From contig NZ_JAMXMX010000023.1 in NCBI RefSeq assembly GCF_024055725.1, forward strand, positions 1 through 64,000: DNA of 64,000 nt, given 5' to 3'. Within the stretch, counting starts at the first letter, position 1. Each line of letters begins with the position of its first letter. Positions 1 to 64,000 of the stretch are shown here, piece by piece. A program made the translations under genes and the position numbers. The notes beneath the pieces were generated by a model that did not search any database, was not told the DNA's origin, and saw nothing but the letters and a program-made list of their open reading frames with translations. The stretch is from Actinoallomurus spadix (GTDB lineage: Bacteria > Actinomycetota > Actinomycetes > Streptosporangiales > Streptosporangiaceae).

Positions 1-244
1 GCGCGCGAGACCGGAGACCTCGACACCGCCCGCACCGTCTACACCGAATCCCTCCAACTCTGCCGCCGCATCCTCGACACCTACGGCGACACCCCAACCG
101 GGCTCCGCGACCTGTCCATCAGCCTCGACAGGGTCGGGGACATCGCGCGCGAGACCGGAGACCTCGACACCGCCCGCACCGTCTACACCGAATCCCTCCA
201 ACTCTGCCGCCGCATCCTCGACACCTACGGCGACACCCCAACCG
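1..244 (+). repeat. 144-bp tandem coding repeat
   Basis: Bases 1-100 and 145-244 are identical, and the period is exactly 144 bp (48 codons). The downstream 44 bp of the two units differ at only a few bases. Such nucleotide identity, including third positions, points to recent unequal crossing-over or gene conversion. The copy number upstream of the window is unknown. Confidence 0.9.
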
Positions 245-366
245 CACTGCGCGACCTGTCCATCAGCCTGGAGATGTGTGCCGAGATCGAGGAACGCTCG
301 GGGAATGCGGCCGCCGCGCGGGCGTTGCGGGAGGAGGCGGGGACCGTGCGGGAGCGGCTCGGCTGA
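1..366 (+). CDS. Tetratricopeptide-repeat protein, C-terminal end (5' truncated by window)
   Basis: The reading frame is open from base 1 and stops with TGA at 364-366, giving the last 121 residues. It consists of 48-residue helical repeats (ARETGDLDTARTVYTESLQL opens each unit) followed by a short helical tail. The unit resembles TPR repeats of large actinomycete signalling or NTPase proteins, and serves in protein-protein contacts. No catalytic domain is visible here; any lies upstream of the window. It converges on the methyltransferase, with 18 bp between the two stops. The repeat class is clear, the whole-protein function unknown. Confidence 0.75.
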   Translation, partial: ARETGDLDTARTVYTESLQLCRRILDTYGDTPTGLRDLSISLDRVGDIARETGDLDTARTVYTESLQLCRRILDTYGDTPTALRDLSISLEMCAEIEERSGNAAAARALREEAGTVRERLG

Positions 367-384
367 GCCGGGGTCGACGCGGAC

Positions 385-1212
385 CTACGGGCGGCGGGCG
401 ACGCCGGCGTACATCCAGCGGGTGCCTTCGTCGGCGCCGGGGTCGGGGCGCCACTGGGGGACCCAGACGACGCCGGGGTCGAGCAGGTCGAAGCCGTCGA
501 ACAGGGCCTCGATCTCTTTCTGCGTGCGGCTCTGGAGCCGGGCGGTGGCGTTCTTCCAGGCGCCGGTGGCCTGGTCGCCGGTCTCGGGGTGTCCCTCGGT
601 GGTGCTGTGGGACACGATCAGGAGGCTGCCGGGCGGCATCGCGTCGCGGAAGGTCGCGATGGTGGCGCGGATCTCGTCGTCGGCGGCGAAGTGCAGCACC
701 GCCAGCATGAGCACGGCGACGGGCTGGTCGAAGTCGATGAGGGACCGGGTCTTCGGGTGGGAGAGGATCGCGGCGGGGTCACGGAAATCGGCCTGGATGA
801 CGGTCGTGGTCCGGGACGGTGGCAGCAGCGCCCGCGCGTGGGCGAGGACGATCGGGTCGTTGTCGACGTAGACGACGCGGGCGCCGGCGTCGAGTGACTG
901 GGCGACCTCGTGGACGTTGCCCTGGGTGGGCAGGCCGGTGCCGAGGTCGATGAACTGCCGGATGCCGCTCTCGACGGCGAAGCGCACGGCCCGGCCGAGG
1001 AAGGCGCGGTTCTCGCGGGCGGCGCGGGGGATGTCGGGGCCGGCCTCGATGGCGATCTGGGCCGCGGCCCGGTCGGCGGCGTAGTTGTCCTTGCCGCCGA
1101 GGAAGACGTCGTAGATGCGCGCCGGGCTGGGTGTCCGTACGTCGATGCCCGGTGGGGCCTGCTCGTCGCCCGCGTCGGTCCGCTCGGTCGGCGCGTTGTC
1201 CTCGGTCGCCAC
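385..1212 (-). CDS. SAM-dependent methyltransferase, DUF574/SAV2177 family
   Basis: The 275-residue protein carries the family opening (RIYDVFLGGKDNYAADR) and a class I SAM-binding segment (FIDLGTGLPTQGNVHEVA), followed by an acidic strand end (VVYVDNDPIV) that should bind the ribose. The family (Methyltransf_19) is abundant in actinomycetes; the substrate is unknown and the enzyme probably cytoplasmic. I chose GTG at 1212 because AAGGGGG lies 8 bases upstream; a TTG at 1257 would add 15 residues without a better site. It is monocistronic and convergent with the TPR gene. Confidence 0.85.
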   Translation of the reverse strand: MATEDNAPTERTDAGDEQAPPGIDVRTPSPARIYDVFLGGKDNYAADRAAAQIAIEAGPDIPRAARENRAFLGRAVRFAVESGIRQFIDLGTGLPTQGNVHEVAQSLDAGARVVYVDNDPIVLAHARALLPPSRTTTVIQADFRDPAAILSHPKTRSLIDFDQPVAVLMLAVLHFAADDEIRATIATFRDAMPPGSLLIVSHSTTEGHPETGDQATGAWKNATARLQSRTQKEIEALFDGFDLLDPGVVWVPQWRPDPGADEGTRWMYAGVARRP

Positions 1213-1320
1213 GGCCGCCACCCCCTTGTCGGTCACCGATCGGCTCTGATCGGCCAACGAAGATCATCGTACTCGCGGGTATCTGCCGTTAGGCCAGGTT
1301 TCGGACATCTCGGACACCGC

Positions 1321-1353
1321 GACGGGCCCGGCGGCGTACGCGCCGGGCCCGTC
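1321..1353 (-). terminator. Hairpin terminator after S53 protease gene
   Basis: A perfect 13-bp inverted repeat (GACGGGCCCGGCG and its complement) encloses a 7-base loop. It lies 14 bp past the protease stop codon. There is no U-run, which is usual in high-GC actinomycetes. Confidence 0.75.
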
Positions 1354-1366
1354 GTTCGGTTCACCG

Positions 1367-2584
1367 TCAGAAGGCGCCGGTGCCGTTCGGGGTGCCCAGG
1401 CCGGTGGGGCCGTCCCAGCCGGTACGGGCCTTGCACCACTGCGACGTGGAGCAGCTGCCGTTGCTGCCCGAGGTCACGTCGAACAGCGAGCCGGAGTGGG
1501 TGTAGGGGTAGTTGTTGTCGATGCTCGCGGCGTTGCCGGCCAGGCCGTACACGCCGGCGATGATGGGCGCGGCGACGCTGGTGCCACCGAAGACCATCCA
1601 GCCGCTCTGGCCCTGGTAGGCGGTGCTGTCGTAGACGGCGACGCCGGTGCTCGGGTCGGCGACCGCGGAGACGTCGGCGACGGCGCGGCGGGAGCAGCCG
1701 GTTCCGACGCCCGACTGGCCGGACAGGGCGGTGTTGTAGGACGAGCAGCCGCTGCCCGCGCCGCTCCAGGCGGTCTCGGTCCAGCCGCGGCTGTTGCTCG
1801 CGGTCTTCAGCGAGGTGCCGCCGACGGCCGTGACGTAGCGGGAGGACGCCGGGTACTCGACGCCGTAGCCACTGTCACCGGAGCTGACGGTGATCGCCTT
1901 GCCGGGGTGGTTGTAGTAGGAGCCGTAGCTGGAGTCCGACGCGTCGGAGCCGCCGTAGCTGTTGCTGATGACGTTGGCGAGCCGGGCTGCGGTGTTCTCG
2001 GCGGCGCCGAGGTTGGCGAACGAGGCGGAGCTGGCCTCGACGAGCACGATCTTGCAGCTGGGGCAGACGGCGGAGACCATGTCGAGGTCGAGGGAGATCT
2101 CCTGCGCCCAGCCGCCGTCCGTCTTCGGGTAGGACGTGCCGCCGTTCTGGTCGACCTTCTTGAAGCAGCCGTTGGCGGTCGTGCAGGCGGGGAGCCCGTA
2201 CTGGCTGCGGTAGACGGCCAGGTCGGCCTCTGCGGTGGGCGCGTTGTAGGCGTCGACGATGGCGACGGTCTGGCCGGATCCGCCGGTGCTCGGCAGCTTG
2301 TAGGCGCTCTGCAGGTTGGCCGGGGACAGGCCGGAGGGGGCGGCGGCCGCGGCGCGGACGGCGGCGGCGCTCTTGGCGACGTCGTCGCGGACGAGGGCCT
2401 TGCAGCTCGCGAGGCCGGCGCGCGGAGTCGAGCAGGCGTGGTGGAACGGGTGCTGGACCGCGGATGCCGCGGGCGCGGCCGCGCTCGTGGCGGCGGCCGG
2501 GGCGGCGGAGGCGGGGGCGGACAGGAAGGGGACCAGGGCGAGGATCAGCCCACCCATGAGGGTCCCGGTGACGCGTCGTCGCAT
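1367..2584 (-). CDS. Secreted S53 family serine-carboxyl peptidase (sedolisin-like)
   Basis: The 405-residue preproprotein starts with a signal peptide (MRRRVTGTLMGGLILALVPF, cleavage near APASA). A short pro-region follows, then the S53 domain. The catalytic Glu/Asp pair is in WAQEISLDLD, the oxyanion Asp region in SSGDSGYG, and the nucleophile Ser in GGTSVAAP. S53 enzymes are acid-tolerant extracellular endopeptidases. The start at 2584 has GAGGAG 6 bases upstream; an in-frame start at 2689 would place 35 unrelated residues before the signal peptide. An upstream promoter and a downstream hairpin suggest a single-gene unit. Confidence 0.92.
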   Translation of the reverse strand: MRRRVTGTLMGGLILALVPFLSAPASAAPAAATSAAAPAASAVQHPFHHACSTPRAGLASCKALVRDDVAKSAAAVRAAAAAPSGLSPANLQSAYKLPSTGGSGQTVAIVDAYNAPTAEADLAVYRSQYGLPACTTANGCFKKVDQNGGTSYPKTDGGWAQEISLDLDMVSAVCPSCKIVLVEASSASFANLGAAENTAARLANVISNSYGGSDASDSSYGSYYNHPGKAITVSSGDSGYGVEYPASSRYVTAVGGTSLKTASNSRGWTETAWSGAGSGCSSYNTALSGQSGVGTGCSRRAVADVSAVADPSTGVAVYDSTAYQGQSGWMVFGGTSVAAPIIAGVYGLAGNAASIDNNYPYTHSGSLFDVTSGSNGSCSTSQWCKARTGWDGPTGLGTPNGTGAF

Positions 2585-2660
2585 GTGCTCTCCTCGGAGC
2601 GGCGGGGGGTACGACGCAGGAATCTTCACATGACGCCCAAGGACACCAAAAGACCCTAAT

Positions 2661-2689
2661 TTCATAGCATTTTCAGCAATAACTGCCAA
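2661..2689 (-). promoter_or_regulatory. Candidate sigma-70-type promoter of the S53 protease
   Basis: On the minus strand TTGGCA (2684-2689) and TATGAA (2661-2666) are separated by 17 bp, close to housekeeping -35/-10 boxes. They sit in an unusually AT-rich stretch (about 2650-2770), roughly 75 bp upstream of the protease start codon. The assignment is from sequence alone. Confidence 0.5.
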
Positions 2690-2814
2690 AAAAGTAAAGA
2701 CTACTTACAACTAAGGGCCAGGCAGAGAGCCATGACTAGGAGAGTCAAGAAGAAGACAGTAAAGCCTTGGCAAAGGCGGTCGGCGGGCCCGGCCGGACCG
2801 GCCGGACCCGCGCC

Positions 2815-3210
2815 TCACACGATCGCGGTCACCTCCACCTCGAGCAGCGCCCCGGGGACGAACAGCCGGGAGACCTCCACGGTCGTGCTGGTCGGCGGCG
2901 CGCCGGCGAAGCGCGGCACCCGCACCTCGCCGTACTCGCCGATCCGGTCCATGTCGGTGAGGAACGTCCGGATGTTCACCACGTCCCCGAGCGTCGCCCC
3001 GTGTGCGGCCAGGATCTTCTCGATCGTGTCCAGCACGTACGCGGACTGGGCTCGCATGTCGTCCTCGCCGACGAGCCGGCCCTCGCCGTCGATCGCCACC
3101 TGGCCGGACAGGACGAGCATCGTCCTGTCTCCGAGTTCGATCCGGGCGACGTGGGAGTACCGTCCGGCGGGCGGGGCCGGGACGGTGGCGGGGTTGTCGA
3201 AGGTCGTCAC
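2815..3210 (-). CDS. RidA family (YjgF/YER057c/UK114) protein
   Basis: The 131-residue protein matches the RidA fold: SGQVAIDGEGRLVGEDDM, then VLDTIEKILAAHGATLGDVV, then the terminal strand with PTSTTVEVSRLFVPGALLEV. RidA-type enzymes hydrolyse reactive enamine/imine intermediates, using an Arg-Gly-Glu motif. Here the region after NIRTFLTD has diverged (FVPGALLEVEVTAIV), so a specialised RidA subgroup is possible. The GTG start overlaps the stop of the upstream oxidoreductase as GTGA, implying translational coupling. The pair, divergent from LysR, looks like a small catabolic operon. Confidence 0.8.
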   Translation of the reverse strand: MTTFDNPATVPAPPAGRYSHVARIELGDRTMLVLSGQVAIDGEGRLVGEDDMRAQSAYVLDTIEKILAAHGATLGDVVNIRTFLTDMDRIGEYGEVRVPRFAGAPPTSTTVEVSRLFVPGALLEVEVTAIV

Positions 3211-3967
3211 TGGAGCACCTCTCGCAGGTCGGCCTCCTGGTCGGAGGCGCGCAACAGCCTGTCCCGTACGGCCTCGAGCAGGGGGGACCGCGCGACGTCC
3301 AGCGCCAGGCCGACGTCCTTGGCGGCGAGCCTCAGCGGGAAGTCGGCCCCTTCGGCGCGGAGCCGGGTGACGGCGCCGGCGAGCGGTCCGTCGGCGAGGA
3401 GGGCGAGCGGGTCTTCCACGCCGAGCCGTGCACCGAGTCCGGCCAGGTCCGCGGCGAGCGTGGCGGCTCCGATCGCGGCATTGATCAGCAGGATCTTCCG
3501 GGCGGCCCCCGCACCGAGAGCGCCGCACCGTACGACGGTGCCGAAGACGGCGAGGACGTCCGCGACCCGGTCGACGTCGCCGCCGGCCAGTACGGTCAGG
3601 GTGCCCGCGGCGGCGCGGTCGACGCTGCCCATCACCGGCGCGTCGACCACGGCGGGCACGTGCCCGGCCAGGGCCCGCACCGCCGCCGGGCCGACGGTGG
3701 ACATCTCGATGAGACAGGCGCCGGGCCGCATCGCCGGAGCGATGTCGGCGGCCACCGCGTCGAGGGCGGAGGCGTCCGCCAGCATCGTGATCACGATGTC
3801 GGCGGCGCGGACGGCCTCGGCGGGGGGGCGGCGAGGGTGGCTCCGGCCGCGCCCAGGGGCGCGGCGCGTTCGGCGGTGCGGTTCCAGACGGTCAGGTCGT
3901 GCCCGGCGGCCAGCAGGCGCCGGGCGAGGGGCGCTCCCATGCGCCCGAGTCCGAGAAAGGCGATCAC
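3207..3967 (-). pseudogene. NAD(P)-binding beta-hydroxyacid dehydrogenase-like gene with a frameshift
   Basis: The N-terminal part (from GTG 3967) has the Rossmann motif [20 protein letters not shown]. The C-terminal part has DAPVMGS and GAGAARKILLINAAIG, with the family's catalytic Lys. The two parts lie in different frames. The join is a run of seven G (3822-3828, C7 on the coding strand). One extra base would give a continuous 253-residue enzyme of normal family length. Whether this is a true mutation, phase variation or a sequencing error cannot be told here. The gene is coupled to RidA and divergent from LysR. Confidence 0.8.
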
Positions 3968-3994
3968 GGGGACGACGTTAGGAGCCGGTGAGGC

Positions 3995-4031
3995 ATTCCA
4001 CCAGCGAATGTTCCGCATGTCCGCCATGCGG
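3995..4031. promoter_or_regulatory. LysR-type operator region (two dyads)
   Basis: Within the 81-bp divergent spacer, ATTC-N7-GAAT (3995-4009) satisfies the LysR T-N11-A rule with dyad symmetry. A second perfect repeat, CCGCATG-N5-CATGCGG (4013-4031), follows immediately. The layout, an autoregulated LysR gene facing its target operon, fits a recognition site plus an activation site. Confidence 0.55.
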
Positions 4032-4048
4032 ATCTAGCATGGGTTGTC

Positions 4049-4978
4049 ATGGACACCGCTCTGCTCGTGGTCTTTCAGGAGGTGGCCCACCGGGGTTCGT
4101 TCACGGGCGCGGCGGAGGCGCTGGGCTATACCCAGTCGGCGGTCTCCCGGCAGATCGCCGTGCTGGAGGGTCAGGTGGGCGCGGCCCTGTTCGACCGTCT
4201 GCCCCGGGGAGTGCGGCTCACGGAGGAGGGCCGGTGCCTGCTGCCGCACGCCTCGGCGATCACCGAACGTCTCCGGACGGCCCGGGGTGACCTGCGCGCC
4301 TTGCGGGACCTGGCGGCCGGCCGGCTCCGGGTGGGCGCGTTCGCGACCGCCGACGCCGCGCTGGTGCCGCAGGCGATGGCGGCGTTCCGCGCCGCGTACC
4401 CGAGGGTCGCGGTGTCGCTGGTCGAGGGCCTGATCCGTGACCATGTGGCGCGGCTGGGCGCCGGCGAGCTCGACCTGGCCATCGTGGCGGCGGACGGCGA
4501 CGAGGGGTTCGAGGGGCTGCGCCTGCGTCACCTGCTCGACGATCCGATGTTCGTGGCCGTGCACCCGGACCATCGGCTGGCCGGGCGCGAGGAGGTACGG
4601 CTCGCCGAGCTGGCGGACGAGGACTGGATCGCGGGCCGTTCCCGTCCCGAGGACACGTTGATCAGCGCGGCGCCGCGTCCGGGCTTCCGGCCGCGGATCA
4701 CGTACGTCGTCGGCGAGTGGATCGCCAAGCAGGGCCTTGTCGCGGCGGGCCTGGGGGTGACGCTCATCCCGTCGCTCGCGGCGGGCGCGGCCCGGCCGGA
4801 CATCGTCCTGGTGCCGCTGCACGCCGATGACGCTCCGGTGCGCCGGGTGTACGCCGCGACACCGGCGGGCGTGACGGCGCCGGCTGCGCTGACGGCGTTC
4901 CTCGGGCTGCTCGACGAGGCGGTCGTACGGCTCCGGGAGCGCGTGCCGCGCGTGAGGGGATCGGCGACGCCACCGTGA
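4049..4978 (+). CDS. LysR-family transcriptional regulator
   Basis: The protein has 309 residues, the usual LysR length. The N-terminal winged helix-turn-helix is clear (FTGAAEALGYTQSAVSRQIA, then FDRLPRGVRLTEEGRCLLPH). The remainder is a periplasmic-binding-protein-like effector domain beginning near residue 90. It is divergently transcribed from the oxidoreductase/RidA pair, its most likely target. The effector is unknown. Start at ATG 4049; no strong Shine-Dalgarno sequence is visible. Confidence 0.92.
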   Translation: MDTALLVVFQEVAHRGSFTGAAEALGYTQSAVSRQIAVLEGQVGAALFDRLPRGVRLTEEGRCLLPHASAITERLRTARGDLRALRDLAAGRLRVGAFATADAALVPQAMAAFRAAYPRVAVSLVEGLIRDHVARLGAGELDLAIVAADGDEGFEGLRLRHLLDDPMFVAVHPDHRLAGREEVRLAELADEDWIAGRSRPEDTLISAAPRPGFRPRITYVVGEWIAKQGLVAAGLGVTLIPSLAAGAARPDIVLVPLHADDAPVRRVYAATPAGVTAPAALTAFLGLLDEAVVRLRERVPRVRGSATPP

Positions 4979-5092
4979 CCGCAACTTTCAGTGAGAGTTT
5001 CAACGACAGTGGTTCGCGTGAAAACGTCGTCACGCTGTGTCGTTCGCCGTATGGTAGAGGCCACCTGCCGGCGTCGCGCGGGAGGATGCCCC

Positions 5093-5968
5093 ATGGAGCC
5101 CTGGTTCACCCGAAGATCCGTCGGAGAGCTGCTTCCCGGAGACCACGCCTGGCTCTCCTATGCCGATCAGGAGGAGCACGACCACGTCATCGGAGCCTTC
5201 GTCCGCGACGGGCTGGCCGGCGCGGACAAGGTCATCTACATCACCGGCGACGGCCCCCGCGACCTGCCCGACCTGCGGTCGCGTTACCGGCTGGAGCCCG
5301 AGACCTACCTGCGCAGCGGGCAGCTGGCGATCCTGCCGCAGGAGGAGACCTGCCTGACCCGCGGGGTCTTCGATCCGGCGCGGATGACGACGACACTGCG
5401 CGAGGTCCTTCACCGGGCGGAGACGGAGCGGTTCCGCGGCGTCCGGGTCACGGTCGACATGACGCCGGCGTTCCGGCGGAGCGGCGGCCGCGACGCCGTC
5501 CTGGAGTGCGAGGCACGCGTGGACGCCGCGATCTCGCCGAGCACGATGGCGATCGCGATCTGCCAGGTCGACGCGCGGTCCTGTACTCCCGAGGAACTCA
5601 CCGCGCTGAAGGAGAGGCACGAGGTGCTCGTGGGCGCCGATCCGTACTTCGACGACGGGGTGCTGAGCATCACCCCCACCTTCCATCCCCGCGGCCTCCG
5701 GCTCAGCGGCGAGCTGGACGGCGCGCGGCACGCCGTGTTCGCCGAGTCGCTGCGGAAGGTCGTCGAACGGGGCGGCGAGGTGCACCTGAACCTCGCCGGC
5801 CTGCGGTTCATCGACCTGGGCGCGCTCAGCATGATGGCCGGCGCGGCGATGCACACCGGCGCGCGGGTGGTCCTCGACGATCCCGCCACCGAGCTGTCGG
5901 ACATCGTCGAACTGGTCGGCAGCAGGTTGCTGCCCTGGCTGGAGATCGGCGACGGTGAGGCCCGATGA
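5093..5968 (+). CDS. MEDS-STAS domain protein (putative anti-anti-sigma regulator)
   Basis: Residues 1-180 form a MEDS (DcmR-type sensory) domain, starting MEPWFTRRSVGELLPGDHAW. Residues 195-290 form a STAS domain. STAS proteins of the RsbV type bind anti-sigma kinases and are switched by phosphorylation of a Ser in a D-S-S/T-G loop. Here that loop reads FIDLGALS, so the usual phospho-Ser is missing. GGAGG at 5081-5085 selects ATG 5093. The stop overlaps the next start as ATGA, so it is co-translated with the MEDS-ATPase, a natural partner. Confidence 0.85.
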   Translation: MEPWFTRRSVGELLPGDHAWLSYADQEEHDHVIGAFVRDGLAGADKVIYITGDGPRDLPDLRSRYRLEPETYLRSGQLAILPQEETCLTRGVFDPARMTTTLREVLHRAETERFRGVRVTVDMTPAFRRSGGRDAVLECEARVDAAISPSTMAIAICQVDARSCTPEELTALKERHEVLVGADPYFDDGVLSITPTFHPRGLRLSGELDGARHAVFAESLRKVVERGGEVHLNLAGLRFIDLGALSMMAGAAMHTGARVVLDDPATELSDIVELVGSRLLPWLEIGDGEAR

Positions 5969-6888
5969 CGCGACTCATCCACCAGGTCCTGATGTACGAC
6001 AACGAGAAGGACATCCTGGACACGGTCGTGCCGTTCCTCCAAGAGGGACTCGGCGCGGGCGAGGCCGTGCTCACCGTCGGCACGGCCCCCAGCCTGTCCT
6101 GCCTGCGTCAGGCCCTGGGCACCGACTCCGACGCCGTCGAGTTCGCCGACTCGGCGTCCTGGTACGTCCAGCCGACGCGCACCATCGCCAACTACAGCTC
6201 GTTCATCGCCGAGAACGCCACCGCCCGGATCAGGGTGGTCGCGGAGCCGGGCTGGGCGACCGGGACGCCCGCGCAGATCTCCGAGTGGACGAGGTACGAG
6301 TCGATCATCAACGAGGCGTTCGCCGACATCAGCGCCTCGGTGCTGTGCCTGTACGACCGGCGCACCACCCACCCCGGCCTGCTCGACGGGGCGTTGCGCA
6401 CCCATCCGCAGATCGTCGAGGGGGCCTGCCCGCGCTGCAATGACGCCTATCTCGACCCGGCGACCGTGTACGCGAGTGTCGACCGTGATCCCCTGCCGCC
6501 TCCGCCGCCCGGCGCCGTACGCCTGCCGATCGACGACGCCGACCTGAGCTCGCTGCGCTCGTTCCTCGCCGGCCACGCCCGCCACCACGGCATGTCCCGC
6601 CCTCGCGTGAACGACCTGCTGGTCGCGGCGACGGAGGTGGCCACCAACGCCATCCGGCACGGCCGGCCGCCGATCGACTGCCGGCTGTGGCGGGAGGACG
6701 ACGACCTGATCGTCGAGGTGACCGACGCGGGCCACTGGCGGCCCGACCCGGTCCCCGGTTTCGTCCCGCCCGATCCCGCGTCCCTGTCGGGTTTCGGGCT
6801 GTGGGGTGTCCGCATGCTGTGCGCGCTCGTGCAGGTGCGCACCGGCCCGGCCGGCACGGCGGTGCGGCTGCACGTCCCCTGCCGTTAG
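5965..6888 (+). CDS. MEDS domain plus RsbW-like histidine kinase-type ATPase
   Basis: The 307-residue protein has a MEDS sensory domain (residues 1-175) and a GHKL ATPase domain (about 195-307). The ATPase motifs are intact: N-box EVATNAIRHG, G1 box VTDAGHW and a glycine-rich lid SGFGLWGVRM. Proteins with this layout are read as anti-sigma factors or serine kinases acting on STAS partners. The partner is likely the MEDS-STAS product encoded just upstream with a 4-bp overlap. The last 25 bp of the gene, including the stop, are repeated directly downstream. Confidence 0.88.
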   Translation: MTRLIHQVLMYDNEKDILDTVVPFLQEGLGAGEAVLTVGTAPSLSCLRQALGTDSDAVEFADSASWYVQPTRTIANYSSFIAENATARIRVVAEPGWATGTPAQISEWTRYESIINEAFADISASVLCLYDRRTTHPGLLDGALRTHPQIVEGACPRCNDAYLDPATVYASVDRDPLPPPPPGAVRLPIDDADLSSLRSFLAGHARHHGMSRPRVNDLLVAATEVATNAIRHGRPPIDCRLWREDDDLIVEVTDAGHWRPDPVPGFVPPDPASLSGFGLWGVRMLCALVQVRTGPAGTAVRLHVPCR

Positions 6889-6918
6889 CGGTCCGGCTGC
6901 ACGTCCCCTGCCGTTAGC
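6865..6918 (+). repeat. 25-bp direct repeat duplicating the 3' end of the MEDS-ATPase gene
   Basis: The 25 bases at 6865-6889, which contain the last codons and stop codon, recur exactly at 6894-6918 after a 4-bp spacer (period 29). The second copy lies outside the gene. This is the same arrangement as at 20613-20703 and 23946-24023. Confidence 0.9.
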
Positions 6919-6959
6919 AGGGCACCGTCACGGACCGCTCCCCGTCCCGCCGTGTCATC

Positions 6960-7229
6960 TCACAGGCGGGGCTCGTCCCGGAGCCCGTTGACGAGCCGCG
7001 TGGCCGGCAGGAGCCCGAGCCCCGTCGCCTGCCGGACCTCCTTGACCGCCTGGACGGTCTGGTCCTCGGCCAGCAGGGCCCGCACCCGGCCCTCCAGTTC
7101 GGCGGACAACCTCAGCGGCGGTTCCGATTTCGGCATCGGCTTCTCCCCCTTCGGTCTCGCCTTCCGGGCGGCGCCCACCACCGCCACGAGAACGACGGCC
7201 ACGATGATCACCACGGTAACGACGGTCAT
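6960..7229 (-). CDS. Small membrane-anchored protein with ribosomal L7/L12 C-terminal-like domain
   Basis: The 89-residue protein opens with one hydrophobic helix (MTVVTVVIIVAVVLVAVVGA), then a basic linker. A C-terminal segment (VQAVKEVRQATGLGLLPATR) resembles the K-x-V-R-x-x-T-G-L-G-L helix-loop-helix of bL12. On the ribosome that domain recruits translational GTPases; tethered versions exist in actinobacteria with unknown role. It is the last gene of the sigma-factor cluster, 12 bp past the anti-sigma-like gene, so co-transcription is likely. Confidence 0.7.
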   Translation of the reverse strand: MTVVTVVIIVAVVLVAVVGAARKARPKGEKPMPKSEPPLRLSAELEGRVRALLAEDQTVQAVKEVRQATGLGLLPATRLVNGLRDEPRL

Positions 7230-7241
7230 CCATGGATGGTT

Positions 7242-7706
7242 TCAGCGCCGTTCCGGCGGCCGCGGAATGGACGACGGCACGCTGGTGGGCGCCGGGCGCG
7301 GCGTATCGGTCACGGTCCGCGTCGGCCTCGGCGTCGGCCGGGCCGACGGGGGCAGGGTCGGCCGTTCCGTGACTTTTGGTACCGGGCGCGTGTTCGGCGC
7401 CCGCGTCCGCGTCGGCATCGGGGGCGGCGCGGTAGGCGACGGCGGCCCGGTCGACGCGGGAGGAGGGGCGATCGGCACGCTGTGCCGGCTGGGTTCGGCG
7501 GGGTGTTCCGGCCGGAGTAGGCCCCACGTGAGCAGGGCGATCGCCGCGACCGCGGCCGCCGCGAGCAGCATGCGCGGCCACCCGGGAACGGCCCGCGCGG
7601 GCCGCCCGGCGGTTCGCAGACGGTCGATCAGCTCACGGTCCGGCTGCACGCCCTCGGCCGCGCGCCGGTAGTGCTCGCGGAGCAGGGCGTCGAGGTCATC
7701 GCTCAT
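7242..7706 (-). CDS. Putative membrane anti-sigma factor with proline-rich exterior
   Basis: The 154-residue protein has a 45-residue cytoplasmic N-terminus rich in charged residues (MSDDLDALLREHYRRAAEGV), one transmembrane helix (LLAAAAVAAIALLTWGLL) and an exterior of Pro/Thr/Arg repeats. Its start overlaps the sigma gene by 11 bp. That position and topology are typical of anti-sigma factors paired with SigE-family ECF sigmas. No zinc-binding HxxxCxxC motif is present, so the inhibitory mode is not the ZAS type. Function is inferred from context. Confidence 0.65.
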   Translation of the reverse strand: MSDDLDALLREHYRRAAEGVQPDRELIDRLRTAGRPARAVPGWPRMLLAAAAVAAIALLTWGLLRPEHPAEPSRHSVPIAPPPASTGPPSPTAPPPMPTRTRAPNTRPVPKVTERPTLPPSARPTPRPTRTVTDTPRPAPTSVPSSIPRPPERR

Positions 7707-8211
7707 GAGGCGCTCCTTCCTCCGCCAACTGGCGGCGCAGTGCCGTCATCGCCCGCGACGTGTGGCTCTTCACGGTGCCACGGGAGATGCCGAGCGCCTC
7801 CGCGATCTCCTGCTCGCTGAGATCGCACCAGTAGCGCAGCACCACGACCGCCCGCTGTTTGACGGGCAGAGCGGCGAGGACGTCGTCGAGCGGAGTCCCC
7901 GCCGCGGCGTACGTCTCACGCGCCCCGGTCAGGCGCTCCACGTCGAACGTCCCGCCGACCGGCAGGTCGGGTCGCCTCTTGCGGCGCTTGTGATGGTCGA
8001 TGGCCAGGTTGACGAGCACCTTGCGCGCGTACGCCTCCGGCTGGTGGCCGCCGCGCAGGATCCGCGCCCAGCGCCGGGCGACCCGCTCGTACGTGGTCTG
8101 CAGGAGGTCCTCGGCGAGGTGGCGGTCGTAGACGAGGAACACCGCGGTGCGCAGCAGACGGCCCGCGGAGGCGATGACGAACTCGTCGAACGTGAGATCG
8201 TCTCCACTCAC
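7696..8211 (-). CDS. ECF RNA polymerase sigma factor, SigE (TIGR02983-like) family
   Basis: The 171-residue protein has region 2 (VFLVYDRHLAEDLLQTTYER, then WARILRGG) and region 4 (LPVKQRAVVVLRYWCDLSEQ, then the helix-turn-helix EQEIAEALGISRGTVKSHTS). Length and sequence fit the compact actinobacterial SigE-family ECF group. It would direct polymerase to a small regulon, held off by the membrane protein encoded next. No ECF promoter could be assigned with confidence. Confidence 0.92.
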   Translation of the reverse strand: MSGDDLTFDEFVIASAGRLLRTAVFLVYDRHLAEDLLQTTYERVARRWARILRGGHQPEAYARKVLVNLAIDHHKRRKRRPDLPVGGTFDVERLTGARETYAAAGTPLDDVLAALPVKQRAVVVLRYWCDLSEQEIAEALGISRGTVKSHTSRAMTALRRQLAEEGAPHER

Positions 8212-8257
8212 TCCGCGGGCCTCCTCTCGGCTCAGGATGGACAGTGTCCCGTCCGCC

Positions 8258-8734
8258 TCACTGTCCTCGGCCGCACGAGGGAGGCGCCGGCACCGGCGTC
8301 GCCGTCACGGGCCGGCGCGCCGCCCCGGCTGTCGGCCGGGGCTCCGGCCGGGCATCGGTCGCCGTCGGCCGGGGCTTGGGCCGGGCATCGGTCGCCGTCG
8401 GCCGGGGCTTGGGCCGGGTCGTCGGCGGTTCCGTCGGGCGGGGTACCGGCTGCTCACTGATCGGGCAGGTCGGCCGCGGACGCGGCACCCGGGTCGGAGC
8501 GGGCCGGGGTTCGCCGGGCGCGGACGGCCGTGTGGAGGGCTTCGCCGGCGCGGTGTCGCGGGGTACCGGTCTGGTGGTCGGTGCGACCCGGGAGGAGTTC
8601 GCGGCGTTCTTCACGCCGTGCCCGGAACCCCCGGCGAGGGCGGTGCCACCCGCCCACACACCCGCGAGCACGGCGACGGCCGCGCCGGCGCCCACGAGGG
8701 TCACAGTGGTCCGGCGTCGTCTGCGGTCGGTCAT
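8258..8734 (-). CDS. Secreted proline/arginine/threonine-rich protein, unknown function
   Basis: The 158-residue protein starts with MTDRRRRRTTVTLVGAGAAV, a Tat-less positively charged signal or anchor sequence. The rest is low-complexity Pro-Arg-Thr, with two full and one partial 11-residue repeats (RPKPRPTATDA). Two late Cys residues are present. It lies 46 bp upstream of the sigma gene on the same strand and may be its co-transcribed partner or target. I do not recognise a family. Confidence 0.6.
   Translation of the reverse strand: MTDRRRRRTTVTLVGAGAAVAVLAGVWAGGTALAGGSGHGVKNAANSSRVAPTTRPVPRDTAPAKPSTRPSAPGEPRPAPTRVPRPRPTCPISEQPVPRPTEPPTTRPKPRPTATDARPKPRPTATDARPEPRPTAGAARRPVTATPVPAPPSCGRGQ
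8333..8419 (-). repeat. 33-bp tandem coding repeat
   Basis: Copies at 8333-8365 and 8366-8398 differ by two adjacent bases. A partial third copy runs 8399-8419. The unit encodes 11 residues in the secreted protein and keeps frame, so the tail can change length by slippage without loss of the gene. Confidence 0.85.
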
Positions 8735-8837
8735 TGAAGATCCCTTCGTTTCCGTACACCCCCATGAACCCCGCTACCGGGCCGATCGGTTGTCACGGTC
8801 TTTGACGGAACCCGCGCGACCGGCCAGGCTTGTCCCG

Positions 8838-9572
8838 ATGGAGCCCTCCGACTTCCTCACCCGGCTGCGCGCCGAGAGCGCGCACATCGCCGCGTTCGCC
8901 GCCGACCGCGACCTCGCGGCGCCCGCTCCGGCCTGCCCCGGCATGACCGTCGGCGAGGTCGTCCGGCACCTCGGCGGCGTGCACCGCGCGGTGATCGACT
9001 GGGTGCGCGCGCAACGCCGGCCCGACGACTGGGACCGGCGGCCGCCCGACGGCGACGTGATCCGCTGGTTCCGCACCGGCGCCGCCGAGCTGCACGACGA
9101 GCTGAGCCGGCGGCCCGCCGACGAACCCTGCGACACCTGGTCCCCCGACGACCGGACGATCGGGTTCTGGTGGCGGCGGATGGCCCACGAGACGACCGTG
9201 CACCGCGTCGACGTCGAGGCGGCGTACGGCCCGATCGGCCCGATCGGCGCGGAGTTCGCCGCCGACGGCGCCGATGAGGTCCTGACGCTGTATCTCGTCC
9301 GGCGGTTCGGCCGAGGTGACCGGGGCCGGCCCGCGTCCGTCCGTACCGTCGGGGTCGCCGCCGGATCCCGGGTGTGGCGGGTGACGTTCGGCCCTGCCCA
9401 GGCCGAGGTGACCCCCGAGCTCCCGGACGACGCGGACGCCATGGTGATCGGCGATCCGGTCGCCGTCTATCTGTGGCTGTGGGGGCGCCGGGGCGACGAC
9501 GCCGTCCGCGTGCGCGGCGACCGCGCGGCGGCGGCGGACCTGCGCGCCGCCCTGGCCGCCGCCACCGGCTGA
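8838..9572 (+). CDS. Maleylpyruvate isomerase-family (DinB-like) mycothiol-dependent enzyme
   Basis: The 244-residue protein has the DinB/MDMPI four-helix layout. Candidate metal ligands are the His residues of VVRHLGGVHRAV and of MAHETTVHRVDVEAAYGPIG, the latter being the family hallmark HExxxHxxD. A C-terminal SCP2-like domain follows (about residue 160 on). Members use mycothiol as a thiol cofactor in conjugation or isomerisation; the substrate here is unknown. ATG 8838 begins the conserved N-terminal helix. Confidence 0.85.
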   Translation: MEPSDFLTRLRAESAHIAAFAADRDLAAPAPACPGMTVGEVVRHLGGVHRAVIDWVRAQRRPDDWDRRPPDGDVIRWFRTGAAELHDELSRRPADEPCDTWSPDDRTIGFWWRRMAHETTVHRVDVEAAYGPIGPIGAEFAADGADEVLTLYLVRRFGRGDRGRPASVRTVGVAAGSRVWRVTFGPAQAEVTPELPDDADAMVIGDPVAVYLWLWGRRGDDAVRVRGDRAAAADLRAALAAATG

Positions 9573-9733
9573 GGCCGCTCCGCGCCACCTGCCGTGGGCC
9601 GGCTCAGCGTTCGACCCCGCCCTGGACGCCGCACCGCCCTGCCCGCCGCGCCGGGCGACGGATCGCCGCCACCGGGAGCCGTACCCCCTGCCGCAGGCCG
9701 TTAGGGTGCCGCCGCGCCGGGAATGTCATCGAC

Positions 9734-10924
9734 ATGGGGGACGGGCCGGTTCACGGCCTCGACGACGGGGTGACCGTGGGCGTGGAGGAGGAGTTCCTCC
9801 TCGTCGACGCGGAGACGCGGCGGACCGTGCCGCGGGCGGCGGCCGTGCTCGCCCGGGTCCCGGAGTCACGGATCGACCTCGGTCCCGGCGGCGGGCTTTA
9901 CGAGGAACTGCTCACCGCGCAGGTCGAGGCCGCGAGCGGGATCTGCACCACCCTGGAGGTCCTGCGCGCCCACCTGTGCGACGGACGGCGCCGGCTCGCG
10001 GCCGCCGCGCGTGCCGAGGACGCGCGTCTGGTCTCCTCGGGGACCGCGGTGCTGCCCGGGCGCGTCCCGGTGACCCCGGGGGGACGGTTCGCGGAGATCG
10101 CCGGCCGGTACGCGGGCGTGGTGGCCGACTACCAGGCGTGCGGCTGTCACGTGCACACCGGTGTGGCCGACCGGGAGACGGCGGTGGCGGTGGTGAACCA
10201 CCTGCGGCCCTGGCTCCCGACGCTGGTGGCGGTGGCGGCGAACTCGCCGTTCGATCATGGCCGGGACTCGGGGTACGCGAGCTGGCGGATGCTGGAGCAG
10301 GCGCGTTTCCCCGGGTCCGGGGTGCCGCCGTCGTTCCCGTCCGCGTCGGCCTACGATCGCCAGGTCGCCCGGCTGGTCGAGGCCGGCGCGCTCATCGACG
10401 AGCGCATGTCCTTCTGGCTCGCCCGGCCGTCGCCGCGGCTGCCGACCGTCGAGGTCCGGGCCGGGGACGCCGCCGCCACCGTGGACGAGGCGGTACTGCA
10501 CGCGGCCCTGGTGCGCGCCCTGGTCCGCACGGCGCTGACCGACCTCACGCGGGGCCGGGAGGCGCCTCTCATCGGTGACCAGATCTGCGCGGCCGCGACG
10601 TGGGCGGCGGCCCGGTACGGCCTGGACGGCCCCGGGGTGCATCCGGTCGAGGAGCGTGCCGTGCCGGCGACACGGTTGCTGCGGGAGATGCTCGACCGGA
10701 TCCAGCCGGCGCTCGAGGCGTCGGGGGACCTGGCCCGCGTACGCGCCGTCCTGGACCGGCTGGCGCGTCACGGCTCCGGCGCCGTACGCCAGCGTGCCGC
10801 CGCCGCGGACGGCCTGGAGGCCGTGGTGGACCTGCTCGCCGAGCAGACGACCGGTTCCGCCGGGGGCTCTGACCGCCGGTCCGGCCGTCATCAGGAAGAC
10901 GAAGACGTGACGGAGTCGTCATGA
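9734..10924 (+). CDS. Glutamate-cysteine ligase-like carboxylate-amine ligase (YbdK/GCS2 family)
   Basis: The 396-residue protein has the family start TVGVEEEFLLVDAETRR (metal-binding Glu residues), ACGCHVHTGVADRE, NSPFDHGRDSGYASWRM and PTVEVRAGDAA. GCS2-family enzymes join glutamate, or another acid, to an amine such as cysteine with ATP. The exact amine acceptor cannot be read off; EgtA-type gamma-glutamylcysteine formation is one option. The stop overlaps the iron redox gene as ATGA, implying joint function. The C-terminal 20 residues are polar and probably disordered. Confidence 0.85.
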   Translation: MGDGPVHGLDDGVTVGVEEEFLLVDAETRRTVPRAAAVLARVPESRIDLGPGGGLYEELLTAQVEAASGICTTLEVLRAHLCDGRRRLAAAARAEDARLVSSGTAVLPGRVPVTPGGRFAEIAGRYAGVVADYQACGCHVHTGVADRETAVAVVNHLRPWLPTLVAVAANSPFDHGRDSGYASWRMLEQARFPGSGVPPSFPSASAYDRQVARLVEAGALIDERMSFWLARPSPRLPTVEVRAGDAAATVDEAVLHAALVRALVRTALTDLTRGREAPLIGDQICAAATWAAARYGLDGPGVHPVEERAVPATRLLREMLDRIQPALEASGDLARVRAVLDRLARHGSGAVRQRAAAADGLEAVVDLLAEQTTGSAGGSDRRSGRHQEDEDVTESS

Positions 10925-11907
10925 CCATGGACCCCACGCTGCCCGAGCCTCGCGGCCCCCTGTCGGAGGCCGTGATCACGGCGCTCGCCGGTGGCTCGCC
11001 GCCTGAGGTGGCGCCACGGACTGTCCGGGACGCCGAGCCGCTCGGCGAGGACCTGCAGCTGGCCCTGTACGTCTGCTATGAGCTGCACTACCGCGGGTTC
11101 GATCAGGTGGAGTCACGGTGGGAGTGGGATCCGGAACTACTGCGGCTGCGGGGACGGCTGGAGGACCGTTTCCTGGCGACGCTGCGCGCGGAGTCACCCG
11201 GTGGCACCGACGTGGAGATCGCCTTGGAACCGCTGCTCGTGGAGGATCCCGGCGCGTACGGCGTCTCGCACCACCTGCTCGACGCGGGACGGTGGTGGGA
11301 GATGCGGGAGTACCTGGCGCATCGCTCGATCTACCACTTGAAGGAGGCCGATCCGCACGCGTGGGTGATCCCGCGCCTGCGGGGGGAGAGCAAGGCGGCG
11401 CTGGTCGCCGTCGAGTTCGACGAGTTCGGCGGCGGGCGGGGCGAGCGGATGCACGCGAAGCTCTTCGCGGACCTGCTGGACGGCGCGGGGCTGGACTCCC
11501 GGTACGGCCATTACCTGGATCACGCGCCCGCCCGGACGCTGGCCACCGTGAACCTCATGTCGCTGTTCGGCCTGCACCGGGCGCTGCGCGGTGCCCTCGT
11601 CGGGCACTTCGCCGCCGCGGAGATCACCACCCCGCCCGGCGCGAACCGGCTGGCGCAGGCCCTGACCCGCCTGGGGGCGGGGCCGGAGTGCACGCGGTTC
11701 TTCACCGAGCACATCGAGGCCGACGCCGTGCACGAGCAGGTGATGCGCCGGGACGTGATCGGCGATCTGCTGTCCCGGGAACCGGAGCTGGCGTCCGACG
11801 TCGTCCTCGGGATCCAGGCCACCGCGCTGCTGGAGGACCGGCTCGGTGATCACCTGCTGGCCTGCTGGCGATCAGGCCGTACCTCCCTGCGGCGCCCGCT
11901 TCCTTAG
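10921..11907 (+). CDS. Iron-containing redox enzyme (heme-oxygenase-like diiron fold)
   Basis: The 328-residue protein carries spaced acidic/His motifs typical of the heme-oxygenase-like diiron oxidase (HDO) group: REYLAHRSIYHLKEADPHAW, VEFDEFGGGRGERMHAKLFA and FFTEHIEADAVHEQV. These would bind a non-heme iron pair. HDO enzymes oxidise small molecules with O2; the substrate here is unknown. It is coupled to the ligase and converges with the CDGSH gene, sharing TTAG at the stops. Confidence 0.82.
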   Translation: MTMDPTLPEPRGPLSEAVITALAGGSPPEVAPRTVRDAEPLGEDLQLALYVCYELHYRGFDQVESRWEWDPELLRLRGRLEDRFLATLRAESPGGTDVEIALEPLLVEDPGAYGVSHHLLDAGRWWEMREYLAHRSIYHLKEADPHAWVIPRLRGESKAALVAVEFDEFGGGRGERMHAKLFADLLDGAGLDSRYGHYLDHAPARTLATVNLMSLFGLHRALRGALVGHFAAAEITTPPGANRLAQALTRLGAGPECTRFFTEHIEADAVHEQVMRRDVIGDLLSREPELASDVVLGIQATALLEDRLGDHLLACWRSGRTSLRRPLP

Positions 11908-12119
11908 TGCGTGGTGCGTCTCCGGCGGTGGCTGGTGTCGCACAGCGGGTACCGGCGGCTGCGCCGGCACGCGCACACGGCGACCATGAAGCGGTCGCGG
12001 TACACCGTCGTCCCGTCGTCGGTGACCAGCTCCACCGGTCCCTCCACGAGCACCGGGCCGCCCGGCACGACGACCACACGTCGCGGTTCCGGCCCGGACC
12101 GCTCAGCTCTGGTCGGCAC
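11904..12119 (-). CDS. CDGSH-type iron-sulfur protein
   Basis: The 71-residue protein ends with CACRRSRRYPLCDTSH, matching C-X-C-X2-S/T-X3-P-X-C-D-G-X-X-H except for Thr in place of Gly. The three Cys and one His would hold a 2Fe-2S cluster. It overlaps the HemK2 gene by 17 bp on the same strand. CDGSH proteins act in electron transfer or iron handling, and a redox link to the neighbouring iron enzyme is plausible. Confidence 0.85.
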   Translation of the reverse strand: MPTRAERSGPEPRRVVVVPGGPVLVEGPVELVTDDGTTVYRDRFMVAVCACRRSRRYPLCDTSHRRRRTTH

Positions 12120-12747
12120 GGATCACCACCAGCTCCTCATGTCGCTGACCCGGGCGGATCAGCCCCTCTTTCTCCAGGAACGCCGCCCGCGACCGCAGTA
12201 CCGGCCCGAACGGCTGCCTCCGCCGCGCGACGACCGACGCCTTGAGCCCGGCGCCGCGCAGTGCGTTCAGCGTCGTCTCGACCCCGCACAGCACCGACTG
12301 GACCATCAGCAGCGTCCCGCCGACGGCCAGCGTTCCCGGCGCGCGGGCGCAGATCCGGTCGATCACCGCCCGGCCCTGCCGGCCGGCGTCCCAGGCCCGG
12401 CCGCGTACGCCTCGCGGCCCGTCCGCGCTCGGCACGTACGGCGGGTTGGCCACGATGACGTCGAACAGCTCATCCGCGATCGGCTCGAACAGATCACCGC
12501 GGAGCACGCGCACCGGTACGCGTCGCAGCCGGGCGTTCATCCATGCGGTCAGGACCGCACGGCCCTCGACGTCCACCGCCGTCACCGCTTCGGCACCGGC
12601 GTAGGCGGCGATGATCGCCAACGCGCCGGTGCCGGTGCACAGGTCGAGCACCCGGGAGCCTTGGATCCCGCCGCAGCACAGCTCCCTGGCCAGCAGGAAC
12701 GTATCGCTTTGCGGCCGATATACCCCGAGGGGCCGGAACATCCACAT
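12103..12747 (-). CDS. HemK2/MTQ2-family protein (glutamine) methyltransferase
   Basis: The 214-residue class I methyltransferase has the SAM motif VLDLCTGTGALAIIAAYAGA, the acidic loop AVDVEGRAV and the catalytic N-P-P-Y of FDVIVANPPYVPS. That tetrapeptide is diagnostic of enzymes methylating Gln/Asn amides or related N atoms. The group is related to release-factor methyltransferases, but its actinobacterial target is not established. It is translated with the CDGSH gene. Confidence 0.85.
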   Translation of the reverse strand: MWMFRPLGVYRPQSDTFLLARELCCGGIQGSRVLDLCTGTGALAIIAAYAGAEAVTAVDVEGRAVLTAWMNARLRRVPVRVLRGDLFEPIADELFDVIVANPPYVPSADGPRGVRGRAWDAGRQGRAVIDRICARAPGTLAVGGTLLMVQSVLCGVETTLNALRGAGLKASVVARRRQPFGPVLRSRAAFLEKEGLIRPGQRHEELVVIRADQS

Positions 12748-13102
12748 CGTCGTCGCCTATCAGGTTGGTCGATGTATCGTGCGGCCTCCGGCGTCATCGC
12801 CGGGCCGGTGGACCGTCCGCAACCATCGGTGTCCCATTTGGGGGCCTTATGCAGCTTTGTTCCCTGGACGAAGCTCCCCCTCACCTGCGCCGCCCCGCGA
12901 ATCACCAGCCGACGCCTAAGACCGGTCTGCTCACCGCCACCGTGATCCGGCCGATCGTCGTGGACGACAGGCCCCACCCCGACACCGGGCAGCCGCGCAG
13001 GACCACCGACTTCCAGCTTCAGGCACCCGCGGCCACAGCCGACGCGTGGCGCCACACCGTCGGCGGCGATGGAGCCGACGGTGGCATGTCTGAAGGCGCC
13101 TC
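12748..13102. other. Intergenic region without convincing gene
   Basis: Frames here lack family motifs and ribosome sites. The right end holds the rdgB terminator hairpin. The left end is the likely promoter of the HemK2/CDGSH unit. I see no RNA gene. Confidence 0.6.
13051..13087 (-). terminator. Hairpin terminator of the murI-rph-rdgB operon
   Basis: CCGTCGGC (13057-13064) pairs perfectly with GCCGACGG (13074-13081) around a 9-base loop. The stem extends outward through AC/GT and then, after a 2-base bulge, further GCCA/TGGC pairs. It starts 16 bp past the rdgB stop. Confidence 0.7.
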
Positions 13103-13690
13103 TCAGTCCGTCCGGGCGTGGATGCGGGCCGCGAGGGCGGTGAAGGCCTTGCCGCGGTGGCTGATGGCGTCCTTCTCCTCGGGGCTCAGCTCGGACGTCG
13201 TACGGGTGTCGCCCTCGGGGACGAAGATCGGGTCGTAGCCGAAGCCGTTCGAGCCGCGCGGCGCGTCGATGACGACGCCGTCCATGGCGCCCTCGACGAC
13301 GTCCTCCTCCCCGGACGGCCAGGCGATGGCGGCCGCGCACACGAAGCGGGCGCCCCGGTGCTCGGGAGCGACGTCGGCGAGCTGGCCCAAGAGCAGGTCG
13401 AGGTTGGCCTGGTCGTCGCCGTGCCGGCCGGCCCAGCGGGCGGAGAAGATGCCGGGCATGCCGTTCATGGCGTCGACGCACAGGCCGGAGTCGTCGGCGA
13501 CGGCGGGCAGACCCGTGTGCGCCGCGATCGCGCGGGCCTTGAGCAGGGCGTTGCCGGCGAACGTCAGCTCGGTCTCGGGGACCTCCGGCGCGTCCGGGAA
13601 CTCTTCCAGGCCGACGACGTCGACGCCGTCGAGGATCCGGCGCAGCTCGGCGATCTTGCCCTGGTTACGTGTGGCGAGCACGACCTTCAT
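13103..13690 (-). CDS. rdgB: XTP/dITP diphosphatase (non-canonical purine NTP pyrophosphatase)
   Basis: The 195-residue Ham1/RdgB protein starts [20 protein letters not shown] (the T-x-N-x-G-K substrate motif) and has [14 protein letters not shown] and [15 protein letters not shown]. It hydrolyses dITP/XTP to monophosphates and keeps deaminated purines out of DNA. The start overlaps the rph stop by 4 bp. The rph-rdgB order is conserved across actinobacteria. Confidence 0.96.
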
Positions 13691-14406
13691 GACTCGAGTG
13701 CCTCCTGCTGGATGCGGGTGAGCTCGGCGCAGCCCCCGGCCGCGAGGTCGACGAGGGCGTCAAGCTCGGCGCGGTCGAACGGCTGGCCCTCCGCGGTGCC
13801 CTGCACCTCGACGAAGCGGCCGTCGCCGGTGCAGACGACGTTCATGTCGGTCTCCGCGGCGACGTCCTCCTCGTAGCACAGGTCGAGGCGGGGCTCGCCG
13901 TCGATGACGCCCACGCTGACCGCCGCGACGGAGCCGACCAGCGGACTGGACCTGACCAGCTTGCGGTCACGCATCCAGGCGACCGCGTCGGCGAGGGCGA
14001 CGTACGCGCCGGTGATCGCGGCGGTACGGGTGCCGCCGTCGGCCTCCAGCACGTCGCAGTCGAGGATGACGGTGTTCTCCCCCAGCGCCTTGTAGTCGAC
14101 GCAGGCCCGCAGCGACCGGCCGACGAGACGCGAGATCTCGTGCGTGCGCCCGCCGATCTTGCCTCTGACCGACTCGCGGTCGTTGCGGGTGTTGGTCGCG
14201 CGCGGCAGCATGGCGTACTCCGCCGTCACCCAGCCGAGCCCCGAGTCGCGACGCCAGCGCGGCACGCCGGTCTGGACGGACGCGGCGCACAGCACGCGCG
14301 TGCGGCCGAACTCCACCAGCACGGAACCTTCGGCGTGGGAGAGCCAGCCGCGCTGGATGCGGACGGGACGAAGCTGGTCGGCTGACCGACCGTCGGGGCG
14401 AGCCAT
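13687..14406 (-). CDS. rph: Ribonuclease PH
   Basis: The 239-residue phosphorolytic 3'-5' exoribonuclease has the expected length and motifs: [39 protein letters not shown], and [19 protein letters not shown]. It trims tRNA 3' ends using phosphate. ATG 14406 gives the canonical [16 protein letters not shown]-terminus; frames open further upstream have no homology. The short spacer to the MBL gene suggests one operon from murI. Confidence 0.97.
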
Positions 14407-14443
14407 GAGCCCCACCATATCCAGCCGGCCGGACGGGGCACGC

Positions 14444-15193
14444 TCAGAGCTCGTACACCGCGCCCGGACAGGCCAGTTCGATCGGGCCTCCGTACCCGCT
14501 GGACTTGGCCTCGGCGAGAATGCTCGCCGAGTCGTTCCAGGGGACGAGGTGGGTGAGCACCAGCCGCCCGGCTCCCGCGCGGGTCGCGTGCTCCCCCGCC
14601 TGCCGCGCCGTGAGGTGCAGGTCGGGCGGCAGGTCCGGCCGGTCGAGGAAGGACGCCTCCGCCAGCAGGAGGTCGGCTCCCCGGGCCAGCCGGACGAGTT
14701 CCTCGCACTCGCCCGTGTCACCGGAGTAGGCGATCGCCGTGCCGCCGTGCTCGACGCGGAAGCCGAACGCCTCGACAGGGTGGCTCATCGGCGCCGCCGT
14801 GATGGTGAACGGCCCGAGCCGGAACGTCCCGGTGCGCAGCGTCTGGAAGTCGAACGCCTGCCGCATGCCCGGATCGAGGTCCAGGTCGTACGCGCGCGCC
14901 ATCCGGTCGGCGACCCCCTCGGGCCCGTACACCGGGATCCGCGGTTTCGGCCCGTCCGGCGCGTAGGTCCGGGCGACCCAGTACCCGCACAGGTCGAGGC
15001 AGTGGTCCGCGTGCAGATGCGACAGCAGGACGGCCTCGATGTCGTACAGCCCGATGTGGCGCTGGAGTGGACCGAGGGCCCCGCTGCCGAGGTCGAGGAG
15101 GATCGCGAAGCCGTCGGCTTCGACGAGATAGCAGGACGCCGGACTGTCCGGGCCGGGGAAGCTCCCCGAACAGCCGATCACCGTGAGCCGCAC
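14444..15193 (-). CDS. MBL-fold metallo-hydrolase (RNase Z-like)
   Basis: The 249-residue beta-lactamase-fold hydrolase has the zinc motif [10 protein letters not shown], a later His in MSHPVEAFG, the bridging Asp in [11 protein letters not shown] and a final His in LTHLVPWND. Sequence and position suggest the actinobacterial MBL protein found between murI and rph; its substrate (RNA, cyclic nucleotide or metabolite) is unknown. GTG 15193 is preceded by AGGAGG at proper spacing. Confidence 0.88.
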
Positions 15194-15204
15194 GGGCCGA
15201 CCTC

Positions 15205-16023
15205 CTAACGAGCCGTGAACGGAATGCCGACGAGCGCGGGTTCGACGAGCCCGATCTCCGGGCCGAGGAAACGGCGGCCGAGAACGCCGAACGGCGTGGG
15301 GTCTCCGGTCGCCTGGAACCGGTGGCGGGGCTTCGGGGAGCCCTCCGCGCGGGCCAGGCGGCTGTCGTGCAACACCCGGTAGACGTCCTTGGCTGTCTCG
15401 TCGGCGCTTGACACCAGGGTTACCCCGTCACCGGCGACGTATGAGATGACGCCGGTCAGCAACGGGTAATGCGTGCAGCCGAGAATGAGGGTGTCGCACC
15501 CCGCGTCGAGGACCGGCTCGAGGTAGCCGTGCGTGACGTCGAGGAGTTCGTCGCTCATCGTGATGCCTCGCTCCACGAACTCTACGAAACGCGGACACGC
15601 GACACTTGTCAGTGTCACATGAGGCGCAGCGGCGAACGCATCCTCATACGACCGGCTCGTCACGGTCGCAGGAGTGGCCACCAGTCCCACCCGGCCCGTA
15701 CGGCTGGCGCTGACCGCGGCGCGCACGGCCGGCAGGATCACCTCGACGACCGGGACGTCGTAGCGCTCCCGTGCGTCGCGCAGCACGGCGGAGCTGGCGC
15801 TGTTGCAGGCGATCACGAGCATCTTCACGCCCTCGGCCACGAGGTGGTCGAGCACCTCGAGCGCGTACGCGCGGAGTTCGGCGATCGGCTTCGGGCCGTA
15901 GGGGAACCGCGCGGTGTCGGCGACGTACAACACGGATTCGTTCGGCAACTGGTCGAGGATGGCGCGGGCGACGGTCAGCCCGCCGACTCCGCTGTCGAAG
16001 ATCCCGATTGGCGCGTCAGACAT
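15205..16023 (-). CDS. murI: Glutamate racemase
   Basis: The 272-residue enzyme interconverts L- and D-glutamate for peptidoglycan. It has [30 protein letters not shown], the first catalytic Cys in VIACNSASS and the second in [11 protein letters not shown]. It heads the murI-MBL-rph-rdgB operon; 11 bp separate it from the MBL gene. A GTG nine bases upstream (16032) is an alternative start. Confidence 0.96.
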
Positions 16024-16111
16024 GATCCCCACAGGCTAAAAGACCATGGCCTGCTCAGCGGGCCGATGCGCCGCACATCACACTGTGATTTCCGGCCCTT
16101 TACGACGCCTG

Positions 16112-16126
16112 CTTCCGGTCCGGAAG
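16112..16126. promoter_or_regulatory. Perfect 7-1-7 dyad upstream of murI
   Basis: CTTCCGG-T-CCGGAAG is fully symmetric. It lies 89 bp before murI and 18 bp past the DUF1697 stop. It could be an operator or a small hairpin; nothing decides which. Confidence 0.35.
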
Positions 16127-16144
16127 ATGACCGGTCCCGGCGGG

Positions 16145-16693
16145 TCACGCCTCCGGGGCGGTCAGCTCCACGAGTTCGAGCACCGTGTTCCAGTTGCGGC
16201 TGGTGGCGACCGGATCCCCGGCCCGGCGCCGCCGGGACAGGGCCTCCGCCAGCTTGGAGCGGCCCAGGCCGCCCGGGGCGTACAGGTATAGGGCTCGGTC
16301 GCCGAGGCGGAACTCCTCGGGGAGGTGGGCCGCCTGGTCGACGTGCGCGTAGCGATCCGCGTCGACGGGCGCGGAGAAGTAGGTGACGTGGAGTTGCCTG
16401 GGTTCGAGCTCGGCGGCCGGGAAGGGGCAGGCGTCGGCGACCCCCTTCAGATAGGCGTGGTCGCGCACGATCACGTCCACGGCGAAGCCGAACCGCTGTT
16501 CCAGCGCCCCGCTGATCTCCGCCGCGAGGGACTCCTCATCGCCGCGGCCGGCCCGGAACACCGCCTGGCCGCTCTGCAGATAAGTGCGTACGCCCTCGTG
16601 GCCGAGGCCCGTCAGGAGCCGGCGCAGCTCGGCCATCGGGACCTTCCTGCCGCCCACGTTGACTCCGCGCAGCAGCGCCGCATAGGTCGTCAT
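16145..16693 (-). CDS. DUF1697 family protein
   Basis: The 182-residue protein matches DUF1697: it starts MTTYAALLRGVNVGGRKVPM, then LRRLLTGLGHEGVRTYLQSG, and ends with RNWNTVLELVEL. The family is widespread and unsolved biochemically. It stands alone between murI and the thioesterase gene, with only 37 bp to the latter, so it may be read with it. Confidence 0.9.
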   Translation of the reverse strand: MTTYAALLRGVNVGGRKVPMAELRRLLTGLGHEGVRTYLQSGQAVFRAGRGDEESLAAEISGALEQRFGFAVDVIVRDHAYLKGVADACPFPAAELEPRQLHVTYFSAPVDADRYAHVDQAAHLPEEFRLGDRALYLYAPGGLGRSKLAEALSRRRRAGDPVATSRNWNTVLELVELTAPEA

Positions 16694-16730
16694 CCGGACA
16701 CCCTACGCGGCCGTCCGCGACCCGTACCGT

Positions 16731-17510
16731 CTAGCGGCCGCGGCCGACGCGGGCGATCTGGCGGCTCTGGGCGACGAGCCGGCCGGCGGAGTCCCAGACC
16801 TCGATCTCCTCGTCGAACCACCCGTCGCTGACGAGCCGGGCCCGGCCGTGAACGGCCAGCCGGCCCGGCGCGGGAACGGCCCGCATGTGCCAGGTCAGCT
16901 CGACGGTCGGCGCCCAGCCGGACGCCCCGGCGTTGAGCACCACCGGGGGCAGCGCGTCGACGGCGAGCGCGAGGAGGATCCCGTCGGGTTCGTACGGCTC
17001 GCGCAGCCGCAGGTACCCGCGCATCTCGGGCACGCCGGCGGGCCGTCCGTCGAGCCAGCCCATGGTGGCCGGGTCGTAGCGCACGTCGACCTGGCGGGCG
17101 AAGCCGTTGTTCGGCGCGAACTCCAGGCACTCCTCGATCGGCGGCAGTTTCTCCTGCTCGATCGAGTACACCGGGGCGGCATCGCCGTCGAGGGTGCCGG
17201 TGGTGATGAGCGCCTCGACCAGGGCCTGGTCGTTCTGGACGAGCGTGACGCGCGCCACCGCGGCCGTACGCCCGGCCTTCAGCGGCTCGACCCGGACCTC
17301 GGCGGGCCCGGCCTTCGCGACGCGCAGGAAGCTCGCGCTGGTGGCGATCGGGTGCGGGTGCGGGGAGTCCTCGAGCAGCGCGCGGGTCATGACCGCCAGC
17401 GAGTAGCCGCCGTTGATCGCTTGCTCGATGCCGAAGTCCCCGTCGAGCTCGACGGCGTAGCGCCCCTCCGCCACCCGTCGTACCGCCGTGGCCGCCGCGA
17501 AGCCGCCCAT
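16731..17510 (-). CDS. Acyl-CoA thioesterase-like protein (double hot-dog, TesB-related)
   Basis: The 259-residue protein has two hot-dog halves: the first around GIEQAINGGYSLAVMTRALL, the second from about residue 145 (GYLRLREPYEPDG, then PTVELTWHMRA). This matches the thioesterase family PF13622, which hydrolyses acyl-CoA thioesters. The classical TesB Asp-Thr-Gln triad cannot be assigned with certainty. Start ATG 17510. Confidence 0.8.
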   Translation of the reverse strand: MGGFAAATAVRRVAEGRYAVELDGDFGIEQAINGGYSLAVMTRALLEDSPHPHPIATSASFLRVAKAGPAEVRVEPLKAGRTAAVARVTLVQNDQALVEALITTGTLDGDAAPVYSIEQEKLPPIEECLEFAPNNGFARQVDVRYDPATMGWLDGRPAGVPEMRGYLRLREPYEPDGILLALAVDALPPVVLNAGASGWAPTVELTWHMRAVPAPGRLAVHGRARLVSDGWFDEEIEVWDSAGRLVAQSRQIARVGRGR

Positions 17511-17618
17511 TCGCCCACCCCACCACGAAGTCGAATCACATTCGGTAATACCCTACCGGCCCGGTGGCGTACGAGCCCGGCCGCGCGCGGGAAATGGGAC
17601 GATCGCCACATAGCGCGG

Positions 17619-18296
17619 TCAAAGGTTCAGGTCGACCTCTTCCTCTTCCAGGAGGCGCAGGTTGATGTCCTGCGCCCATTCGGCCGCGAACCGCTTCACC
17701 CGCCGCACCTCCTCCAGCGTCAGGCCGTAGTCCTCGAACTCTTGATCGTCGAGGAACTCCGCCGCCTCCAACCGGGAGGCCAACCGCTGCAGAGAGAAGT
17801 CCCGCTCGTGTGAACGGCAGAGCCATTCGAGCCGCTCGAAGCTGTACTCCCCGGCGAGCGAAGCCGCGTCGATGAGATCCCGAGCGATGCCTCGATCGTG
17901 AACGGCCCTCATCTTCAGGCCGATCGCGTCATCGAAACCGACGACGGGGCATGAGTCGACCACCACGGGGCTGACCCGGAGAGTGGCCTTCATGAGGTCC
18001 ACCTCACAGGCCTCTCCCGTCCGCATGTCACTGACGAGGAGACGCGCGAATCGGTAGTTTCCCGGTTTGACCTCGACGGCGAACCCCTTCGCCTGATAGC
18101 CCGCCGCCACTCGAGCGGTGAGCTCTTCGACCGGAAGGGGATGGTCGGTCGCGAAGTCGATGTCCTGGCTTGGCCTATCGACCAGCCCGTGGGCCCTCAT
18201 CGCGTGACCGCCTGCCAGGAATAATCCGTATTCCTCGCACAGGTCGAGCCCCGCATCGATGAGCCGCCGATGGAACGGTGGCATGTTCAGGCCCAT
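17619..18296 (-). CDS. Nucleotidyltransferase, AbiEii/AbiGii toxin-like
   Basis: The 225-residue protein has the polymerase-beta-type core LFLAGGHAMRAHGLVDRPSQ followed by DIDFAT: a GG, then the two metal-binding Asp residues in D-x-D. A third acidic site is in CEVDLM. AbiEii-type toxins add nucleotides to tRNA or other targets and are kept in check by a partner gene. The upstream gene overlaps it by 10 bp, as in toxin-antitoxin or phage-defence pairs. ATG 18296 follows AGGCGG; ATG 18284 is also possible. Confidence 0.78.
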   Translation of the reverse strand: MGLNMPPFHRRLIDAGLDLCEEYGLFLAGGHAMRAHGLVDRPSQDIDFATDHPLPVEELTARVAAGYQAKGFAVEVKPGNYRFARLLVSDMRTGEACEVDLMKATLRVSPVVVDSCPVVGFDDAIGLKMRAVHDRGIARDLIDAASLAGEYSFERLEWLCRSHERDFSLQRLASRLEAAEFLDDQEFEDYGLTLEEVRRVKRFAAEWAQDINLRLLEEEEVDLNL

Positions 18297-18670
18297 GTGG
18301 CCGCCTGCCACTTGGCGCGGGCAGCGGCGAAAGCCTCGCGAGAGGCCCCCCGGCCGGCCAGTTCGACGAAACGGTTCTCCCACGCCTCGACATAGCCTTC
18401 GCCCAGCCGCCGGCGCAACAGCGGCCAGGCGTCGATGAGGTGCTGCGGATCCAAGAATCGCGGGTAGTGCTCCTGGAGTCCCTGCACGATGACCAGGTTG
18501 TAGAGCGCGACTCGCTGCCGAAAGCGCCCCACGTCATAGCGCGTACGGCCCGACCAGCAAAGATCTAGGGGAAGGTCGACGACGCCCTCTCGCGGACCGT
18601 GCAGGTCGGACAGGGACCAGGGGATCCACTGCGGCAGGTGCGCCGTCCAGCTCGGCAACGTCTGGGGCAT
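18287..18670 (-). CDS. Hypothetical partner of the AbiEii-like protein
   Basis: The 127-residue protein (MPQTLPSWTAHLPQWIPWSL start) is rich in Trp and Arg, and I see no known DNA-binding motif. It overlaps the nucleotidyltransferase start, so the two are co-translated; by position it could be the antitoxin or a substrate-recognition subunit. ATG 18670 is preferred because an in-frame GTG at 18703 lies inside the cysM terminator hairpin. Confidence 0.7.
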   Translation of the reverse strand: MPQTLPSWTAHLPQWIPWSLSDLHGPREGVVDLPLDLCWSGRTRYDVGRFRQRVALYNLVIVQGLQEHYPRFLDPQHLIDAWPLLRRRLGEGYVEAWENRFVELAGRGASREAFAAARAKWQAATWA

Positions 18671-18700
18671 GGGCCCAGTATGCCAAGGACACGTAACGCG

Positions 18701-18736
18701 CACGGGCGCTCACCGGGATTCCGGTGAGCGCCCGTG
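18701..18736 (-). terminator. Strong hairpin terminator of the cysteine operon
   Basis: A perfect 16-bp stem (18701-18716 with 18721-18736) encloses the tetraloop GATT. It begins 10 bp after the cysM stop codon. It separates the cysteine operon from the AbiEii-like pair on the same strand. Confidence 0.85.
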
Positions 18737-18746
18737 TGGCGTGCGG

Positions 18747-19968
<1,222 letters not shown>

Positions 19969-20051
19969 CGCGAGTGTGCTCCTTCGTCGTACGGACCCGG
20001 CATGGCTCAACACGGCCGGATGCGCGGGGATTCCGGGCTAGGGGGGAAAGA

Positions 20052-20150
20052 TCAGCCCTGGCGACAGTCGTAGACGACTTCGGCGCGGCAGTGGCCGAAG
20101 AGGAAGTTCTGCACGGGCGTGACAACCCGGGCCGGGTTCGGGCGCGTCAT
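20052..20150 (-). CDS. Candidate 32-residue small protein between mec and cysO
   Basis: The frame starts ATG at 20150, 13 bp after the mec stop, and ends TGA at 20052-20054. The product begins MTRPNPARVVTPVQNFLFGH and ends CRAEVVYDCRQG, with two Cys spaced by eight residues and a His. 29 of 32 codons end in G or C, as in real genes here. I do not recognise a family. Possible roles are a metal- or sulfur-binding peptide, or a leader that senses cysteine through its Cys codons. No strong Shine-Dalgarno sequence is visible. Confidence 0.5.
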   Translation of the reverse strand: MTRPNPARVVTPVQNFLFGHCRAEVVYDCRQG

Positions 20151-20163
20151 GGTCGTCACGGGA

Positions 20164-20595
20164 TCAGTCTACCGAGTCGGGTTCGTACGCCTCCACGACG
20201 CGGACCTGCTCCTCGTCCACCTTCCCGGCGACGATGCGGTAGGAGCGGAACTCCGTCTCGTCGTCGTCGCGGGTGGAGACCAGCACGTAGTGCGCGTTCG
20301 GCTCCGAGGCGTACGAGATGTCGGTGCGGGAGGGGTAGGCCTCGGTCGCGGTGTGGGAGTGGTAGATGACGACCGGTTCCTCGTCGCGGTCGTCCATCTC
20401 CCGCCAGACCTTGAACTGCTCCATCGAGTCGAATCGGTAGAAGGTCGGCGAGCGCTCGGCGTTCGCCATCGGGATGAACCGGGTCGGGCGGTCCGAGCCC
20501 GCGGCTCCGGCGACGACGCCGCACGCCTCGTCCGGGTGGTCGGCGCGCGCGTGCGCGACGATCTGGTCCACGATGGCCCGTTCGATGGTGAGCAT
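20164..20595 (-). CDS. mec: JAMM/M67 metallopeptidase releasing cysteine from CysO
   Basis: The 143-residue protein has the full JAMM signature: Glu in DEACGVVAGA and H-x-H-x10-D in YHSHTATEAYPSRTD, binding catalytic zinc. Mycobacterial Mec(+) cleaves the CysO-cysteine adduct made by CysM, giving free cysteine and recycled CysO. It is the first gene of the operon mec - small ORF - cysO - cysM. Start ATG 20595 gives the family N-terminus MLTIERAIVDQIVAHARADH. Confidence 0.94.
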   Translation of the reverse strand: MLTIERAIVDQIVAHARADHPDEACGVVAGAAGSDRPTRFIPMANAERSPTFYRFDSMEQFKVWREMDDRDEEPVVIYHSHTATEAYPSRTDISYASEPNAHYVLVSTRDDDETEFRSYRIVAGKVDEEQVRVVEAYEPDSVD

Positions 20596-20612
20596 GCGCA
20601 AAGAGTATCGAC

Positions 20613-20703
20613 GGCCGGTCTCCGCGGGGCCCGTGGCCCGGGGTGGCCGTTCCCGGCAAGGCCCGGCGCCCAGGGTGGCCGGTCTCAGCGGGGCCCGTGG
20701 CCC
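20613..20703. repeat. 27-bp direct repeat duplicating the end of the third MEDS gene
   Basis: GGCCGGTCTC-[C/A]-GCGGGGCCCGTGGCCC occurs at 20613-20639 and 20677-20703 with one mismatch. The right copy carries the last codons and stop of the MEDS-ATPase gene (stop at 20685-20687). The left copy lies in the spacer before mec. Confidence 0.85.
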
Positions 20704-21632
20704 ATGTGCAGCCGGATGATCGTGCGCCCGGCGCCGGAGCGGATCTCCACGAGGTCGCAGAGCTGCCGGACCGCCCACATGCCCGCGCCCGCGGGCCGGT
20801 GCGGCGCCGGCGGGAAGTAGCCGAGATACCGGTCGTCGAGCGCGGGCCCGGCGTCGACGACGTCGCAGATGAGCCTGCCGTCCGCCGACCACACCCATAC
20901 CGATCCGCGGCCCCCGCCGTTTCGTACGACGTGCCCGGCGACCTCGCTCACCGACTGCACCAGGGCGAGGCGGCGTTCGCGGGGCAGCCCGTGGCGCTCG
21001 GCCACCGCCGCGACGAAGGCGCGCAGTCCGGCGAGGTCGCCGCCCGAGAACCCGCGGCTCATCACCGGCTCGGCCGGTGGGGCGAGCGGGACCCGGTTGC
21101 GTTCGGCGTAGAAGACCGCCGGGTCGGTGAACAGCGCGCTGCGGCGGGTCCCGGTGACGCCGATCAGCTCCGGATGGGTACGGCCGACGTCCTCGGCGGC
21201 CTCGGCCGGCAGCGAGCGCACGTCGTACGCGCACAGCAGGCTGGTGGGGGTGCCGGTGAACGCCACGTTGAGCAGCGACTCGAGCCGTCCCCACTCCCGG
21301 ATCTCCGGGGCGGTGCGCGCCCGCCATACGGGCTCCGCGACGAGGTACAGCGGGCCACGGGGCCACCATCGGTCGCGCGCGTGCGCGAGGTACGCCGTCA
21401 GGGTGCGGGCCGGCGCGCCGAACCAGTCCGGCGCGCCGATGAACTCGACGCCGCGCGCCCGGCGGCCGAGGCGGCGGCGTACGAGCCCGGCCCGCTCGCT
21501 GATCACGACGGGCCGGCCGCCCTGCGCCATCCCCTTCCATAAGAAGGGGATGGTCACGTCCAGGAACTCGTCCTCGTCGCGGTACAGCAGGGCGCGGTGG
21601 ACGAGGACGTCGACGGAGTCGGTGGCGGTCAC
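20685..21632 (-). CDS. MEDS domain plus divergent RsbW-like ATPase domain
   Basis: The 315-residue protein has the same layout as the gene at 5965-6888: MEDS domain (LVHRALLYRDEDEFLDVTIP onward) and GHKL ATPase domain (about 195-315). Its N-box reads SEVAGHVVRNGG: the Mg-ligand Asn is replaced by His, and the following His by Asn. The G1 Asp (DVVDAGPALDD) and lid GAGMWAV remain. ATP binding may be altered or lost. GTG 21632 has GGGAGGAAC upstream. No STAS partner is adjacent. Confidence 0.85.
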   Translation of the reverse strand: MTATDSVDVLVHRALLYRDEDEFLDVTIPFLWKGMAQGGRPVVISERAGLVRRRLGRRARGVEFIGAPDWFGAPARTLTAYLAHARDRWWPRGPLYLVAEPVWRARTAPEIREWGRLESLLNVAFTGTPTSLLCAYDVRSLPAEAAEDVGRTHPELIGVTGTRRSALFTDPAVFYAERNRVPLAPPAEPVMSRGFSGGDLAGLRAFVAAVAERHGLPRERRLALVQSVSEVAGHVVRNGGGRGSVWVWSADGRLICDVVDAGPALDDRYLGYFPPAPHRPAGAGMWAVRQLCDLVEIRSGAGRTIIRLHMGHGPR

Positions 21633-21738
21633 GCGCGTTCCTCCCAGCGCGGAGTCCGGCGGCGCCGCCAAACTACCAAGAGGCCGATCGGTCGAGAGGG
21701 ACGAACGACGGATCGGCCCGCGCGTCAGGGACGAATGC

Positions 21739-22281
21739 TCACCAAAGGGCTCGAACCAGGTCCTCTTGGAGGTAGGTCAGCCAGTCGTAGGCCGCGAACG
21801 GAGCGGTCCGGGGATCGTTCCAGTCGAGCCTGCGAATCCCTTCGAGCGTCTCCTCGGTGATCCCCAGGCGGGTGCCGAGGGCGAGTCGCAGATCGTTGAG
21901 CGTCCGCAGCCACACCTGGGCCTGCTCGTCGTCGAGGAGGATCTCGCCGCCGTCGCCGAGCGTGTCGAGCACCAGCTGGGCCGCGGCCCGCTTGCCGTCC
22001 CGCAGGCCGGCCTCGGTGTAGCGCCGGAACTCCGCCGACGCGGCGCCATCGTCCCGGTAGGCGTCCGGGAACAGCCGCGCCAGCACCGGATCATCGGAGA
22101 CGGTGGTGTTCTCCGAGAAGCTGAGGTTCGGCAGGCCGTCGTCGCGCGGCCCGGACGCGGGCCCGCCGAGCAGGTCGAGGAGCTGGGTGACCAGGGCCTG
22201 GATCACAGAGGCCTCCTCCCGGGTCATCCGCAGCCGTACGCCGCCCCCGTGAACCCGGGTGAACCAGGTGTTCATGCTCAT
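21739..22281 (-). CDS. DUF2017 family protein
   Basis: The 180-residue protein ([20 protein letters not shown] start, [20 protein letters not shown], ending [19 protein letters not shown]) matches DUF2017, found immediately downstream of clpS across actinobacteria. The start overlaps the clpS stop as ATGA. The constant pairing suggests a role connected to the ClpS/ClpP adaptor system, but no activity is known. Confidence 0.88.
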
Positions 22282-22568
22282 ACATCCTGCCGGACCGTGG
22301 CCCACAGGCCGTACGAGTGCAAGATCTCGCAGTCGCGTTCCATCTCCTCACGCGTGCCGCTCGACACGACGGCGCGGCCCTTGTGATGCACGTCGAGCAT
22401 CAGCTTCTCGGCCTTCATCTTCGAATAACCGAAGACGGTCTGGAACACGTAGGTGACGTACGACATGAGATTGATGGGATCGTTCCACACGATCGACACC
22501 CACGGACGGTCCGAACGTACGTCTTCGGCGGCGTCCGGCCGATCCAGTTCGACGGGAGCCGTGCTCAC
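22278..22568 (-). CDS. clpS: ATP-dependent Clp protease adaptor ClpS
   Basis: The 96-residue adaptor has the ClpS core: [40 protein letters not shown] and [16 protein letters not shown]. It binds N-degron residues and delivers substrates to ClpC/ClpA. GTG 22568 has AAGGAGG at the right distance; longer upstream frames add unrelated residues. It is divergent from pncB across 65 bp. Confidence 0.95.
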
Positions 22569-22601
22569 CTCAGTGCCTCCTTCCGGGGTGCTGCCCGCAC
22601 C

Positions 22602-22615
22602 TGGTGTACACACCA
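22602..22615. promoter_or_regulatory. 14-bp dyad in the clpS-pncB divergent promoter
   Basis: TGGTGT-AC-ACACCA is a perfect 6-2-6 inverted repeat centred between the two start codons, 18 bp before the chosen pncB start. Its position suits a repressor of NAD salvage or of both genes. No regulator can be named. Confidence 0.4.
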
Positions 22616-22633
22616 CACCGTAATCTGCCACTC

Positions 22634-23932
22634 GTGGATCATTCGACGGCGCTGCTGACCGACCGCTACGAACTCACCATGCTCCAGGGTGCCCTGACCG
22701 CCGGTACCGCGGAGCGTCGGGCGATCTTCGAGGTGTTCGCCCGGCATCTGCCGAACGGGCGCCGGTACGGCGTCGTCGCCGGGACGGGACGGTTCCTCGC
22801 CGCACTGGAGTCGTTCCGGTTCGGCGGCCCCGAGCTGGAGTACCTCACGTCCCAGGGCATCGTCGACGAGCCGGCCGCGGCCTGGCTGGAGTCCTACCGC
22901 TTCTCCGGGAACATCTGGGGCTACGCGGAGGGCGACTGCTACTTCCCCGGCTCGCCGATCCTCGTCGTGGAGGGCAGCTTCGCCGAGGCCGTGATCCTCG
23001 AGACCCTCGCGCTGTCGATCCTCAACCATGACTGTGCGATCGCCTCCGCCGCCTCTCGGATGGTGCGCGCCGCCGCGGACCGTCCGCTCATCGAGATGGG
23101 ATCCCGGCGCACGCACGAGATGGCCGGAGTCGCCGCCGCCCGGGCAGCCTACCTCGCCGGGTTCCGCACCACGTCGAACTTGGAGGCGGGCCGCGCCTAC
23201 GGCGTGCCGACCGCCGGCACCAGCGCGCATGCCTTCACGCTCCTCCACGACAGCGAGCGGCACGCGTTCCAGGCCCAGCTCGACGCGCTCGGCGCGTCGA
23301 CCACCCTGCTGGTCGACACCTACGACGTCGCCCGCGCGGTCGCCGTCGCGGTCGAACTCGCCGGGCCGGAGCTCGGCGCCGTCCGCATCGACAGCGGCGA
23401 CCTGGGAGAGATGGCGCGGGAGGTCCGCGAACAGCTCGACGCGCTCGGCGCGCCCAAGACGAAGATCATCGTAACGGGTGACCTGGACGAGTACTCGATC
23501 GCCGCCCTCGCCGCCTCCCCCGTTGACGGCTACGGCGTGGGAACGTCGCTGGTCACCGGCTCCGGCGCGCCGACCGCGTCGCTGGTCTACAAGCTGGTGG
23601 CCCGCGCCCAAACCGACGACGGGCCGCTGCGGCCGGTCGCCAAGCACTCGGTCGGCAAGCCGAGCCGTGGCGGGCGCAAGTGGGCGGTCCGCCACCGCGA
23701 CGAGAACGGCCGGGCCCTCGCCGAGGTCGTGTCGACGAGCGAGCCGACCCCCGGCCCGTACGACCGGCCCCTGCTGCGGCCGCTGGTCGTCGGCGGCGAG
23801 ATCGTCGGCCGCGAGCCCCTGTCCGAGGCCCGCGACCGCCACCAGCGCGCCCTGGCGGAACTCCCCCCGTCGGCCTTCCAGCTCTCCCGGGGCGACGCGG
23901 CCCTCCCGACGGAGTTCCTGAACGGCTCGTGA
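22634..23932 (+). CDS. pncB: Nicotinate phosphoribosyltransferase
   Basis: The 432-residue enzyme makes nicotinate mononucleotide from nicotinic acid and PRPP. Motifs: [38 protein letters not shown], the His/substrate site [17 protein letters not shown] and [15 protein letters not shown]. It works after PncA, whose gene is at 28564. GTG 22634 is chosen because an earlier GTG (22604) lies in the promoter dyad; no ribosome site decides it. Confidence 0.93.
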
Positions 23933-23945
23933 GCCCTCGGGCCCG

Positions 23946-24023
23946 GCGGCTCAGCCGTACGGGTCGCGGCTCGCAGCGGCTCGGCCGTACAGGTCGCGCA
24001 GCGGCTCAGCCGTGCAGGTTGCG
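23946..24023. repeat. Three degenerate 23-bp repeats at the end of the hydrolase gene
   Basis: GCGGCTC[A/G]GCCGT[A/G]C[A/G]GGT[C/T]GCG occurs at 23946-23968, 23976-23998 and 24001-24023. The third copy contains the hydrolase stop codon and last codons; the other two fill the spacer to pncB. Spacing is 30 and 25 bp. Confidence 0.85.
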
Positions 24024-24977
24024 GCGGAGGAAGGCGTGCCAGGTCTGCTCGAACGAGCGGGTCAGGGCCGACTCCGCCGCGAAGCGGTCCCAGGCGTGGA
24101 ACGCGCGGGCGTAGAGGTGCAGGTCGACCGGCACTCCTGCGGCGATCAGCCGGCGGGCGAAGTCGATGCCCTCGTCGCGCAGCAGATCGAACTGGGCGAC
24201 GGCGACAAAGGTGTCCGGCAGGCCGGCGAGATCGGTGGCCCGGCCGGGCGCGGAGTACGGGTCCACGTCGTCCGCACCGAGCCGGTCGCCGAGGACCGCG
24301 GCCCAGGCGAGCCGGATGTCCGGGCGGGCGAAGACGACCTCGGAGGCGGCCTCCGAACTCGACGGCGTCTCGAGACGGTCGTCGAGCATCGGGTAGAGCA
24401 GGGACAGTGAGCGCGGCCGCGGAGCGTTCCGGTCGCGCGCCATGAGCGCGGTGGCCGCGGCGGGGGCTCCCCCGCCACTGGCGCCGGCGAGCCCGATCCG
24501 GTCCGGGTCGATCCCGTGCTCGGCGGCATGCTCGGCGAGGTGGGTGTAGGCGAGGTAGCCGTCCTCGGCGGCGCCGGGAGCCGGGGTCTCCGGGGCGAGC
24601 CGGTAGGCGACGGCGGCCAGGACGCAGTCGAGATCCAGGGCCAGGGCCGTGTGGTACGCGTCGTCGTCGCGGGCGTCGTCGCCGAGGACCTGGGCACCGG
24701 CGTGGAACCAGACCAGGGCCGGGAGGGCGGTCTCGGCGCCGGCCGGGCGGTACAGGATCACCTCCAGCTCGGTCTCGTCGTCCCGGGGGATGCGCAGCTC
24801 CTCGATCGTCACCCGGGGGTCCGGCGGGGTCGCGGGCATCTGGTCGTACGCCGCGCGCATCCGCGCGCGCAAACCCGGGATGTCGGACAGTTCGAGCAGG
24901 GTGCCGTTCGCGGCCTTGGGCATCACGGCGAACGCCGCGGCGAGCTCAGGGTCGAGCGCGTCGATCATTCCAGGCAT
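24006..24977 (-). CDS. Alpha/beta hydrolase of the hormone-sensitive lipase type, atypical oxyanion loop
   Basis: The 323-residue protein has the nucleophile Ser in GLAGASGGGAPAAA, the acid Asp in AQFDLLRDEG and the His in RAFHAWDRF. In the HSL family the oxyanion loop is H-G-G-G; here it reads FHAGAQVLGD, so two Gly are replaced. Activity on esters is likely but may be modified. AGGA 6 bases upstream supports ATG 24977. It follows the SDR gene by 31 bp, giving a two-gene operon facing TetR. Confidence 0.86.
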   Translation of the reverse strand: MPGMIDALDPELAAAFAVMPKAANGTLLELSDIPGLRARMRAAYDQMPATPPDPRVTIEELRIPRDDETELEVILYRPAGAETALPALVWFHAGAQVLGDDARDDDAYHTALALDLDCVLAAVAYRLAPETPAPGAAEDGYLAYTHLAEHAAEHGIDPDRIGLAGASGGGAPAAATALMARDRNAPRPRSLSLLYPMLDDRLETPSSSEAASEVVFARPDIRLAWAAVLGDRLGADDVDPYSAPGRATDLAGLPDTFVAVAQFDLLRDEGIDFARRLIAAGVPVDLHLYARAFHAWDRFAAESALTRSFEQTWHAFLRRNLHG

Positions 24978-25008
24978 GGAGGTCCTTTCAGGAGGAAGAG
25001 GATCGGCC

Positions 25009-25770
25009 TCAGAAGAGGGAGGGCTGACCACTGCCGGCGGTGACCCCGCCGTCGACGGGCAGGATGACGCCGGTGATGAAACGGGCGTCGTCCGAGGCGA
25101 GGAAGCCGGCCGCGGCGGCGATGTCGGCCGGAGTGCTGAAGCCGCTCAGCGCCCGGCGCTGCTCGAAGCGCTCGATCATGCCGGCGTACGTCGTCGCCGC
25201 CTCCTCCGGCAGGGTCAGCGACGGGGCGATGGCGTTCACCCGGACCCCGAACCGGCCGAGGTCGAAGGCGAGCCCGCGGGTGAAGTTCACGACCGCACCC
25301 TTGGCCGCGTTGTAGGCGGTGAGCCGGCGGTCGCCGCCGAGGCCGGAGGCGGAGGCGATCTGGACGATGCTGCCGCGGCTCTCCTTGAGGTACGGTAGCG
25401 CCGCCTGCGCGCCGAAGTAGCAGCTGTCGACGTCGGTGCTCATGACCGACCGCCAGTCCTCCGGCGTGATCTCTTCGAACTCCTTGGCGAGGCCGAACCC
25501 GGCGTTGGACACCAGGACGTCGATGCCGCCGAACCGGGCCACACCGGCGTCGATCATCGCCTGGACGTCGTCCCGGCTGGTGACGTCGGTGACGACGGGG
25601 AGCGCGCGGTCGGTGCCGAGCTCGGCCGCGAGGGCCTCCAGCCGGTTTTTGCGCCGCGCGGCGAGGACGACGTTGGCCCCTTCGGCGGCGAACCGCCGGG
25701 CGATGCCGTCGCCGATGCCGGAGCTCGCGCCGGTGACCACGACCGTCCTGCCGGTGAAACGCTGTTCCAT
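25009..25770 (-). CDS. Short-chain dehydrogenase/reductase
   Basis: The 253-residue classical SDR has the nucleotide motif VVVTGASSGIGDGIARRFAA, NAG in VLVSNAGFGLA, and the catalytic Ser and Y-x3-K in QIASASGLGGDRRLTAYNAA and KGAVVNFTRG. NADP preference is suggested by LAARR after the second strand. The substrate is unknown. It is the first gene of the operon controlled by the divergent TetR regulator; its start is 15 bp from the nearest operator. Confidence 0.92.
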   Translation of the reverse strand: MEQRFTGRTVVVTGASSGIGDGIARRFAAEGANVVLAARRKNRLEALAAELGTDRALPVVTDVTSRDDVQAMIDAGVARFGGIDVLVSNAGFGLAKEFEEITPEDWRSVMSTDVDSCYFGAQAALPYLKESRGSIVQIASASGLGGDRRLTAYNAAKGAVVNFTRGLAFDLGRFGVRVNAIAPSLTLPEEAATTYAGMIERFEQRRALSGFSTPADIAAAAGFLASDDARFITGVILPVDGGVTAGSGQPSLF

Positions 25771-25785
25771 GAGGATTCTCTTCTC

Positions 25786-25865
25786 GTCAGTTACTGACGC
25801 TTCGAGTGACAGCGACTGACGGTACAGCTAGTCAGTAACTGACGCAACGAGTGTCAGTGACTGAC
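25786..25865. promoter_or_regulatory. Array of four TetR-type operators with 22-23 bp spacing
   Basis: GTCAGTTACTGAC (25786-25798), GTCAGTAACTGAC (25831-25843) and GTCAGTGACTGAC (25853-25865) are perfect 6-1-6 palindromes. A fourth site, GACAGCGACTGAC (25808-25820), has two mismatches. Start-to-start distances are 22, 23 and 22 bp, about two helical turns. The array fills the divergent SDR/TetR promoter region. Confidence 0.85.
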
Positions 25866-25886
25866 GACTGTGATAGCGTCAGAGCC

Positions 25887-26453
25887 GTGCCACGGAACGG
25901 AGATGAAGTACGGCTGCGGCTTCAGGAGGCCGCGCTCGAGCTGTACCTGGAGCGTGGCTACGACAAGACCACGGCCGCGGACATCGCCGCCCGCGCCGGA
26001 GTGACGGAGCGGACCTTCTTCCGCCACTTCACCGACAAGCGCGAGGTCTTCTTCGACGGCGAGGCGGAGCTGCGGGACCTGCTGACCGGCGCGGTCGCCG
26101 CCGTGCCGGCCGGCACCAGACCGCTCCCCGCTCTGCGCGCCGCGTTCCACCAGGCCGTGCCGTTGATCGAGCGCCACCTCCCGGTCACCGAGCGGCGGGC
26201 ACCGGTCATCGCCGCCACGCCGGCCCTGCAGGAACGGTCGCTGGCCAAGACTGCGGGCCTGGTCGCCGCGCTCACCGACGCCCTGCGGGCGCGCGGCGTC
26301 GCCGAGCCGCTCGCGGCCCTGTGCGCCCAGGTGGGCATGGACACCTACTCGGCCGCCATCCGCCGGTGGGCCGCCGACCGCGGCGACGACCTGCACACCC
26401 ACCTCGACCGGGCCTTCAACGACCTGCGTCTCGCCGCGAACGCCCTGAAGTGA
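25887..26453 (+). CDS. TetR/AcrR-family transcriptional regulator
   Basis: The 188-residue protein has the TetR DNA-binding domain (LYLERGYDKTTAADIAARAG, then VTERTFFRHFTDKREVFFDG) and a helical ligand domain. GTG 25887 keeps all four palindromes outside the gene; an earlier GTG at 25851 would overlap the last one. It probably represses itself and the divergent SDR-hydrolase operon, released by a small ligand related to their substrate. Confidence 0.93.
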   Translation: MPRNGDEVRLRLQEAALELYLERGYDKTTAADIAARAGVTERTFFRHFTDKREVFFDGEAELRDLLTGAVAAVPAGTRPLPALRAAFHQAVPLIERHLPVTERRAPVIAATPALQERSLAKTAGLVAALTDALRARGVAEPLAALCAQVGMDTYSAAIRRWAADRGDDLHTHLDRAFNDLRLAANALK

Positions 26454-26795
26454 GCGACTGAACCGAGAAGCCGGACACACTGCCCCAGCGGCCCCGCGCC
26501 CCGCCGCCGCAGCCATCACGTGGCGCGCAGCCTCGACCGCCCTTGTCCCGCCGCGTTGTCACATTCCGCGCAGCCGCGGTCTCCTCGCCGTCTCCGCAGT
26601 CCCGCCGTCGCCACCACGGCGGCCTCCTTGCCGCCGACGGTGACGGCCGGATGACCGATTCGCCTGAGTCGCCAGGTCAGCGGTGACGTCGAAGTGGCCG
26701 CCCGGAGTGGCTGATCGCTCCCGCCGGGGCGTCGTGCCGCCGTGCGGGCCGGCCGGGGTGATGTGCCACGCAGCCACCGCCGGAACTCACGCGGG
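26454..26795. other. Intergenic region without convincing gene
   Basis: Open frames here have mixed third-position composition and no recognisable domains. It lies between the TetR stop and the stop of the convergent hypothetical gene. No hairpin or repeat stands out. Confidence 0.55.
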
Positions 26796-27107
26796 TCAGG
26801 GCGCTTCCGAGGCCGGTGGGTCGAGCCAGATGAGCCGTACGTCGGCGCGCCGGGCGAGCAGCCGCCGCGCGCGGTCCGCGGTCTCCGCCAGGAACAGCCT
26901 CCGACCGGCGCCGTCGGTGGGGGCGTACACGATCGCCTCGTCGCCGAAGTCCAGTCCCCACCCCACCACGGCGCCGTCATCGTGCTGGACGTCGAGCAGC
27001 CCCAGCGCGAACCGTCGCGGAGCCGTCTCGCCCGACAACTCGACGAGTTCGGCGAGCAGGTCGCGCTCCGCCTGCTCACGAGCCCCGTCCACCGGTACCT
27101 CACGCAT
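26796..27107 (-). CDS. Hypothetical protein
   Basis: The 103-residue protein starts MREVPVDGAREQAERDLLAE; its middle is a beta-rich stretch (FALGLLDVQHDDGAVVGWGL) and its end VRLIWLDPPASEAP. Codon use is normal for the window. I recognise no domain. It is divergent from the XRE regulator. A GTG at 27143 could extend it by 12 residues. Confidence 0.6.
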   Translation of the reverse strand: MREVPVDGAREQAERDLLAELVELSGETAPRRFALGLLDVQHDDGAVVGWGLDFGDEAIVYAPTDGAGRRLFLAETADRARRLLARRADVRLIWLDPPASEAP

Positions 27108-27275
27108 CCAGAACCCCCGTTCCCGCGGCGAGTCTGCGGCCACCGCTGTCCCGCTTGTTGCAGCAACAGTGACAGCGAACAGTTATGATCGCAATACTTT
27201 TAGTGACATCGGCCTGAGATCGACAGGCGCGCGGCTCTAGGGTCGACAGGCGAGGATCAGCTGAGGAGGCGGGGA

Positions 27276-28121
27276 ATGCCGAGACGGCCCGCGACGGTGC
27301 GCGCTCGCGGCCTGGGCGCCGAGCTTCGGGAGCTGCGGGAGAAGAGCAACCTCACGACCCGCGAGGTCGCAAGGATGCTCGGCTGGTCCGCGAGCACCGT
27401 GAGCCGCACGGAGACCGGCCACCGGAACATCAGCAGCGAGGACGTCTCCGCCCTGCTCGCGGTGTACGGCGTGGCCGGCCGGGAACGCGATCATCTCCTC
27501 GCACTGGCACGCGAGGCGAACCAGCCGGGCTGGTGGGAGACCCGCCACCCCGGACTCCCCGCCCAGCTCACCGCACTGATCGGCTTCGAATCCCAGGCCA
27601 CGCGAATCACGGATGTGGCACTCATCGTGTTTCCCGGCCTGTTGCAGACGGCCGATTACGCCCGCGCGGTGATGGAGGCGGCGGGAATCTCGGCGGTGCA
27701 CGCCGAGACCAGAGTCGCCACTCGACTCGGCCGCCAGGCGGCGCTCAGCCGCCCGAACCCGCCCCAGTACCTCGCGATCCTGGACGAAGCGGTCCTACGC
27801 CGTCCGATCGGCGGCCGCAACACCATGGCGGCACAGCTCCGCCACGTCCTCAACGTCGCCGAACGCCCCAACGTCGAGGTCAGAGTCCTTCCATTCGATC
27901 GAGGAGCGCATGCCGGTCTCGCCGGCTCATTCGTAGTGCTCGCCTTCCCGAAGGCCCCGACGATCGTCCACCTTGAGCACAAACGCTCATCTCTGCTCCT
28001 CGATGAACCAGGCGACGTGACGGCCTTCACCGAGGCCGCGGACTTGATCCGGAACGTCGCGTTTGATCCCATTCGTTCAGCTGAGTTCATCGCGAAGGTG
28101 GCCGCCGAGTACGAAAGCTGA
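27276..28121 (+). CDS. XRE-family regulator with DUF5753 domain
   Basis: The 281-residue protein has an N-terminal helix-turn-helix (LREKSNLTTREVARMLGWSA, STVSRTETGHRN) and a C-terminal DUF5753 domain (FPGLLQTADYARAVMEAAGI, VRVLPFDRGAHAGLAGSFVV). In actinomycetes these are paired with short DUF397 proteins and influence development and antibiotic production. GAGGAGG supports ATG 27276. The adjacent DUF397 gene is truncated. Confidence 0.92.
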   Translation: MPRRPATVRARGLGAELRELREKSNLTTREVARMLGWSASTVSRTETGHRNISSEDVSALLAVYGVAGRERDHLLALAREANQPGWWETRHPGLPAQLTALIGFESQATRITDVALIVFPGLLQTADYARAVMEAAGISAVHAETRVATRLGRQAALSRPNPPQYLAILDEAVLRRPIGGRNTMAAQLRHVLNVAERPNVEVRVLPFDRGAHAGLAGSFVVLAFPKAPTIVHLEHKRSSLLLDEPGDVTAFTEAADLIRNVAFDPIRSAEFIAKVAAEYES

Positions 28122-28129
28122 GGGCACCC

Positions 28130-28222
28130 ATGGAGCTCTGCCGCACGGTATGGCGCAAGTCCACTCACAGTGCCGAGGAGACGAACTGCGTCGAGGTCGC
28201 GGTCGTTCGAGGTGCAGGATGA
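28130..28222 (+). pseudogene. Truncated DUF397 gene
   Basis: The 30-residue product MELCRTVWRKSTHSAEETNC continues VEVAVVRGAG and stops. Its start is the DUF397 hallmark (W-R-K-S-x-x-S then NCVEVA), but the second half (usually VRDSKDP to the C-terminal W/F) is absent and not found in other frames. It sits 8 bp after the XRE gene, the normal partner position. A deletion has probably removed the 3' half. Confidence 0.75.
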
Positions 28223-28563
28223 CCTGATCACTGATGGTCACTGCGCCCTACCTATCAGCAGCGACCGCCAGTGATCTCGGTTGAGCCCTGGCCTCTCACA
28301 CCGTCGACGAGGCCCGCTGCGGCTGGGGGGCGAGGGACGGAATCGGGCCAGGTAGGCCAGGGCCGGGCCGTGGCGTGTCTCCAGGTGGCGGCTGGACGCG
28401 TCGGCGAGGCGGCGGAGCCGGCCGAACGGGATCCAGTGCCGGTCGAAGGACTCCCGCCACACGGCGAGATCGTCTTCCGTGGAAATCCCGGGGCGCCCGA
28501 TGATGTTTCCGGGTCCGGCGGGGTAACTTTCCCTGTGGTGGAGATCTGGCCGGGGAGGCTGCC
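28223..28563. other. Spacer with probable gene debris
   Basis: No complete gene is convincing. It contains the point where DUF397 homology ends, and a coding-like fragment on the minus strand (28238-28462 and upstream). GGGAGG at its right end is the pncA ribosome site. Confidence 0.5.
28238..28462 (-). pseudogene. Possible fragment of an unidentified gene
   Basis: The frame reads MWRESFDRHWIPFGRLRRLA, then DASSRHLETRHGPALAYLAR, with almost all codons ending G/C. Coding-like sequence continues upstream of 28462 without a start (GRPGISTEDDLAV). The final 30 residues look random. I read it as a remnant with both ends lost, next to the truncated DUF397 gene; the family is unknown. Confidence 0.3.
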
Positions 28564-29142
28564 GTGAGCACGGCGTTCATCATTGTGGATGTGCAGAACG
28601 ACTTCTGCGAGGGCGGATCACTGCCCGTGACCGGTGGGGCGAACGTCGCGATGGCGATCTCCACCTATCTGCAGGACAACCGCCGGGCGTACAGCCACGT
28701 GGTGGCGACCCGGGACTTCCATCTGGACCCGGGTGACCACTTCTCGGAGAGTCCCGACTTCGTCGACACCTGGCCGGCGCACTGCGTGATCGGCACGCCG
28801 GGTGCCGACTTCCACCCGAACCTGGACCTCGCGCCGATCGAGGCGGTGTTCAGCAAGGGCGAGCACAAGGCCGCCTACAGCGGATTCGAGGGCGCCGCCG
28901 ACGACGGCACGCCTCTGGGCGACTGGCTGCGCAAGCATGAGGTCGACTCGGTGGACATCGTGGGCATCGCCACCGACCACTGCGTGCGCGCCACCGCCCT
29001 GGACGCCGTCCGCTCCGGCATCGCCGCGCGGGTGCTGCTGGGGATGACGGCCGGGGTTGCCGAGGAGACCGTCGACCGGGCGCTGGAGGAGATGGGCGCG
29101 GCGGGCGTGGAGCTGGCCGGGCAGCCGATCGTCCGCCGCTGA
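28564..29142 (+). CDS. pncA: Nicotinamidase
   Basis: The 192-residue isochorismatase-fold hydrolase converts nicotinamide to nicotinic acid. It has the catalytic Asp in FIIVDVQNDFCEGGSLPV, metal-site residues in DFHLDPGDHF, the catalytic Lys in FSKGEHKAAYSGFEG and the nucleophile Cys in GIATDHCVRATALDA. GTG 28564 has GGGAGG 6 bases upstream. Its product feeds PncB. Confidence 0.93.
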   Translation: MSTAFIIVDVQNDFCEGGSLPVTGGANVAMAISTYLQDNRRAYSHVVATRDFHLDPGDHFSESPDFVDTWPAHCVIGTPGADFHPNLDLAPIEAVFSKGEHKAAYSGFEGAADDGTPLGDWLRKHEVDSVDIVGIATDHCVRATALDAVRSGIAARVLLGMTAGVAEETVDRALEEMGAAGVELAGQPIVRR

Positions 29143-29191
29143 TTCCGGGGCCGGACGCCGCGTTCCGGGATCACTCGGTACGTTGCCACCT

Positions 29192-29707
29192 ATGCATAAC
29201 CCGATAGTCCTCATCATGGGCGTCTCCGGCAGCGGAAAGACGACGATCGGAGCCATGCTGGCCGGCCGGCTCGGCTGGAAGTACGCCGAGGCCGACGACT
29301 TCCACCCGCCCGCGAACGTCGAGAAGATGCACGCCGGCACCCCACTGACCGATGAGGACCGCTGGCCGTGGCTGCGGGCCATCGGCGCGTGGATGCACGA
29401 GCAGACGGGCCCGGCGGTGGTCACCTGCTCGGCGTTGAAGCGCAGGTACCGCGACGTGCTGCGGGAGAGCCGGCCCGACCTGCGCCTGGTCTATCTGGAC
29501 GGCTCGAAGGAGCTGATCGGCGCGCGCCTCGCCGCCCGGCACGGGCACTTCTTCCCCAAGCAGCTGCTGAACAGCCAATTCGCCGACCTGGAGCCCCCGG
29601 CGCCGGACGAGGGCGCGCTCGGCATCTCGATCGATCAGCCGATCGAGGCGATCGTCGAGGAGATCCACCGGCGGCTCGGCCTACCGGACGGCCCGGGCCG
29701 GCAATAG
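29192..29707 (+). CDS. gntK: Gluconokinase
   Basis: The 171-residue kinase has the P-loop LIMGVSGSGKTTIGAMLAGR, EADDFHPPANVEKMHAGTPL (substrate), and TCSALKRRYRDVLR. It phosphorylates gluconate to 6-phosphogluconate, feeding the pentose phosphate pathway. Length matches the GntK family. ATG 29192 gives the canonical N-terminus. It follows pncA by 49 bp; shared transcription is possible but not functionally obvious. Confidence 0.92.
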   Translation: MHNPIVLIMGVSGSGKTTIGAMLAGRLGWKYAEADDFHPPANVEKMHAGTPLTDEDRWPWLRAIGAWMHEQTGPAVVTCSALKRRYRDVLRESRPDLRLVYLDGSKELIGARLAARHGHFFPKQLLNSQFADLEPPAPDEGALGISIDQPIEAIVEEIHRRLGLPDGPGRQ

Positions 29708-29810
29708 CGCGGCTCCCCTCACTCGCTACACGGCCGGCTCGTCCCTCACCGGCCACTCCGCTCGCTCGTCGGCTCGCCGCGGGCTCACTACCGCGCTCCG
29801 CTCCTGAGGC

Positions 29811-31580
29811 TCAGTCGCGGACGCGGGGCATCGGGCGGGCGGCCCACTCGCGGATCTTGGCGATGCGCTTGCTCACGTCCTCGCTGCTGGCCTGGGCGCT
29901 GGGCGGCCCGCCGCAGACCCGGCGGAGCTCGGCATGGATCACGCCGTGCGGCTGGCCGGTGCGGTGGTGCCAGGCGCCGACGAGGTTGTTGAGCTCCTTG
30001 CGCAGCGCGTGCAGGTCCTCGGCGGCGGTGTGGTCCTCCGGGGCCGCTGCCTCGCCCTTCTTGTTCCTGCGCTGGGCGGCCAGCTGCTCGGCCTGCCGCT
30101 GCTTGAGCAGCTGCGCGACCTGGTCGGGCTCCAGGAGGCCGGGGATGCCGAGGAAGTCCTCCTCCTCGGGTGAGCCGGGCGCGGCGGTCATGCCGAACTC
30201 TCCGCCGTCGAACACGACCCGGTCGAACGTCGCCGACGCCTCGACCGTCTCGAACGGCAGCTCCTCCCCCACGTCGGGGTTGTCGCGCTGCCGGTTCGCC
30301 TCGGCGATGAGGTCGTCGTCGAGGCCGTCCTCGCGGACCGGGCGGTCGAGGACGTGGTCGCGCTCGGTCTCCATCTCCGCCGCGTGGCCCATCAGCGTGG
30401 GCACGGACGGCAGGAACACCGACGCCGTCTCACCGCGCTTGCGGGCACGGACGAAGCGCCCGATCGCCTGGGCGAAGAACAGCGGCGTCGAGGTGGAGGT
30501 GGCGTAGACGCCGACGCACAGCCGCGGGATGTCGACGCCTTCGGAGACCATGCGGACCGCGACCATCCAGCGGTCCTCCGACGCGCTGAACTGCTTGATC
30601 TTCTTGCTGGCCCCCGGGTCGTCGGACAGCACGACCGTCGCCTTGGTGTTCGTGATCTCGCGGATCATCTTGGCGTACGCCCGAGCGGCCTCGTGGTCGG
30701 AGGCGATCACCAGGCCGCCCGCGTCGGGGACGCCCCGGCGTACCTCGGTGAGCCGCCGGTCGGCCGCCGCGATCACCTGCTTGATCCAGTCGCCCTTCGG
30801 GTCGAGGGCGGCGCGCCACGCCTGGGCGGTCTGGTCCTGGGTCAGCGGGTCGCTCAGGCTCGCGGTGATCTCGTCGCCGGCGCGGGTGCGCCAGCGCATG
30901 TCCCCGGCGTACGCGAGGAAGATGACGGGGCGGACGACTCCGTCGGCGAGCGCCGGGCCGTATCCGTAGGTGTAGTCGGCGCGGCTGCGCCGGATGCCGT
31001 CGGGTCCCTCCTCGTACAGCACGAAGGGGATCGGGTTGATGTCCGTGCGGAACGGCGTGCCGCTGAGCGACAGCCGCCGGGCGGCCGGGTCGAACGCCTC
31101 CCGGATCGCGTCGCCCCAGGACCGGCCGTCGCCCGCGTGGTGGACCTCGTCGAGGACGACCAGTGTCTTCAGCGACTCGGTGCGGTTGCGGTGCAGCGCG
31201 GGATGCGCGGCGACCTGGGCGTACGTGACCGCCACGCCCTGGAAGTCCTTGGCCGTACGGCCCTGGGAGTTCTTGAACTCCGGGTCGATCTTGATGCCGA
31301 CGCGGGCGGCGGAGTCGGCCCACTGCCGCTTCAGGTGCTCGGTCGGGCAGACCACGGTGATGCGGGCGACGATCTTGCGGTGCAGCAACTCGGCCGCGAG
31401 CCGGAGCGCGAAGGTGGTCTTACCGGCGCCGGGGGTGGCGACGGCGAGGAAGTCGCGCGGGCCGGTGCGGAAGTATTCCTCCAGGGCCCCCTGCTGCCAG
31501 GCACGCAGCGCGGTCGCGGTGCCCCAGGGTGCCCGGTTGGGCAGCGCGGGTGGGGTGTCTGATGCGGCGAACGTGCTCAC
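29811..31580 (-). CDS. Superfamily II DEAD/DEAH-box helicase
   Basis: The 589-residue helicase has Walker A ATPGAGKTTFALRLAAELLH, motif II VVLDEVHHAGD, motif III LSGTPFRTD and motif VI QAIGRFVRARKRGE. A C-terminal region (about 450-589) is charged and helical, with a motif-poor tail. The type resembles XPB/RadD-like helicases used in DNA repair or RNA remodelling; the exact role is open. GTG 31580 is followed by MSTFAASDTPPAL. Confidence 0.9.
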   Translation of the reverse strand: MSTFAASDTPPALPNRAPWGTATALRAWQQGALEEYFRTGPRDFLAVATPGAGKTTFALRLAAELLHRKIVARITVVCPTEHLKRQWADSAARVGIKIDPEFKNSQGRTAKDFQGVAVTYAQVAAHPALHRNRTESLKTLVVLDEVHHAGDGRSWGDAIREAFDPAARRLSLSGTPFRTDINPIPFVLYEEGPDGIRRSRADYTYGYGPALADGVVRPVIFLAYAGDMRWRTRAGDEITASLSDPLTQDQTAQAWRAALDPKGDWIKQVIAAADRRLTEVRRGVPDAGGLVIASDHEAARAYAKMIREITNTKATVVLSDDPGASKKIKQFSASEDRWMVAVRMVSEGVDIPRLCVGVYATSTSTPLFFAQAIGRFVRARKRGETASVFLPSVPTLMGHAAEMETERDHVLDRPVREDGLDDDLIAEANRQRDNPDVGEELPFETVEASATFDRVVFDGGEFGMTAAPGSPEEEDFLGIPGLLEPDQVAQLLKQRQAEQLAAQRRNKKGEAAAPEDHTAAEDLHALRKELNNLVGAWHHRTGQPHGVIHAELRRVCGGPPSAQASSEDVSKRIAKIREWAARPMPRVRD

Positions 31581-31690
31581 GGTGAAAGAAGGCTACCTTG
31601 ACCGGCCGACAGGACGGGCCCGGCCTCCCGGGGTCCCTGGGACGGCAGAGACCCGGGTCACCGGCGTGCCACCCCATCTCACCTGGCGTG

Positions 31691-32749
31691 TCACCGGTAG
31701 CGCCCCTTGCGGCCGGACGACGCCGCGCCGAGGCGGTAGGCGGCCCACATGGACCGGATCCGCAGGCCCTGGCCCGGTGTGAACTCGCGCATGCAGCTGT
31801 CGAAACCGTAGTCCATGAAGTTGTGCACCGGGTCGGTGCCCGGCGCCGGGCAGCTGTCCTTGGAGGCCGGGCAACCGATCGTGGGGACGGACTCGTCGGG
31901 CGTGTCGTCGATGCCGTCTCCGGGCGACTGGCAGCCGTTCTCGAACGTGTGGAACAGCCCCAGCCAGTGGCCGATCTCGTGTACGGCGGTGAGCCCGCGG
32001 TTGAAGTGCGGGAACGTGCCACCGGGCAGGCTGCGGTAGTCGACCACGACGCCGCCGGCGCCGGGGCGCTCACGCGCCCACTTCGGGAAGGTCGAGAAGC
32101 CCAGCATCTCGAAGCCGACCGCGGCGGTGTAGAGGTTGAGCGTGCCGTACCCGCCGCGGGCGAGCGCGGCCTCGATCTCGGCCCGATGGTCGTGAGGCTT
32201 GCCGAACCACTGGGCGTTGGTCGTGACGTCGACGCCGTCGAGCCGGAAGGACACGCCGGTGTCGGGTCCCTGCGGCGCCCTCGAAGCCGACCGCATCGCG
32301 CCTCCGGGACCGGAGGAGAGCCGCCCGCCGTACGCCGCGTTCAGGACCGCGACCTGACGGTCGACGGCGGTGCGCGAGAGGCGGCCGTACCGGCCGTCGG
32401 TGAGGACGTGGAGCCGCAGTGGGACCACGACCCGGTCGGGGATCCGGTGCGCGGCGGCGAGGGCTCGCTCGTCGGACGAGCCGTAGCGCGTGCGGAGCAG
32501 GCCGGTGAGCTCGCTCAGCATCGCGCGCAGCTGGTCGGGAGTGAGGACGTCGCCGTCCGCAGGGCGCGCGGTCCGGCCCGCCGGATCACGGCCCGCCGAA
32601 CCACGGGCCGCCGAATCACGGGCCGCGGGCATCCTGCGCGCGCAGGTCCCCGTCATCCCGTGGGCCGGCTGGACACGCGCGCCGCCGGGCACGGCGGCGC
32701 ACGACGCGAGAACGACTCCGAAGAGCCCGGTAAGACCTCTCCGCCTCAT
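31691..32749 (-). CDS. Secreted M43 (pappalysin-like) zinc metalloprotease, probable lipoprotein
   Basis: The 352-residue protein has the extended zinc motif HEIGHWLGLFHTF and Met-turn HNFMDYGFDSC of cytophagalysin/pappalysin enzymes. The N-terminus (MRRRGLTGLFGVVLASCAAV) contains L-A-S-C, a possible lipobox, so it may be membrane-anchored rather than free. A low-complexity Arg/Ala segment follows. ATG 32749 has GGGGGGATC upstream. Substrates are unknown extracellular proteins. Confidence 0.88.
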   Translation of the reverse strand: MRRRGLTGLFGVVLASCAAVPGGARVQPAHGMTGTCARRMPAARDSAARGSAGRDPAGRTARPADGDVLTPDQLRAMLSELTGLLRTRYGSSDERALAAAHRIPDRVVVPLRLHVLTDGRYGRLSRTAVDRQVAVLNAAYGGRLSSGPGGAMRSASRAPQGPDTGVSFRLDGVDVTTNAQWFGKPHDHRAEIEAALARGGYGTLNLYTAAVGFEMLGFSTFPKWARERPGAGGVVVDYRSLPGGTFPHFNRGLTAVHEIGHWLGLFHTFENGCQSPGDGIDDTPDESVPTIGCPASKDSCPAPGTDPVHNFMDYGFDSCMREFTPGQGLRIRSMWAAYRLGAASSGRKGRYR

Positions 32750-32833
32750 CACGATCCCCCCGAGACGGAGAGGCTAGACCGCCGCGCCGGGGGTCAACGC
32801 CCGACGCGCGGGTCCTTCACGCCGATTTGACGG

Positions 32834-33079
32834 TCAGCCCTCGTCGTCGCCGCCCGCCATCGACTCGTAGATCTCCTTGCACTCCGGGCAGACCGGGTAC
32901 TTCTTCGGGTCGCGGTTGGGCACCCAGACCTTGCCGCACAGCGCGATCACGGGAGTGCCGCTGACGGCGCTCTCCATGATCTTGTCCTTCTGCACGTAGT
33001 GCGCGAACCGCTCGTGATCACCATCGCCGTGGGAGAGATCGGGCCTGGTGTCGCTCTCCGGAAGGATCTTCGTACTCAC
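32834..33079 (-). CDS. DUF3039 family protein
   Basis: The 81-residue protein (FAHYVQKDKIMESAVSGTPV, then IALCGKVWVP and YPVCPECKEIYE) matches DUF3039. Its three Cys (C...CPEC) could bind zinc. The family is conserved in actinobacteria with no known role. It lies 4 bp after yqgE on the same strand, so the two are co-transcribed. Confidence 0.9.
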   Translation of the reverse strand: MSTKILPESDTRPDLSHGDGDHERFAHYVQKDKIMESAVSGTPVIALCGKVWVPNRDPKKYPVCPECKEIYESMAGGDDEG

Positions 33080-33083
33080 GTGC

Positions 33084-33659
33084 TCAGTTTAGTGACGGAT
33101 CCTCGGGAAACGTCGCGACGAAGGCGAGTTCGCCGCCCTGACGGCGCAGAACGGCGGGCCACAGCCCGTCCGGGTCCTCCGCGAACACGTCTCCGGACTC
33201 CGCCGAGAGGACGTACCACGCGCCCTCGTCGATCTCCGACTGGAGCTGTCCCGTCCCCCAGCCGGCGTATCCGGCGAACACCCGCAGCCGCGCCACCTCC
33301 GGGGCGAGGATCTCCGGTGGCACGTCCAGGTCCACGAGGCCGACTCTGGCCACCGCCGGGCTGCCGTTGAGGGCCCGCCAGCCGAGCGGCTCGTCGGTGC
33401 CCGGCACCTGTGCCAGGGCAAGCGCGCTGTCGAGCGCCACCGGGCCGCCCTGGAACACCACCGACGGGCCGGTCACCAGCTCCGACCAGGGCGGCAGGAT
33501 CTGGTCGACCGGCACCTGGGTGGGCCGGTTGAGCACGACTCCGAGCGTGCCGCCCTCCGGCTCGTGCTCCACGATGAGGACCACACTGCGCCGGAAGTTC
33601 GGGTCGGCCAGCTGCGGCGTCGCTACGAGCAGCCGGCCGGTGGAAATGCCGTCGTCCAT
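33084..33659 (-). CDS. YqgE/AlgH family protein
   Basis: The 191-residue protein has the family pattern: GRLLVATPQLADPNFRRSVV, LIVEHEPEGGTLGVVLNRPT, and VFAGYAGWGTGQLQSEID. AlgH/YqgE proteins are cytoplasmic, possibly RNA- or NTP-linked regulators, but their biochemical role is unsettled. First gene of a two-gene unit with DUF3039. Confidence 0.93.
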   Translation of the reverse strand: MDDGISTGRLLVATPQLADPNFRRSVVLIVEHEPEGGTLGVVLNRPTQVPVDQILPPWSELVTGPSVVFQGGPVALDSALALAQVPGTDEPLGWRALNGSPAVARVGLVDLDVPPEILAPEVARLRVFAGYAGWGTGQLQSEIDEGAWYVLSAESGDVFAEDPDGLWPAVLRRQGGELAFVATFPEDPSLN

Positions 33660-33784
33660 GCCTTCATCATGCTTTGCTCAGAGGCGGTGGGAACACAGGA
33701 CGGTCCGGTCGGTCGGTTACGCGCGCGAGGAGCGTGGGTAATCGGCAGAATACCGGCGTAGATCATCACCCCCCGGAGGATGCG

Positions 33785-34468
33785 ATGCCGCTGTCGAGGG
33801 TCGCGATCGCGGCCGTCTTCTTCATCCTGGGGGCGCTGATCGTGTTCCCGATGCTCATGGACTCGCCACCGTCCTCCCACACGGCGAGCAGCACCCCCCT
33901 TCCCGGCGTCAGCGCGTCGGCGACCGCGAGCCCGACCCGGACCTCCCGCCCCACGCACAAGGCGTCACCGACGCACAAGGCGACGCACAAGCCGACGCCG
34001 GCGCACTCGCCGACGCGGCCGCCGACCGGGGAGCCGCTGCCCTCCACGGGCTCCTCCTCGCCGCTCAAGGTCGAGATCGGCAAGGTCCGCTGCCCCGGCC
34101 GTACGGTCCAGGTCTCGGTCGTCAACGGCAGCGCGCAGGCCGAGGACTACGCCATCCTGACCGACGGGTCGATCTCGGTCGCCGACCGCATTCCGGCGGG
34201 CGCGACGCGCAGGTCCACCGTGAACGTCCGGGAGGACCGCACCACGACCGTCGCCGTGACCTGGCGCAACCTGCCGGTCCAGAGCGTCGACCGGCACGCG
34301 AACTGCGTGCGCAGGACGTCGGACCGCACGCTGCCCCACACCGGCCCCGACAGCGGGATGATCGTCGCGCGGGTCGCGACCGGCGTCGCCGTCATGCTGA
34401 CCGGCGTCATCATCTTCTGGTACGGCCGCCAGTGGCCGCGCCGCAACGGCAGGATGTTCGACCGGTAG
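33785..34468 (+). CDS. Cell-wall surface protein with sortase signal
   Basis: The 227-residue protein begins with a signal/anchor helix (VAIAAVFFILGALIVFPMLM), then a Thr/Pro/Lys stalk with THKASPTHKATHK repeats. A beta-sandwich-like domain follows (VQVSVVNGSAQAEDYAILTD). It ends with LPHTG, a hydrophobic helix (VARVATGVAVMLTGVIIFWY) and a basic tail, a complete sortase sorting signal. No sortase gene is adjacent. GGAGGA 3-5 bases before supports ATG 33785. Confidence 0.75.
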   Translation: MPLSRVAIAAVFFILGALIVFPMLMDSPPSSHTASSTPLPGVSASATASPTRTSRPTHKASPTHKATHKPTPAHSPTRPPTGEPLPSTGSSSPLKVEIGKVRCPGRTVQVSVVNGSAQAEDYAILTDGSISVADRIPAGATRRSTVNVREDRTTTVAVTWRNLPVQSVDRHANCVRRTSDRTLPHTGPDSGMIVARVATGVAVMLTGVIIFWYGRQWPRRNGRMFDR

Positions 34469-34481
34469 ACGGCACCACGCG

Positions 34482-34513
34482 GGGCGGGCACGGCCGGGCG
34501 CCCGCGCCCGCCC
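34482..34513. terminator. Bidirectional GC hairpin
   Basis: GGGCGGGC (34482-34489) pairs with GCCCGCCC (34506-34513), with further pairing inside the loop. It lies between the convergent stops of the surface protein and malic enzyme genes, and could end both transcripts. Confidence 0.55.
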
Positions 34514-34529
34514 GCTCACGCGCGGTCGG

Positions 34530-35921
34530 TCACTTGGCGCCTTCGGCGGCCTTCTGGACGGCGGCGGCGACGGCGTGTGCGACGTCCGCGTGGAACACGC
34601 TCGGCACGATGTAGTTCGGGCCGAGTTCCTCGTCGGTGACCACGCCGGCCAGGGCGCGCGCGGCCGCCAGGAGCATGTCCTGCGTGACCGTACGGCTCTG
34701 CGCGTCGAGCAGGCCGCGGAAGACGCCGGGGAAGGCCAGCACGTTGTTGATCTGGTTGGGGTAGTCGCTGCGTCCGGTGGCGACGACGGCGGCGTGCTCG
34801 CGGGCGGCGGCCGGGTCGACCTCCGGGTCGGGGTTGGCCAGCGCGAACACCACGGCGTCCTTGTTCATCGTCGCGATGTCCTCACCGGTGAGGATGCCGG
34901 GGGCCGAGACGCCGATGAACACGTCGGCGCCGCGCACGGCGCCGCGCAGGTCGCCGGAGTAGCCCTCGGGGTTGGTGTTCTCGGCGATCCAGCGCAGCGA
35001 GTCGTCCAGGTCGTCGCGGCCCGCGTGGACAGCGCCGTGGTAGTCGCAGACCACCAGGTGCTTGGCGCCGGCGTGCATGAGCAGCTTGAGCACGGCGTTG
35101 CCGGCGGCGCCCGCGCCGGCCAGCGCGATGCGCACGTCGGCGAGGTCCTTGCCGACGACCCGCAGGGCGTTGGTCAGCGCGGACACCACGACGATGGCCG
35201 TGCCGTGCTGATCGTCGTGGAAGACGGGGATGTCGAGCAGGTCGCGGAGGCGGCGTTCGACCTCGAAGCACCGCGGCGCGGAGATGTCCTCCAGGTTGAT
35301 GCCGCCGAACGCCGGCGCGAGGATCTGCACCGTACGGACGATCTCGTCGGTGTCCTGCGTGTCGAGGCAGATCGGCCAGGCGTCGATCCCGGCGAAGCGC
35401 TTGAACAGCGCCGCCTTGCCCTCCATGACCGGCAGGGCCGCCTGCGGGCCGATGTTGCCCAGGCCGAGGACCGCGGACCCGTCGGTGATCACCGCGACGC
35501 TGTTGCGCTTGACGGTCAGCCGCCGGACGTCCTCCGGGTTGCGCGCGATGGCCAGCGAGACCCGGGCCACGCCCGGGGTGTAGGCCATCGACAGCTCGTC
35601 GCGGTTGCGCAGCGGCACCTTCGACTGCATCTCGATCTTCCCGCCGAGGTGCATGAGGAAGGTGCGGTCGCTCACCTTGTGAATGGAGACCCCGTCGAGG
35701 CCCTCCAGGGCGTCGACGATCTCCTGGGCGTGCTCGGTGTCACGGGTGGCGCAGGTGACGTCGATGCGCAGCCGGTCGTGGCCCGCCGGCGTCAGGTCGA
35801 GCGCGGTGACGATGCCGCCCGCGCCCTCGACCGCACCGGTGAGCTGACTCACCGCCTTACCCCCTGCGGGGACCTCGAGACGGACGGTGATCGAATAGGA
35901 CACGCTCGGCACGGTGGCCAC
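34530..35921 (-). CDS. NAD-type malic enzyme with N-terminal ACT domain
   Basis: The 463-residue protein has an ACT-like domain (residues 1-80, SYSITVRLEVPAGGKAVSQL) followed by malic enzyme: MAYTPGVARVSLAIARNP, VITDGSAVLGLGNIGPQAAL, the metal-binding EDISAPRCFEVE and the Rossmann motif ALAGAGAAGNAVLKLL. It decarboxylates malate to pyruvate; the ACT domain suggests control by an amino acid or related ligand. GTG 35921 has AAAGGAG 8 bases upstream. Cofactor choice is not certain from sequence. Confidence 0.92.
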   Translation of the reverse strand: MATVPSVSYSITVRLEVPAGGKAVSQLTGAVEGAGGIVTALDLTPAGHDRLRIDVTCATRDTEHAQEIVDALEGLDGVSIHKVSDRTFLMHLGGKIEMQSKVPLRNRDELSMAYTPGVARVSLAIARNPEDVRRLTVKRNSVAVITDGSAVLGLGNIGPQAALPVMEGKAALFKRFAGIDAWPICLDTQDTDEIVRTVQILAPAFGGINLEDISAPRCFEVERRLRDLLDIPVFHDDQHGTAIVVVSALTNALRVVGKDLADVRIALAGAGAAGNAVLKLLMHAGAKHLVVCDYHGAVHAGRDDLDDSLRWIAENTNPEGYSGDLRGAVRGADVFIGVSAPGILTGEDIATMNKDAVVFALANPDPEVDPAAAREHAAVVATGRSDYPNQINNVLAFPGVFRGLLDAQSRTVTQDMLLAAARALAGVVTDEELGPNYIVPSVFHADVAHAVAAAVQKAAEGAK

Positions 35922-35994
35922 GTCAATTGCTCCTTTGCAACGCGAGAATCCGCACGCCAATGGTGTCATCCCCGCGTACGGCCCGACGAGGAGG

Positions 35995-36630
35995 TCAGCT
36001 GATCGCGTGCGCCGCCGTCACGACCATGTCGACGCAGGCAGCAGCGGCCAGCCGCGTACTGTCGATGACCAGATGATAAAGCCCGGGATCCGCCGGATCC
36101 GCCCGGTAGAAGTGTTTGACGTACGCCGTCCGCGCCCGGTCGCTGTCGATCAGCAGGCGTTCGGCCTCGTGCGCGGACAGCTCCAACGACTCCCGGACGC
36201 GGGCGATCCGGCGCTCCCGGGATCCGTCGAGGCGGACGTGCAGCGCGCCGGGATGCCCGGCGAGCACGATCTGCGCGGCGCGGCCGAGGATCACCGCTCC
36301 CTCGCCCCGGTCGGCGACCTCCTTGATCACCTGCTCGGTGCGGCGGACGAACTCCTCCTCAGGGAGCACGCCGCGCTGCGGCAGGTGGACGTCCATGCCG
36401 CCGAGCGTGACGTTGGGCAGGCGCGCGGCGCCGGCCAGGATGCGGCCCAGCCCGTGCTCGGCGCGGTCGTCGTGGGCGAGCGCCTCCTCGAGCGAGCAGC
36501 CGATCTCGGCGGCCACGGTGTACGGGATGGCGCGGTCGACGAACGGCACGCCGAGATGCTCGGCGACCGCGGGGCCGATGACGCTGCCACCCGCCCCGAA
36601 CGCCGCGGAGATCGTGACGACTCCGGTCAT
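35995..36630 (-). CDS. Cytidylate kinase-like family protein
   Basis: The 211-residue protein starts MTGVVTISAAFGAGGSVIGP with a Lys-less P-loop typical of the cytidylate kinase-2 family, then VPFVDRAI and ARVRESLELSAHEAERLLID, and ends in VIDSTRLAAAACVDMVV. True cytidylate kinases keep a Gly-Lys; this family's substrate is unsettled. It lies 26 bp after the thioredoxin-TPR gene on the same strand. Confidence 0.85.
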   Translation of the reverse strand: MTGVVTISAAFGAGGSVIGPAVAEHLGVPFVDRAIPYTVAAEIGCSLEEALAHDDRAEHGLGRILAGAARLPNVTLGGMDVHLPQRGVLPEEEFVRRTEQVIKEVADRGEGAVILGRAAQIVLAGHPGALHVRLDGSRERRIARVRESLELSAHEAERLLIDSDRARTAYVKHFYRADPADPGLYHLVIDSTRLAAAACVDMVVTAAHAIS

Positions 36631-36656
36631 CACCCGCCCATCCCGTCGAGAAGGTC

Positions 36657-37580
36657 TCAGAAGAGCGCCGAGGCGAGCCTCCGCCGGGCGCGGGCCACGC
36701 GCGGGTCGTCCGGCGGCAGGACGTCGAACAGCGTGACGAGGTGCTTGCGTGCCGTCTCCCGCTCGTCGCCCTTCGTGCGGCGCACCGCGTCGATCAGGCG
36801 GTCGAACGCCTCCTCGACCCGGCCCTCCAGCAGGTCGAGGTCGGCGGCCTTCGCCTGGGCGGCCGCGTCGTCGGGCCGGTCGGCGGCGTCCTTGCGCACC
36901 GCCGCCGGGTCGTAGGACCGGGCGCGGCGCTGCAGCTCGACCAGCGCCAGGCCGCTCTTGGCGAACGGGTCGTTCGGCTTCGTCTCCAGGATCCGCCCGA
37001 ACGCGGTGGCGGCGCCGTCGAGGTCGCCCCGCTGCAGGGCGGCCTCGGCCTCGATCTCCAGCGGGTCGGCGGCCGGCGGCGCCGCGGCGTCCGCGCCGTC
37101 GTCCTCGGGCAGGAGGCCCTGCTGGCGGAGCGCGGTGAACAGCTGGTCCAGCACCTGGCGCACCTGCGGCTCGGGCGCCGCGCCGTTGAGGACGGGGAGC
37201 ATCTGGCCCGCGACCACGGCCGCCACGAACGGGATGCCCTGCACTCCCATCCGGGCGAGCTGCTGGCCGAGCGCCGGGTTCGCGTCGATGTCGACCTTGG
37301 CGAGGATCCAGCGGCCGTCCGCCTCGTTCGCGAGCTTCTCCAGGATGGGGCCGAGCTGCTTGCACGGCTGGCACCAGTCGGCCCAGAAGTCGACGAGCAC
37401 CGGCACGGTGCGGGACCGCTCGACGACCTCGGTGTTGAACGTCGCGTCGGTCACGTCGATGACGCTCGAAGAGGAGTCTCCCGGGGCCCCCGAGGCCGGG
37501 CGCTGCTGCTGTCTCTGGGCCGCGGCACGCCGCGCGCCGAGATCGATCGCGCCGTGCAACGAGAAGTCCGATGACGTCAT
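36657..37580 (-). CDS. Thioredoxin-TPR co-chaperone (YbbN/CnoX-like)
   Basis: The 307-residue protein has a thioredoxin fold with active CxxC (LVDFWADWCQPCKQLGPILE), the cis-Pro in VQGIPFVAAV, and C-terminal TPR-like helices (EAEAALQRGDLDGAATAFGR). Related YbbN/CnoX proteins protect clients from oxidation and pass them to chaperonin. The intact Cys pair allows redox activity. ATG 37580. Confidence 0.9.
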   Translation of the reverse strand: MTSSDFSLHGAIDLGARRAAAQRQQQRPASGAPGDSSSSVIDVTDATFNTEVVERSRTVPVLVDFWADWCQPCKQLGPILEKLANEADGRWILAKVDIDANPALGQQLARMGVQGIPFVAAVVAGQMLPVLNGAAPEPQVRQVLDQLFTALRQQGLLPEDDGADAAAPPAADPLEIEAEAALQRGDLDGAATAFGRILETKPNDPFAKSGLALVELQRRARSYDPAAVRKDAADRPDDAAAQAKAADLDLLEGRVEEAFDRLIDAVRRTKGDERETARKHLVTLFDVLPPDDPRVARARRRLASALF

Positions 37581-37703
37581 GTGTCCATCCTGCCGCATGC
37601 CCCGGCGTACGAATACGCACGGCCGCCACGAAATCGATCAAGCACGCTCCATGACCGCCCGGACACGCGAGGTGACGGTCTTCCGGGGAGGGGAGGCGAC
37701 GGC

Positions 37704-39371
37704 TCAGAATCGGGCGGGCTCGGCGTAGTCGCCCCACTCCTCGCGCAGCGCGCCGCAGATCTCGCCGAGGGTCGCCTCGGCCCGTACGGCGTCGAGCATG
37801 GCCGGCATCAGGTTCTCCTCGGTGCGGGCGACCTCGATCATGCGGCCCAGGGCCGCGTCGACGGCCGCCTGGTCCCGGGCCGCGCGCCGCTCGGCCAGGA
37901 CGCGGTTCTGCTCGCGCTCGACCTCGTGGCCGACCCGCAGGATCTCCAGAGGCTCCTCGATCGACTCGGTGTGGCGGTTCACCCCGACGATCTTCTTCTC
38001 GCCCTTCTCCAGCTGCTGCTGGTAGGTGAACGCGGCGTCGGCGATCTCGGCCATGAACCAGCCGTCCTCGATGCCGCGCAGGATGCCGCCGGTGATGGAG
38101 CCGTCCGGGCTCATCTCCTTGATCCGCGCGAAGATCCGCTCGGCCTCCTCCTCGAGGCGGTCGGTCAGCGCCTCGACGTACCACGAGCCGCCGAGCGGGT
38201 CGACGACGTTGACCACGCCGGTCTCCTCCATGATCACCTGCTGGGTCCGCAGGGCGATCTCGGCGGCCTTCTCGCTCGGCAGCGCCAGGACCTCGTCGAG
38301 GGCGTTGGTGTGGAGGGAGTTCGTGCCGCCGAGCACGGCCGCGAGCGCCTCGACGGCGGTGCGCACGACGTTGTTGTCGGGCTGCTGGGCGGTCAGTGAG
38401 ACTCCGGCGGTCTGGGTGTGGAACCGCAGCCACTGCGCCTTCTCCGACGTCGCGCCGTACACGTCGCGCAGCCACCGCGCCCAGATCCGGCGCGCGGCTC
38501 GGAACTTGGCGATCTCCTCGAAGAAGTCGATGTGGGAGTCGAAGAAGAACGACAGGCCGGGCGCGAACGCGTTGACGTCGAGCCCGCGGGACAGGCCGAG
38601 TTCGACGTAGCCGAAGCCGTCCGCGAGCGTGAACGCCAGCTCCTGGGCAGCCGTGGATCCGGCCTCCCGGATGTGGTAGCCGGAGACGCTGAGCGGCTTG
38701 TACGCCGGGATCTCGCTCGCGCAGTACTCCATCAGGTCGCCGATGAGGCGCAGGTGCGGCTCGGGCGCGAAGAGCCACTCCTTCTGCGCGATGTACTCCT
38801 TGAAGATGTCGGTCTGCAGCGTGCCGTCGAGACCGTGCACGTCGACGCCCTGCCGCTCCGCCGCGACGAGGTACATGCAGAAGATCGGCACGGCCGGGCC
38901 GGAGATGGTCATCGAGGTCGTGATGTCACCCAGCGGGATGCCGTCGAACAGCACGTCCATGTCGGCGGCGGAGTCGATCGCGACGCCGCAGTGCCCGACC
39001 TCGCCGAGCGCGCGGGGGTCGTCGGAGTCGCGGCCCATGAGCGTCGGCATGTCGAAGGCGACCGACAGGCCGCCGCCGCCCGCGCCGAGGATCATCTTGT
39101 ACCGCTCGTTGGTCTGCCGGGCGTTGCCGAAGCCCGCGAACTGGCGGATCGTCCAGGTGCGCCCGCGGTAGCCGGTGGCGTACAGGCCGCGGGTGTAGGG
39201 GAACTCCCCCGGCCAGCCGATGCGCTCGAAGCGCGGATCGCCGGCCGGTGGCCCGTACACCGGGTCGACCTCGAGGCCGGACAGGGTGGTGAAGTCGGCG
39301 TCGCGTCGGCGGGCGGAGTCGTACCGCTCCTGCCAGCGACGACGGCCCTCTTCGATGTCCCGGAAGTCCAT
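37704..39371 (-). CDS. icmA: Isobutyryl-CoA mutase-like large (substrate-binding) subunit
   Basis: The 555-residue protein is the TIM-barrel half of a B12-dependent acyl-CoA mutase: it has [16 protein letters not shown] and [15 protein letters not shown] but no DxHxxG cobalamin domain, so it needs a separate small subunit, not in this window. Two residues distinguish mutases: methylmalonyl-CoA mutase has Tyr and Arg; isobutyryl-CoA mutase has Phe and Gln. Here they are Phe ([12 protein letters not shown]) and Gln ([12 protein letters not shown]), arguing for isobutyryl-/n-butyryl-CoA interconversion. GAGGAG precedes ATG 39371. A large palindrome sits upstream. Confidence 0.9.
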
Positions 39372-39400
39372 GAGCGCTCCTCAGGCCGGTGGCTCTCCCT

Positions 39401-39424
39401 AGATACTAGGATGTCCTAGTATCT
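39401..39424. promoter_or_regulatory. 10-4-10 perfect palindrome before icmA
   Basis: AGATACTAGG-ATGT-CCTAGTATCT is a perfect inverted repeat, AT-rich against its surroundings. It lies 30 bp before the mutase start and 40 bp after the MarR stop. It is the likely binding site of the MarR protein or another dimeric regulator. Confidence 0.75.
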
Positions 39425-39463
39425 GGTCGCCAACCATCCCCGCGCGAGCCACACCCGTGCCCC

Positions 39464-39970
39464 TCAGTCCTTGAAGTCGCCGGCGGCGACGCGGAGGCCG
39501 CGCAGCGTCTGGAACATCGCCTCCAGCTCGCCCGCGTCGTACGCGCCGAGCCCGAAGTCCGCGGCGAGGAGGTCGGCCGTCGCGCGTTCGACGGTCTCCC
39601 GGCCGCTCTCGGTGATCTCCGCGAGCACACCCCGGCCGTCGCGCGGGTTGGGGCGGCGCCGGACGTACCCCTGGCGCTCCAGCCGGTCGATGGTGTTGGT
39701 GACGCTCGTCGGGTGCACCATCAGCCGCTCACCCATCCTCGACAGCGACACCGCTCCCTGCCGGCTGAAGGTCAGCAGCACGAGCGCCTCGTACCGCGCG
39801 AACGTCAGGCCGTACGGCTTCAGCAGGGCGTCGAGTTCGGCGATCAGGATGGCCTGGGCCCGCATGATCGAGGTCACCGCCAGCATGGCGGGCGACCGGC
39901 CCCAGCGGCGTTCCCAGAGATCCCCGGCGCGGGCGATCGGGTCGAAAGGCAGGTTGAGCGGCTTGGCCAC
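39464..39970 (-). CDS. MarR-family transcriptional regulator
   Basis: The 168-residue protein has the MarR winged helix (LTFSRQGAVSLSRMGERLMV, HPTSVTNTIDRLERQGYVRR, then RRPNPRDGRGVLAEITESG). It is directly upstream of icmA on the same strand, separated by the 24-bp palindrome. Its likely ligand is an acyl-CoA or carboxylate related to the mutase; this is inference. ATG 39970. Confidence 0.92.
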   Translation of the reverse strand: MAKPLNLPFDPIARAGDLWERRWGRSPAMLAVTSIMRAQAILIAELDALLKPYGLTFARYEALVLLTFSRQGAVSLSRMGERLMVHPTSVTNTIDRLERQGYVRRRPNPRDGRGVLAEITESGRETVERATADLLAADFGLGAYDAGELEAMFQTLRGLRVAAGDFKD

Positions 39971-40009
39971 TCACACACGTTATCGCCTGACCGGCCCGAC
40001 ATCGGCCGA

Positions 40010-40021
40010 ATCAAGCTTGAT
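40010..40021. promoter_or_regulatory. 12-bp palindrome upstream of the MarR gene
   Basis: ATCAAGCTTGAT is fully symmetric, 39 bp before the MarR start. MarR proteins often bind such TCAAG-CTTGA dyads to repress themselves. It differs from the 39401-39424 site, so two separate inputs are possible. Confidence 0.5.
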
Positions 40022-40222
40022 ATAGCCGCGATCGACCTGTGAATCCCGCGAATCAGCCGCAATCCCGGCGGCCGCCTAAGGAACGCTGACACTCATCATC
40101 AAGGCAAGTTATAGTTCCATTGTCGACGCGTGCGGACGACGGCAAAGAGGGGCGTCGCGCAGCGGTTCAACGCCGCGACCGCCCCCGCCCTCGCGCACGC
40201 GTCGCCAATTCGGGGGGTAATT

Positions 40223-40906
40223 ATGATCGGGAATTCTTCCGCGATCGTGGCACGGGGCCTGGGGATCCGCCGCAGACGGCGGTGGATCCTGCGTCCCACC
40301 ACGTTCGACGTGGCACACGGGGTCGTGGGCCTGGCCGGCCCGGCGGGTCCGGCCAGGTCGGCGGTGCTGCAGACGCTGGCGACACTGCACCGCCCGTCCG
40401 TCGGCGACCTCGAGGTGCTGGGCCACGACCTGACCCGGCGGGCCGGGCGGCACGCGGTGCGCGCGCGAATCGGCCTGTTGCCCGCGCGGTTCACCTGGAC
40501 GTCCGGCTTGTCGATCCGCGACTTCGTCGGCTACGCGTCTTACTACAAATGCACGCCACGCCGGGCGGTCGACGCGATTCTAGAGCGATTCGGGCTCAGT
40601 GACGCCGCAGCGCTCGAAATGGACATGCTTCCGCAAGATCTGCGATTGCGCGCGGGCCTGGCCGCGACGTGTGTGCACGAGCCGGAGCTCGTCTTTCTCG
40701 ACGAGCCGCTCACCGGCATCGGCGATTCCGAGCGGGAGGAGTTGCTCCCGCTGCTGCGGAGCCTGGCTCCGACGGTCGTGGTGACGGCCGCCGATCCGGC
40801 GGAGCTGACGGGGTGGTGCGACCAGGGTCTGCGCATGGTGCGGGGCCGCCTGGTCGATGCGCCGTGCGTCCCCCGTCCCCGGGCGCGGGTGCCCGCCGGT
40901 GTCTGA
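40223..40906 (+). CDS. ABC transporter ATPase-like protein with degraded motifs
   Basis: The 227-residue protein has the ABC fold but broken motifs. Walker A reads GLAGPAGPARSAVL (Gly-to-Ala and Lys-to-Arg), the signature is LPQDLRLR instead of LSGGQ, and the H-loop His is Ala (VVVTAADPAEL). Walker B (LVFLDEPLTG) is intact. It probably binds ATP poorly and may be structural. The start (ATG 40223) follows CGGGGGG. The stop overlaps the permease start by 8 bp. Confidence 0.85.
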   Translation: MIGNSSAIVARGLGIRRRRRWILRPTTFDVAHGVVGLAGPAGPARSAVLQTLATLHRPSVGDLEVLGHDLTRRAGRHAVRARIGLLPARFTWTSGLSIRDFVGYASYYKCTPRRAVDAILERFGLSDAAALEMDMLPQDLRLRAGLAATCVHEPELVFLDEPLTGIGDSEREELLPLLRSLAPTVVVTAADPAELTGWCDQGLRMVRGRLVDAPCVPRPRARVPAGV

Positions 40907-42149
40907 CCTTGGCCGGGTGCTGCGGATCGACGCTCGCCGTACGGCCCTGTTCCTGGCCGTGCCGGCGCTCGCGTTCCTCGGCGCCGTCGCGGCCTGGCGG
41001 GCGCTGCTTCCGGGCGTCGCGTACTGGGACGACGCCGTCGCGGCGCTGTTCTCCTCGGTCTGCCTGCTCGGCCCGGCGTCGGCGGGGTTCGCCGCGTGGG
41101 TCGCCCTGCGCGAGCACCGCCTCGACTACCTGCGGGGACTGACCGCGCGGTCACCCGCCCTGGGCCCGCTGCTCGACCTGCTCCTGCTGGGGATCGTCAC
41201 GCTCTGCGCGTACACCGTCGTCGCCGCGGTCGTCGCCGCCAAGACGATGATCCATGTGGAGGCGGGCCACCCGCGGCCGATCGGGCCGCTCGCCGGGGCC
41301 CTCACGCTGCTCGTGTACACCGTCGTGGGCTACCTCGCCGGCCGCGTGCTCCCCCGCCTGCCGGTCGTCCCGGCCGTCGCGGTCCTCACCTACCTGTGGG
41401 GCGCCGTCCGCCCCGGGGCGTGGGCGGACCTGCTGCCGCCACCGGGCATCGGGCACATCGGGCTGTTCGCCGCGCTGCGCACCGAGCTGCTCGCGGGTCA
41501 GGCGCTCTGGGCGTTCGGGCTGGGCGCCGTCCTGGTGACCGGTTACCTGTGGGCGCTCACCCGGCGCGCCTGGCTGGCGCTGCCGGCCGTCGCGGCGGCG
41601 GGCGTCGTCGCGGGGACCACGGTGTGGCTCCACGGGCAGCAGCGCACCCCACCGGTCGTGCCGCGGGCGTTCTCCTACGCCTGCCGGCAGTGGCCGCTGA
41701 CCGTCTGCGTGCACCCGGCGCTGCGCGCCGCACTGCCGTCGCTGGAGGCCGGGCTGACCCCCCTGGCCACCCGCCTGAGCGGCACCCCCGGGCGCTTCAC
41801 CCGGGTCGAGCACCGGCCCGACAACGACTTCCCCCGGCCCGGCCGCGGCGTCGTCTACATCCACCTCGGCGACCTGTCCCCGGGGTACGCCCACCGCGCC
41901 GAGCAGGAGATCGACATCAGCCTGCTGGACGCGCGCACCTGCGGCGACCCGGCGCACGCGGCCGGCGCGCACTACAGCGCCCTCATCTCGGCCTGGCTGC
42001 TCGACGAGGCGCCGCCGCGGCTCACCGACACCGTGGCCGCCGACCGCTTCGCCCGCTGGGACGAGCAGCGCCGGCGCCGATGGCTGCACGCGCACTACGC
42101 GCGCTACCGCACCTGCACCCTCCGCGGCCGGGACTTCCGCGAACGCTGA
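40899..42149 (+). CDS. Multi-helix membrane protein, putative ABC permease
   Basis: The 416-residue protein has about six transmembrane helices in the first 260 residues (ALFLAVPALAFLGAVAAWRA, LLLLGIVTLCAYTVVAAVVA and others), then a soluble C-terminal domain of about 150 residues (FSYACRQWPLTVCVHPALRA, HYSALISAWLLDEA). Its overlap with the ATPase-like gene suggests an ABC-2-type complex. The soluble tail is unfamiliar to me. GTG 40899. Confidence 0.75.
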   Translation: MSDLGRVLRIDARRTALFLAVPALAFLGAVAAWRALLPGVAYWDDAVAALFSSVCLLGPASAGFAAWVALREHRLDYLRGLTARSPALGPLLDLLLLGIVTLCAYTVVAAVVAAKTMIHVEAGHPRPIGPLAGALTLLVYTVVGYLAGRVLPRLPVVPAVAVLTYLWGAVRPGAWADLLPPPGIGHIGLFAALRTELLAGQALWAFGLGAVLVTGYLWALTRRAWLALPAVAAAGVVAGTTVWLHGQQRTPPVVPRAFSYACRQWPLTVCVHPALRAALPSLEAGLTPLATRLSGTPGRFTRVEHRPDNDFPRPGRGVVYIHLGDLSPGYAHRAEQEIDISLLDARTCGDPAHAAGAHYSALISAWLLDEAPPRLTDTVAADRFARWDEQRRRRWLHAHYARYRTCTLRGRDFRER

Positions 42150-42214
42150 CGCCGTGCGCGCGGATCATGCGCGAACGACGTGCTCTGTCTGCCGGTTTTC
42201 ACTAGGGTCGGGCC

Positions 42215-42988
42215 GTGGACTGGAGCCTGCTGAAGTGTGCCCGTTCGGGGCACATCACCTACGCCCCCGACGAGCCGGCCCTGCGGGACCGGCTGCACGT
42301 GCCCACCCCCGCCGGCGAGGCGTGGCGCTGCCTGCGCTGCGGCACCTACGTCCACGGCGAGCCGCACGGCCGCGGCCCCGCCGACCACGCCCCGCTCGTC
42401 GCACGCGGCCGGGAGCTGCGCGACGAGCTGATCATGCGCTTCTTCGCCCTCGAACGCGTGATCCGCGGCCTGCTGATCATCGCCGCGGCGTACGGCGTGT
42501 GGCGGTTCTCGGCCAACCGCGGGTCGATCCAGCACGTCTTCGAGAAGGACATCCCGCTGCTGCGGCCGCTCGCCCATCAGGTGGGCTGGGACCTGGACCA
42601 CTCGCGCATCATCGAGGAGATCCGGCACGTCTTCACGCTCAAGTCGGAGACGCTGACCTGGTTCGCCGTGGGGCTCCTGGTGTACGCCGTGATCGAGCTC
42701 GTCGAGGCGGTCGGCCTGTGGCTCGGCAAGCGCTGGGGCGAGTACTTCGCGGTGGTCGCCACGTCGTTCGGCCTGCCGATCGAGATCTACGAGCTCACGG
42801 ACCGGATCACCGCGGTCCGCATCGGCGCGCTCGTCATCAACGTGGGCCTGGTCCTGTACCTCATCATCTCCAAGCGGCTATTCGGCGTCCGGGGCGGCAA
42901 GGAGGCGTTCGAGGCGCACCGGCGCGGCGAGTCGCTGATGGAGGTCGAGCAGGCGGCCGTGACTCCCCACGCCGAGGCCGCTGGATAA
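42215..42988 (+). CDS. DUF2127 family membrane protein
   Basis: The 257-residue protein has an N-terminal Cys-rich section (CARSGHITY, then WRCLRCGTYVHG), possibly a zinc ribbon, then four hydrophobic helices (IRGLLIIAAAYGVWRF, LTWFAVGLLVYAVIELVEAV) and a charged tail. The membrane part matches DUF2127. Function unknown. GTG 42215 follows the ABC pair by 65 bp. Confidence 0.85.
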   Translation: MDWSLLKCARSGHITYAPDEPALRDRLHVPTPAGEAWRCLRCGTYVHGEPHGRGPADHAPLVARGRELRDELIMRFFALERVIRGLLIIAAAYGVWRFSANRGSIQHVFEKDIPLLRPLAHQVGWDLDHSRIIEEIRHVFTLKSETLTWFAVGLLVYAVIELVEAVGLWLGKRWGEYFAVVATSFGLPIEIYELTDRITAVRIGALVINVGLVLYLIISKRLFGVRGGKEAFEAHRRGESLMEVEQAAVTPHAEAAG

Positions 42989-43036
42989 CGATTTCGACCG
43001 CGTGACCGGCTCACCCGTTTTCGTGGGATGAGTGGG

Positions 43037-43078
43037 CCTCTACGGGGGTAATTCGGGGTCGTAGCCGACCCCTAGAGG
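43037..43078 (+). promoter_or_regulatory. Possible RBS-masking RNA structure before the DUF4230 gene
   Basis: An inner hairpin GGGGTCG-TAGC-CGACCCC (43055-43072) is flanked by CCTCTA (43037-43042) and TAGAGG (43073-43078), which can pair. The outer arm contains the GAGG ribosome-binding bases. This is a structural guess. Confidence 0.35.
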
Positions 43079-43779
43079 TGAGTGAGACGAAGATGGTGCG
43101 ACCGGAAGCCCCCGAGGACGAACCGGCATCCCGGCCCCCACGCCGGCCGGGCCTGCGCTGGATCGCGCTCGTCGTCGTGCTCCTGGCGCTGGCGTACGCC
43201 ATCCTGCAGGCGGTCAACGCGCTTCCGCACTGGCTCGACCCGTTCGGCGAGAAGACGAAGGACCGCAGCGGTCCCGCCGTCCTGCGGTCGATCCAGAACC
43301 TCTCGCGGTACGAGGCCGCGACCGGTGACTTCCAGGTCATCGTGGACCTGGAGAAGGACGCGCGTTTCCTGCCCGGCGCGATCCGCGGTCAGCGGACGCT
43401 GTTCGTGGGCAGCGGGAGCGTCGACGCCTACGTCGACTTCTCCGGCCTGAGCAAGGGGGCCGTCACCACCGACAAGGACCGCACGTCGGTGACGATTCGC
43501 CTGCCGCACGCCAGGCTGGAGAAGACCAACCTCGATCCGAAACGCAGTTATGTCTTCGCGCAGCAGCGCGGACTGTTCGACCGAATCGGGCAGTTCTTCA
43601 GCTCGAACCCGAATCAGCAACAGCAGCTCAACGTGCTCGCGGCCCAGAAGATCCAGGACGCCGCGAACGCCAGTGGCCTGGCCGAACGGGCCGACACGAA
43701 TACCAAGCAGATGATCACGAACCTGCTGCGCGGTTTGGGCTTCAAAACTGTTACGGTGACTTACGCCACAGCACCGTGA
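43078..43779 (+). CDS. DUF4230 family membrane-anchored protein
   Basis: The 233-residue protein has one N-terminal helix (LRWIALVVVLLALAYAILQA) and an extracytoplasmic domain (ATGDFQVIVDLEKDARFLPG, then LSKGAVTTDKDRTSVTIRLP). This pattern matches DUF4230, a widespread family of unknown role. The C-terminal GLGFKTVTVTYATAP is conserved. GTG 43078 is used; ATG 43093, with GAGGTGA upstream, is an equally good start. Confidence 0.85.
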   Translation: MSETKMVRPEAPEDEPASRPPRRPGLRWIALVVVLLALAYAILQAVNALPHWLDPFGEKTKDRSGPAVLRSIQNLSRYEAATGDFQVIVDLEKDARFLPGAIRGQRTLFVGSGSVDAYVDFSGLSKGAVTTDKDRTSVTIRLPHARLEKTNLDPKRSYVFAQQRGLFDRIGQFFSSNPNQQQQLNVLAAQKIQDAANASGLAERADTNTKQMITNLLRGLGFKTVTVTYATAP

Positions 43780-43840
43780 TCTTACCGAGACGGGCCGCGG
43801 GGAATAGCACTACCAAGCGGCCCGTTACGGATAAACCGGG

Positions 43841-45574
43841 GTGATCGTTGTGTCCGTGGCAGGCGTGTCCACTCTCCACCACGCGTCCGGCTCCCACCGC
43901 CGACCGACCTGGCCGCTCGCGCTGCCCATCGCGGCGGCCGCGGTCGCCGTCGCGCTCCCGGCCGTCGGCGCCTCGGCACCCGAACGCCCGGCACACCTCG
44001 TCATCGGAGAACTGTTCCCGAACGGCCAGGAGTTCCTGCTCGCGCTGATCCTCCTGGCGACCGCGCGGGGCGTTCTCCTGCGCCGCCGGGTCGCGTACTA
44101 CGTCGTCCTGCTGCTCACCGGCCTGTCGGCCCTCGACGCGCTGAACACCTGGCAGCTCGGCCGCCTCGTCCTCCTCACCGCCGCCCTGGCCGCGTTCGTC
44201 CGGTACCGCGGGGAGTTCACGACCTCCCCCAGCCGGGTGCGCACCGCCCTCCGCGCCGGCCTCATCACGTACGGGCTCGCGATCGCGTACGGCCTGGCGG
44301 TGATGATCCTGCAGTGGCACCAGATGACGCCCGACCCGAGCCCGGCCGACGCCGGACGTGAGATCCTCTCCGGCCTCACCGCGTCGGGCCCCGGCCCGGT
44401 GCACTTCGGCGGCTCGGCCGACCACTGGTTCGAGGCGAGCCTGGGCCTCATCGGCGGCGGCGGGCTCCTCGCCATCCTGGTCACGATGCTCACGCCCGCG
44501 CCGCCGCCCCCGCCGGGCAGCGACCGGGAACGCGCCGAGGCGGCGCGCCTCGTCGACGACCAGGGCTCCGACACCCTCGCGCCCTTCGTGCTGCGCAGCG
44601 ACAAGTCGTACGTCTTCAGCTCCGACCGGCGCGCCGTCATCGGATACCGCGTGCTGTTCGGCGTCGCCGTCGCCGGCGGTGACCCGGCCGGCGACCCGCG
44701 CTCCTACGCGGACGCGGTGGCCGAGTTCGCCGCGCTGGCCGAGCGCTCCGGATGGCGGATGGCCGTCCTCGGCGCCCGCGCGGACCTGCTCGACCTGTGG
44801 CGCCCGTACGGCCTGCGCTCCATCGAGATCGGCGACGAGGTCCTGCTGACGCCGGGCGAGTTCGGCCTGAGCGGCCGGAGCATGCGCAACGTGCGGCAGG
44901 CGGTGCAGCGCACCCGCAACGCGGGCGTGACCGGTCAGGTCGTCCGCGAAGGCGACCTGACCGCCGACGAGCGGGCGCGGCTGCGGGCCGTGGCCACCGA
45001 GGCCATGGGCGGTGCCGAGGAGCGCGGCTTCTCCATGAACATGGACGACCTGCTGACCGGCCGGCACGCCGCCTCGGTCATCGTCGTCGCGCGGGACGCC
45101 GACCGCGCGCCGATCGGCTTCCAGCGGTACCTGCCCAGCGCCTGCGGGCGGCGGCTCTCCCTCGACGCGATGCGCCGCCTCCCCGGCGCCCCGAACGGCC
45201 TCAACGAGCGGATGATCGTCGACGTCATGGAGTACGCCCGCGACCAGGGCATCGACGAGGTCTCCCTCAACTTCGCGGCCTTCCGCGAACTGTTCGACAC
45301 CGCCGAGCGCGGGCCGCTCGAGCAGGGGGGCTACCGCCTGATCCACCTGCTCGACCGGTTCATCAAGGTCGAGTCGCTGTACCTGTTCAACCGCAAGTTC
45401 CGGCCGCGCTACGTACGGCGGGCCGTGGCCTTCCCGTCATGGACGAGCCTCCTGACCGTCGGGGCGGCCCTGCTCACCCTGGAGTTCGGCCACCGCCACC
45501 CACCCCACCCCGCGCCCACGACGGCCGCCGCCCCCGTCCCCGACGACGGCTACGTCACTTCGCCGTCGCGGTGA
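43841..45574 (+). CDS. Phosphatidylglycerol lysyltransferase-like (DUF2156) membrane protein
   Basis: The 577-residue protein has an N-terminal set of about six helices and a C-terminal DUF2156/GNAT-like domain (residues 240-540: MAVLGARADLLDLWRPYGLR, RMIVDVMEYARDQGIDEVSL, and LYLFNRKFRPRYVRR). Related MprF/LysX proteins transfer amino acids from tRNA to lipids, altering surface charge. No lysyl-tRNA synthetase domain is fused here. Start 43841 or 43850, both GTG. Confidence 0.85.
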   Translation: MIVVSVAGVSTLHHASGSHRRPTWPLALPIAAAAVAVALPAVGASAPERPAHLVIGELFPNGQEFLLALILLATARGVLLRRRVAYYVVLLLTGLSALDALNTWQLGRLVLLTAALAAFVRYRGEFTTSPSRVRTALRAGLITYGLAIAYGLAVMILQWHQMTPDPSPADAGREILSGLTASGPGPVHFGGSADHWFEASLGLIGGGGLLAILVTMLTPAPPPPPGSDRERAEAARLVDDQGSDTLAPFVLRSDKSYVFSSDRRAVIGYRVLFGVAVAGGDPAGDPRSYADAVAEFAALAERSGWRMAVLGARADLLDLWRPYGLRSIEIGDEVLLTPGEFGLSGRSMRNVRQAVQRTRNAGVTGQVVREGDLTADERARLRAVATEAMGGAEERGFSMNMDDLLTGRHAASVIVVARDADRAPIGFQRYLPSACGRRLSLDAMRRLPGAPNGLNERMIVDVMEYARDQGIDEVSLNFAAFRELFDTAERGPLEQGGYRLIHLLDRFIKVESLYLFNRKFRPRYVRRAVAFPSWTSLLTVGAALLTLEFGHRHPPHPAPTTAAAPVPDDGYVTSPSR

Positions 45575-45586
45575 AGGACAGGACGC

Positions 45587-46003
45587 TCAGCCAAGTGTCC
45601 CGGGCGGGGCCAGCCACTGTGTCGGCTGGCCGGTCATTCGCGCGATCGTCTCGTAGTCGCGGTCGTAGTGAAGCACGGTCAGGTTCGAGAGTTCCGCCGT
45701 TGCCGCGACGAGAAGGTCCACCGGTCCGGCGCACCGATGCTGCCCGCGTTTGGTCAGCGCCTCCTGGACATCTGCGGCGCGCTGGTAGACCCGATCCGGC
45801 ATGGGCACCCAGCCGTACATCGCGCGCAGGATTTGCAACAGTCGCTGCCGTTCGTCCATCGACCGTGCGCTGAACAGCACCTCCAACTCGATGACCGGGC
45901 AGATTGCGATCAGCCCCGCGCTGACCTGCTCCTCCCACCGGTCAGGAGTTTGGGCCATCCTCGCCAGAGCGCTCGTGTCGATCAGGTAGGTCGCCGGAGA
46001 CAC
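45587..46003 (-). CDS. vapC: PIN-domain toxin
   Basis: The 138-residue PIN nuclease has the acidic residues in YLIDTSALARM, ELEVLFS, PVDLLVAATAEL and YDRDYE, which bind Mg in the RNase site. VapC toxins cleave tRNA or rRNA. GTG 46003 starts inside the antitoxin gene (62-bp overlap), so it is translationally coupled. The antitoxin ends inside it. Confidence 0.85.
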   Translation of the reverse strand: MSPATYLIDTSALARMAQTPDRWEEQVSAGLIAICPVIELEVLFSARSMDERQRLLQILRAMYGWVPMPDRVYQRAADVQEALTKRGQHRCAGPVDLLVAATAELSNLTVLHYDRDYETIARMTGQPTQWLAPPGTLG

Positions 46004-46208
46004 CGCGGTAGTTCCTCTTGTCGTGCAGGACATCGAACATGCCGGACTTACCGAGTTCGATGAACTCCGCATAGGCACGGGCGCGCCGCAGCCGCTCGAC
46101 GGTCTCCCGTAGCGCGGTGTTCACGGTGTCCTTCTTCGTACTGGTGCCCAGCAACTCGGCCGCCTCACTGAGAGCGTCATCATCCACGTCTACGAGGATC
46201 TTCGTCAC
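45942..46208 (-). CDS. vapB: VapB-type antitoxin
   Basis: The 88-residue protein begins MTKILVDVDDDALSEAAELL, a ribbon-helix-helix-like N-terminus (DUF2191 type), followed by an acidic/helix tail that should bind VapC. GTG 46208 has GGAGG 7 bases upstream. The C-terminal part overlaps the PIN gene. Candidate autoregulation site 46222-46246. Confidence 0.85.
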   Translation of the reverse strand: MTKILVDVDDDALSEAAELLGTSTKKDTVNTALRETVERLRRARAYAEFIELGKSGMFDVLHDKRNYRGVSGDLPDRHERSGEDGPNS

Positions 46209-46221
46209 GACGCACCTCCAT

Positions 46222-46246
46222 ATATACCAAGACGAGCCGAGTATAT
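46222..46246 (-). promoter_or_regulatory. Operator/promoter of vapBC
   Basis: ATATAC-N13-GTATAT is a perfect 6-bp inverted repeat. On the minus strand it contains TATACT (46240-46245), a good -10 box, 32 bp before the vapB start. Toxin-antitoxin complexes normally bind such sites to repress themselves. Confidence 0.55.
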
Positions 46247-46253
46247 CCGCGAT

Positions 46254-47210
46254 TCAGTCGCTGGTGAGGGCGGAGATGAGTTCGTCGGCGGCGGAGTAGG
46301 GGTCGCAGTCGCCGGACAGGACCTTGGCGGCGAGCACGTCGAGGCGCTGGTGGCCGTGCAGGTCGCCCATCCGCTCGCGGAGCGCGGTGACCGCGATGGC
46401 CTCCACCTCGTCGCGGACCCGCGCCAGCCGGCGCCGGCGGAGCTCCCCGGACTCCTCCATCCAGGCGTAGTGCTCGTCGAGCCGCCGGATGACGTCGTCG
46501 ACACCCTCGCCCTTGACCGCGACGGTCGGCACGATCGGCGGTTTCCAGCCGACGTCGCCGGCGAGCGCGATCATGTTGCGCAGGTCGCGTACGGCCTGCT
46601 GGGCGCCGTCCCGGTCGGCCTTGTTGACCACGAAGACGTCCGCGATCTCCAGGATGCCCGCCTTGGCGGCCTGGATCGAGTCGCCCATGCCCGGCGAGAC
46701 CAGCACGATCGTCGAGTCCGCGAGCGAGGCGATCTCCACCTCGGCCTGGCCGACTCCGACGGTCTCGACCAGCACGACGTCGCAGCCGGCCGCGTCGAGC
46801 ACGCGGATGGCCTGCGGGGCGGCCCAGGACAGGCCGCCCAGGTGGCCGCGGCTGGCCATCGAGCGGATGAAGACTCCGGAGTCGCCCGCATGGTCCTGCA
46901 TGCGGACCCGGTCGCCGAGCAGCGCCCCGCCGGTGAACGGCGAGGACGGGTCGACCGCCAGCACGCCCACGCGCAGTCCCCGGTCGCGGAACGCCCGGAC
47001 CAGCGCGCCGGTGGACGTGGACTTCCCGACGCCCGGCGCGCCGGTCAGGCCGATGACCCGCGCCCGGCCGGCGAGGGGGTTCAGCGCGGCCATGATGGGC
47101 CGCAGCTGCGGCGAGGCGTTCTCGACGAGGGAGATCAGCCGCGCCAGCGCGCGCGGCTGTCCCTTCCTCGCCCGTTCGACCAGATCGTCGACGTCGACGT
47201 TCCGTGCCAC
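46254..47210 (-). CDS. meaB: Methylmalonyl-CoA mutase-associated GTPase MeaB
   Basis: The 318-residue G3E GTPase has Walker A GLTGAPGVGKSTSTGALVRA, switch regions VLAVDPSSPFTGGALLGDRV and VLVETVGVGQAEVE, and the base-specificity motif FVVNKADRDG. MeaB gates cobalamin loading and protects acyl-CoA mutases; it would serve the icmA-type enzyme and any methylmalonyl-CoA mutase elsewhere. GTG 47210, 9 bp after the thiolase stop, so co-transcribed. Confidence 0.94.
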   Translation of the reverse strand: MARNVDVDDLVERARKGQPRALARLISLVENASPQLRPIMAALNPLAGRARVIGLTGAPGVGKSTSTGALVRAFRDRGLRVGVLAVDPSSPFTGGALLGDRVRMQDHAGDSGVFIRSMASRGHLGGLSWAAPQAIRVLDAAGCDVVLVETVGVGQAEVEIASLADSTIVLVSPGMGDSIQAAKAGILEIADVFVVNKADRDGAQQAVRDLRNMIALAGDVGWKPPIVPTVAVKGEGVDDVIRRLDEHYAWMEESGELRRRRLARVRDEVEAIAVTALRERMGDLHGHQRLDVLAAKVLSGDCDPYSAADELISALTSD

Positions 47211-47219
47211 CCCGGGTCC

Positions 47220-48398
47220 TCAGACCTTCAGGATCAGGGCGTCGCCCTGGCCGCCGCCCCCGCACAGCCCCGCGGCGCCGACGCCGCCGCCCCGGCGGCG
47301 CAGTTCGTACGCCAGGTGCAGGACGATCCGCGCGCCCGACATGCCGATCGGGTGCCCGAGCGCGATGGCACCGCCGTTGACGTTCACCTTGCTCTCGTCG
47401 ACGCCGAGGTCGCGCATCGACTGGATGCCCACCGACGCGAACGCCTCGTTGATCTCGATCAGGTCGAGGTCGTCCACGGTCAGGCCCTGCTTGCCCAGGG
47501 CGTGCTTGATGGCGTTGGCGGGCTGGGACTGCAGTGAGTTGTCCGGGCCGGCGACGTTGCCGTGCGCGCCGATCTCGGCGAGCCAGGTCAGCCCGAGCTC
47601 CTCGGCCTTGGCCCTGGACATGACGACGACCGCGCACGCGCCGTCGGAGATCTGCGAGGACGAGCCCGCGGTGATCGTGCCGTCCTTGCTGAACGCGGGC
47701 CGCAGGCGGCCCAGCGACTCGGCCGTCGTGTCCGGGCGGACGCCCTCGTCTGCCGCGAACACGACCGGGTCGCCCTTGCGTTGCGGAATCTCCACCGGGA
47801 CGATCTCGTCGTCGAAGAGCTGGTTCTTGATGGCGTCGGCGGCCCGCTGGTGCGAGCGGGCGGCGAACGCGTCCTGCTCCTCGCGCGAGATGCCGAGCTT
47901 GGCGTTGTACCGCTCGGTCGACTCGCCCATGGAGACGCCGTCGAAGGCGTCGGTGAGACCGTCGTGGGCGGTGGCGTCGAGCACCTCGATCGAGCCGTAC
48001 TTGTAGCCCTGGCGGGACTTCGGCAGCAGGTGCGGCGCGTTCGTCATCGACTCCATGCCGCCCGCCACCACGACGTCGAACTCGCCTGCGCGGATGAGCT
48101 GGTCGGCGAGGGCGATGGCGTCCAGGCCGGAGAGGCAGACCTTGTTGATCGTCAGCGAGGGGACGTTCATCGGGATGCCGGCCTTCACGGCGGCCTGGCG
48201 GGACGGGATCTGCCCCGCTCCGGCCTGCAGCACGTGGCCCATGATCACGTAGTCGACCTGGTCGCCGGTCAGCCCGGCGCGCTCCAGTGCGGCGCGGATG
48301 GCGATCCCGCCGAGGTCCACCGCTGCGAAGTCCTTGAGAGAGCCGAGCAGACGCCCGATGGGCGTCCGAGCTCCGGCGACGATGACGGAATCGGCCAT
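47220..48398 (-). CDS. Acetyl-CoA C-acetyltransferase (thiolase)
   Basis: The 392-residue enzyme has the acyl-accepting Cys in [29 protein letters not shown], the His in [18 protein letters not shown] and the second Cys in [15 protein letters not shown]. It condenses two acetyl-CoA or cleaves acetoacetyl-CoA. It forms a unit with meaB and is divergent from the epimerase gene. ATG 48398 gives the canonical N-terminus [20 protein letters not shown]. Confidence 0.95.
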
Positions 48399-48483
48399 GG
48401 ATCGAGACCTCCGACGAATGGTGGGGGCGACGTTTGCCAACATACCCACTAGGAAGCCGGGACTTTCCAGGGAGGCCATCGTC

Positions 48484-48906
48484 ATGCTCACCCGAATCGA
48501 TCACGTCGGTATCGCATGCCATGATCTTGAAGAGAAGATCGCTTTCTACGAGAGCACGTTCGGTCTGCTTGTGGTGTCGCGGGAGGTCAATGAGCAGCAG
48601 GGGGTGAAGGAGGCGATGCTCCACGTCGCGGACGGGCCCGCGGGCGCCTCGTACGTGCAGCTGCTGGAGCCGCTGAACCCCGATACGCCGGTCGGGAAGT
48701 TCCTGGTGAAACGGGGAGAGGGCGTGCACCACATCGGATACGGGGTCGACGACGTCGTGGCCGCCCTGGAGAGCATCGGCGGGACGGGCGTGCGCCTGCT
48801 GGACGAGCGGCCGCGGCACGGCTCGATGGGCGCCTCGATCGCGTTCCTGCATCCCAAGGACGTCGGCGGTGTCCTGACGGAACTGGTCCAGGCCAAGCCG
48901 CGCTGA
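48484..48906 (+). CDS. mce: Methylmalonyl-CoA epimerase
   Basis: The 140-residue glyoxalase-fold protein has metal ligands in [47 protein letters not shown] and [15 protein letters not shown]. It interconverts (2S)- and (2R)-methylmalonyl-CoA. Its presence implies a methylmalonyl-CoA mutase elsewhere, since the mutase here looks isobutyryl-specific. It shares a divergent promoter region of 85 bp with the thiolase gene. Confidence 0.94.
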
Positions 48907-49150
48907 CACTGACTCATCAACACCCCGTGCGAACCGGGTTCCTTACCTGATCGCCACATGGGCTCTGACAATCGCGACAAAGTGCCCAGGTCGTAAAGTT
49001 GAGCCCCCAACACGGCAGTGTCGGGAGTACTCTGCTGTCGCCGGAAAGTGGTAGCGCCCGTGCCGTACCCCGTAACACGCAGTACTCGCGCGGCCATCGT
49101 CTGGTACCTCCACCACTTGTAGCCGTCTCGTCACAGCAGGATTGAGCCTC

Positions 49151-50458
49151 ATGCAGTCCGACATCGACGCCCAGCTCAGCAACTTCTTCGAAGACAGCAC
49201 GCCCCCACGCGAGTTCGACGTGGTGCTGCGCGGCTACGACCGGCACCAGGTCGAAGAGCACATCAAGCAGCTCGACGCCGAGGTCCGCCAGAGCCGCGAG
49301 CAGACCCAGGCACTGCAACGGGAGCTCTCCGACGCACATCGTCAGCTTCAGGAGCAGGAGCGCCCCACCTATTCCGGTCTCGGCGCGCGCATCGAGCAAC
49401 TGCTGCGCCTCGCCGAGGAGCAGGCGACCGAGCTCGTCCAGGCCGCCCGCACGGAGGCCAACGAGATCAAGGCCGCCGCCAAGGTCGACGCCGCCGAGCT
49501 GCGCGCCGCCGCGGAGAACGAGGCGGCCGACGTCCGCGCCACCGCCAAGCGCGAGGGCGACGACATGCGCAACGCGGCCGAGCGTGAGGCCGAGGAGGTG
49601 CGCACGGCGGCCCGCCGCCACGCCGACGAGCTGACCTCCACCACCGAGCGCGAGGTCGCCAAGCTGCGCGCCACCGCCGACCACGAGGTCGCCGAGAAGC
49701 GCGCCAGCGCCGAGCGGGAGATCGCCAAGCTCCGGACCACCACCGAGCGCGAGGTCGCGCAGCTGCGGGCGTCCACCAAGCGCGAGCGCGACGAGATCCT
49801 CACCACCGCCAAGCGGCAGGCCGACGAGATGCGGGCCCAGGCGAACCGCATCCTCGAGGAGAGCGAGGCCCAGCGGGCCCAGGCCGAGGCCGAGTTCGAG
49901 ATCCAGCTGGCCGCCCGGCGCGAAGAGGCCGAGCGGCAGGACGCCGAGCGGCACGCGGCGGCGCAGAGCGCCACGCAGAAGCTCGTCGCCGAGGCCGAGC
50001 AGCGCGCCGCGTCGGCGGAGCAGCGCGCCACGAAGGCGACTCAGCAGGCCGAGCAGACGCGCCGCGAGGCCGACAGCCACGCCAAGCAGCTCGTCGCGAA
50101 CGCCCGCAAGAACTCCGAGCAGATCATCGCCGAGGCGAAGGCCCAGGCCGAGCAGCTGCTCAGCGAGACCAAGAGCGAGGCCGAGCGGATGCGCACCACG
50201 GCGCAGCGCCAGGTCGACGAGCTCACCCGCCAGCGCGACAGCATCACCAGCCACCTCAACCAGCTGCGTCAGCTCATCGGCGGCGTGTCCGCGCCGATGG
50301 GCGGCCCGACCGAGGAGGCCATCTCCGCGCCGCCGGAGAAGCCCGCGATCGCCCCGGCCGAGCCCAAGCCCGCGCCGAAGCCGGCGCCCGCCGCGTCGAG
50401 GCCGGCTCCGGCGGAGGCCAAGAAGAACGACGAGGACGACGACTGGTGGCAGGAGTGA
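49151..50458 (+). CDS. DivIVA-like coiled-coil (Scy/FilP-type) protein
   Basis: The 435-residue protein has a DivIVA-type start (REFDVVLRGYDRHQVEEHIK) then a long coiled coil to about residue 375 with regular Ala/Glu/Arg heptads (TEREVAKLRATADHEVAEKR), and a Pro-rich acidic tail. Such proteins (often called cellulose-binding proteins) form cytoskeletal scaffolds at hyphal tips in actinomycetes. ATG 49151; a TTG 9 bases earlier is possible. The 244-bp upstream region has two AGTACTC motifs. Confidence 0.85.
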   Translation: MQSDIDAQLSNFFEDSTPPREFDVVLRGYDRHQVEEHIKQLDAEVRQSREQTQALQRELSDAHRQLQEQERPTYSGLGARIEQLLRLAEEQATELVQAARTEANEIKAAAKVDAAELRAAAENEAADVRATAKREGDDMRNAAEREAEEVRTAARRHADELTSTTEREVAKLRATADHEVAEKRASAEREIAKLRTTTEREVAQLRASTKRERDEILTTAKRQADEMRAQANRILEESEAQRAQAEAEFEIQLAARREEAERQDAERHAAAQSATQKLVAEAEQRAASAEQRATKATQQAEQTRREADSHAKQLVANARKNSEQIIAEAKAQAEQLLSETKSEAERMRTTAQRQVDELTRQRDSITSHLNQLRQLIGGVSAPMGGPTEEAISAPPEKPAIAPAEPKPAPKPAPAASRPAPAEAKKNDEDDDWWQE

Positions 50459-50529
50459 CACCGTCCGCCGTTCGACGGCACTGAGCGGCGGCCACGCCGA
50501 TCGGCTCGACTGAGCGCGGACGATGATCG

Positions 50530-50562
50530 GGTTCGTGGTGGTGTCCGCCACCACCACGAACC
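50530..50562 (+). terminator. 14-bp-stem hairpin after the coiled-coil gene
   Basis: GGTTCGTGGTGGTG (50530-50543) pairs perfectly with CACCACCACGAACC (50549-50562), loop TCCGC. It lies 71 bp after the stop. Confidence 0.75.
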
Positions 50563-50578
50563 GATGCACGAGATGGCG

Positions 50579-50611
50579 AAGAGCCTAGGGGACGTGATCC
50601 TCTAGGCTCTT
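50579..50611 (+). terminator. Second hairpin with T-run before the AI-2E-family gene
   Basis: AAGAGCCTAGGGGA (50579-50592) pairs with TCCTCTAGGCTCTT (50598-50611), one G-T wobble, 5-base loop, followed by T. It lies 26 bp before the next start, where it could act as terminator or attenuator. Confidence 0.65.
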
Positions 50612-50637
50612 TCCAGCATCTATACGAGGAGACGTGC

Positions 50638-52014
50638 GTGCCGGCCGAAATCCCCCACGACGGCGAACAGCGCGAGGAGACCGAAGCCCTCGCGGACGGT
50701 CCCCGCCAGCCGGCGGGCGAAGCCGGGACCCTCACGGACGGCACCCGCCGGCCGGAAGACCAGGCCGGAGCCCTCACCGAGAGCACTCACCAGCCGGCGG
50801 GCGAAGCCGGGAGTCTCACGGACGACACCGACCGGCCGGAAGACCAGGGCGGAGCCCTCACCGAGGCCCACCGGCCGTCGGTCGAGGTCGCCACCGTCGA
50901 TCCGGTCACCGACATCGAGGCCCGGGAGCGTGAGGCCGGCGTCGACGCGCTGTTCCCGTTCGGCCGCCCTGGCCGCCCGCTGACCCGCAGCCACCCGTTC
51001 ATCTTCGGCTTCTACGGCGCCCTCGGCGTACTCGCCGCGTACATGCTGGTCAAGGCGGTCACCGACGCCCGGCAGGTGATCATCCTGATCACCGTCGCGC
51101 TCTTCCTCGCCGTCGGCCTGAACCCGGCGGTCGAGGCGCTGACCCGGGTCGGGGTATCCCGCCGCTGGGGCGTGCTGATCGTCTTCCTGTGCCTGGTCGG
51201 GTTCTTCGTCGGTTTCGGGTTCGCCATCGTGCCTCCGATGACCGAGCAGGTCACCGCCTTCATCAACAACCTGACCAGCGGCCACGGCTACCTCGAGCAG
51301 ATGCAGCACAACCCGAGGCTGCAGGACTGGGACCATCGCTACCACCTGCTCGACCGCGCCCAGTCGGCGCTGCAGAGCAAGGACCTGGGCAAGCAGGCCG
51401 CCAACGGGATCCTCGGCGTCGGCCAGGTCGTGATCAGCGGCGTGTTCAGCACGTTCACCGTGCTGATCCTCACCCTCTACTTCCTCGGGTCGCTGCCGAA
51501 CATCACGGGCTTCATGTACCGCCTGGCGCCCCGGTCCCGGCGCGCCCGTGTCGCGCTGCTGGGCGACGAGATCCTCTCCCGCATCGGCGGGTACGTCGCC
51601 GGGAACGTCCTGATCTCGGTCATCGCCGGGATCGTGTCCTACATCTACCTGCTGATCGTCAACGTCCCGTACGCCATCGCGCTGGCCATGCTCGTCGCCA
51701 TCACCGACCTGATCCCGCTGATCGGAGCGACGATCGGGGCCGTCCTCGTCACGGCGATCGCGTTCTTCAACGGCTTCTGGACCGGCATCGCCACCGCGAT
51801 CTTCTTCCTCATCTACCAGCAGGTCGAGAACTACCTCGTCCAACCACGTGTGATGAAGAAGTCCGTCGACGTCCAGCCGGCCGTCACGGTCATCGCCGCC
51901 CTGCTCGGCGGCACGCTCCTCGGCGTGATCGGCGCGCTCCTGGCCATTCCCACCGCGGCCGCCGTGGCGCTGATCCTCCGCGAGGTCGTCATGCCCCGCC
52001 AGGAGAGCCTCTGA
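50638..52014 (+). CDS. AI-2E family membrane transporter
   Basis: The 458-residue protein has a 100-residue acidic N-terminus containing two 28-residue repeats, then eight or so hydrophobic helices with family motifs (LVKAVTDARQVIILITVALF, MLVAITDLIPLIGATIGAVL, YQQVENYLVQPRVMKKSVDV). The family includes AI-2 exporters and Na+/H+ antiporters; substrate unknown. GTG 50638 with GAGGAG upstream. Confidence 0.88.
   Translation: MPAEIPHDGEQREETEALADGPRQPAGEAGTLTDGTRRPEDQAGALTESTHQPAGEAGSLTDDTDRPEDQGGALTEAHRPSVEVATVDPVTDIEAREREAGVDALFPFGRPGRPLTRSHPFIFGFYGALGVLAAYMLVKAVTDARQVIILITVALFLAVGLNPAVEALTRVGVSRRWGVLIVFLCLVGFFVGFGFAIVPPMTEQVTAFINNLTSGHGYLEQMQHNPRLQDWDHRYHLLDRAQSALQSKDLGKQAANGILGVGQVVISGVFSTFTVLILTLYFLGSLPNITGFMYRLAPRSRRARVALLGDEILSRIGGYVAGNVLISVIAGIVSYIYLLIVNVPYAIALAMLVAITDLIPLIGATIGAVLVTAIAFFNGFWTGIATAIFFLIYQQVENYLVQPRVMKKSVDVQPAVTVIAALLGGTLLGVIGALLAIPTAAAVALILREVVMPRQESL
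50707..50870 (+). repeat. 84-bp tandem coding repeat in the AI-2E-family gene
   Basis: Two 84-bp units start at 50707 and 50791 (PAGEAGTLTDGTRRPEDQAG opens the first protein copy). The second is about 90 percent identical by eye. The number is divisible by three, so frame is kept. It lies in the cytoplasmic N-terminal extension that most AI-2E transporters lack. Confidence 0.85.
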
Positions 52015-52027
52015 CCGGGCCGGTGAC

Positions 52028-52061
52028 GGCCGGGCGGTGAGCGGGCCGGCCGGGCGGTGAG
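52028..52061. repeat. 14-bp direct repeat in a convergent spacer
   Basis: GGCCGGGCGGTGAG occurs at 52028-52041 and 52048-52061. A similar GGCCGGCGGTCAGCG follows over the stop codon of the alpha/beta hydrolase. The pattern recalls the other 3'-end repeats in the window. Confidence 0.65.
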
Positions 52062-52077
52062 GGGGGCCGGCCGGCGG

Positions 52078-52863
52078 TCAGCGGGTCGTGCGGCCGAGCG
52101 CCGCCGCGAACTCCGCGACCGCCTCGTTGAACAACTGGGGCTGTTCCACCGCGGTGAGGTGACCGGAACGGGGAACCAGGGTGAGCTCGGCGTTCGGCAG
52201 CGCGTCGGCCATCGCCCGGGCGTCCTCCTCCGTCGTGATCTCGTCCTCCTCCCCGTGGACGACCAGCGCCGGGAAGGGCAGTTCGCCGAGGAGTTCCAGC
52301 GCGTCCGGACGGGCGGCCATCGCCCGCTGCGCCCACGCGGCGGCCGCCGGAGGCGCCGACTGCACCAGGCCGCGTACCCGCCCGTAGATCAGCGCCCGCT
52401 GCCGCATCGTCGTGGGCCCGACCAGCCGGGGCAATAAATCCTCGAGGAGGACGTCGACGGTCTTGTCCGCCTCCAGCCGCTCGGCGGTGCGCAGCCGGTC
52501 GGCCGCCGCCGCCTCGGTGTCGGCCGTGGCCTTCGTGTCGGCGAGCACCAGGCCGAGGACCCGGTCGGCGTGCCGTCGGCAGAACGCCAGCGTGACGTAG
52601 CCGCCCATCGACAGGCCGCCCACGACGGCCCGGTCGATGCCCTTCGCGTCGAGCAACGCCGCGACGTCGTCCGCCATCACGTCGACCGATGGTTCGGCGG
52701 TGCCGAGCGGAGACCCCCCGAAGCCACGCAGGTCGGGGGTGAGCACCCGGAACCGCGCGGACAGCGACTCACGCTGCGCCAGCCACATGGCCGACGACAG
52801 CGGGAACGCGTGCAGCAGCACCAGCGGTGTCCCGTCCCCGACGTCACGGCTGTACAGCTGCAC
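52078..52863 (-). CDS. Alpha/beta-fold hydrolase
   Basis: The 261-residue protein has the oxyanion motif LLHAFPLSSAMW, the nucleophile Ser in VVGGLSMGGYVTLAF, the acid Asp in HGEEDEITTEED and His in RSGHLTAVEQP. It is a general esterase/peroxidase-like serine hydrolase. GTG 52863 follows GAGGTGATAGCC; GTG 52872 is an alternative. Substrate unknown. Confidence 0.88.
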   Translation of the reverse strand: MQLYSRDVGDGTPLVLLHAFPLSSAMWLAQRESLSARFRVLTPDLRGFGGSPLGTAEPSVDVMADDVAALLDAKGIDRAVVGGLSMGGYVTLAFCRRHADRVLGLVLADTKATADTEAAAADRLRTAERLEADKTVDVLLEDLLPRLVGPTTMRQRALIYGRVRGLVQSAPPAAAAWAQRAMAARPDALELLGELPFPALVVHGEEDEITTEEDARAMADALPNAELTLVPRSGHLTAVEQPQLFNEAVAEFAAALGRTTR

Positions 52864-53031
52864 GGCTATCACCTCATCAGGTAAGAATCCGGCTGAGCCC
52901 GGCGAACGCCCGGACCCGCTCATCCTCACCGCTGCTGAAGGATCCGCCGATAGGGTGGCCGCGTTCGGCCGCAGAGGTTTAGGAAATGTGAACGACCGTC
53001 CCGAATCCTTCCACCACTGCGAAGGAACCTT

Positions 53032-53742
53032 CTACTCCACGTCGGTGGGCAGCGGGTACGCCTCCGGCGCGACCCGGCGGACGATCTCGTTCAGCACGAT
53101 CCTGACGTACGGCTCGCCCACCCACAGGTGCTTGGCGTCGTCGACGCCGACGACCTCCGCCTGCGGCACCCGCTTGAAGCGTTCGCGGGCCTCGGCCGGC
53201 TGCAGGTAGTCGTCGCGTTCCGGGACGAGTGCGACGAGCGGCCGGCCGAACTCCGCCCACGCGTCGAGGTCGGCATCAGTCGCCCGGTGCAGCGGCGGGG
53301 ACAGCAGGATCGCGCCCTCCACGAGCGGGTCGCGGCCCCACTTGAGGGCCAGTTCCGTGCCGAACGACCAGCCGAGGAGCCACGCGCGCGGCAGGTCGTG
53401 GTACTCGGCCCACTCCAGCGCCGCCGCCACGTCGTACCGCTCGGAGTCGCCGTCGCCGAACTCCCCTTCGCTCGTGCCCCGCTCACTGGTCGTCCCGCGG
53501 GTGTTGAACCGCAGCACGGCGAGGCCGGCGAGGGCCGGCAGGCGGTACGACGCCTTGCGCAGCACGTGGCTGTCCATCATGCCGCCGTGCGTCGGCAGCG
53601 GATGCAGGCAGATGAGGGTCGCGACGGGCGGCCGGTCCTCGGGCACGGCGAGTTCGCCGACGAGGGTGAGCCCGTCGGCGGTCCGCAGCTCGATGTCCGT
53701 ACGGCGCGCGGGCAGCACCGTGCTCGCCCGGATCTCCCCCAT
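53032..53742 (-). CDS. Alpha/beta hydrolase, dienelactone-hydrolase-like
   Basis: The 236-residue protein has CLHPLPTHGGMMDSHVLRKA near the oxyanion site, the nucleophile Ser in LLGWSFGTELALKWG, Asp in VPERDDYLQPAEA and His in DDAKHLWVGEPY. This is the COG2945-like group of small hydrolases. Start ATG 53742; the following gene upstream is 10 bp away, so they are co-transcribed. Confidence 0.87.
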   Translation of the reverse strand: MGEIRASTVLPARRTDIELRTADGLTLVGELAVPEDRPPVATLICLHPLPTHGGMMDSHVLRKASYRLPALAGLAVLRFNTRGTTSERGTSEGEFGDGDSERYDVAAALEWAEYHDLPRAWLLGWSFGTELALKWGRDPLVEGAILLSPPLHRATDADLDAWAEFGRPLVALVPERDDYLQPAEARERFKRVPQAEVVGVDDAKHLWVGEPYVRIVLNEIVRRVAPEAYPLPTDVE

Positions 53743-53752
53743 TTCGGTCCCT

Positions 53753-54064
53753 TCAGTAACGCGGGCCCCGGCGGGACCGCTGGATGTTCGGCAGCCGGTT
53801 CAGCCGGTGATTCCAGCACGGCCGGTGCCAGTGCCGCCGGTCGTCGAGCCCCCCGCCCTCGGCGGGCCAGGCCACGAGGTGCCCGACGCCCGGCATGATC
53901 TCCTGGTCGCAGCCGGGGCAGCGGTACGCCTTGGTCCCGCCCGCCACCGGCCGTACGATCCAGTCGCCGTCGGGCCCCTCCTCGGTCCGCTGCGGCCCGC
54001 CGAACGCGCCCGGCCCCGTCTCCCGTACGGTGTCGCGGCCACGGCGGTTTCTGCGCGGACTCAT
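53753..54064 (-). CDS. Small zinc-ribbon-like protein
   Basis: The 103-residue protein is basic at both ends (MSPRRNRRGRDTVRETGPGA) and has YRCPGCDQEIMPGVGHLVAW followed by HWHRPCWNHR. The C-x2-C...H...C-W pattern suggests a zinc site. This type is often labelled ATP/GTP-binding in actinomycetes, for which I see no motif. Role unknown. Confidence 0.75.
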   Translation of the reverse strand: MSPRRNRRGRDTVRETGPGAFGGPQRTEEGPDGDWIVRPVAGGTKAYRCPGCDQEIMPGVGHLVAWPAEGGGLDDRRHWHRPCWNHRLNRLPNIQRSRRGPRY

Positions 54065-54110
54065 GCGGTTCAGGGTAAAGGGACCCGGAAAGGGCACGGC
54101 GAACCGGCCC

Positions 54111-55811
54111 TCAGCGGAACGTCCGGCCCGCGGTGCACAGCTCCTCCAGCAGCGGCGCGGGCGCGTACGCCGGCTCCCGGGCCTCGGTGTAGAGGGCGTG
54201 CAGCACCTCCACCGCGTGGCCGAGGCCGAGACGGTCCAGGTCGGCGATCGGCCCGATCGGGTACCCGCAGCCGTGGCGCATCGCCGCGTCGATGGAGTCC
54301 GCGTCGGCGTACCCGGCCTCCAGCATCCGGACGGCGTCGTTGAGGTACGGGACGCGCAGCGCGTCGACGATGAAGCCGGCGCGGTCGCGGCAGCGCACCG
54401 GCCGCCTGCCGAGCACCGCGAGGTACTCGGCGGCCCGGCTCGCGATCTCCGGCGCGGTCACCACCGTCGTGGCGATCTCGACGAGCTCGCCCGCCGGGTC
54501 GGGCAGGTGCAGCCCGACGACGTCCTGCGGCCGGTCGGTCGCGGCCGCCACCTCGATCACGGGCACCGTGGTCGAGGTCGTGGCGAGGACGGCCCCCGGC
54601 TTGGCGACGTCGTCGACGGCGGCGAACAGCGACCGTTTCACCGACGTGTCCTCGGCCACCGCCTCGATGATGAGGTCGCAGCCGGCGAGCAGCGCCAGGT
54701 CCGTACCGCCCTCCACGGGCCGTTTCAGGGCCGTACGGACAGCGGCCGCCTTCTCCTCGTCCCCCGCGACGAACCGGACGTCGGCACCGGCCCGCAGGCA
54801 TCCGCTGATCAGCGCGACGGCCAGCGGCCCCGACCCGACGACCCCGACCCGCGGCAGCGCCCCGGCGACCTCGGCCGCCATTTCGGCCGCCACCTCTGCC
54901 GCCGCCGCGGCCACGGCGGCCTCGGCGGCCGCGGCCGGCGCGGGAGCCGCCGGCGGCTCGTCGTACGCGTAGAAGCCGCGGCCGGTCTTGCGGCCCAGCA
55001 GGCCGGCGGTGACCATCTGCCGCAGGATCGGCGCGGGCGCGTGCCGCCGGTCCCGTGTCTCCCGGTAGATCGCCTCGCAGACCTCCAGCGAGACGTCGAG
55101 ACCGATGAGGTCCATCAGCGTCAGCGGCCCCATCGGCAGGCCGGTCGCCTTCATCGCGGCGTCGATGTCCTCACGGCTCGCGTGCCCGGAGTCGTACATC
55201 GCCGCCGCCTGGTTGAGGTAGCCGAAGAGCAGCCGGTTCGCGATGAACCCGGCCCGGTCGCCGACCGTCACGCCGACCTTGCCGAGCCGCTCGACCAGTT
55301 CCTGCACGACCGCCAGGGCCTCCGGCCGGGTCAGCACGGTGTGAATGATCTCGACCAGCCTCATCACCGGCGCGGGATTGAAGAAGTGCACCCCGACGAC
55401 CTGCTCCGGCCGGTTCGTACTGACGGCGATCTCGGTGACCGACAGGGAGGAGGTGTTGGTGGCGAGCACGGCGTCGGCCCGGCAGACCTCGTCCAGTTGC
55501 TCGAACACGCGGCGCTTGAGCGGAAGCTGCTCCGGCACGGCCTCGACGACCAGGTCACAGTCGCCGAGCGCGCCGAACGACGTGGACAACTCGATCCGGC
55601 CGAGGATCGCCTGCTGCTCGTCGACGGACAGTCTGCCGCGCTTGACCGCCCGGCCGGTGGACCTCTCCAGGTGCCCGCGGCCACGCCGCAGCGCCTCGTC
55701 GCCCACCTCGACCCCGACGACGGACAGTCCGCTCCGGGCCAGCACCTCGGCGATCCCGGCCCCCATCGTCCCGAGCCCCACGACCCCGACCTTGTTCAGC
55801 GAAGCAGCCAT
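54111..55811 (-). CDS. Tandem 3-hydroxyacyl-CoA dehydrogenase
   Basis: The 566-residue protein has two 3-HCDH units. The first (residues 1-285) has [29 protein letters not shown] and the catalytic His in [18 protein letters not shown] 30-residue Ala-rich linker follows. The second (from 320) has [16 protein letters not shown] and [16 protein letters not shown] and active-site residues are altered. Only the first unit looks fully active. It oxidises 3-hydroxyacyl-CoA in fatty-acid or polyester turnover. Confidence 0.93.
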
Positions 55812-55984
55812 GCCCGCAGTCTTCCAAAGCCCGCGCCCGCTCCCAAGACCAGCCCCGCTCGGCGCCGGGCTATCCGTCCCTGCCGCGCAGAAGGCCGAGC
55901 CGGTACGGTCGCAGCTCCGCGCGCATGAAGCCGCCGCCGGTCACCGGCTCTGGTCGTCACCCGATGGGCCCGGCCGAGCCGGGC

Positions 55985-55998
55985 GATCGCGCGCGATC
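55985..55998. promoter_or_regulatory. 14-bp palindrome upstream of nucS
   Basis: GATCGCGCGCGATC is perfectly symmetric and ends 30 bp before the nucS start. It may be an operator or overlap the promoter; GC-rich palindromes also arise by chance here. Confidence 0.3.
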
Positions 55999-56028
55999 AG
56001 GTGCGTGCTGCGGCTAAGGTGGGCGACC

Positions 56029-56688
56029 GTGCGCCTCGTCATCGCCCGCTGCAGTGTCGACTATGCCGGCAAGCTCACCGCCCACCTGCCCATGGCTCCG
56101 CGGCTCATCTTGATGAAGGCCGACGGCAGCGTCTCCATCCACGCGGACGACCGCGCGTACAAGCCGCTGAACTGGATGAATCCGCCGTGCACCCTCAAGG
56201 AGGAAGAGGGCCGGTGGACGGTCACGCACGGCAAGTCCGGTGAGCAGCTGATCCTCACGATCGAGGAGATCCTGCACGACTCCAGCCACGAGCTGGGCAT
56301 CGACCCGGGCCTGCGGAAGGACGGCGTGGAGGCTCACCTTCAGGAGTTGCTCGCCGAGCACATCACCACGCTGGGCGAGGGGTGGAAGCTGATCCGCCGG
56401 GAGTACCCCACGGCGATCGGGCCGGTCGACATCCTGTGCCGGGACGACAAGAGCGGGACGGTGGCCGTCGAGATCAAGCGGCGCGGTGAGATCGACGGCG
56501 TCGAGCAGCTCACCCGCTACCTGGAGCTGCTGAACCGCGATCCGCTGCTGGCGCCGGTCCGCGGGATCTTCGCCGCGCAGGAGATCAAGCCGCAGGCGCG
56601 GGTGCTCGCCGCGGACCGCGGCATCGACTGCGTCACCCTGGACTACGACGCGCTGCGCGGCATCGAGCGGGACGGCACGCTCTTCTGA
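56029..56688 (+). CDS. nucS: Mismatch-specific endonuclease NucS
   Basis: The 219-residue protein has an N-terminal DNA-binding part ([20 protein letters not shown]) and a RecB-like nuclease ([40 protein letters not shown]) with catalytic Asp, Glu and Lys. It replaces MutS/MutL in actinobacterial mismatch repair. GTG 56029 has AAGGTGG upstream. Its 3' end overlaps the convergent SGNH gene by 46 bp. Confidence 0.95.
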
Positions 56689-57545
56689 CCCGCCGGCCGG
56701 GGAACGAGGTGCGTCAGTGCGGGGACGTGCGCCCGAAGGTAGGCGGCGACACGCGTGCCGCCCGGGTCCTCGTAGTGTGCTCCGTCCGGTCTGAAGTCGA
56801 ACCCGCCGGCCGTCCGGCAGGGCGGCCCCGACGGGCAGACCAGCGGAGCGATGTCGACGACGGTGACCCGGCCGGGATGCCCGGCCGCCCATCGCCGGTA
56901 GAGGTCGCGCAGCGGTCCGAGGGGAAGGTCCGTCTTCGACTGCGGCCCTGCCGGGAGGTCCTGCCACCACAGGGGCAGGAGCAGGAGGACCTGCGCGCCA
57001 CCGCTGGTGACTCGGGCCAGGGTCTCATCCCATGCGGCCATGATCTGGCGTTCCCACCCGGCCGTTCCCGCCCTGAATCGCCTCTCTCCCTGAACGATGT
57101 CGAACCGATCTTGAATCGAGTGCCACACCACGATCCTGGGGTGGAAGTCGTTCACCATCGTGGCCTGCTTACGACGGGTCAGATCCGGGCACCACGTGAG
57201 TCTCACCTCCCCGCCGCGCGACGTCATGACACCCAGGACCGCGCCCGCGGCACAACCTGAGGTGGCCGCGTCCACCACGCGTACACCGGCCGGTCCGAGT
57301 TCGCGAGCGAGGTAGTACGCGTAGTCGCGGGCCACGGAGTCGCCGATGACGCCAAGGGTCGGTGCGGTCGGCGAGGTCGCCGATCCCTGAGGGAGAAACG
57401 GTACTGAATCGCGGTTCGAGGCCGGTTTTGGATGGTGCACCCTATGCGGAGGAGTCGGGTCGGTTCTCCCGCCGTAGGTCATTCCGGACCCCGCCAAGCC
57501 CACGGTCATCAGCACCGATGCCATCCGCCATCGATCAAGTCGCAT
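56643..57545 (-). CDS. Secreted SGNH-fold hydrolase, paralog A
   Basis: The 300-residue protein has a signal peptide ([20 protein letters not shown]) and an SGNH domain: block [21 protein letters not shown], a His/Asn-bearing region [13 protein letters not shown], and the C-terminal D-x-x-H in [17 protein letters not shown] domains fused to acyltransferases acylate or deacylate surface glycans. It is a close relative of the gene at 60272-61132. Confidence 0.8.
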
Positions 57546-57791
57546 GACGAGAGATTCTATTTCGCCGTGCTCATCGCTCGACAGTGCCTTCTTTAGAGTC
57601 AGGTAGATTCGGGCTTCACATGGCGTCACAATACCGGACGACTCACCGGATGCCGGGATCAGCCAGAGCTCGCCCCTCAATGGCGCGCAATCGGCGCTCA
57701 CCCTAAGGCGTTGTTGCCATTATTTTGCCGACCACCGCTGTATCGGCGGGTAGGTTGACGTGGGTGGCGGCGGACCCGACCGGGGGGTGCG

Positions 57792-58619
57792 GTGGCAAGG
57801 AAATACTCCGCGATTCAGAGATTGATGAGCGTGGGAACGGTATCGGTCCTGTCGGTGCTGTTCGGGTGCGCGCAGAAGGACGTTCATCCGGCGGCGCCGA
57901 CCGGCGCTGCCAGGTGGCAGGTGCCATTGGGCGACCCGTCACCGTCGCCGGCCGTCCGGGGAATGACGCTCCTGGTCGTCGGCGACTCTTGGGCTCGCAA
58001 CCTCGGGGTCGGGATCGCGAACGCCGACCGGGCTCGGCACAACGTGGTGATCAACGCGGGGCAGCCGGGATGCGGTCTGATGCAGCCCGTCCGGATTCGG
58101 CGCAAGGGCACGATGGTCGCGGCGCCGGCGAACTGCAATACCTGGCCTGACCGGTGGCGTGACCTGGTGACGAGGTACCGGCCGACGGCGGCGCTGCTCG
58201 AGGTCGGCTACTGGGACGGCCAGGACTCCCAGCAACTCCCGGGTCAGAGCACGGTGAGTTCCATCTCGCACCCGGCCTTCCGCCATCGGTTCGACGCACA
58301 GATCGACCGGGCCATCGCCATTCTTTCCGCTACCGGCGCCACGGTGTACATCCCGACCGTAATCGACAACACCGGGCCTGCACGAACGGATTCGGATGCG
58401 ATGAACACCGCGCTCCGTGCCGCCGTCCGGCGGAACCCGCGCACGGCACTGCTGGACGTCCATGGCCAGCTGTGCACCGCCGGCAAGATCTGCCCACCGG
58501 AAGTCGGCGGGATTCAGGTTTATGACGAGACCGGTCATCTGTCGGGGCCCGCACACGATCGCATCGGCGCGTGGATCCTGAACGTGATTTACGCCGGTAA
58601 GAACACTGGACGGAAGTGA
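57792..58619 (+). CDS. SGNH-fold lipoprotein
   Basis: The 275-residue protein has a lipoprotein signal (VSVLSVLFGCAQKDVHP; lipobox L-F-G-C). Its SGNH block I reads LLVVGDSWARNLGVGIANAD, and the Asp/His end is DETGHLSGPAHDRIG. It is more distant from the two minus-strand SGNH proteins. It heads the plus-strand unit with a small secreted protein and the acyltransferase. GTG 57792. Confidence 0.78.
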   Translation: MARKYSAIQRLMSVGTVSVLSVLFGCAQKDVHPAAPTGAARWQVPLGDPSPSPAVRGMTLLVVGDSWARNLGVGIANADRARHNVVINAGQPGCGLMQPVRIRRKGTMVAAPANCNTWPDRWRDLVTRYRPTAALLEVGYWDGQDSQQLPGQSTVSSISHPAFRHRFDAQIDRAIAILSATGATVYIPTVIDNTGPARTDSDAMNTALRAAVRRNPRTALLDVHGQLCTAGKICPPEVGGIQVYDETGHLSGPAHDRIGAWILNVIYAGKNTGRK

Positions 58620-58672
58620 CGTACAGAACGCGCCACCTTCCCGTCCGACCATTGTGATCGGAGGAGATCGAG

Positions 58673-58912
58673 ATGAGTTTCCGTAAACCGATTGTGACGC
58701 TCGCGGGCGCGGCCGCGCTCACGGCGATCCTGGCCCCGGCCGCCGCTGCCCATGCGGCCGCCGACTGGCGTTACGTCGCCGAGTACCGGTCGGTGACCGC
58801 CTGCCGGAGCGTCGGGCAGAGCCTCGTGGCCCAGCATCGTGCCCGTGAGTACCGGTGCGAGAACACCTACACCGAGTCGGGCACCCCCGTACTCGATCTC
58901 TACGTGCGCTGA
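58673..58912 (+). CDS. Small secreted protein, unknown function
   Basis: The 79-residue protein has a signal peptide (MSFRKPIVTLAGAAALTAIL, cleavage near AHAAA) and a mature part of about 50 residues with two Cys (TACRSVGQSL and YRCENTYTES), likely a disulfide. It sits 53 bp after the SGNH lipoprotein and before the acyltransferase. GGAGGAGATCGAG is upstream of ATG 58673. No family recognised. Confidence 0.7.
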   Translation: MSFRKPIVTLAGAAALTAILAPAAAAHAAADWRYVAEYRSVTACRSVGQSLVAQHRAREYRCENTYTESGTPVLDLYVR

Positions 58913-58953
58913 CCGGCGTGTCGATCCGTCCCGGCAACGGCCGGCAGGCGCCC

Positions 58954-60231
58954 ATGCTGAACGAACCCGCTTCGCGCCGGTCGCCGGCCGTCCCGCGGCG
59001 CGCCGGCCGGGCGGCGTCCGACGCCACCGGGGCCGGGCGGATCGGCGCGGTCGACGGTCTGCGCGCCTTCGCCGTATGCGGCGTGATGGCGTTTCATTTC
59101 GGGCTCGGCGTACGCGGTGGGTTCCTCGGCGTCGACTTCTTCTTCGTCATCTCCGGCTACGTCATCACGCGGCTGCTCCTGATCGAGTGGCACCGGACGG
59201 GGACGATGAACCGCGCCCGGTTCTGGGGGCGCCGGGCTCGCCGGCTCCTTCCGGCCGTCCTGGCACTGCTGATCGTCGTGCAGGTGTGGCTGCGCTGCGG
59301 CGCACCGCCCGACCTGCGCGGCACGACCAACGCGCAGACCCTCGCGGCGCTGGCGTACCTGTCCAATTGGTACGCGATCGTCGCGGACGTTGGCTATTGG
59401 GGCGCCGCGGTCGATGCCACGCCCCTCACCCACCTGTGGTCACTCGCCGTGGAGGAGCAGTTCTACCTCGTCTGGCCGCTCCTTCTGATCGCCGCCCTGA
59501 CGGCCACCCGCTCCCGCCGCGTCGTCGCCGCCGTGGCAGGAGCGGGAGCGCTCGCCTCGTACGGGGCCGGAGCCTCGCTGTTCTCTCCGAACGGCGCCAA
59601 CCGCGCCTACCTGGGTACCGATACGCGGGCCGGGGCACTGCTCCTGGGCGTGCTGTGCGCCCTGGCGCTCACCCGCAGCACCGCGGGGCCGGGCGGGACG
59701 TGGGACCGGCCGTTGCCGGCCCGCCTGATCCCGCTCGCACGGTGGGTCTTCGCCTTCGCCGTCGCGGCCCTCGTACTGCTCTGGGCGACGGCCTCCGTCC
59801 CCGCGCCCTGGCTCTATCCCGGCGGCCTCGCCGTCGCCGGAGTGTCGGCCGCGCTGATCATCGGCTACGTCACCGCCGTACCCGGGACGGCCGCGGTCCG
59901 GCTCCTGGAGCGCCGACCGGTGCTGTGGACCGGGCGGATCAGCTACTCGCTGTACCTGTGGCACTGGCCCGTGCACATCTTCGCGGTCCACCGGTGGGCC
60001 GCGCTGGGCCGGCCGCTTCAGGTACTCGCCGAGATCGGAGCGACATTCGTGCTGGCGACCCTGTCCTACGCGCTGATCGAGCGGCCGGCGCGGCACGTCC
60101 GGCGGCCCGGCGTACTGGCCGCGGTCCTGCTCGCCGGCGCTCTCGCCGCTCTGGGCGGTGCGGTCCTCGCTCAGCCTCGGCCACACGTCGAGGAGCAGTC
60201 CGGCGTCATCGTGCACGGCCCCGGGCACTGA
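58954..60231 (+). CDS. OafA/YrhL-type membrane acyltransferase (AT3), lacking SGNH domain
   Basis: The 425-residue protein has ten or so membrane helices and the AT3 motifs VDGLRAFAVCGVMAFHFGLG, RARRLLPAVLALLI, HLWSLAVEEQFYLVWPLLL and RISYSLYLWHWPVHIF. AT3 proteins carry acetyl or other acyl groups across the membrane for glycan modification; in actinomycetes many carry a C-terminal SGNH domain, which is missing here (it ends near 420). ATG 58954 is used; GTG 58918 is an alternative. Confidence 0.9.
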   Translation: MLNEPASRRSPAVPRRAGRAASDATGAGRIGAVDGLRAFAVCGVMAFHFGLGVRGGFLGVDFFFVISGYVITRLLLIEWHRTGTMNRARFWGRRARRLLPAVLALLIVVQVWLRCGAPPDLRGTTNAQTLAALAYLSNWYAIVADVGYWGAAVDATPLTHLWSLAVEEQFYLVWPLLLIAALTATRSRRVVAAVAGAGALASYGAGASLFSPNGANRAYLGTDTRAGALLLGVLCALALTRSTAGPGGTWDRPLPARLIPLARWVFAFAVAALVLLWATASVPAPWLYPGGLAVAGVSAALIIGYVTAVPGTAAVRLLERRPVLWTGRISYSLYLWHWPVHIFAVHRWAALGRPLQVLAEIGATFVLATLSYALIERPARHVRRPGVLAAVLLAGALAALGGAVLAQPRPHVEEQSGVIVHGPGH

Positions 60232-60271
60232 GGCCGGCAGAACCCCAGGACGCTCGCCGGGCCCCGGCCCT

Positions 60272-61132
60272 TCAGGCTCCTGCGGGCCGCCGCCCCGCGC
60301 GGACCAGGGCCGCGAGCGCCGGGACGTGGGTGCGGAGATACGCCGCGACGCGCGTGCCTCCGGGGTCGTCGAAGTGCACCTGATCCGGCCTGAAGTCGAT
60401 TCCGCCCACCAATCCGCACGGAGGCCCCGAGGGGCAGACGAGCGGAGCGACGTCGACGACGGTGACTTGGTCGCGGTGACCGGCCGCCCACCGCTGATAC
60501 ATGTTCCGGAGCCTCTCGACGCCGGCACCCCGAGCGGGAGGCTCCGGGGGTTGGTGCTCGTACCACAGCGGCAGAACGAGCAGGACCCGAGCGCCCTCCC
60601 GCGTGACCCGGGTCAGGATGTCGTCCCATCCCGCCATGATCTGCCGCTCCCAATCCGGGGTGCCCGCGGTCGTCCGTACATTGCCCCGGATGAGGTCGAA
60701 GCGTTCCAGAATCGAATGCCACAGGACGACGCGGGGGTGGAAATCCCTCACCAGCGCGGTCTGCCTGGCGCGTTCGGCGTCCGGACAGCGGGACACCTCC
60801 TCCCTCCCGCGGACCGGGACGATGAAGGGGACGGCGGTCGCGGGACAACCGTAGATCGCCGCGTCCACCACCCGGACTCCCCTCGGGCCGAGTTCGCGCG
60901 CGAGATAGTACGCGTAACCACGCGCGACCGAGTCGCCGATCACGCCGAGGGTCGGCGCGGCCGGGGACGTCGCCGACCCCGGCGGCAGGAACGGCTTTTC
61001 GCCACGAGGCTCCGGCTTCGGGGAATTCGCCGACATGGCGCGAATTTCGGCGTTCGCGGCGGGAATCAGCCCGGTTCCCGAGAATCCGGCGGCCGTTACC
61101 ACGAGGAGAAACCGCCATCGTTTAAAGGCCAT
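60272..61132 (-). CDS. Secreted SGNH-fold hydrolase, paralog B
   Basis: The 286-residue protein (signal MAFKRWRFLLVVTAAGFSGT) matches paralog A through most of its length: [34 protein letters not shown], and FRPDQVHFDDPGG in place of D-x-x-H. Its C-terminal Asp is kept; the position before His is Val, not Ala. It converges with the acyltransferase gene, 40 bp apart. Confidence 0.8.
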   Translation of the reverse strand: MAFKRWRFLLVVTAAGFSGTGLIPAANAEIRAMSANSPKPEPRGEKPFLPPGSATSPAAPTLGVIGDSVARGYAYYLARELGPRGVRVVDAAIYGCPATAVPFIVPVRGREEVSRCPDAERARQTALVRDFHPRVVLWHSILERFDLIRGNVRTTAGTPDWERQIMAGWDDILTRVTREGARVLLVLPLWYEHQPPEPPARGAGVERLRNMYQRWAAGHRDQVTVVDVAPLVCPSGPPCGLVGGIDFRPDQVHFDDPGGTRVAAYLRTHVPALAALVRAGRRPAGA

Positions 61133-61286
61133 GACAGAGAATGCTAGTCAGCGTATCCCGGGAAATCCCACGGCGCGCGCGTGAGAGCGGGTAATCATCG
61201 ACCGTTTTCTCGGTGTCCCCCGAGTGACCGGGCGCCCTCCGGCTACCTGACAGGAGATGGCAGTCTCCTCCGGCATGCTCGCCGTC

Positions 61287-61685
61287 ATGAGCAAACGAGC
61301 AGAGGGCACGTTCGTCGTCGACGCGTGGGACGCCGAGAAGCCGTACGACGAGCGGGACGGGGTGACGTTCACGCGGGTCCACGTGGACAAGACGTTCGGC
61401 GGCGGTCTCACCGGCACCAGCACCACCGAACTGATCACCGTCCACACCGGGGCCGGTCCGGCCGCGTACGTCGGGATCGAGCGGTTCGAGGGCACGCTGG
61501 ACGGCCGGGCGGGCGGGTTCGTCCTCCAGCACAACGCCGGCGGTGAGAACGGCACGCCGTGGCTGACCTGGAAGATCGTCGAGGCCAGTGGCACCGGGGC
61601 CCTCACGGGGATCAGGGGCGAGGGGCGGATCATCGTCGACGAGGACGGCGGGCACTCCTACTCCCTCGACTACGAAGTGGACTGA
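61287..61685 (+). CDS. DUF3224 family protein
   Basis: The 132-residue protein is a beta-barrel type (RAEGTFVVDAWDAEKPYDER, VHVDKTFGGGLTGTSTTELI, ending GGHSYSLDYEVD), matching DUF3224 (allene-oxide-cyclase-barrel-like). Role unknown. ATG 61287 starts the conserved part; no clear ribosome site. Confidence 0.85.
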   Translation: MSKRAEGTFVVDAWDAEKPYDERDGVTFTRVHVDKTFGGGLTGTSTTELITVHTGAGPAAYVGIERFEGTLDGRAGGFVLQHNAGGENGTPWLTWKIVEASGTGALTGIRGEGRIIVDEDGGHSYSLDYEVD

Positions 61686-61740
61686 CCGCCCCTCGCCAGG
61701 GCGCGGGATTCCGGTCATGGGGGCCGGTACCCTGCCAGGC

Positions 61741-62316
61741 ATGCCGCAGGCCACCACCGACGTCCGGGAACGGATCGTCGGCGCCGCCGAGCGCTGTTTC
61801 GCGCGCTACGGCGTCGCCAAGACGACCGTCGAGGACATCGCGGCGGCGGCGGGACTGTCCCGGGCGACCGTCTACCGCAGCTTCGCCGGCGGGCGGGACG
61901 AGGTGATCCTCGAGGTCCTCCTCCGTGACCTGCGCCGGTTCCTCGACCGGCTGGCCGCGCGGCTCGCCGCGCAGACCTCGGTGCCCGAGGGCATCGTCGA
62001 GGGCGTGCTGGACGCGGTCGCGTTCGTACGCGGCGAGCCGCGGGTGGCCGCCCTCCTCACGCCGGAGGCCGCCGGGCACACCCAGACCGCCGTCGCCGGG
62101 GCCGCCGAGAGCGTCCTGCGCCTGTGCGCCGACCGCGTCCGCCCGTACTTCGTGACGGCCCAGCGTGAGGGGCTGCTGCGGGCGGACATCACGGTCGAGG
62201 GCGCGGTGGAGTTCCTCTTCCGGATCATCTCCTCGATGATCGTCCTCCCCGGTGACGGCGACCCTCGGGACTTCCTGCGCGTCTATGTCGTCCCCGCCCT
62301 CACAGAGAGCACCTGA
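61741..62316 (+). CDS. TetR-family transcriptional regulator
   Basis: The 191-residue protein has the DNA-binding helix-turn-helix (CFARYGVAKTTVEDIAAAAG, LSRATVYRSFAGGRDEVILE) and a long helical ligand domain. It is followed after 3 bp by the site-2 protease gene, so the two are one transcript. The target is unknown. Confidence 0.92.
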   Translation: MPQATTDVRERIVGAAERCFARYGVAKTTVEDIAAAAGLSRATVYRSFAGGRDEVILEVLLRDLRRFLDRLAARLAAQTSVPEGIVEGVLDAVAFVRGEPRVAALLTPEAAGHTQTAVAGAAESVLRLCADRVRPYFVTAQREGLLRADITVEGAVEFLFRIISSMIVLPGDGDPRDFLRVYVVPALTEST

Positions 62317-62319
62317 TCG

Positions 62320-63117
62320 ATGTCCAACGTAAGCGCGGTGCGGTCCTCCGTACGGCCCAGCCCGGCGTTCCTGTTCGTCGTCGGCCTGTTCGCCCTGTCC
62401 GGCCTGGCGGTGTGGCGCTACGGCATGAGCCCGGAGCGGACGGCCCGGCTCTTCCTGTTCGTGTTCGTGGTGAGCGGCTGGATCGTGTCGCTGTGCCTGC
62501 ACGAGTTCGGGCACGCGTTCTTCGCCTGGCGGTCGGGCGACCGGAGCGTCGCGACCAACGGCTACCTCACGCTGAACCCGCTGAAGTACGGCGACATCAC
62601 GCTGAGTTTCCTGCTGCCCGTGCTGTTCGTGCTGCTCGGCGGCATCGGCCTGCCGGGCGGCGCCGTCTACATCGACCGGGGAGCCATCCGCGGGCGGCTC
62701 CGGCACAGCCTCATCTCGGCGGCCGGGCCCATCGCCAACCTCGTCTTCGCGATCGTCCTCGGCGTCGTGATCACCAACCTGGCGAAGGACCCGGCGCACC
62801 TGCTGTTCTGGACGGGAATGGCGTTCCTGGCGTTCCTGCAGGTCACCGCAGCTGTGCTGAACCTGCTGCCGGTGCCCGGCCTGGACGGCTTCGGCATCGT
62901 CGAGCCGTACCTGCCGCGGCCCTGGGTCGCGCAGGCGAACAAGATCGGCGGGTACGCCTTCATGGCGCTGCTCGCGCTGCTGTGGATCCCGGCGGTCAAC
63001 GAGCAGTTCTTCTCCCTCGTCTACCACCTCACCGACCTGTTCGGGATCGACCAGGACTACGTCGCGGCCGGTCACGGCCTGTTCCAGTTCTGGAAGAGCC
63101 TCGGCACCGCCGGCTGA
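62320..63117 (+). CDS. Site-2 protease family membrane metalloprotease
   Basis: The 265-residue protein has about six helices, the zinc motif SLCLHEFGHAFFAWRSGDRS and the second ligand Asp region LNLLPVPGLDGFGI. Site-2 proteases cut transmembrane substrates, such as anti-sigma factors. Whether it acts on one of the membrane proteins in this window is unknown. Confidence 0.92.
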   Translation: MSNVSAVRSSVRPSPAFLFVVGLFALSGLAVWRYGMSPERTARLFLFVFVVSGWIVSLCLHEFGHAFFAWRSGDRSVATNGYLTLNPLKYGDITLSFLLPVLFVLLGGIGLPGGAVYIDRGAIRGRLRHSLISAAGPIANLVFAIVLGVVITNLAKDPAHLLFWTGMAFLAFLQVTAAVLNLLPVPGLDGFGIVEPYLPRPWVAQANKIGGYAFMALLALLWIPAVNEQFFSLVYHLTDLFGIDQDYVAAGHGLFQFWKSLGTAG

Positions 63118-63123
63118 GGCCGT

Positions 63124-63151
63124 CCCGTGTCCACCGTTCGGTGGACACGGG
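63124..63151 (+). terminator. Hairpin terminator after the site-2 protease gene
   Basis: CCCGTGTCCACC (63124-63135) pairs perfectly with GGTGGACACGGG (63140-63151) around loop GTTC. It starts 7 bp after the stop. Confidence 0.85.
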
Positions 63152-63204
63152 AATCACCGGACCACCGATCCCGGACCGGCCGGATCGCCGCGACGCTGGG
63201 AGGC

Positions 63205-64000
63205 ATGAACGACACGGCGGTGCGGGTCCGCGACCTGCGCAAGCGATACGGCGACGTCGACGCGGTGAACGGCGTGGACCTCGACATCCACCGGGGCGAG
63301 GTCTTCGCCCTGCTCGGCCCGAACGGCGCCGGCAAGAGCACGACGATCGAGATCCTCGAAGGGCACCGGCGGCGCACCGGCGGCGAGGTGTCGGTGCTGG
63401 GGACCGACCCCGGGCGGCCGACCCGGAAGTGGCGGGGCCGCCTGGGGATCGTGCCGCAGACCTCGAACGAGCAACCGGAGCTGAGCGTCCGCGAGATCGT
63501 CGCCCACTTCGCGGGTTACTACCCCCGCCCCCGGAACGTCGACGAGGTGATCGAGGCGGTCGGGCTGACCGACAAGGCGGGGGCCCGCCTCGCGCACCTG
63601 TCCGGCGGCCAGCGCCGGCGGGTCGACGTGGCGCTCGGCATCATCGGCGACCCCGAACTCCTCTTCCTCGACGAGCCGACGACCGGGTTCGACCCGGACG
63701 CGCGGCGGCGGTTCTGGCGGCTGATCGAGGGGCTCGCGCACGGCGGCACGACGATCCTGCTGACCACCCACTACCTGGACGAGGCCGAGGCCCTCGCCGA
63801 CCGGGTCGGCGTCATCGCCGGCGGCCGCGTCGTGGAGGTCGGCTCGCCGCTGGAGCTCGGCGGCCGGGCCACGGCGACGGCGCGCGTGGGCTGGCTCGGG
63901 CCGGAGGGACGACAGGTCCTGGAGACCGACTCCCCCACACAGGTGGTCGCCGAGCTGAGCCAGAAGTTCGACGGCGAGGTGCCGGAGCTGACCGTCACCC
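63205..64000 (+). CDS. ABC transporter ATPase, 3' truncated by window end
   Basis: The first 265 residues are visible. Motifs are all intact: Walker A LLGPNGAGKSTTIEILEG, signature HLSGGQRRRVDVALG, Walker B LLFLDEPTTGFDP and H-loop LLTTHYLDEAEALADR. It is of the drug/daunorubicin-resistance exporter type, with a permease expected just outside the window. GGGAGG precedes ATG 63205. Confidence 0.93.
   Translation, partial: MNDTAVRVRDLRKRYGDVDAVNGVDLDIHRGEVFALLGPNGAGKSTTIEILEGHRRRTGGEVSVLGTDPGRPTRKWRGRLGIVPQTSNEQPELSVREIVAHFAGYYPRPRNVDEVIEAVGLTDKAGARLAHLSGGQRRRVDVALGIIGDPELLFLDEPTTGFDPDARRRFWRLIEGLAHGGTTILLTTHYLDEAEALADRVGVIAGGRVVEVGSPLELGGRATATARVGWLGPEGRQVLETDSPTQVVAELSQKFDGEVPELTVT

Follow-up and report, generated by a model that had tools for sequence, protein, structure and literature searches.

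The short open reading frame that lies between mec and cysO in the window (the whole 64,000-nucleotide stretch of Actinoallomurus spadix DNA analysed here) is, judged by the way in which it has been conserved, a genuine and strongly conserved mini-gene. We think it probable, if well short of certain, that this mini-gene would serve as a leaderless regulatory leader peptide (a uORF) of the cysO-cysM transcript: in effect, a built-in gauge of cysteine. The leader family is not described in the libraries searched: the small peptide matched no model in Pfam or NCBIfam, and a search of Rfam returned nothing above the gathering threshold.

The frame is carried by the minus strand (20052-20150), where it reads MTRPNPARVVTPVQNFLFGHCRAEVVYDCRQG and then stops. 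Twenty-nine of its 32 codons end in G or C and two encode Cys, just as the first-pass annotation, which placed the frame between mec and cysO, had recorded. From the surrounding sequence, however, the GTG at 20159 is the likelier start, and the product would then be 35 aa in length. The frame is flanked by mec on one side and by cysO on the other (Table 1), and the gap between its stop codon and the cysO ATG at 19968 is 83 nt. In the known pathway Mec frees Cys from CysO-Cys; compared with NCBIfam, the mec product of the window drew a desampylase-like model, with a score below the cut-off.

Table 1. Position of the small ORF, its neighbours and the predicted signals around it (coordinates are those of the window).
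Feature	Position	Strand	Basis or remark
mec, JAMM/Prok-JAB metalloprotease	20164..20598	-	PF14464, E 2e-33
-10 box TAGACT (TAAACT in most relatives)	20166..20171	-	overlaps mec stop codon; predicted leaderless transcript start
Putative leader peptide ORF	20052..20159	-	probable GTG start, 35 aa, MTTMTRPNPARVVTPVQNFLFGHCRAEVVYDCRQG
Conserved core VQNFLFGHCRAEVVYDC	20064..20114	-	alignment; 65 distinct nucleotide cores
Putative regulatory Cys codon TGT	20064..20066	-	65/65 distinct standalone cores
SigR/SigH-type promoter GGAAT-N18-GTT for cysO-cysM	20009..20034	-	downstream of leader; consensus match
Hairpin ATCCGGC..GCCGGGT around SigR -10	19995..20021	-	in read-through RNA
GTACGAC, then cysO Shine-Dalgarno GAAGGAG	19979..19992	-	ACGAC could pair with GUCGU of leader end; weak
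cysO, ThiS/MoaD-like sulfur carrier	19696..19968	-	PF02597, E 6e-18; ATG read
cysM, cysteine synthase	18747..19694	-	TIGR01136, E 1.4e-105

Conservation of the frame in related genomes, which the first-pass annotation had proposed to examine by tBLASTn, was readily detected, and far exceeds what chance would give: each of the eight genomes of the genus that were searched has the ORF at the equivalent place (E 1e-8 to 1e-19), and it is present at over 100 loci elsewhere, again between mec and cysO. A search of 60 relatives gave, besides the eight genomes of the genus, 13 further positives from the family (E < 0.1), always in the mec-cysO gap, while a scan of genome contigs confirmed 149 relatives, 80 of which were kept (among them Actinomadura, Thermomonospora, Actinocorallia, Planomonospora, Streptosporangium, Nonomuraea and others). 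The position between mec and cysO is common to all of the relatives kept and to every significant match from a scan of 395 genomes of the class. Distinct loci with a standalone ORF number approximately 100 in the window's own family (f1; this label, like f19, f39 and f50 below, is that of the search tool), and wherever enough sequence was available mec lies upstream and cysO-cysM downstream of the standalone ORF. Among the named relatives found, Actinoallomurus soli is the closest, with 97% identity over the part of the query that matched; in the genome of the window itself there is a single match (7.7e-19), the next (E 4) being noise.

The N-terminus of the peptide is free to vary and its C-terminus is fixed, with overall length ranging from 19 to about 60 aa. 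Alignment of 18 sequences defines a core, [PA]VQx[FY]LFxHxxxxVVYDC, in which Q, L, F, H, V, Y, D and C are invariant; between one and ten residues separate the conserved Cys from the stop codon, and in 78 of 101 loci there is exactly one. The first Cys of the window's peptide is not conserved (the position is occupied by C, S or T, and by S or T in most relatives); the second is kept. Among 65 distinct nucleotide cores dN/dS is approximately 0.22-0.26 in the frame of the peptide and greater than 1.2 in the other two frames, and the entropy of the core at the three codon positions is 0.22, 0.38 and 0.69. The dN/dS comparison suggested at first pass therefore came out in favour of the frame: by this measure the peptide is under purifying selection, with a dN/dS of about 0.25.

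In the window a TAGACT box stands 6 nt before the GTG at 20159. Of 102 distinct loci, 100 have a TAnnnT box followed at 6-7 nt by an in-frame ATG or GTG, compared to 8% of control starts inside mec; the box is mostly TAAACT, with GG ahead (logo GGTAAACT). A -35 consensus was looked for upstream of the box and none was found. In mycobacteria a -10 box this near to an RTG codon marks leaderless genes (PMC4633059), and leaderless starts are frequent among the leader peptides of S. lividans (PMC8079986). With a -10 box so placed, the mRNA should start with the peptide's own first codon. The spacing between the mec stop codon and the peptide is highly variable (-4 to +227 nt across loci), and the box thus keeps its place relative to the peptide and not to mec. 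For the same reason, and because a start box precedes the peptide, production of the peptide by a programmed frameshift from mec seems unlikely.

Analysis of the conserved Cys shows that its codon is TGT in all 65 distinct standalone cores (a count that ignores relatedness). In neighbouring genes TGT accounts for 7-8% of Cys codons: the ratio of TGC to TGT is 110:10 in the genes that neighbour the ORF in the window, and 415:31 in genes lying downstream at the loci of the cores. The first, non-conserved Cys codon of the window's peptide is TGC. Fixation of one synonymous codon fits a role in decoding; a role of the protein alone would not fix one. UGU and UGC are presumably read by one tRNA, for which UGU may be the slower codon.

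A parallel is provided by NF042934, an NCBIfam cis_reg_atten model (putative leader peptide, RxHVDLxRxxSAxC), which likewise describes a short ORF, often leaderless, ahead of sulfur genes, and whose members also lie between mec and cysO in family f19 and in genomes of the Streptomyces type. The window's family has a similar layout – its short ORF, too, precedes a sulfur-related gene and carries an invariant terminal Cys – and both peptides end near one conserved Cys with the codon TGT. Among the NF042934 leaders sampled (L251-L287), all 28 that were readable have TGT for the conserved Cys, and an earlier Cys is TGC in 14 of 14 (again, counts that ignore relatedness); we know of no description of TGT fixation at this position. 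The two are nevertheless unrelated in sequence, the window's family conserving Q, LF, H and VYD instead: the NF042934 model (cut-off 27 bits) matched neither the window peptide nor two relatives, and a Streptomyces-type leader at the same locus scores 37.8 bits. The genome of the window also contains seven leaders of the NF042934 type (L281-L287), four of them over the cut-off, which adjoin genes for a sulfite/nitrite reductase, a ferredoxin oxidoreductase, a thioredoxin-like protein, an MFS transporter and two solute-binding proteins.

Two further comparisons bear on the peptide. Mycobacteria possess leaderless polycysteine short ORFs (Canestrari 2020, via PMC9094748 and PMC13236596; candidates in PMC4633059) which share with the window ORF a leaderless start, the presence of a cysteine codon and a location upstream of cysteine-related genes; the window ORF differs in having one conserved Cys and no run of Cys, a long conserved peptide before that Cys, and a SigR-type promoter between leader and gene. 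The arrest peptides TnaC, SecM and MifM likewise combine a conserved C-terminal nascent chain with a variable N-terminus and the next gene in cis, but the window peptide is unrelated to them in sequence and has a Cys codon at the presumed stall site. On these comparisons, the window peptide would work like a cysteine leader, but it is neither a member of NF042934 nor a polycysteine ORF.

The gap between peptide and cysO contains signals of its own. Of 102 gaps, 82 contain the pattern GGAAx-N18-GTT, against 0.08% in shuffles; it is also present in most f50 loci and in none of the f39 loci read. Sequence of this type is the SigR consensus (PMC2375139, PMC9205884). A SigR/SigH-type promoter ahead of cysO-cysM would link thiol stress to the CysO pathway. 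The alternative that GGAAT..GTT is purely an RNA element was dropped in favour of the SigR-type promoter, although the surrounding stem is kept between its halves beyond expectation: the arms of the hairpin differ among loci and yet match, and halves from one locus pair better than halves that have been swapped (permutation p 0.0002; 22 dissimilar representatives). ACGAC is found before the cysO Shine-Dalgarno in 74 of 91 distinct upstream sequences, and in some predicted folds it pairs with GUCGU of the VVYD codons. However, because ACGAC is rare in the fused families (below) and also stands in half (9 of 18) of the f1 loci from which the motif is missing, its pairing with the leader end is a weak candidate. 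No conserved low-energy fold of the region as a whole was seen (folding energy is ordinary, with a mean z of about -0.2), and no terminator was found. In one locus (L008) an insert of ~160 nt, with terminal inverted repeats (GGGCGTGTCTGACAAATC / GGGTTTGTCAGACACGCCC), separates the peptide stop codon from the SigR-type promoter; the insert resembles a small mobile element.

Taken together, the predicted leaderless start, the UGU that never varies and the parallel offered by NF042934 speak for a leader that acts in cis and at whose Cys codon the ribosome would pause. If so, then transcription from the TAnnnT box would start at the start codon of the peptide and the ribosome would load at once, feed VQx[FY]LFxHxxxxVVYD into the exit tunnel, and reach the UGU cysteine codon, where scarcity of Cys-tRNA would lead to a pause, the nascent chain helping. 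Such a pause may alter the RNA before cysO, by way of the hairpin (19995-20021) and possibly of pairing by the VVYD codons next to the Shine-Dalgarno, and the altered RNA would in turn raise expression of cysO-cysM: this last is the weakest step. Under thiol stress, transcripts from the SigR-type promoter behind the leader would lack the leader and should thus bypass the peptide. A single Cys codon is few for a classical attenuator, and this counts against the leader reading, as do the ordinary folding energy, the failure to find a terminator and the distribution of ACGAC. The first-pass suggestion of a leader peptide that reads the supply of cysteine through its Cys codons accordingly gains support from the predicted leaderless promoter, purifying selection, the invariant TGT and the occurrence of NF042934 in the same slot, but would have to be narrowed to one codon, since only the second Cys is conserved.

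A second arrangement of the motif is evident in families f39 and f50. Here it belongs, in frame, to the tail of Mec (a Rv1334-type JAMM protease); the window's family, by comparison, has it as an independent ORF for which a start of its own is predicted. In f39 the motif is the last stretch of Mec (..AVQSYKFGHTPTSVVYDC..; matches in 54 of 61 genomes searched); in f50 it is the Mec C-terminus (..VVESYLFGHSPTTVVYD, followed by the stop codon; matches in 51 of 60). The fusion was read directly in 42 of the 43 f39 and f50 loci fetched, with cysO following in all, and the fused form is without the leaderless start. The Cys codon of the f39 tails is TGT in 20 of 20 distinct sequences (relatedness ignored). 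In every f50 tail read a stop codon directly after Asp replaces the Cys codon (TGA in L130): Mec in these loci (L130, L231-L250) ends ..SYLFGHSPTTVVYD and then stops, and the tail, although without Cys, is conserved at the protein level, with variable third codon positions. In one exceptional f39 locus (L225, from G456, at about 1500-1590) mec and the tail are two ORFs with a GTGA overlap, an arrangement that may represent either a recent split or coupling. It follows from the fusions that the peptide is not always a separate leader and, from the stop codon at the Cys position in f50, that in this family a cysteine codon cannot be what is read.

A function as the tail of Mec is the main rival to the leader reading. 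According to this explanation the peptide is a detached Mec tail – a small subunit acting in trans, or a docking peptide, with Mec, CysO or CysM as its binding partner – attached in f39 and f50 and separate in f1. The prevalence of the in-frame fusion, the conservation of the f50 tail as protein, and the presence of mec upstream of every standalone locus with enough sequence all speak for it; yet we consider it unlikely, because a protein role leaves the constant TGT unexplained, and because the leaderless start of the separate form ties the peptide to the transcript of cysO and not to that of mec. Moreover, AlphaFold models of fused Mec (monomers only) predict an unfolded tail and give no sign that it packs on the enzyme (pLDDT <50 at 138-154 in f39 and at 147-153 in f50), as expected of a peptide that functions as a nascent chain.

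The fused and separate forms would be reconciled if the nascent chain acted at the end of the ORF ahead of cysO, be it the small ORF or mec. One version of this dispenses with Cys-tRNA as the signal: VQxFLFxH...VVYD would stall the ribosome before whichever codon comes next (UGU, or UGA in f50), in response to some other cue, and so set the level of cysO. Such a peptide would act alike as a separate ORF or as a Mec tail, and the conserved residues do span 16 codons that end at Asp, with UGU or UGA the next codon; but the Cys does not vary in f1 or f39, and the UGU agrees with that of NF042934, both of which favour a cysteine signal, and we regard a different cue as quite improbable. With cysteine as the signal, a wider proposal can be entertained, namely that one motif is the nascent-chain cysteine sensor for cysO in two architectures (leaderless leader and Mec tail), and that a fixed UGU is the sensing codon common to actinobacterial cysteine leaders whose sequences are unrelated. 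We advance it tentatively, as possible but on the whole somewhat doubtful.

The other suggestion of the first-pass annotation, a sulfur- or metal-binding partner of CysO acting through two cysteines, fared badly: the ORF does adjoin cysO, but most relatives have S or T in place of the first Cys, and the second gives way to a stop codon in f50, so that this role is very improbable. Metal binding by the pair was ruled out on the lack of conservation of the first Cys. Least credible of all, to the point where we would give it almost no weight, is a chance frame in a promoter region that is kept only for its DNA signals: the SigR-type promoter and the -10 box indeed flank the ORF, but the low dN/dS is confined to this one frame, entropy differs among the codon positions as given above, and the same residues recur as part of Mec in families where the surrounding DNA differs.

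Taken as a leader, the peptide would represent a further, unannotated leader family among the regulators of the CysO-Mec-CysM cysteine pathway. Its signature is a conserved Cys codon that is always UGU, in the window's family as in NF042934, and a peptide that looks regulatory here belongs elsewhere to the adjacent enzyme, Mec. If cysteine leaders choose UGU for its slowness, then codon choice alone would mark the site at which such leaders sense.
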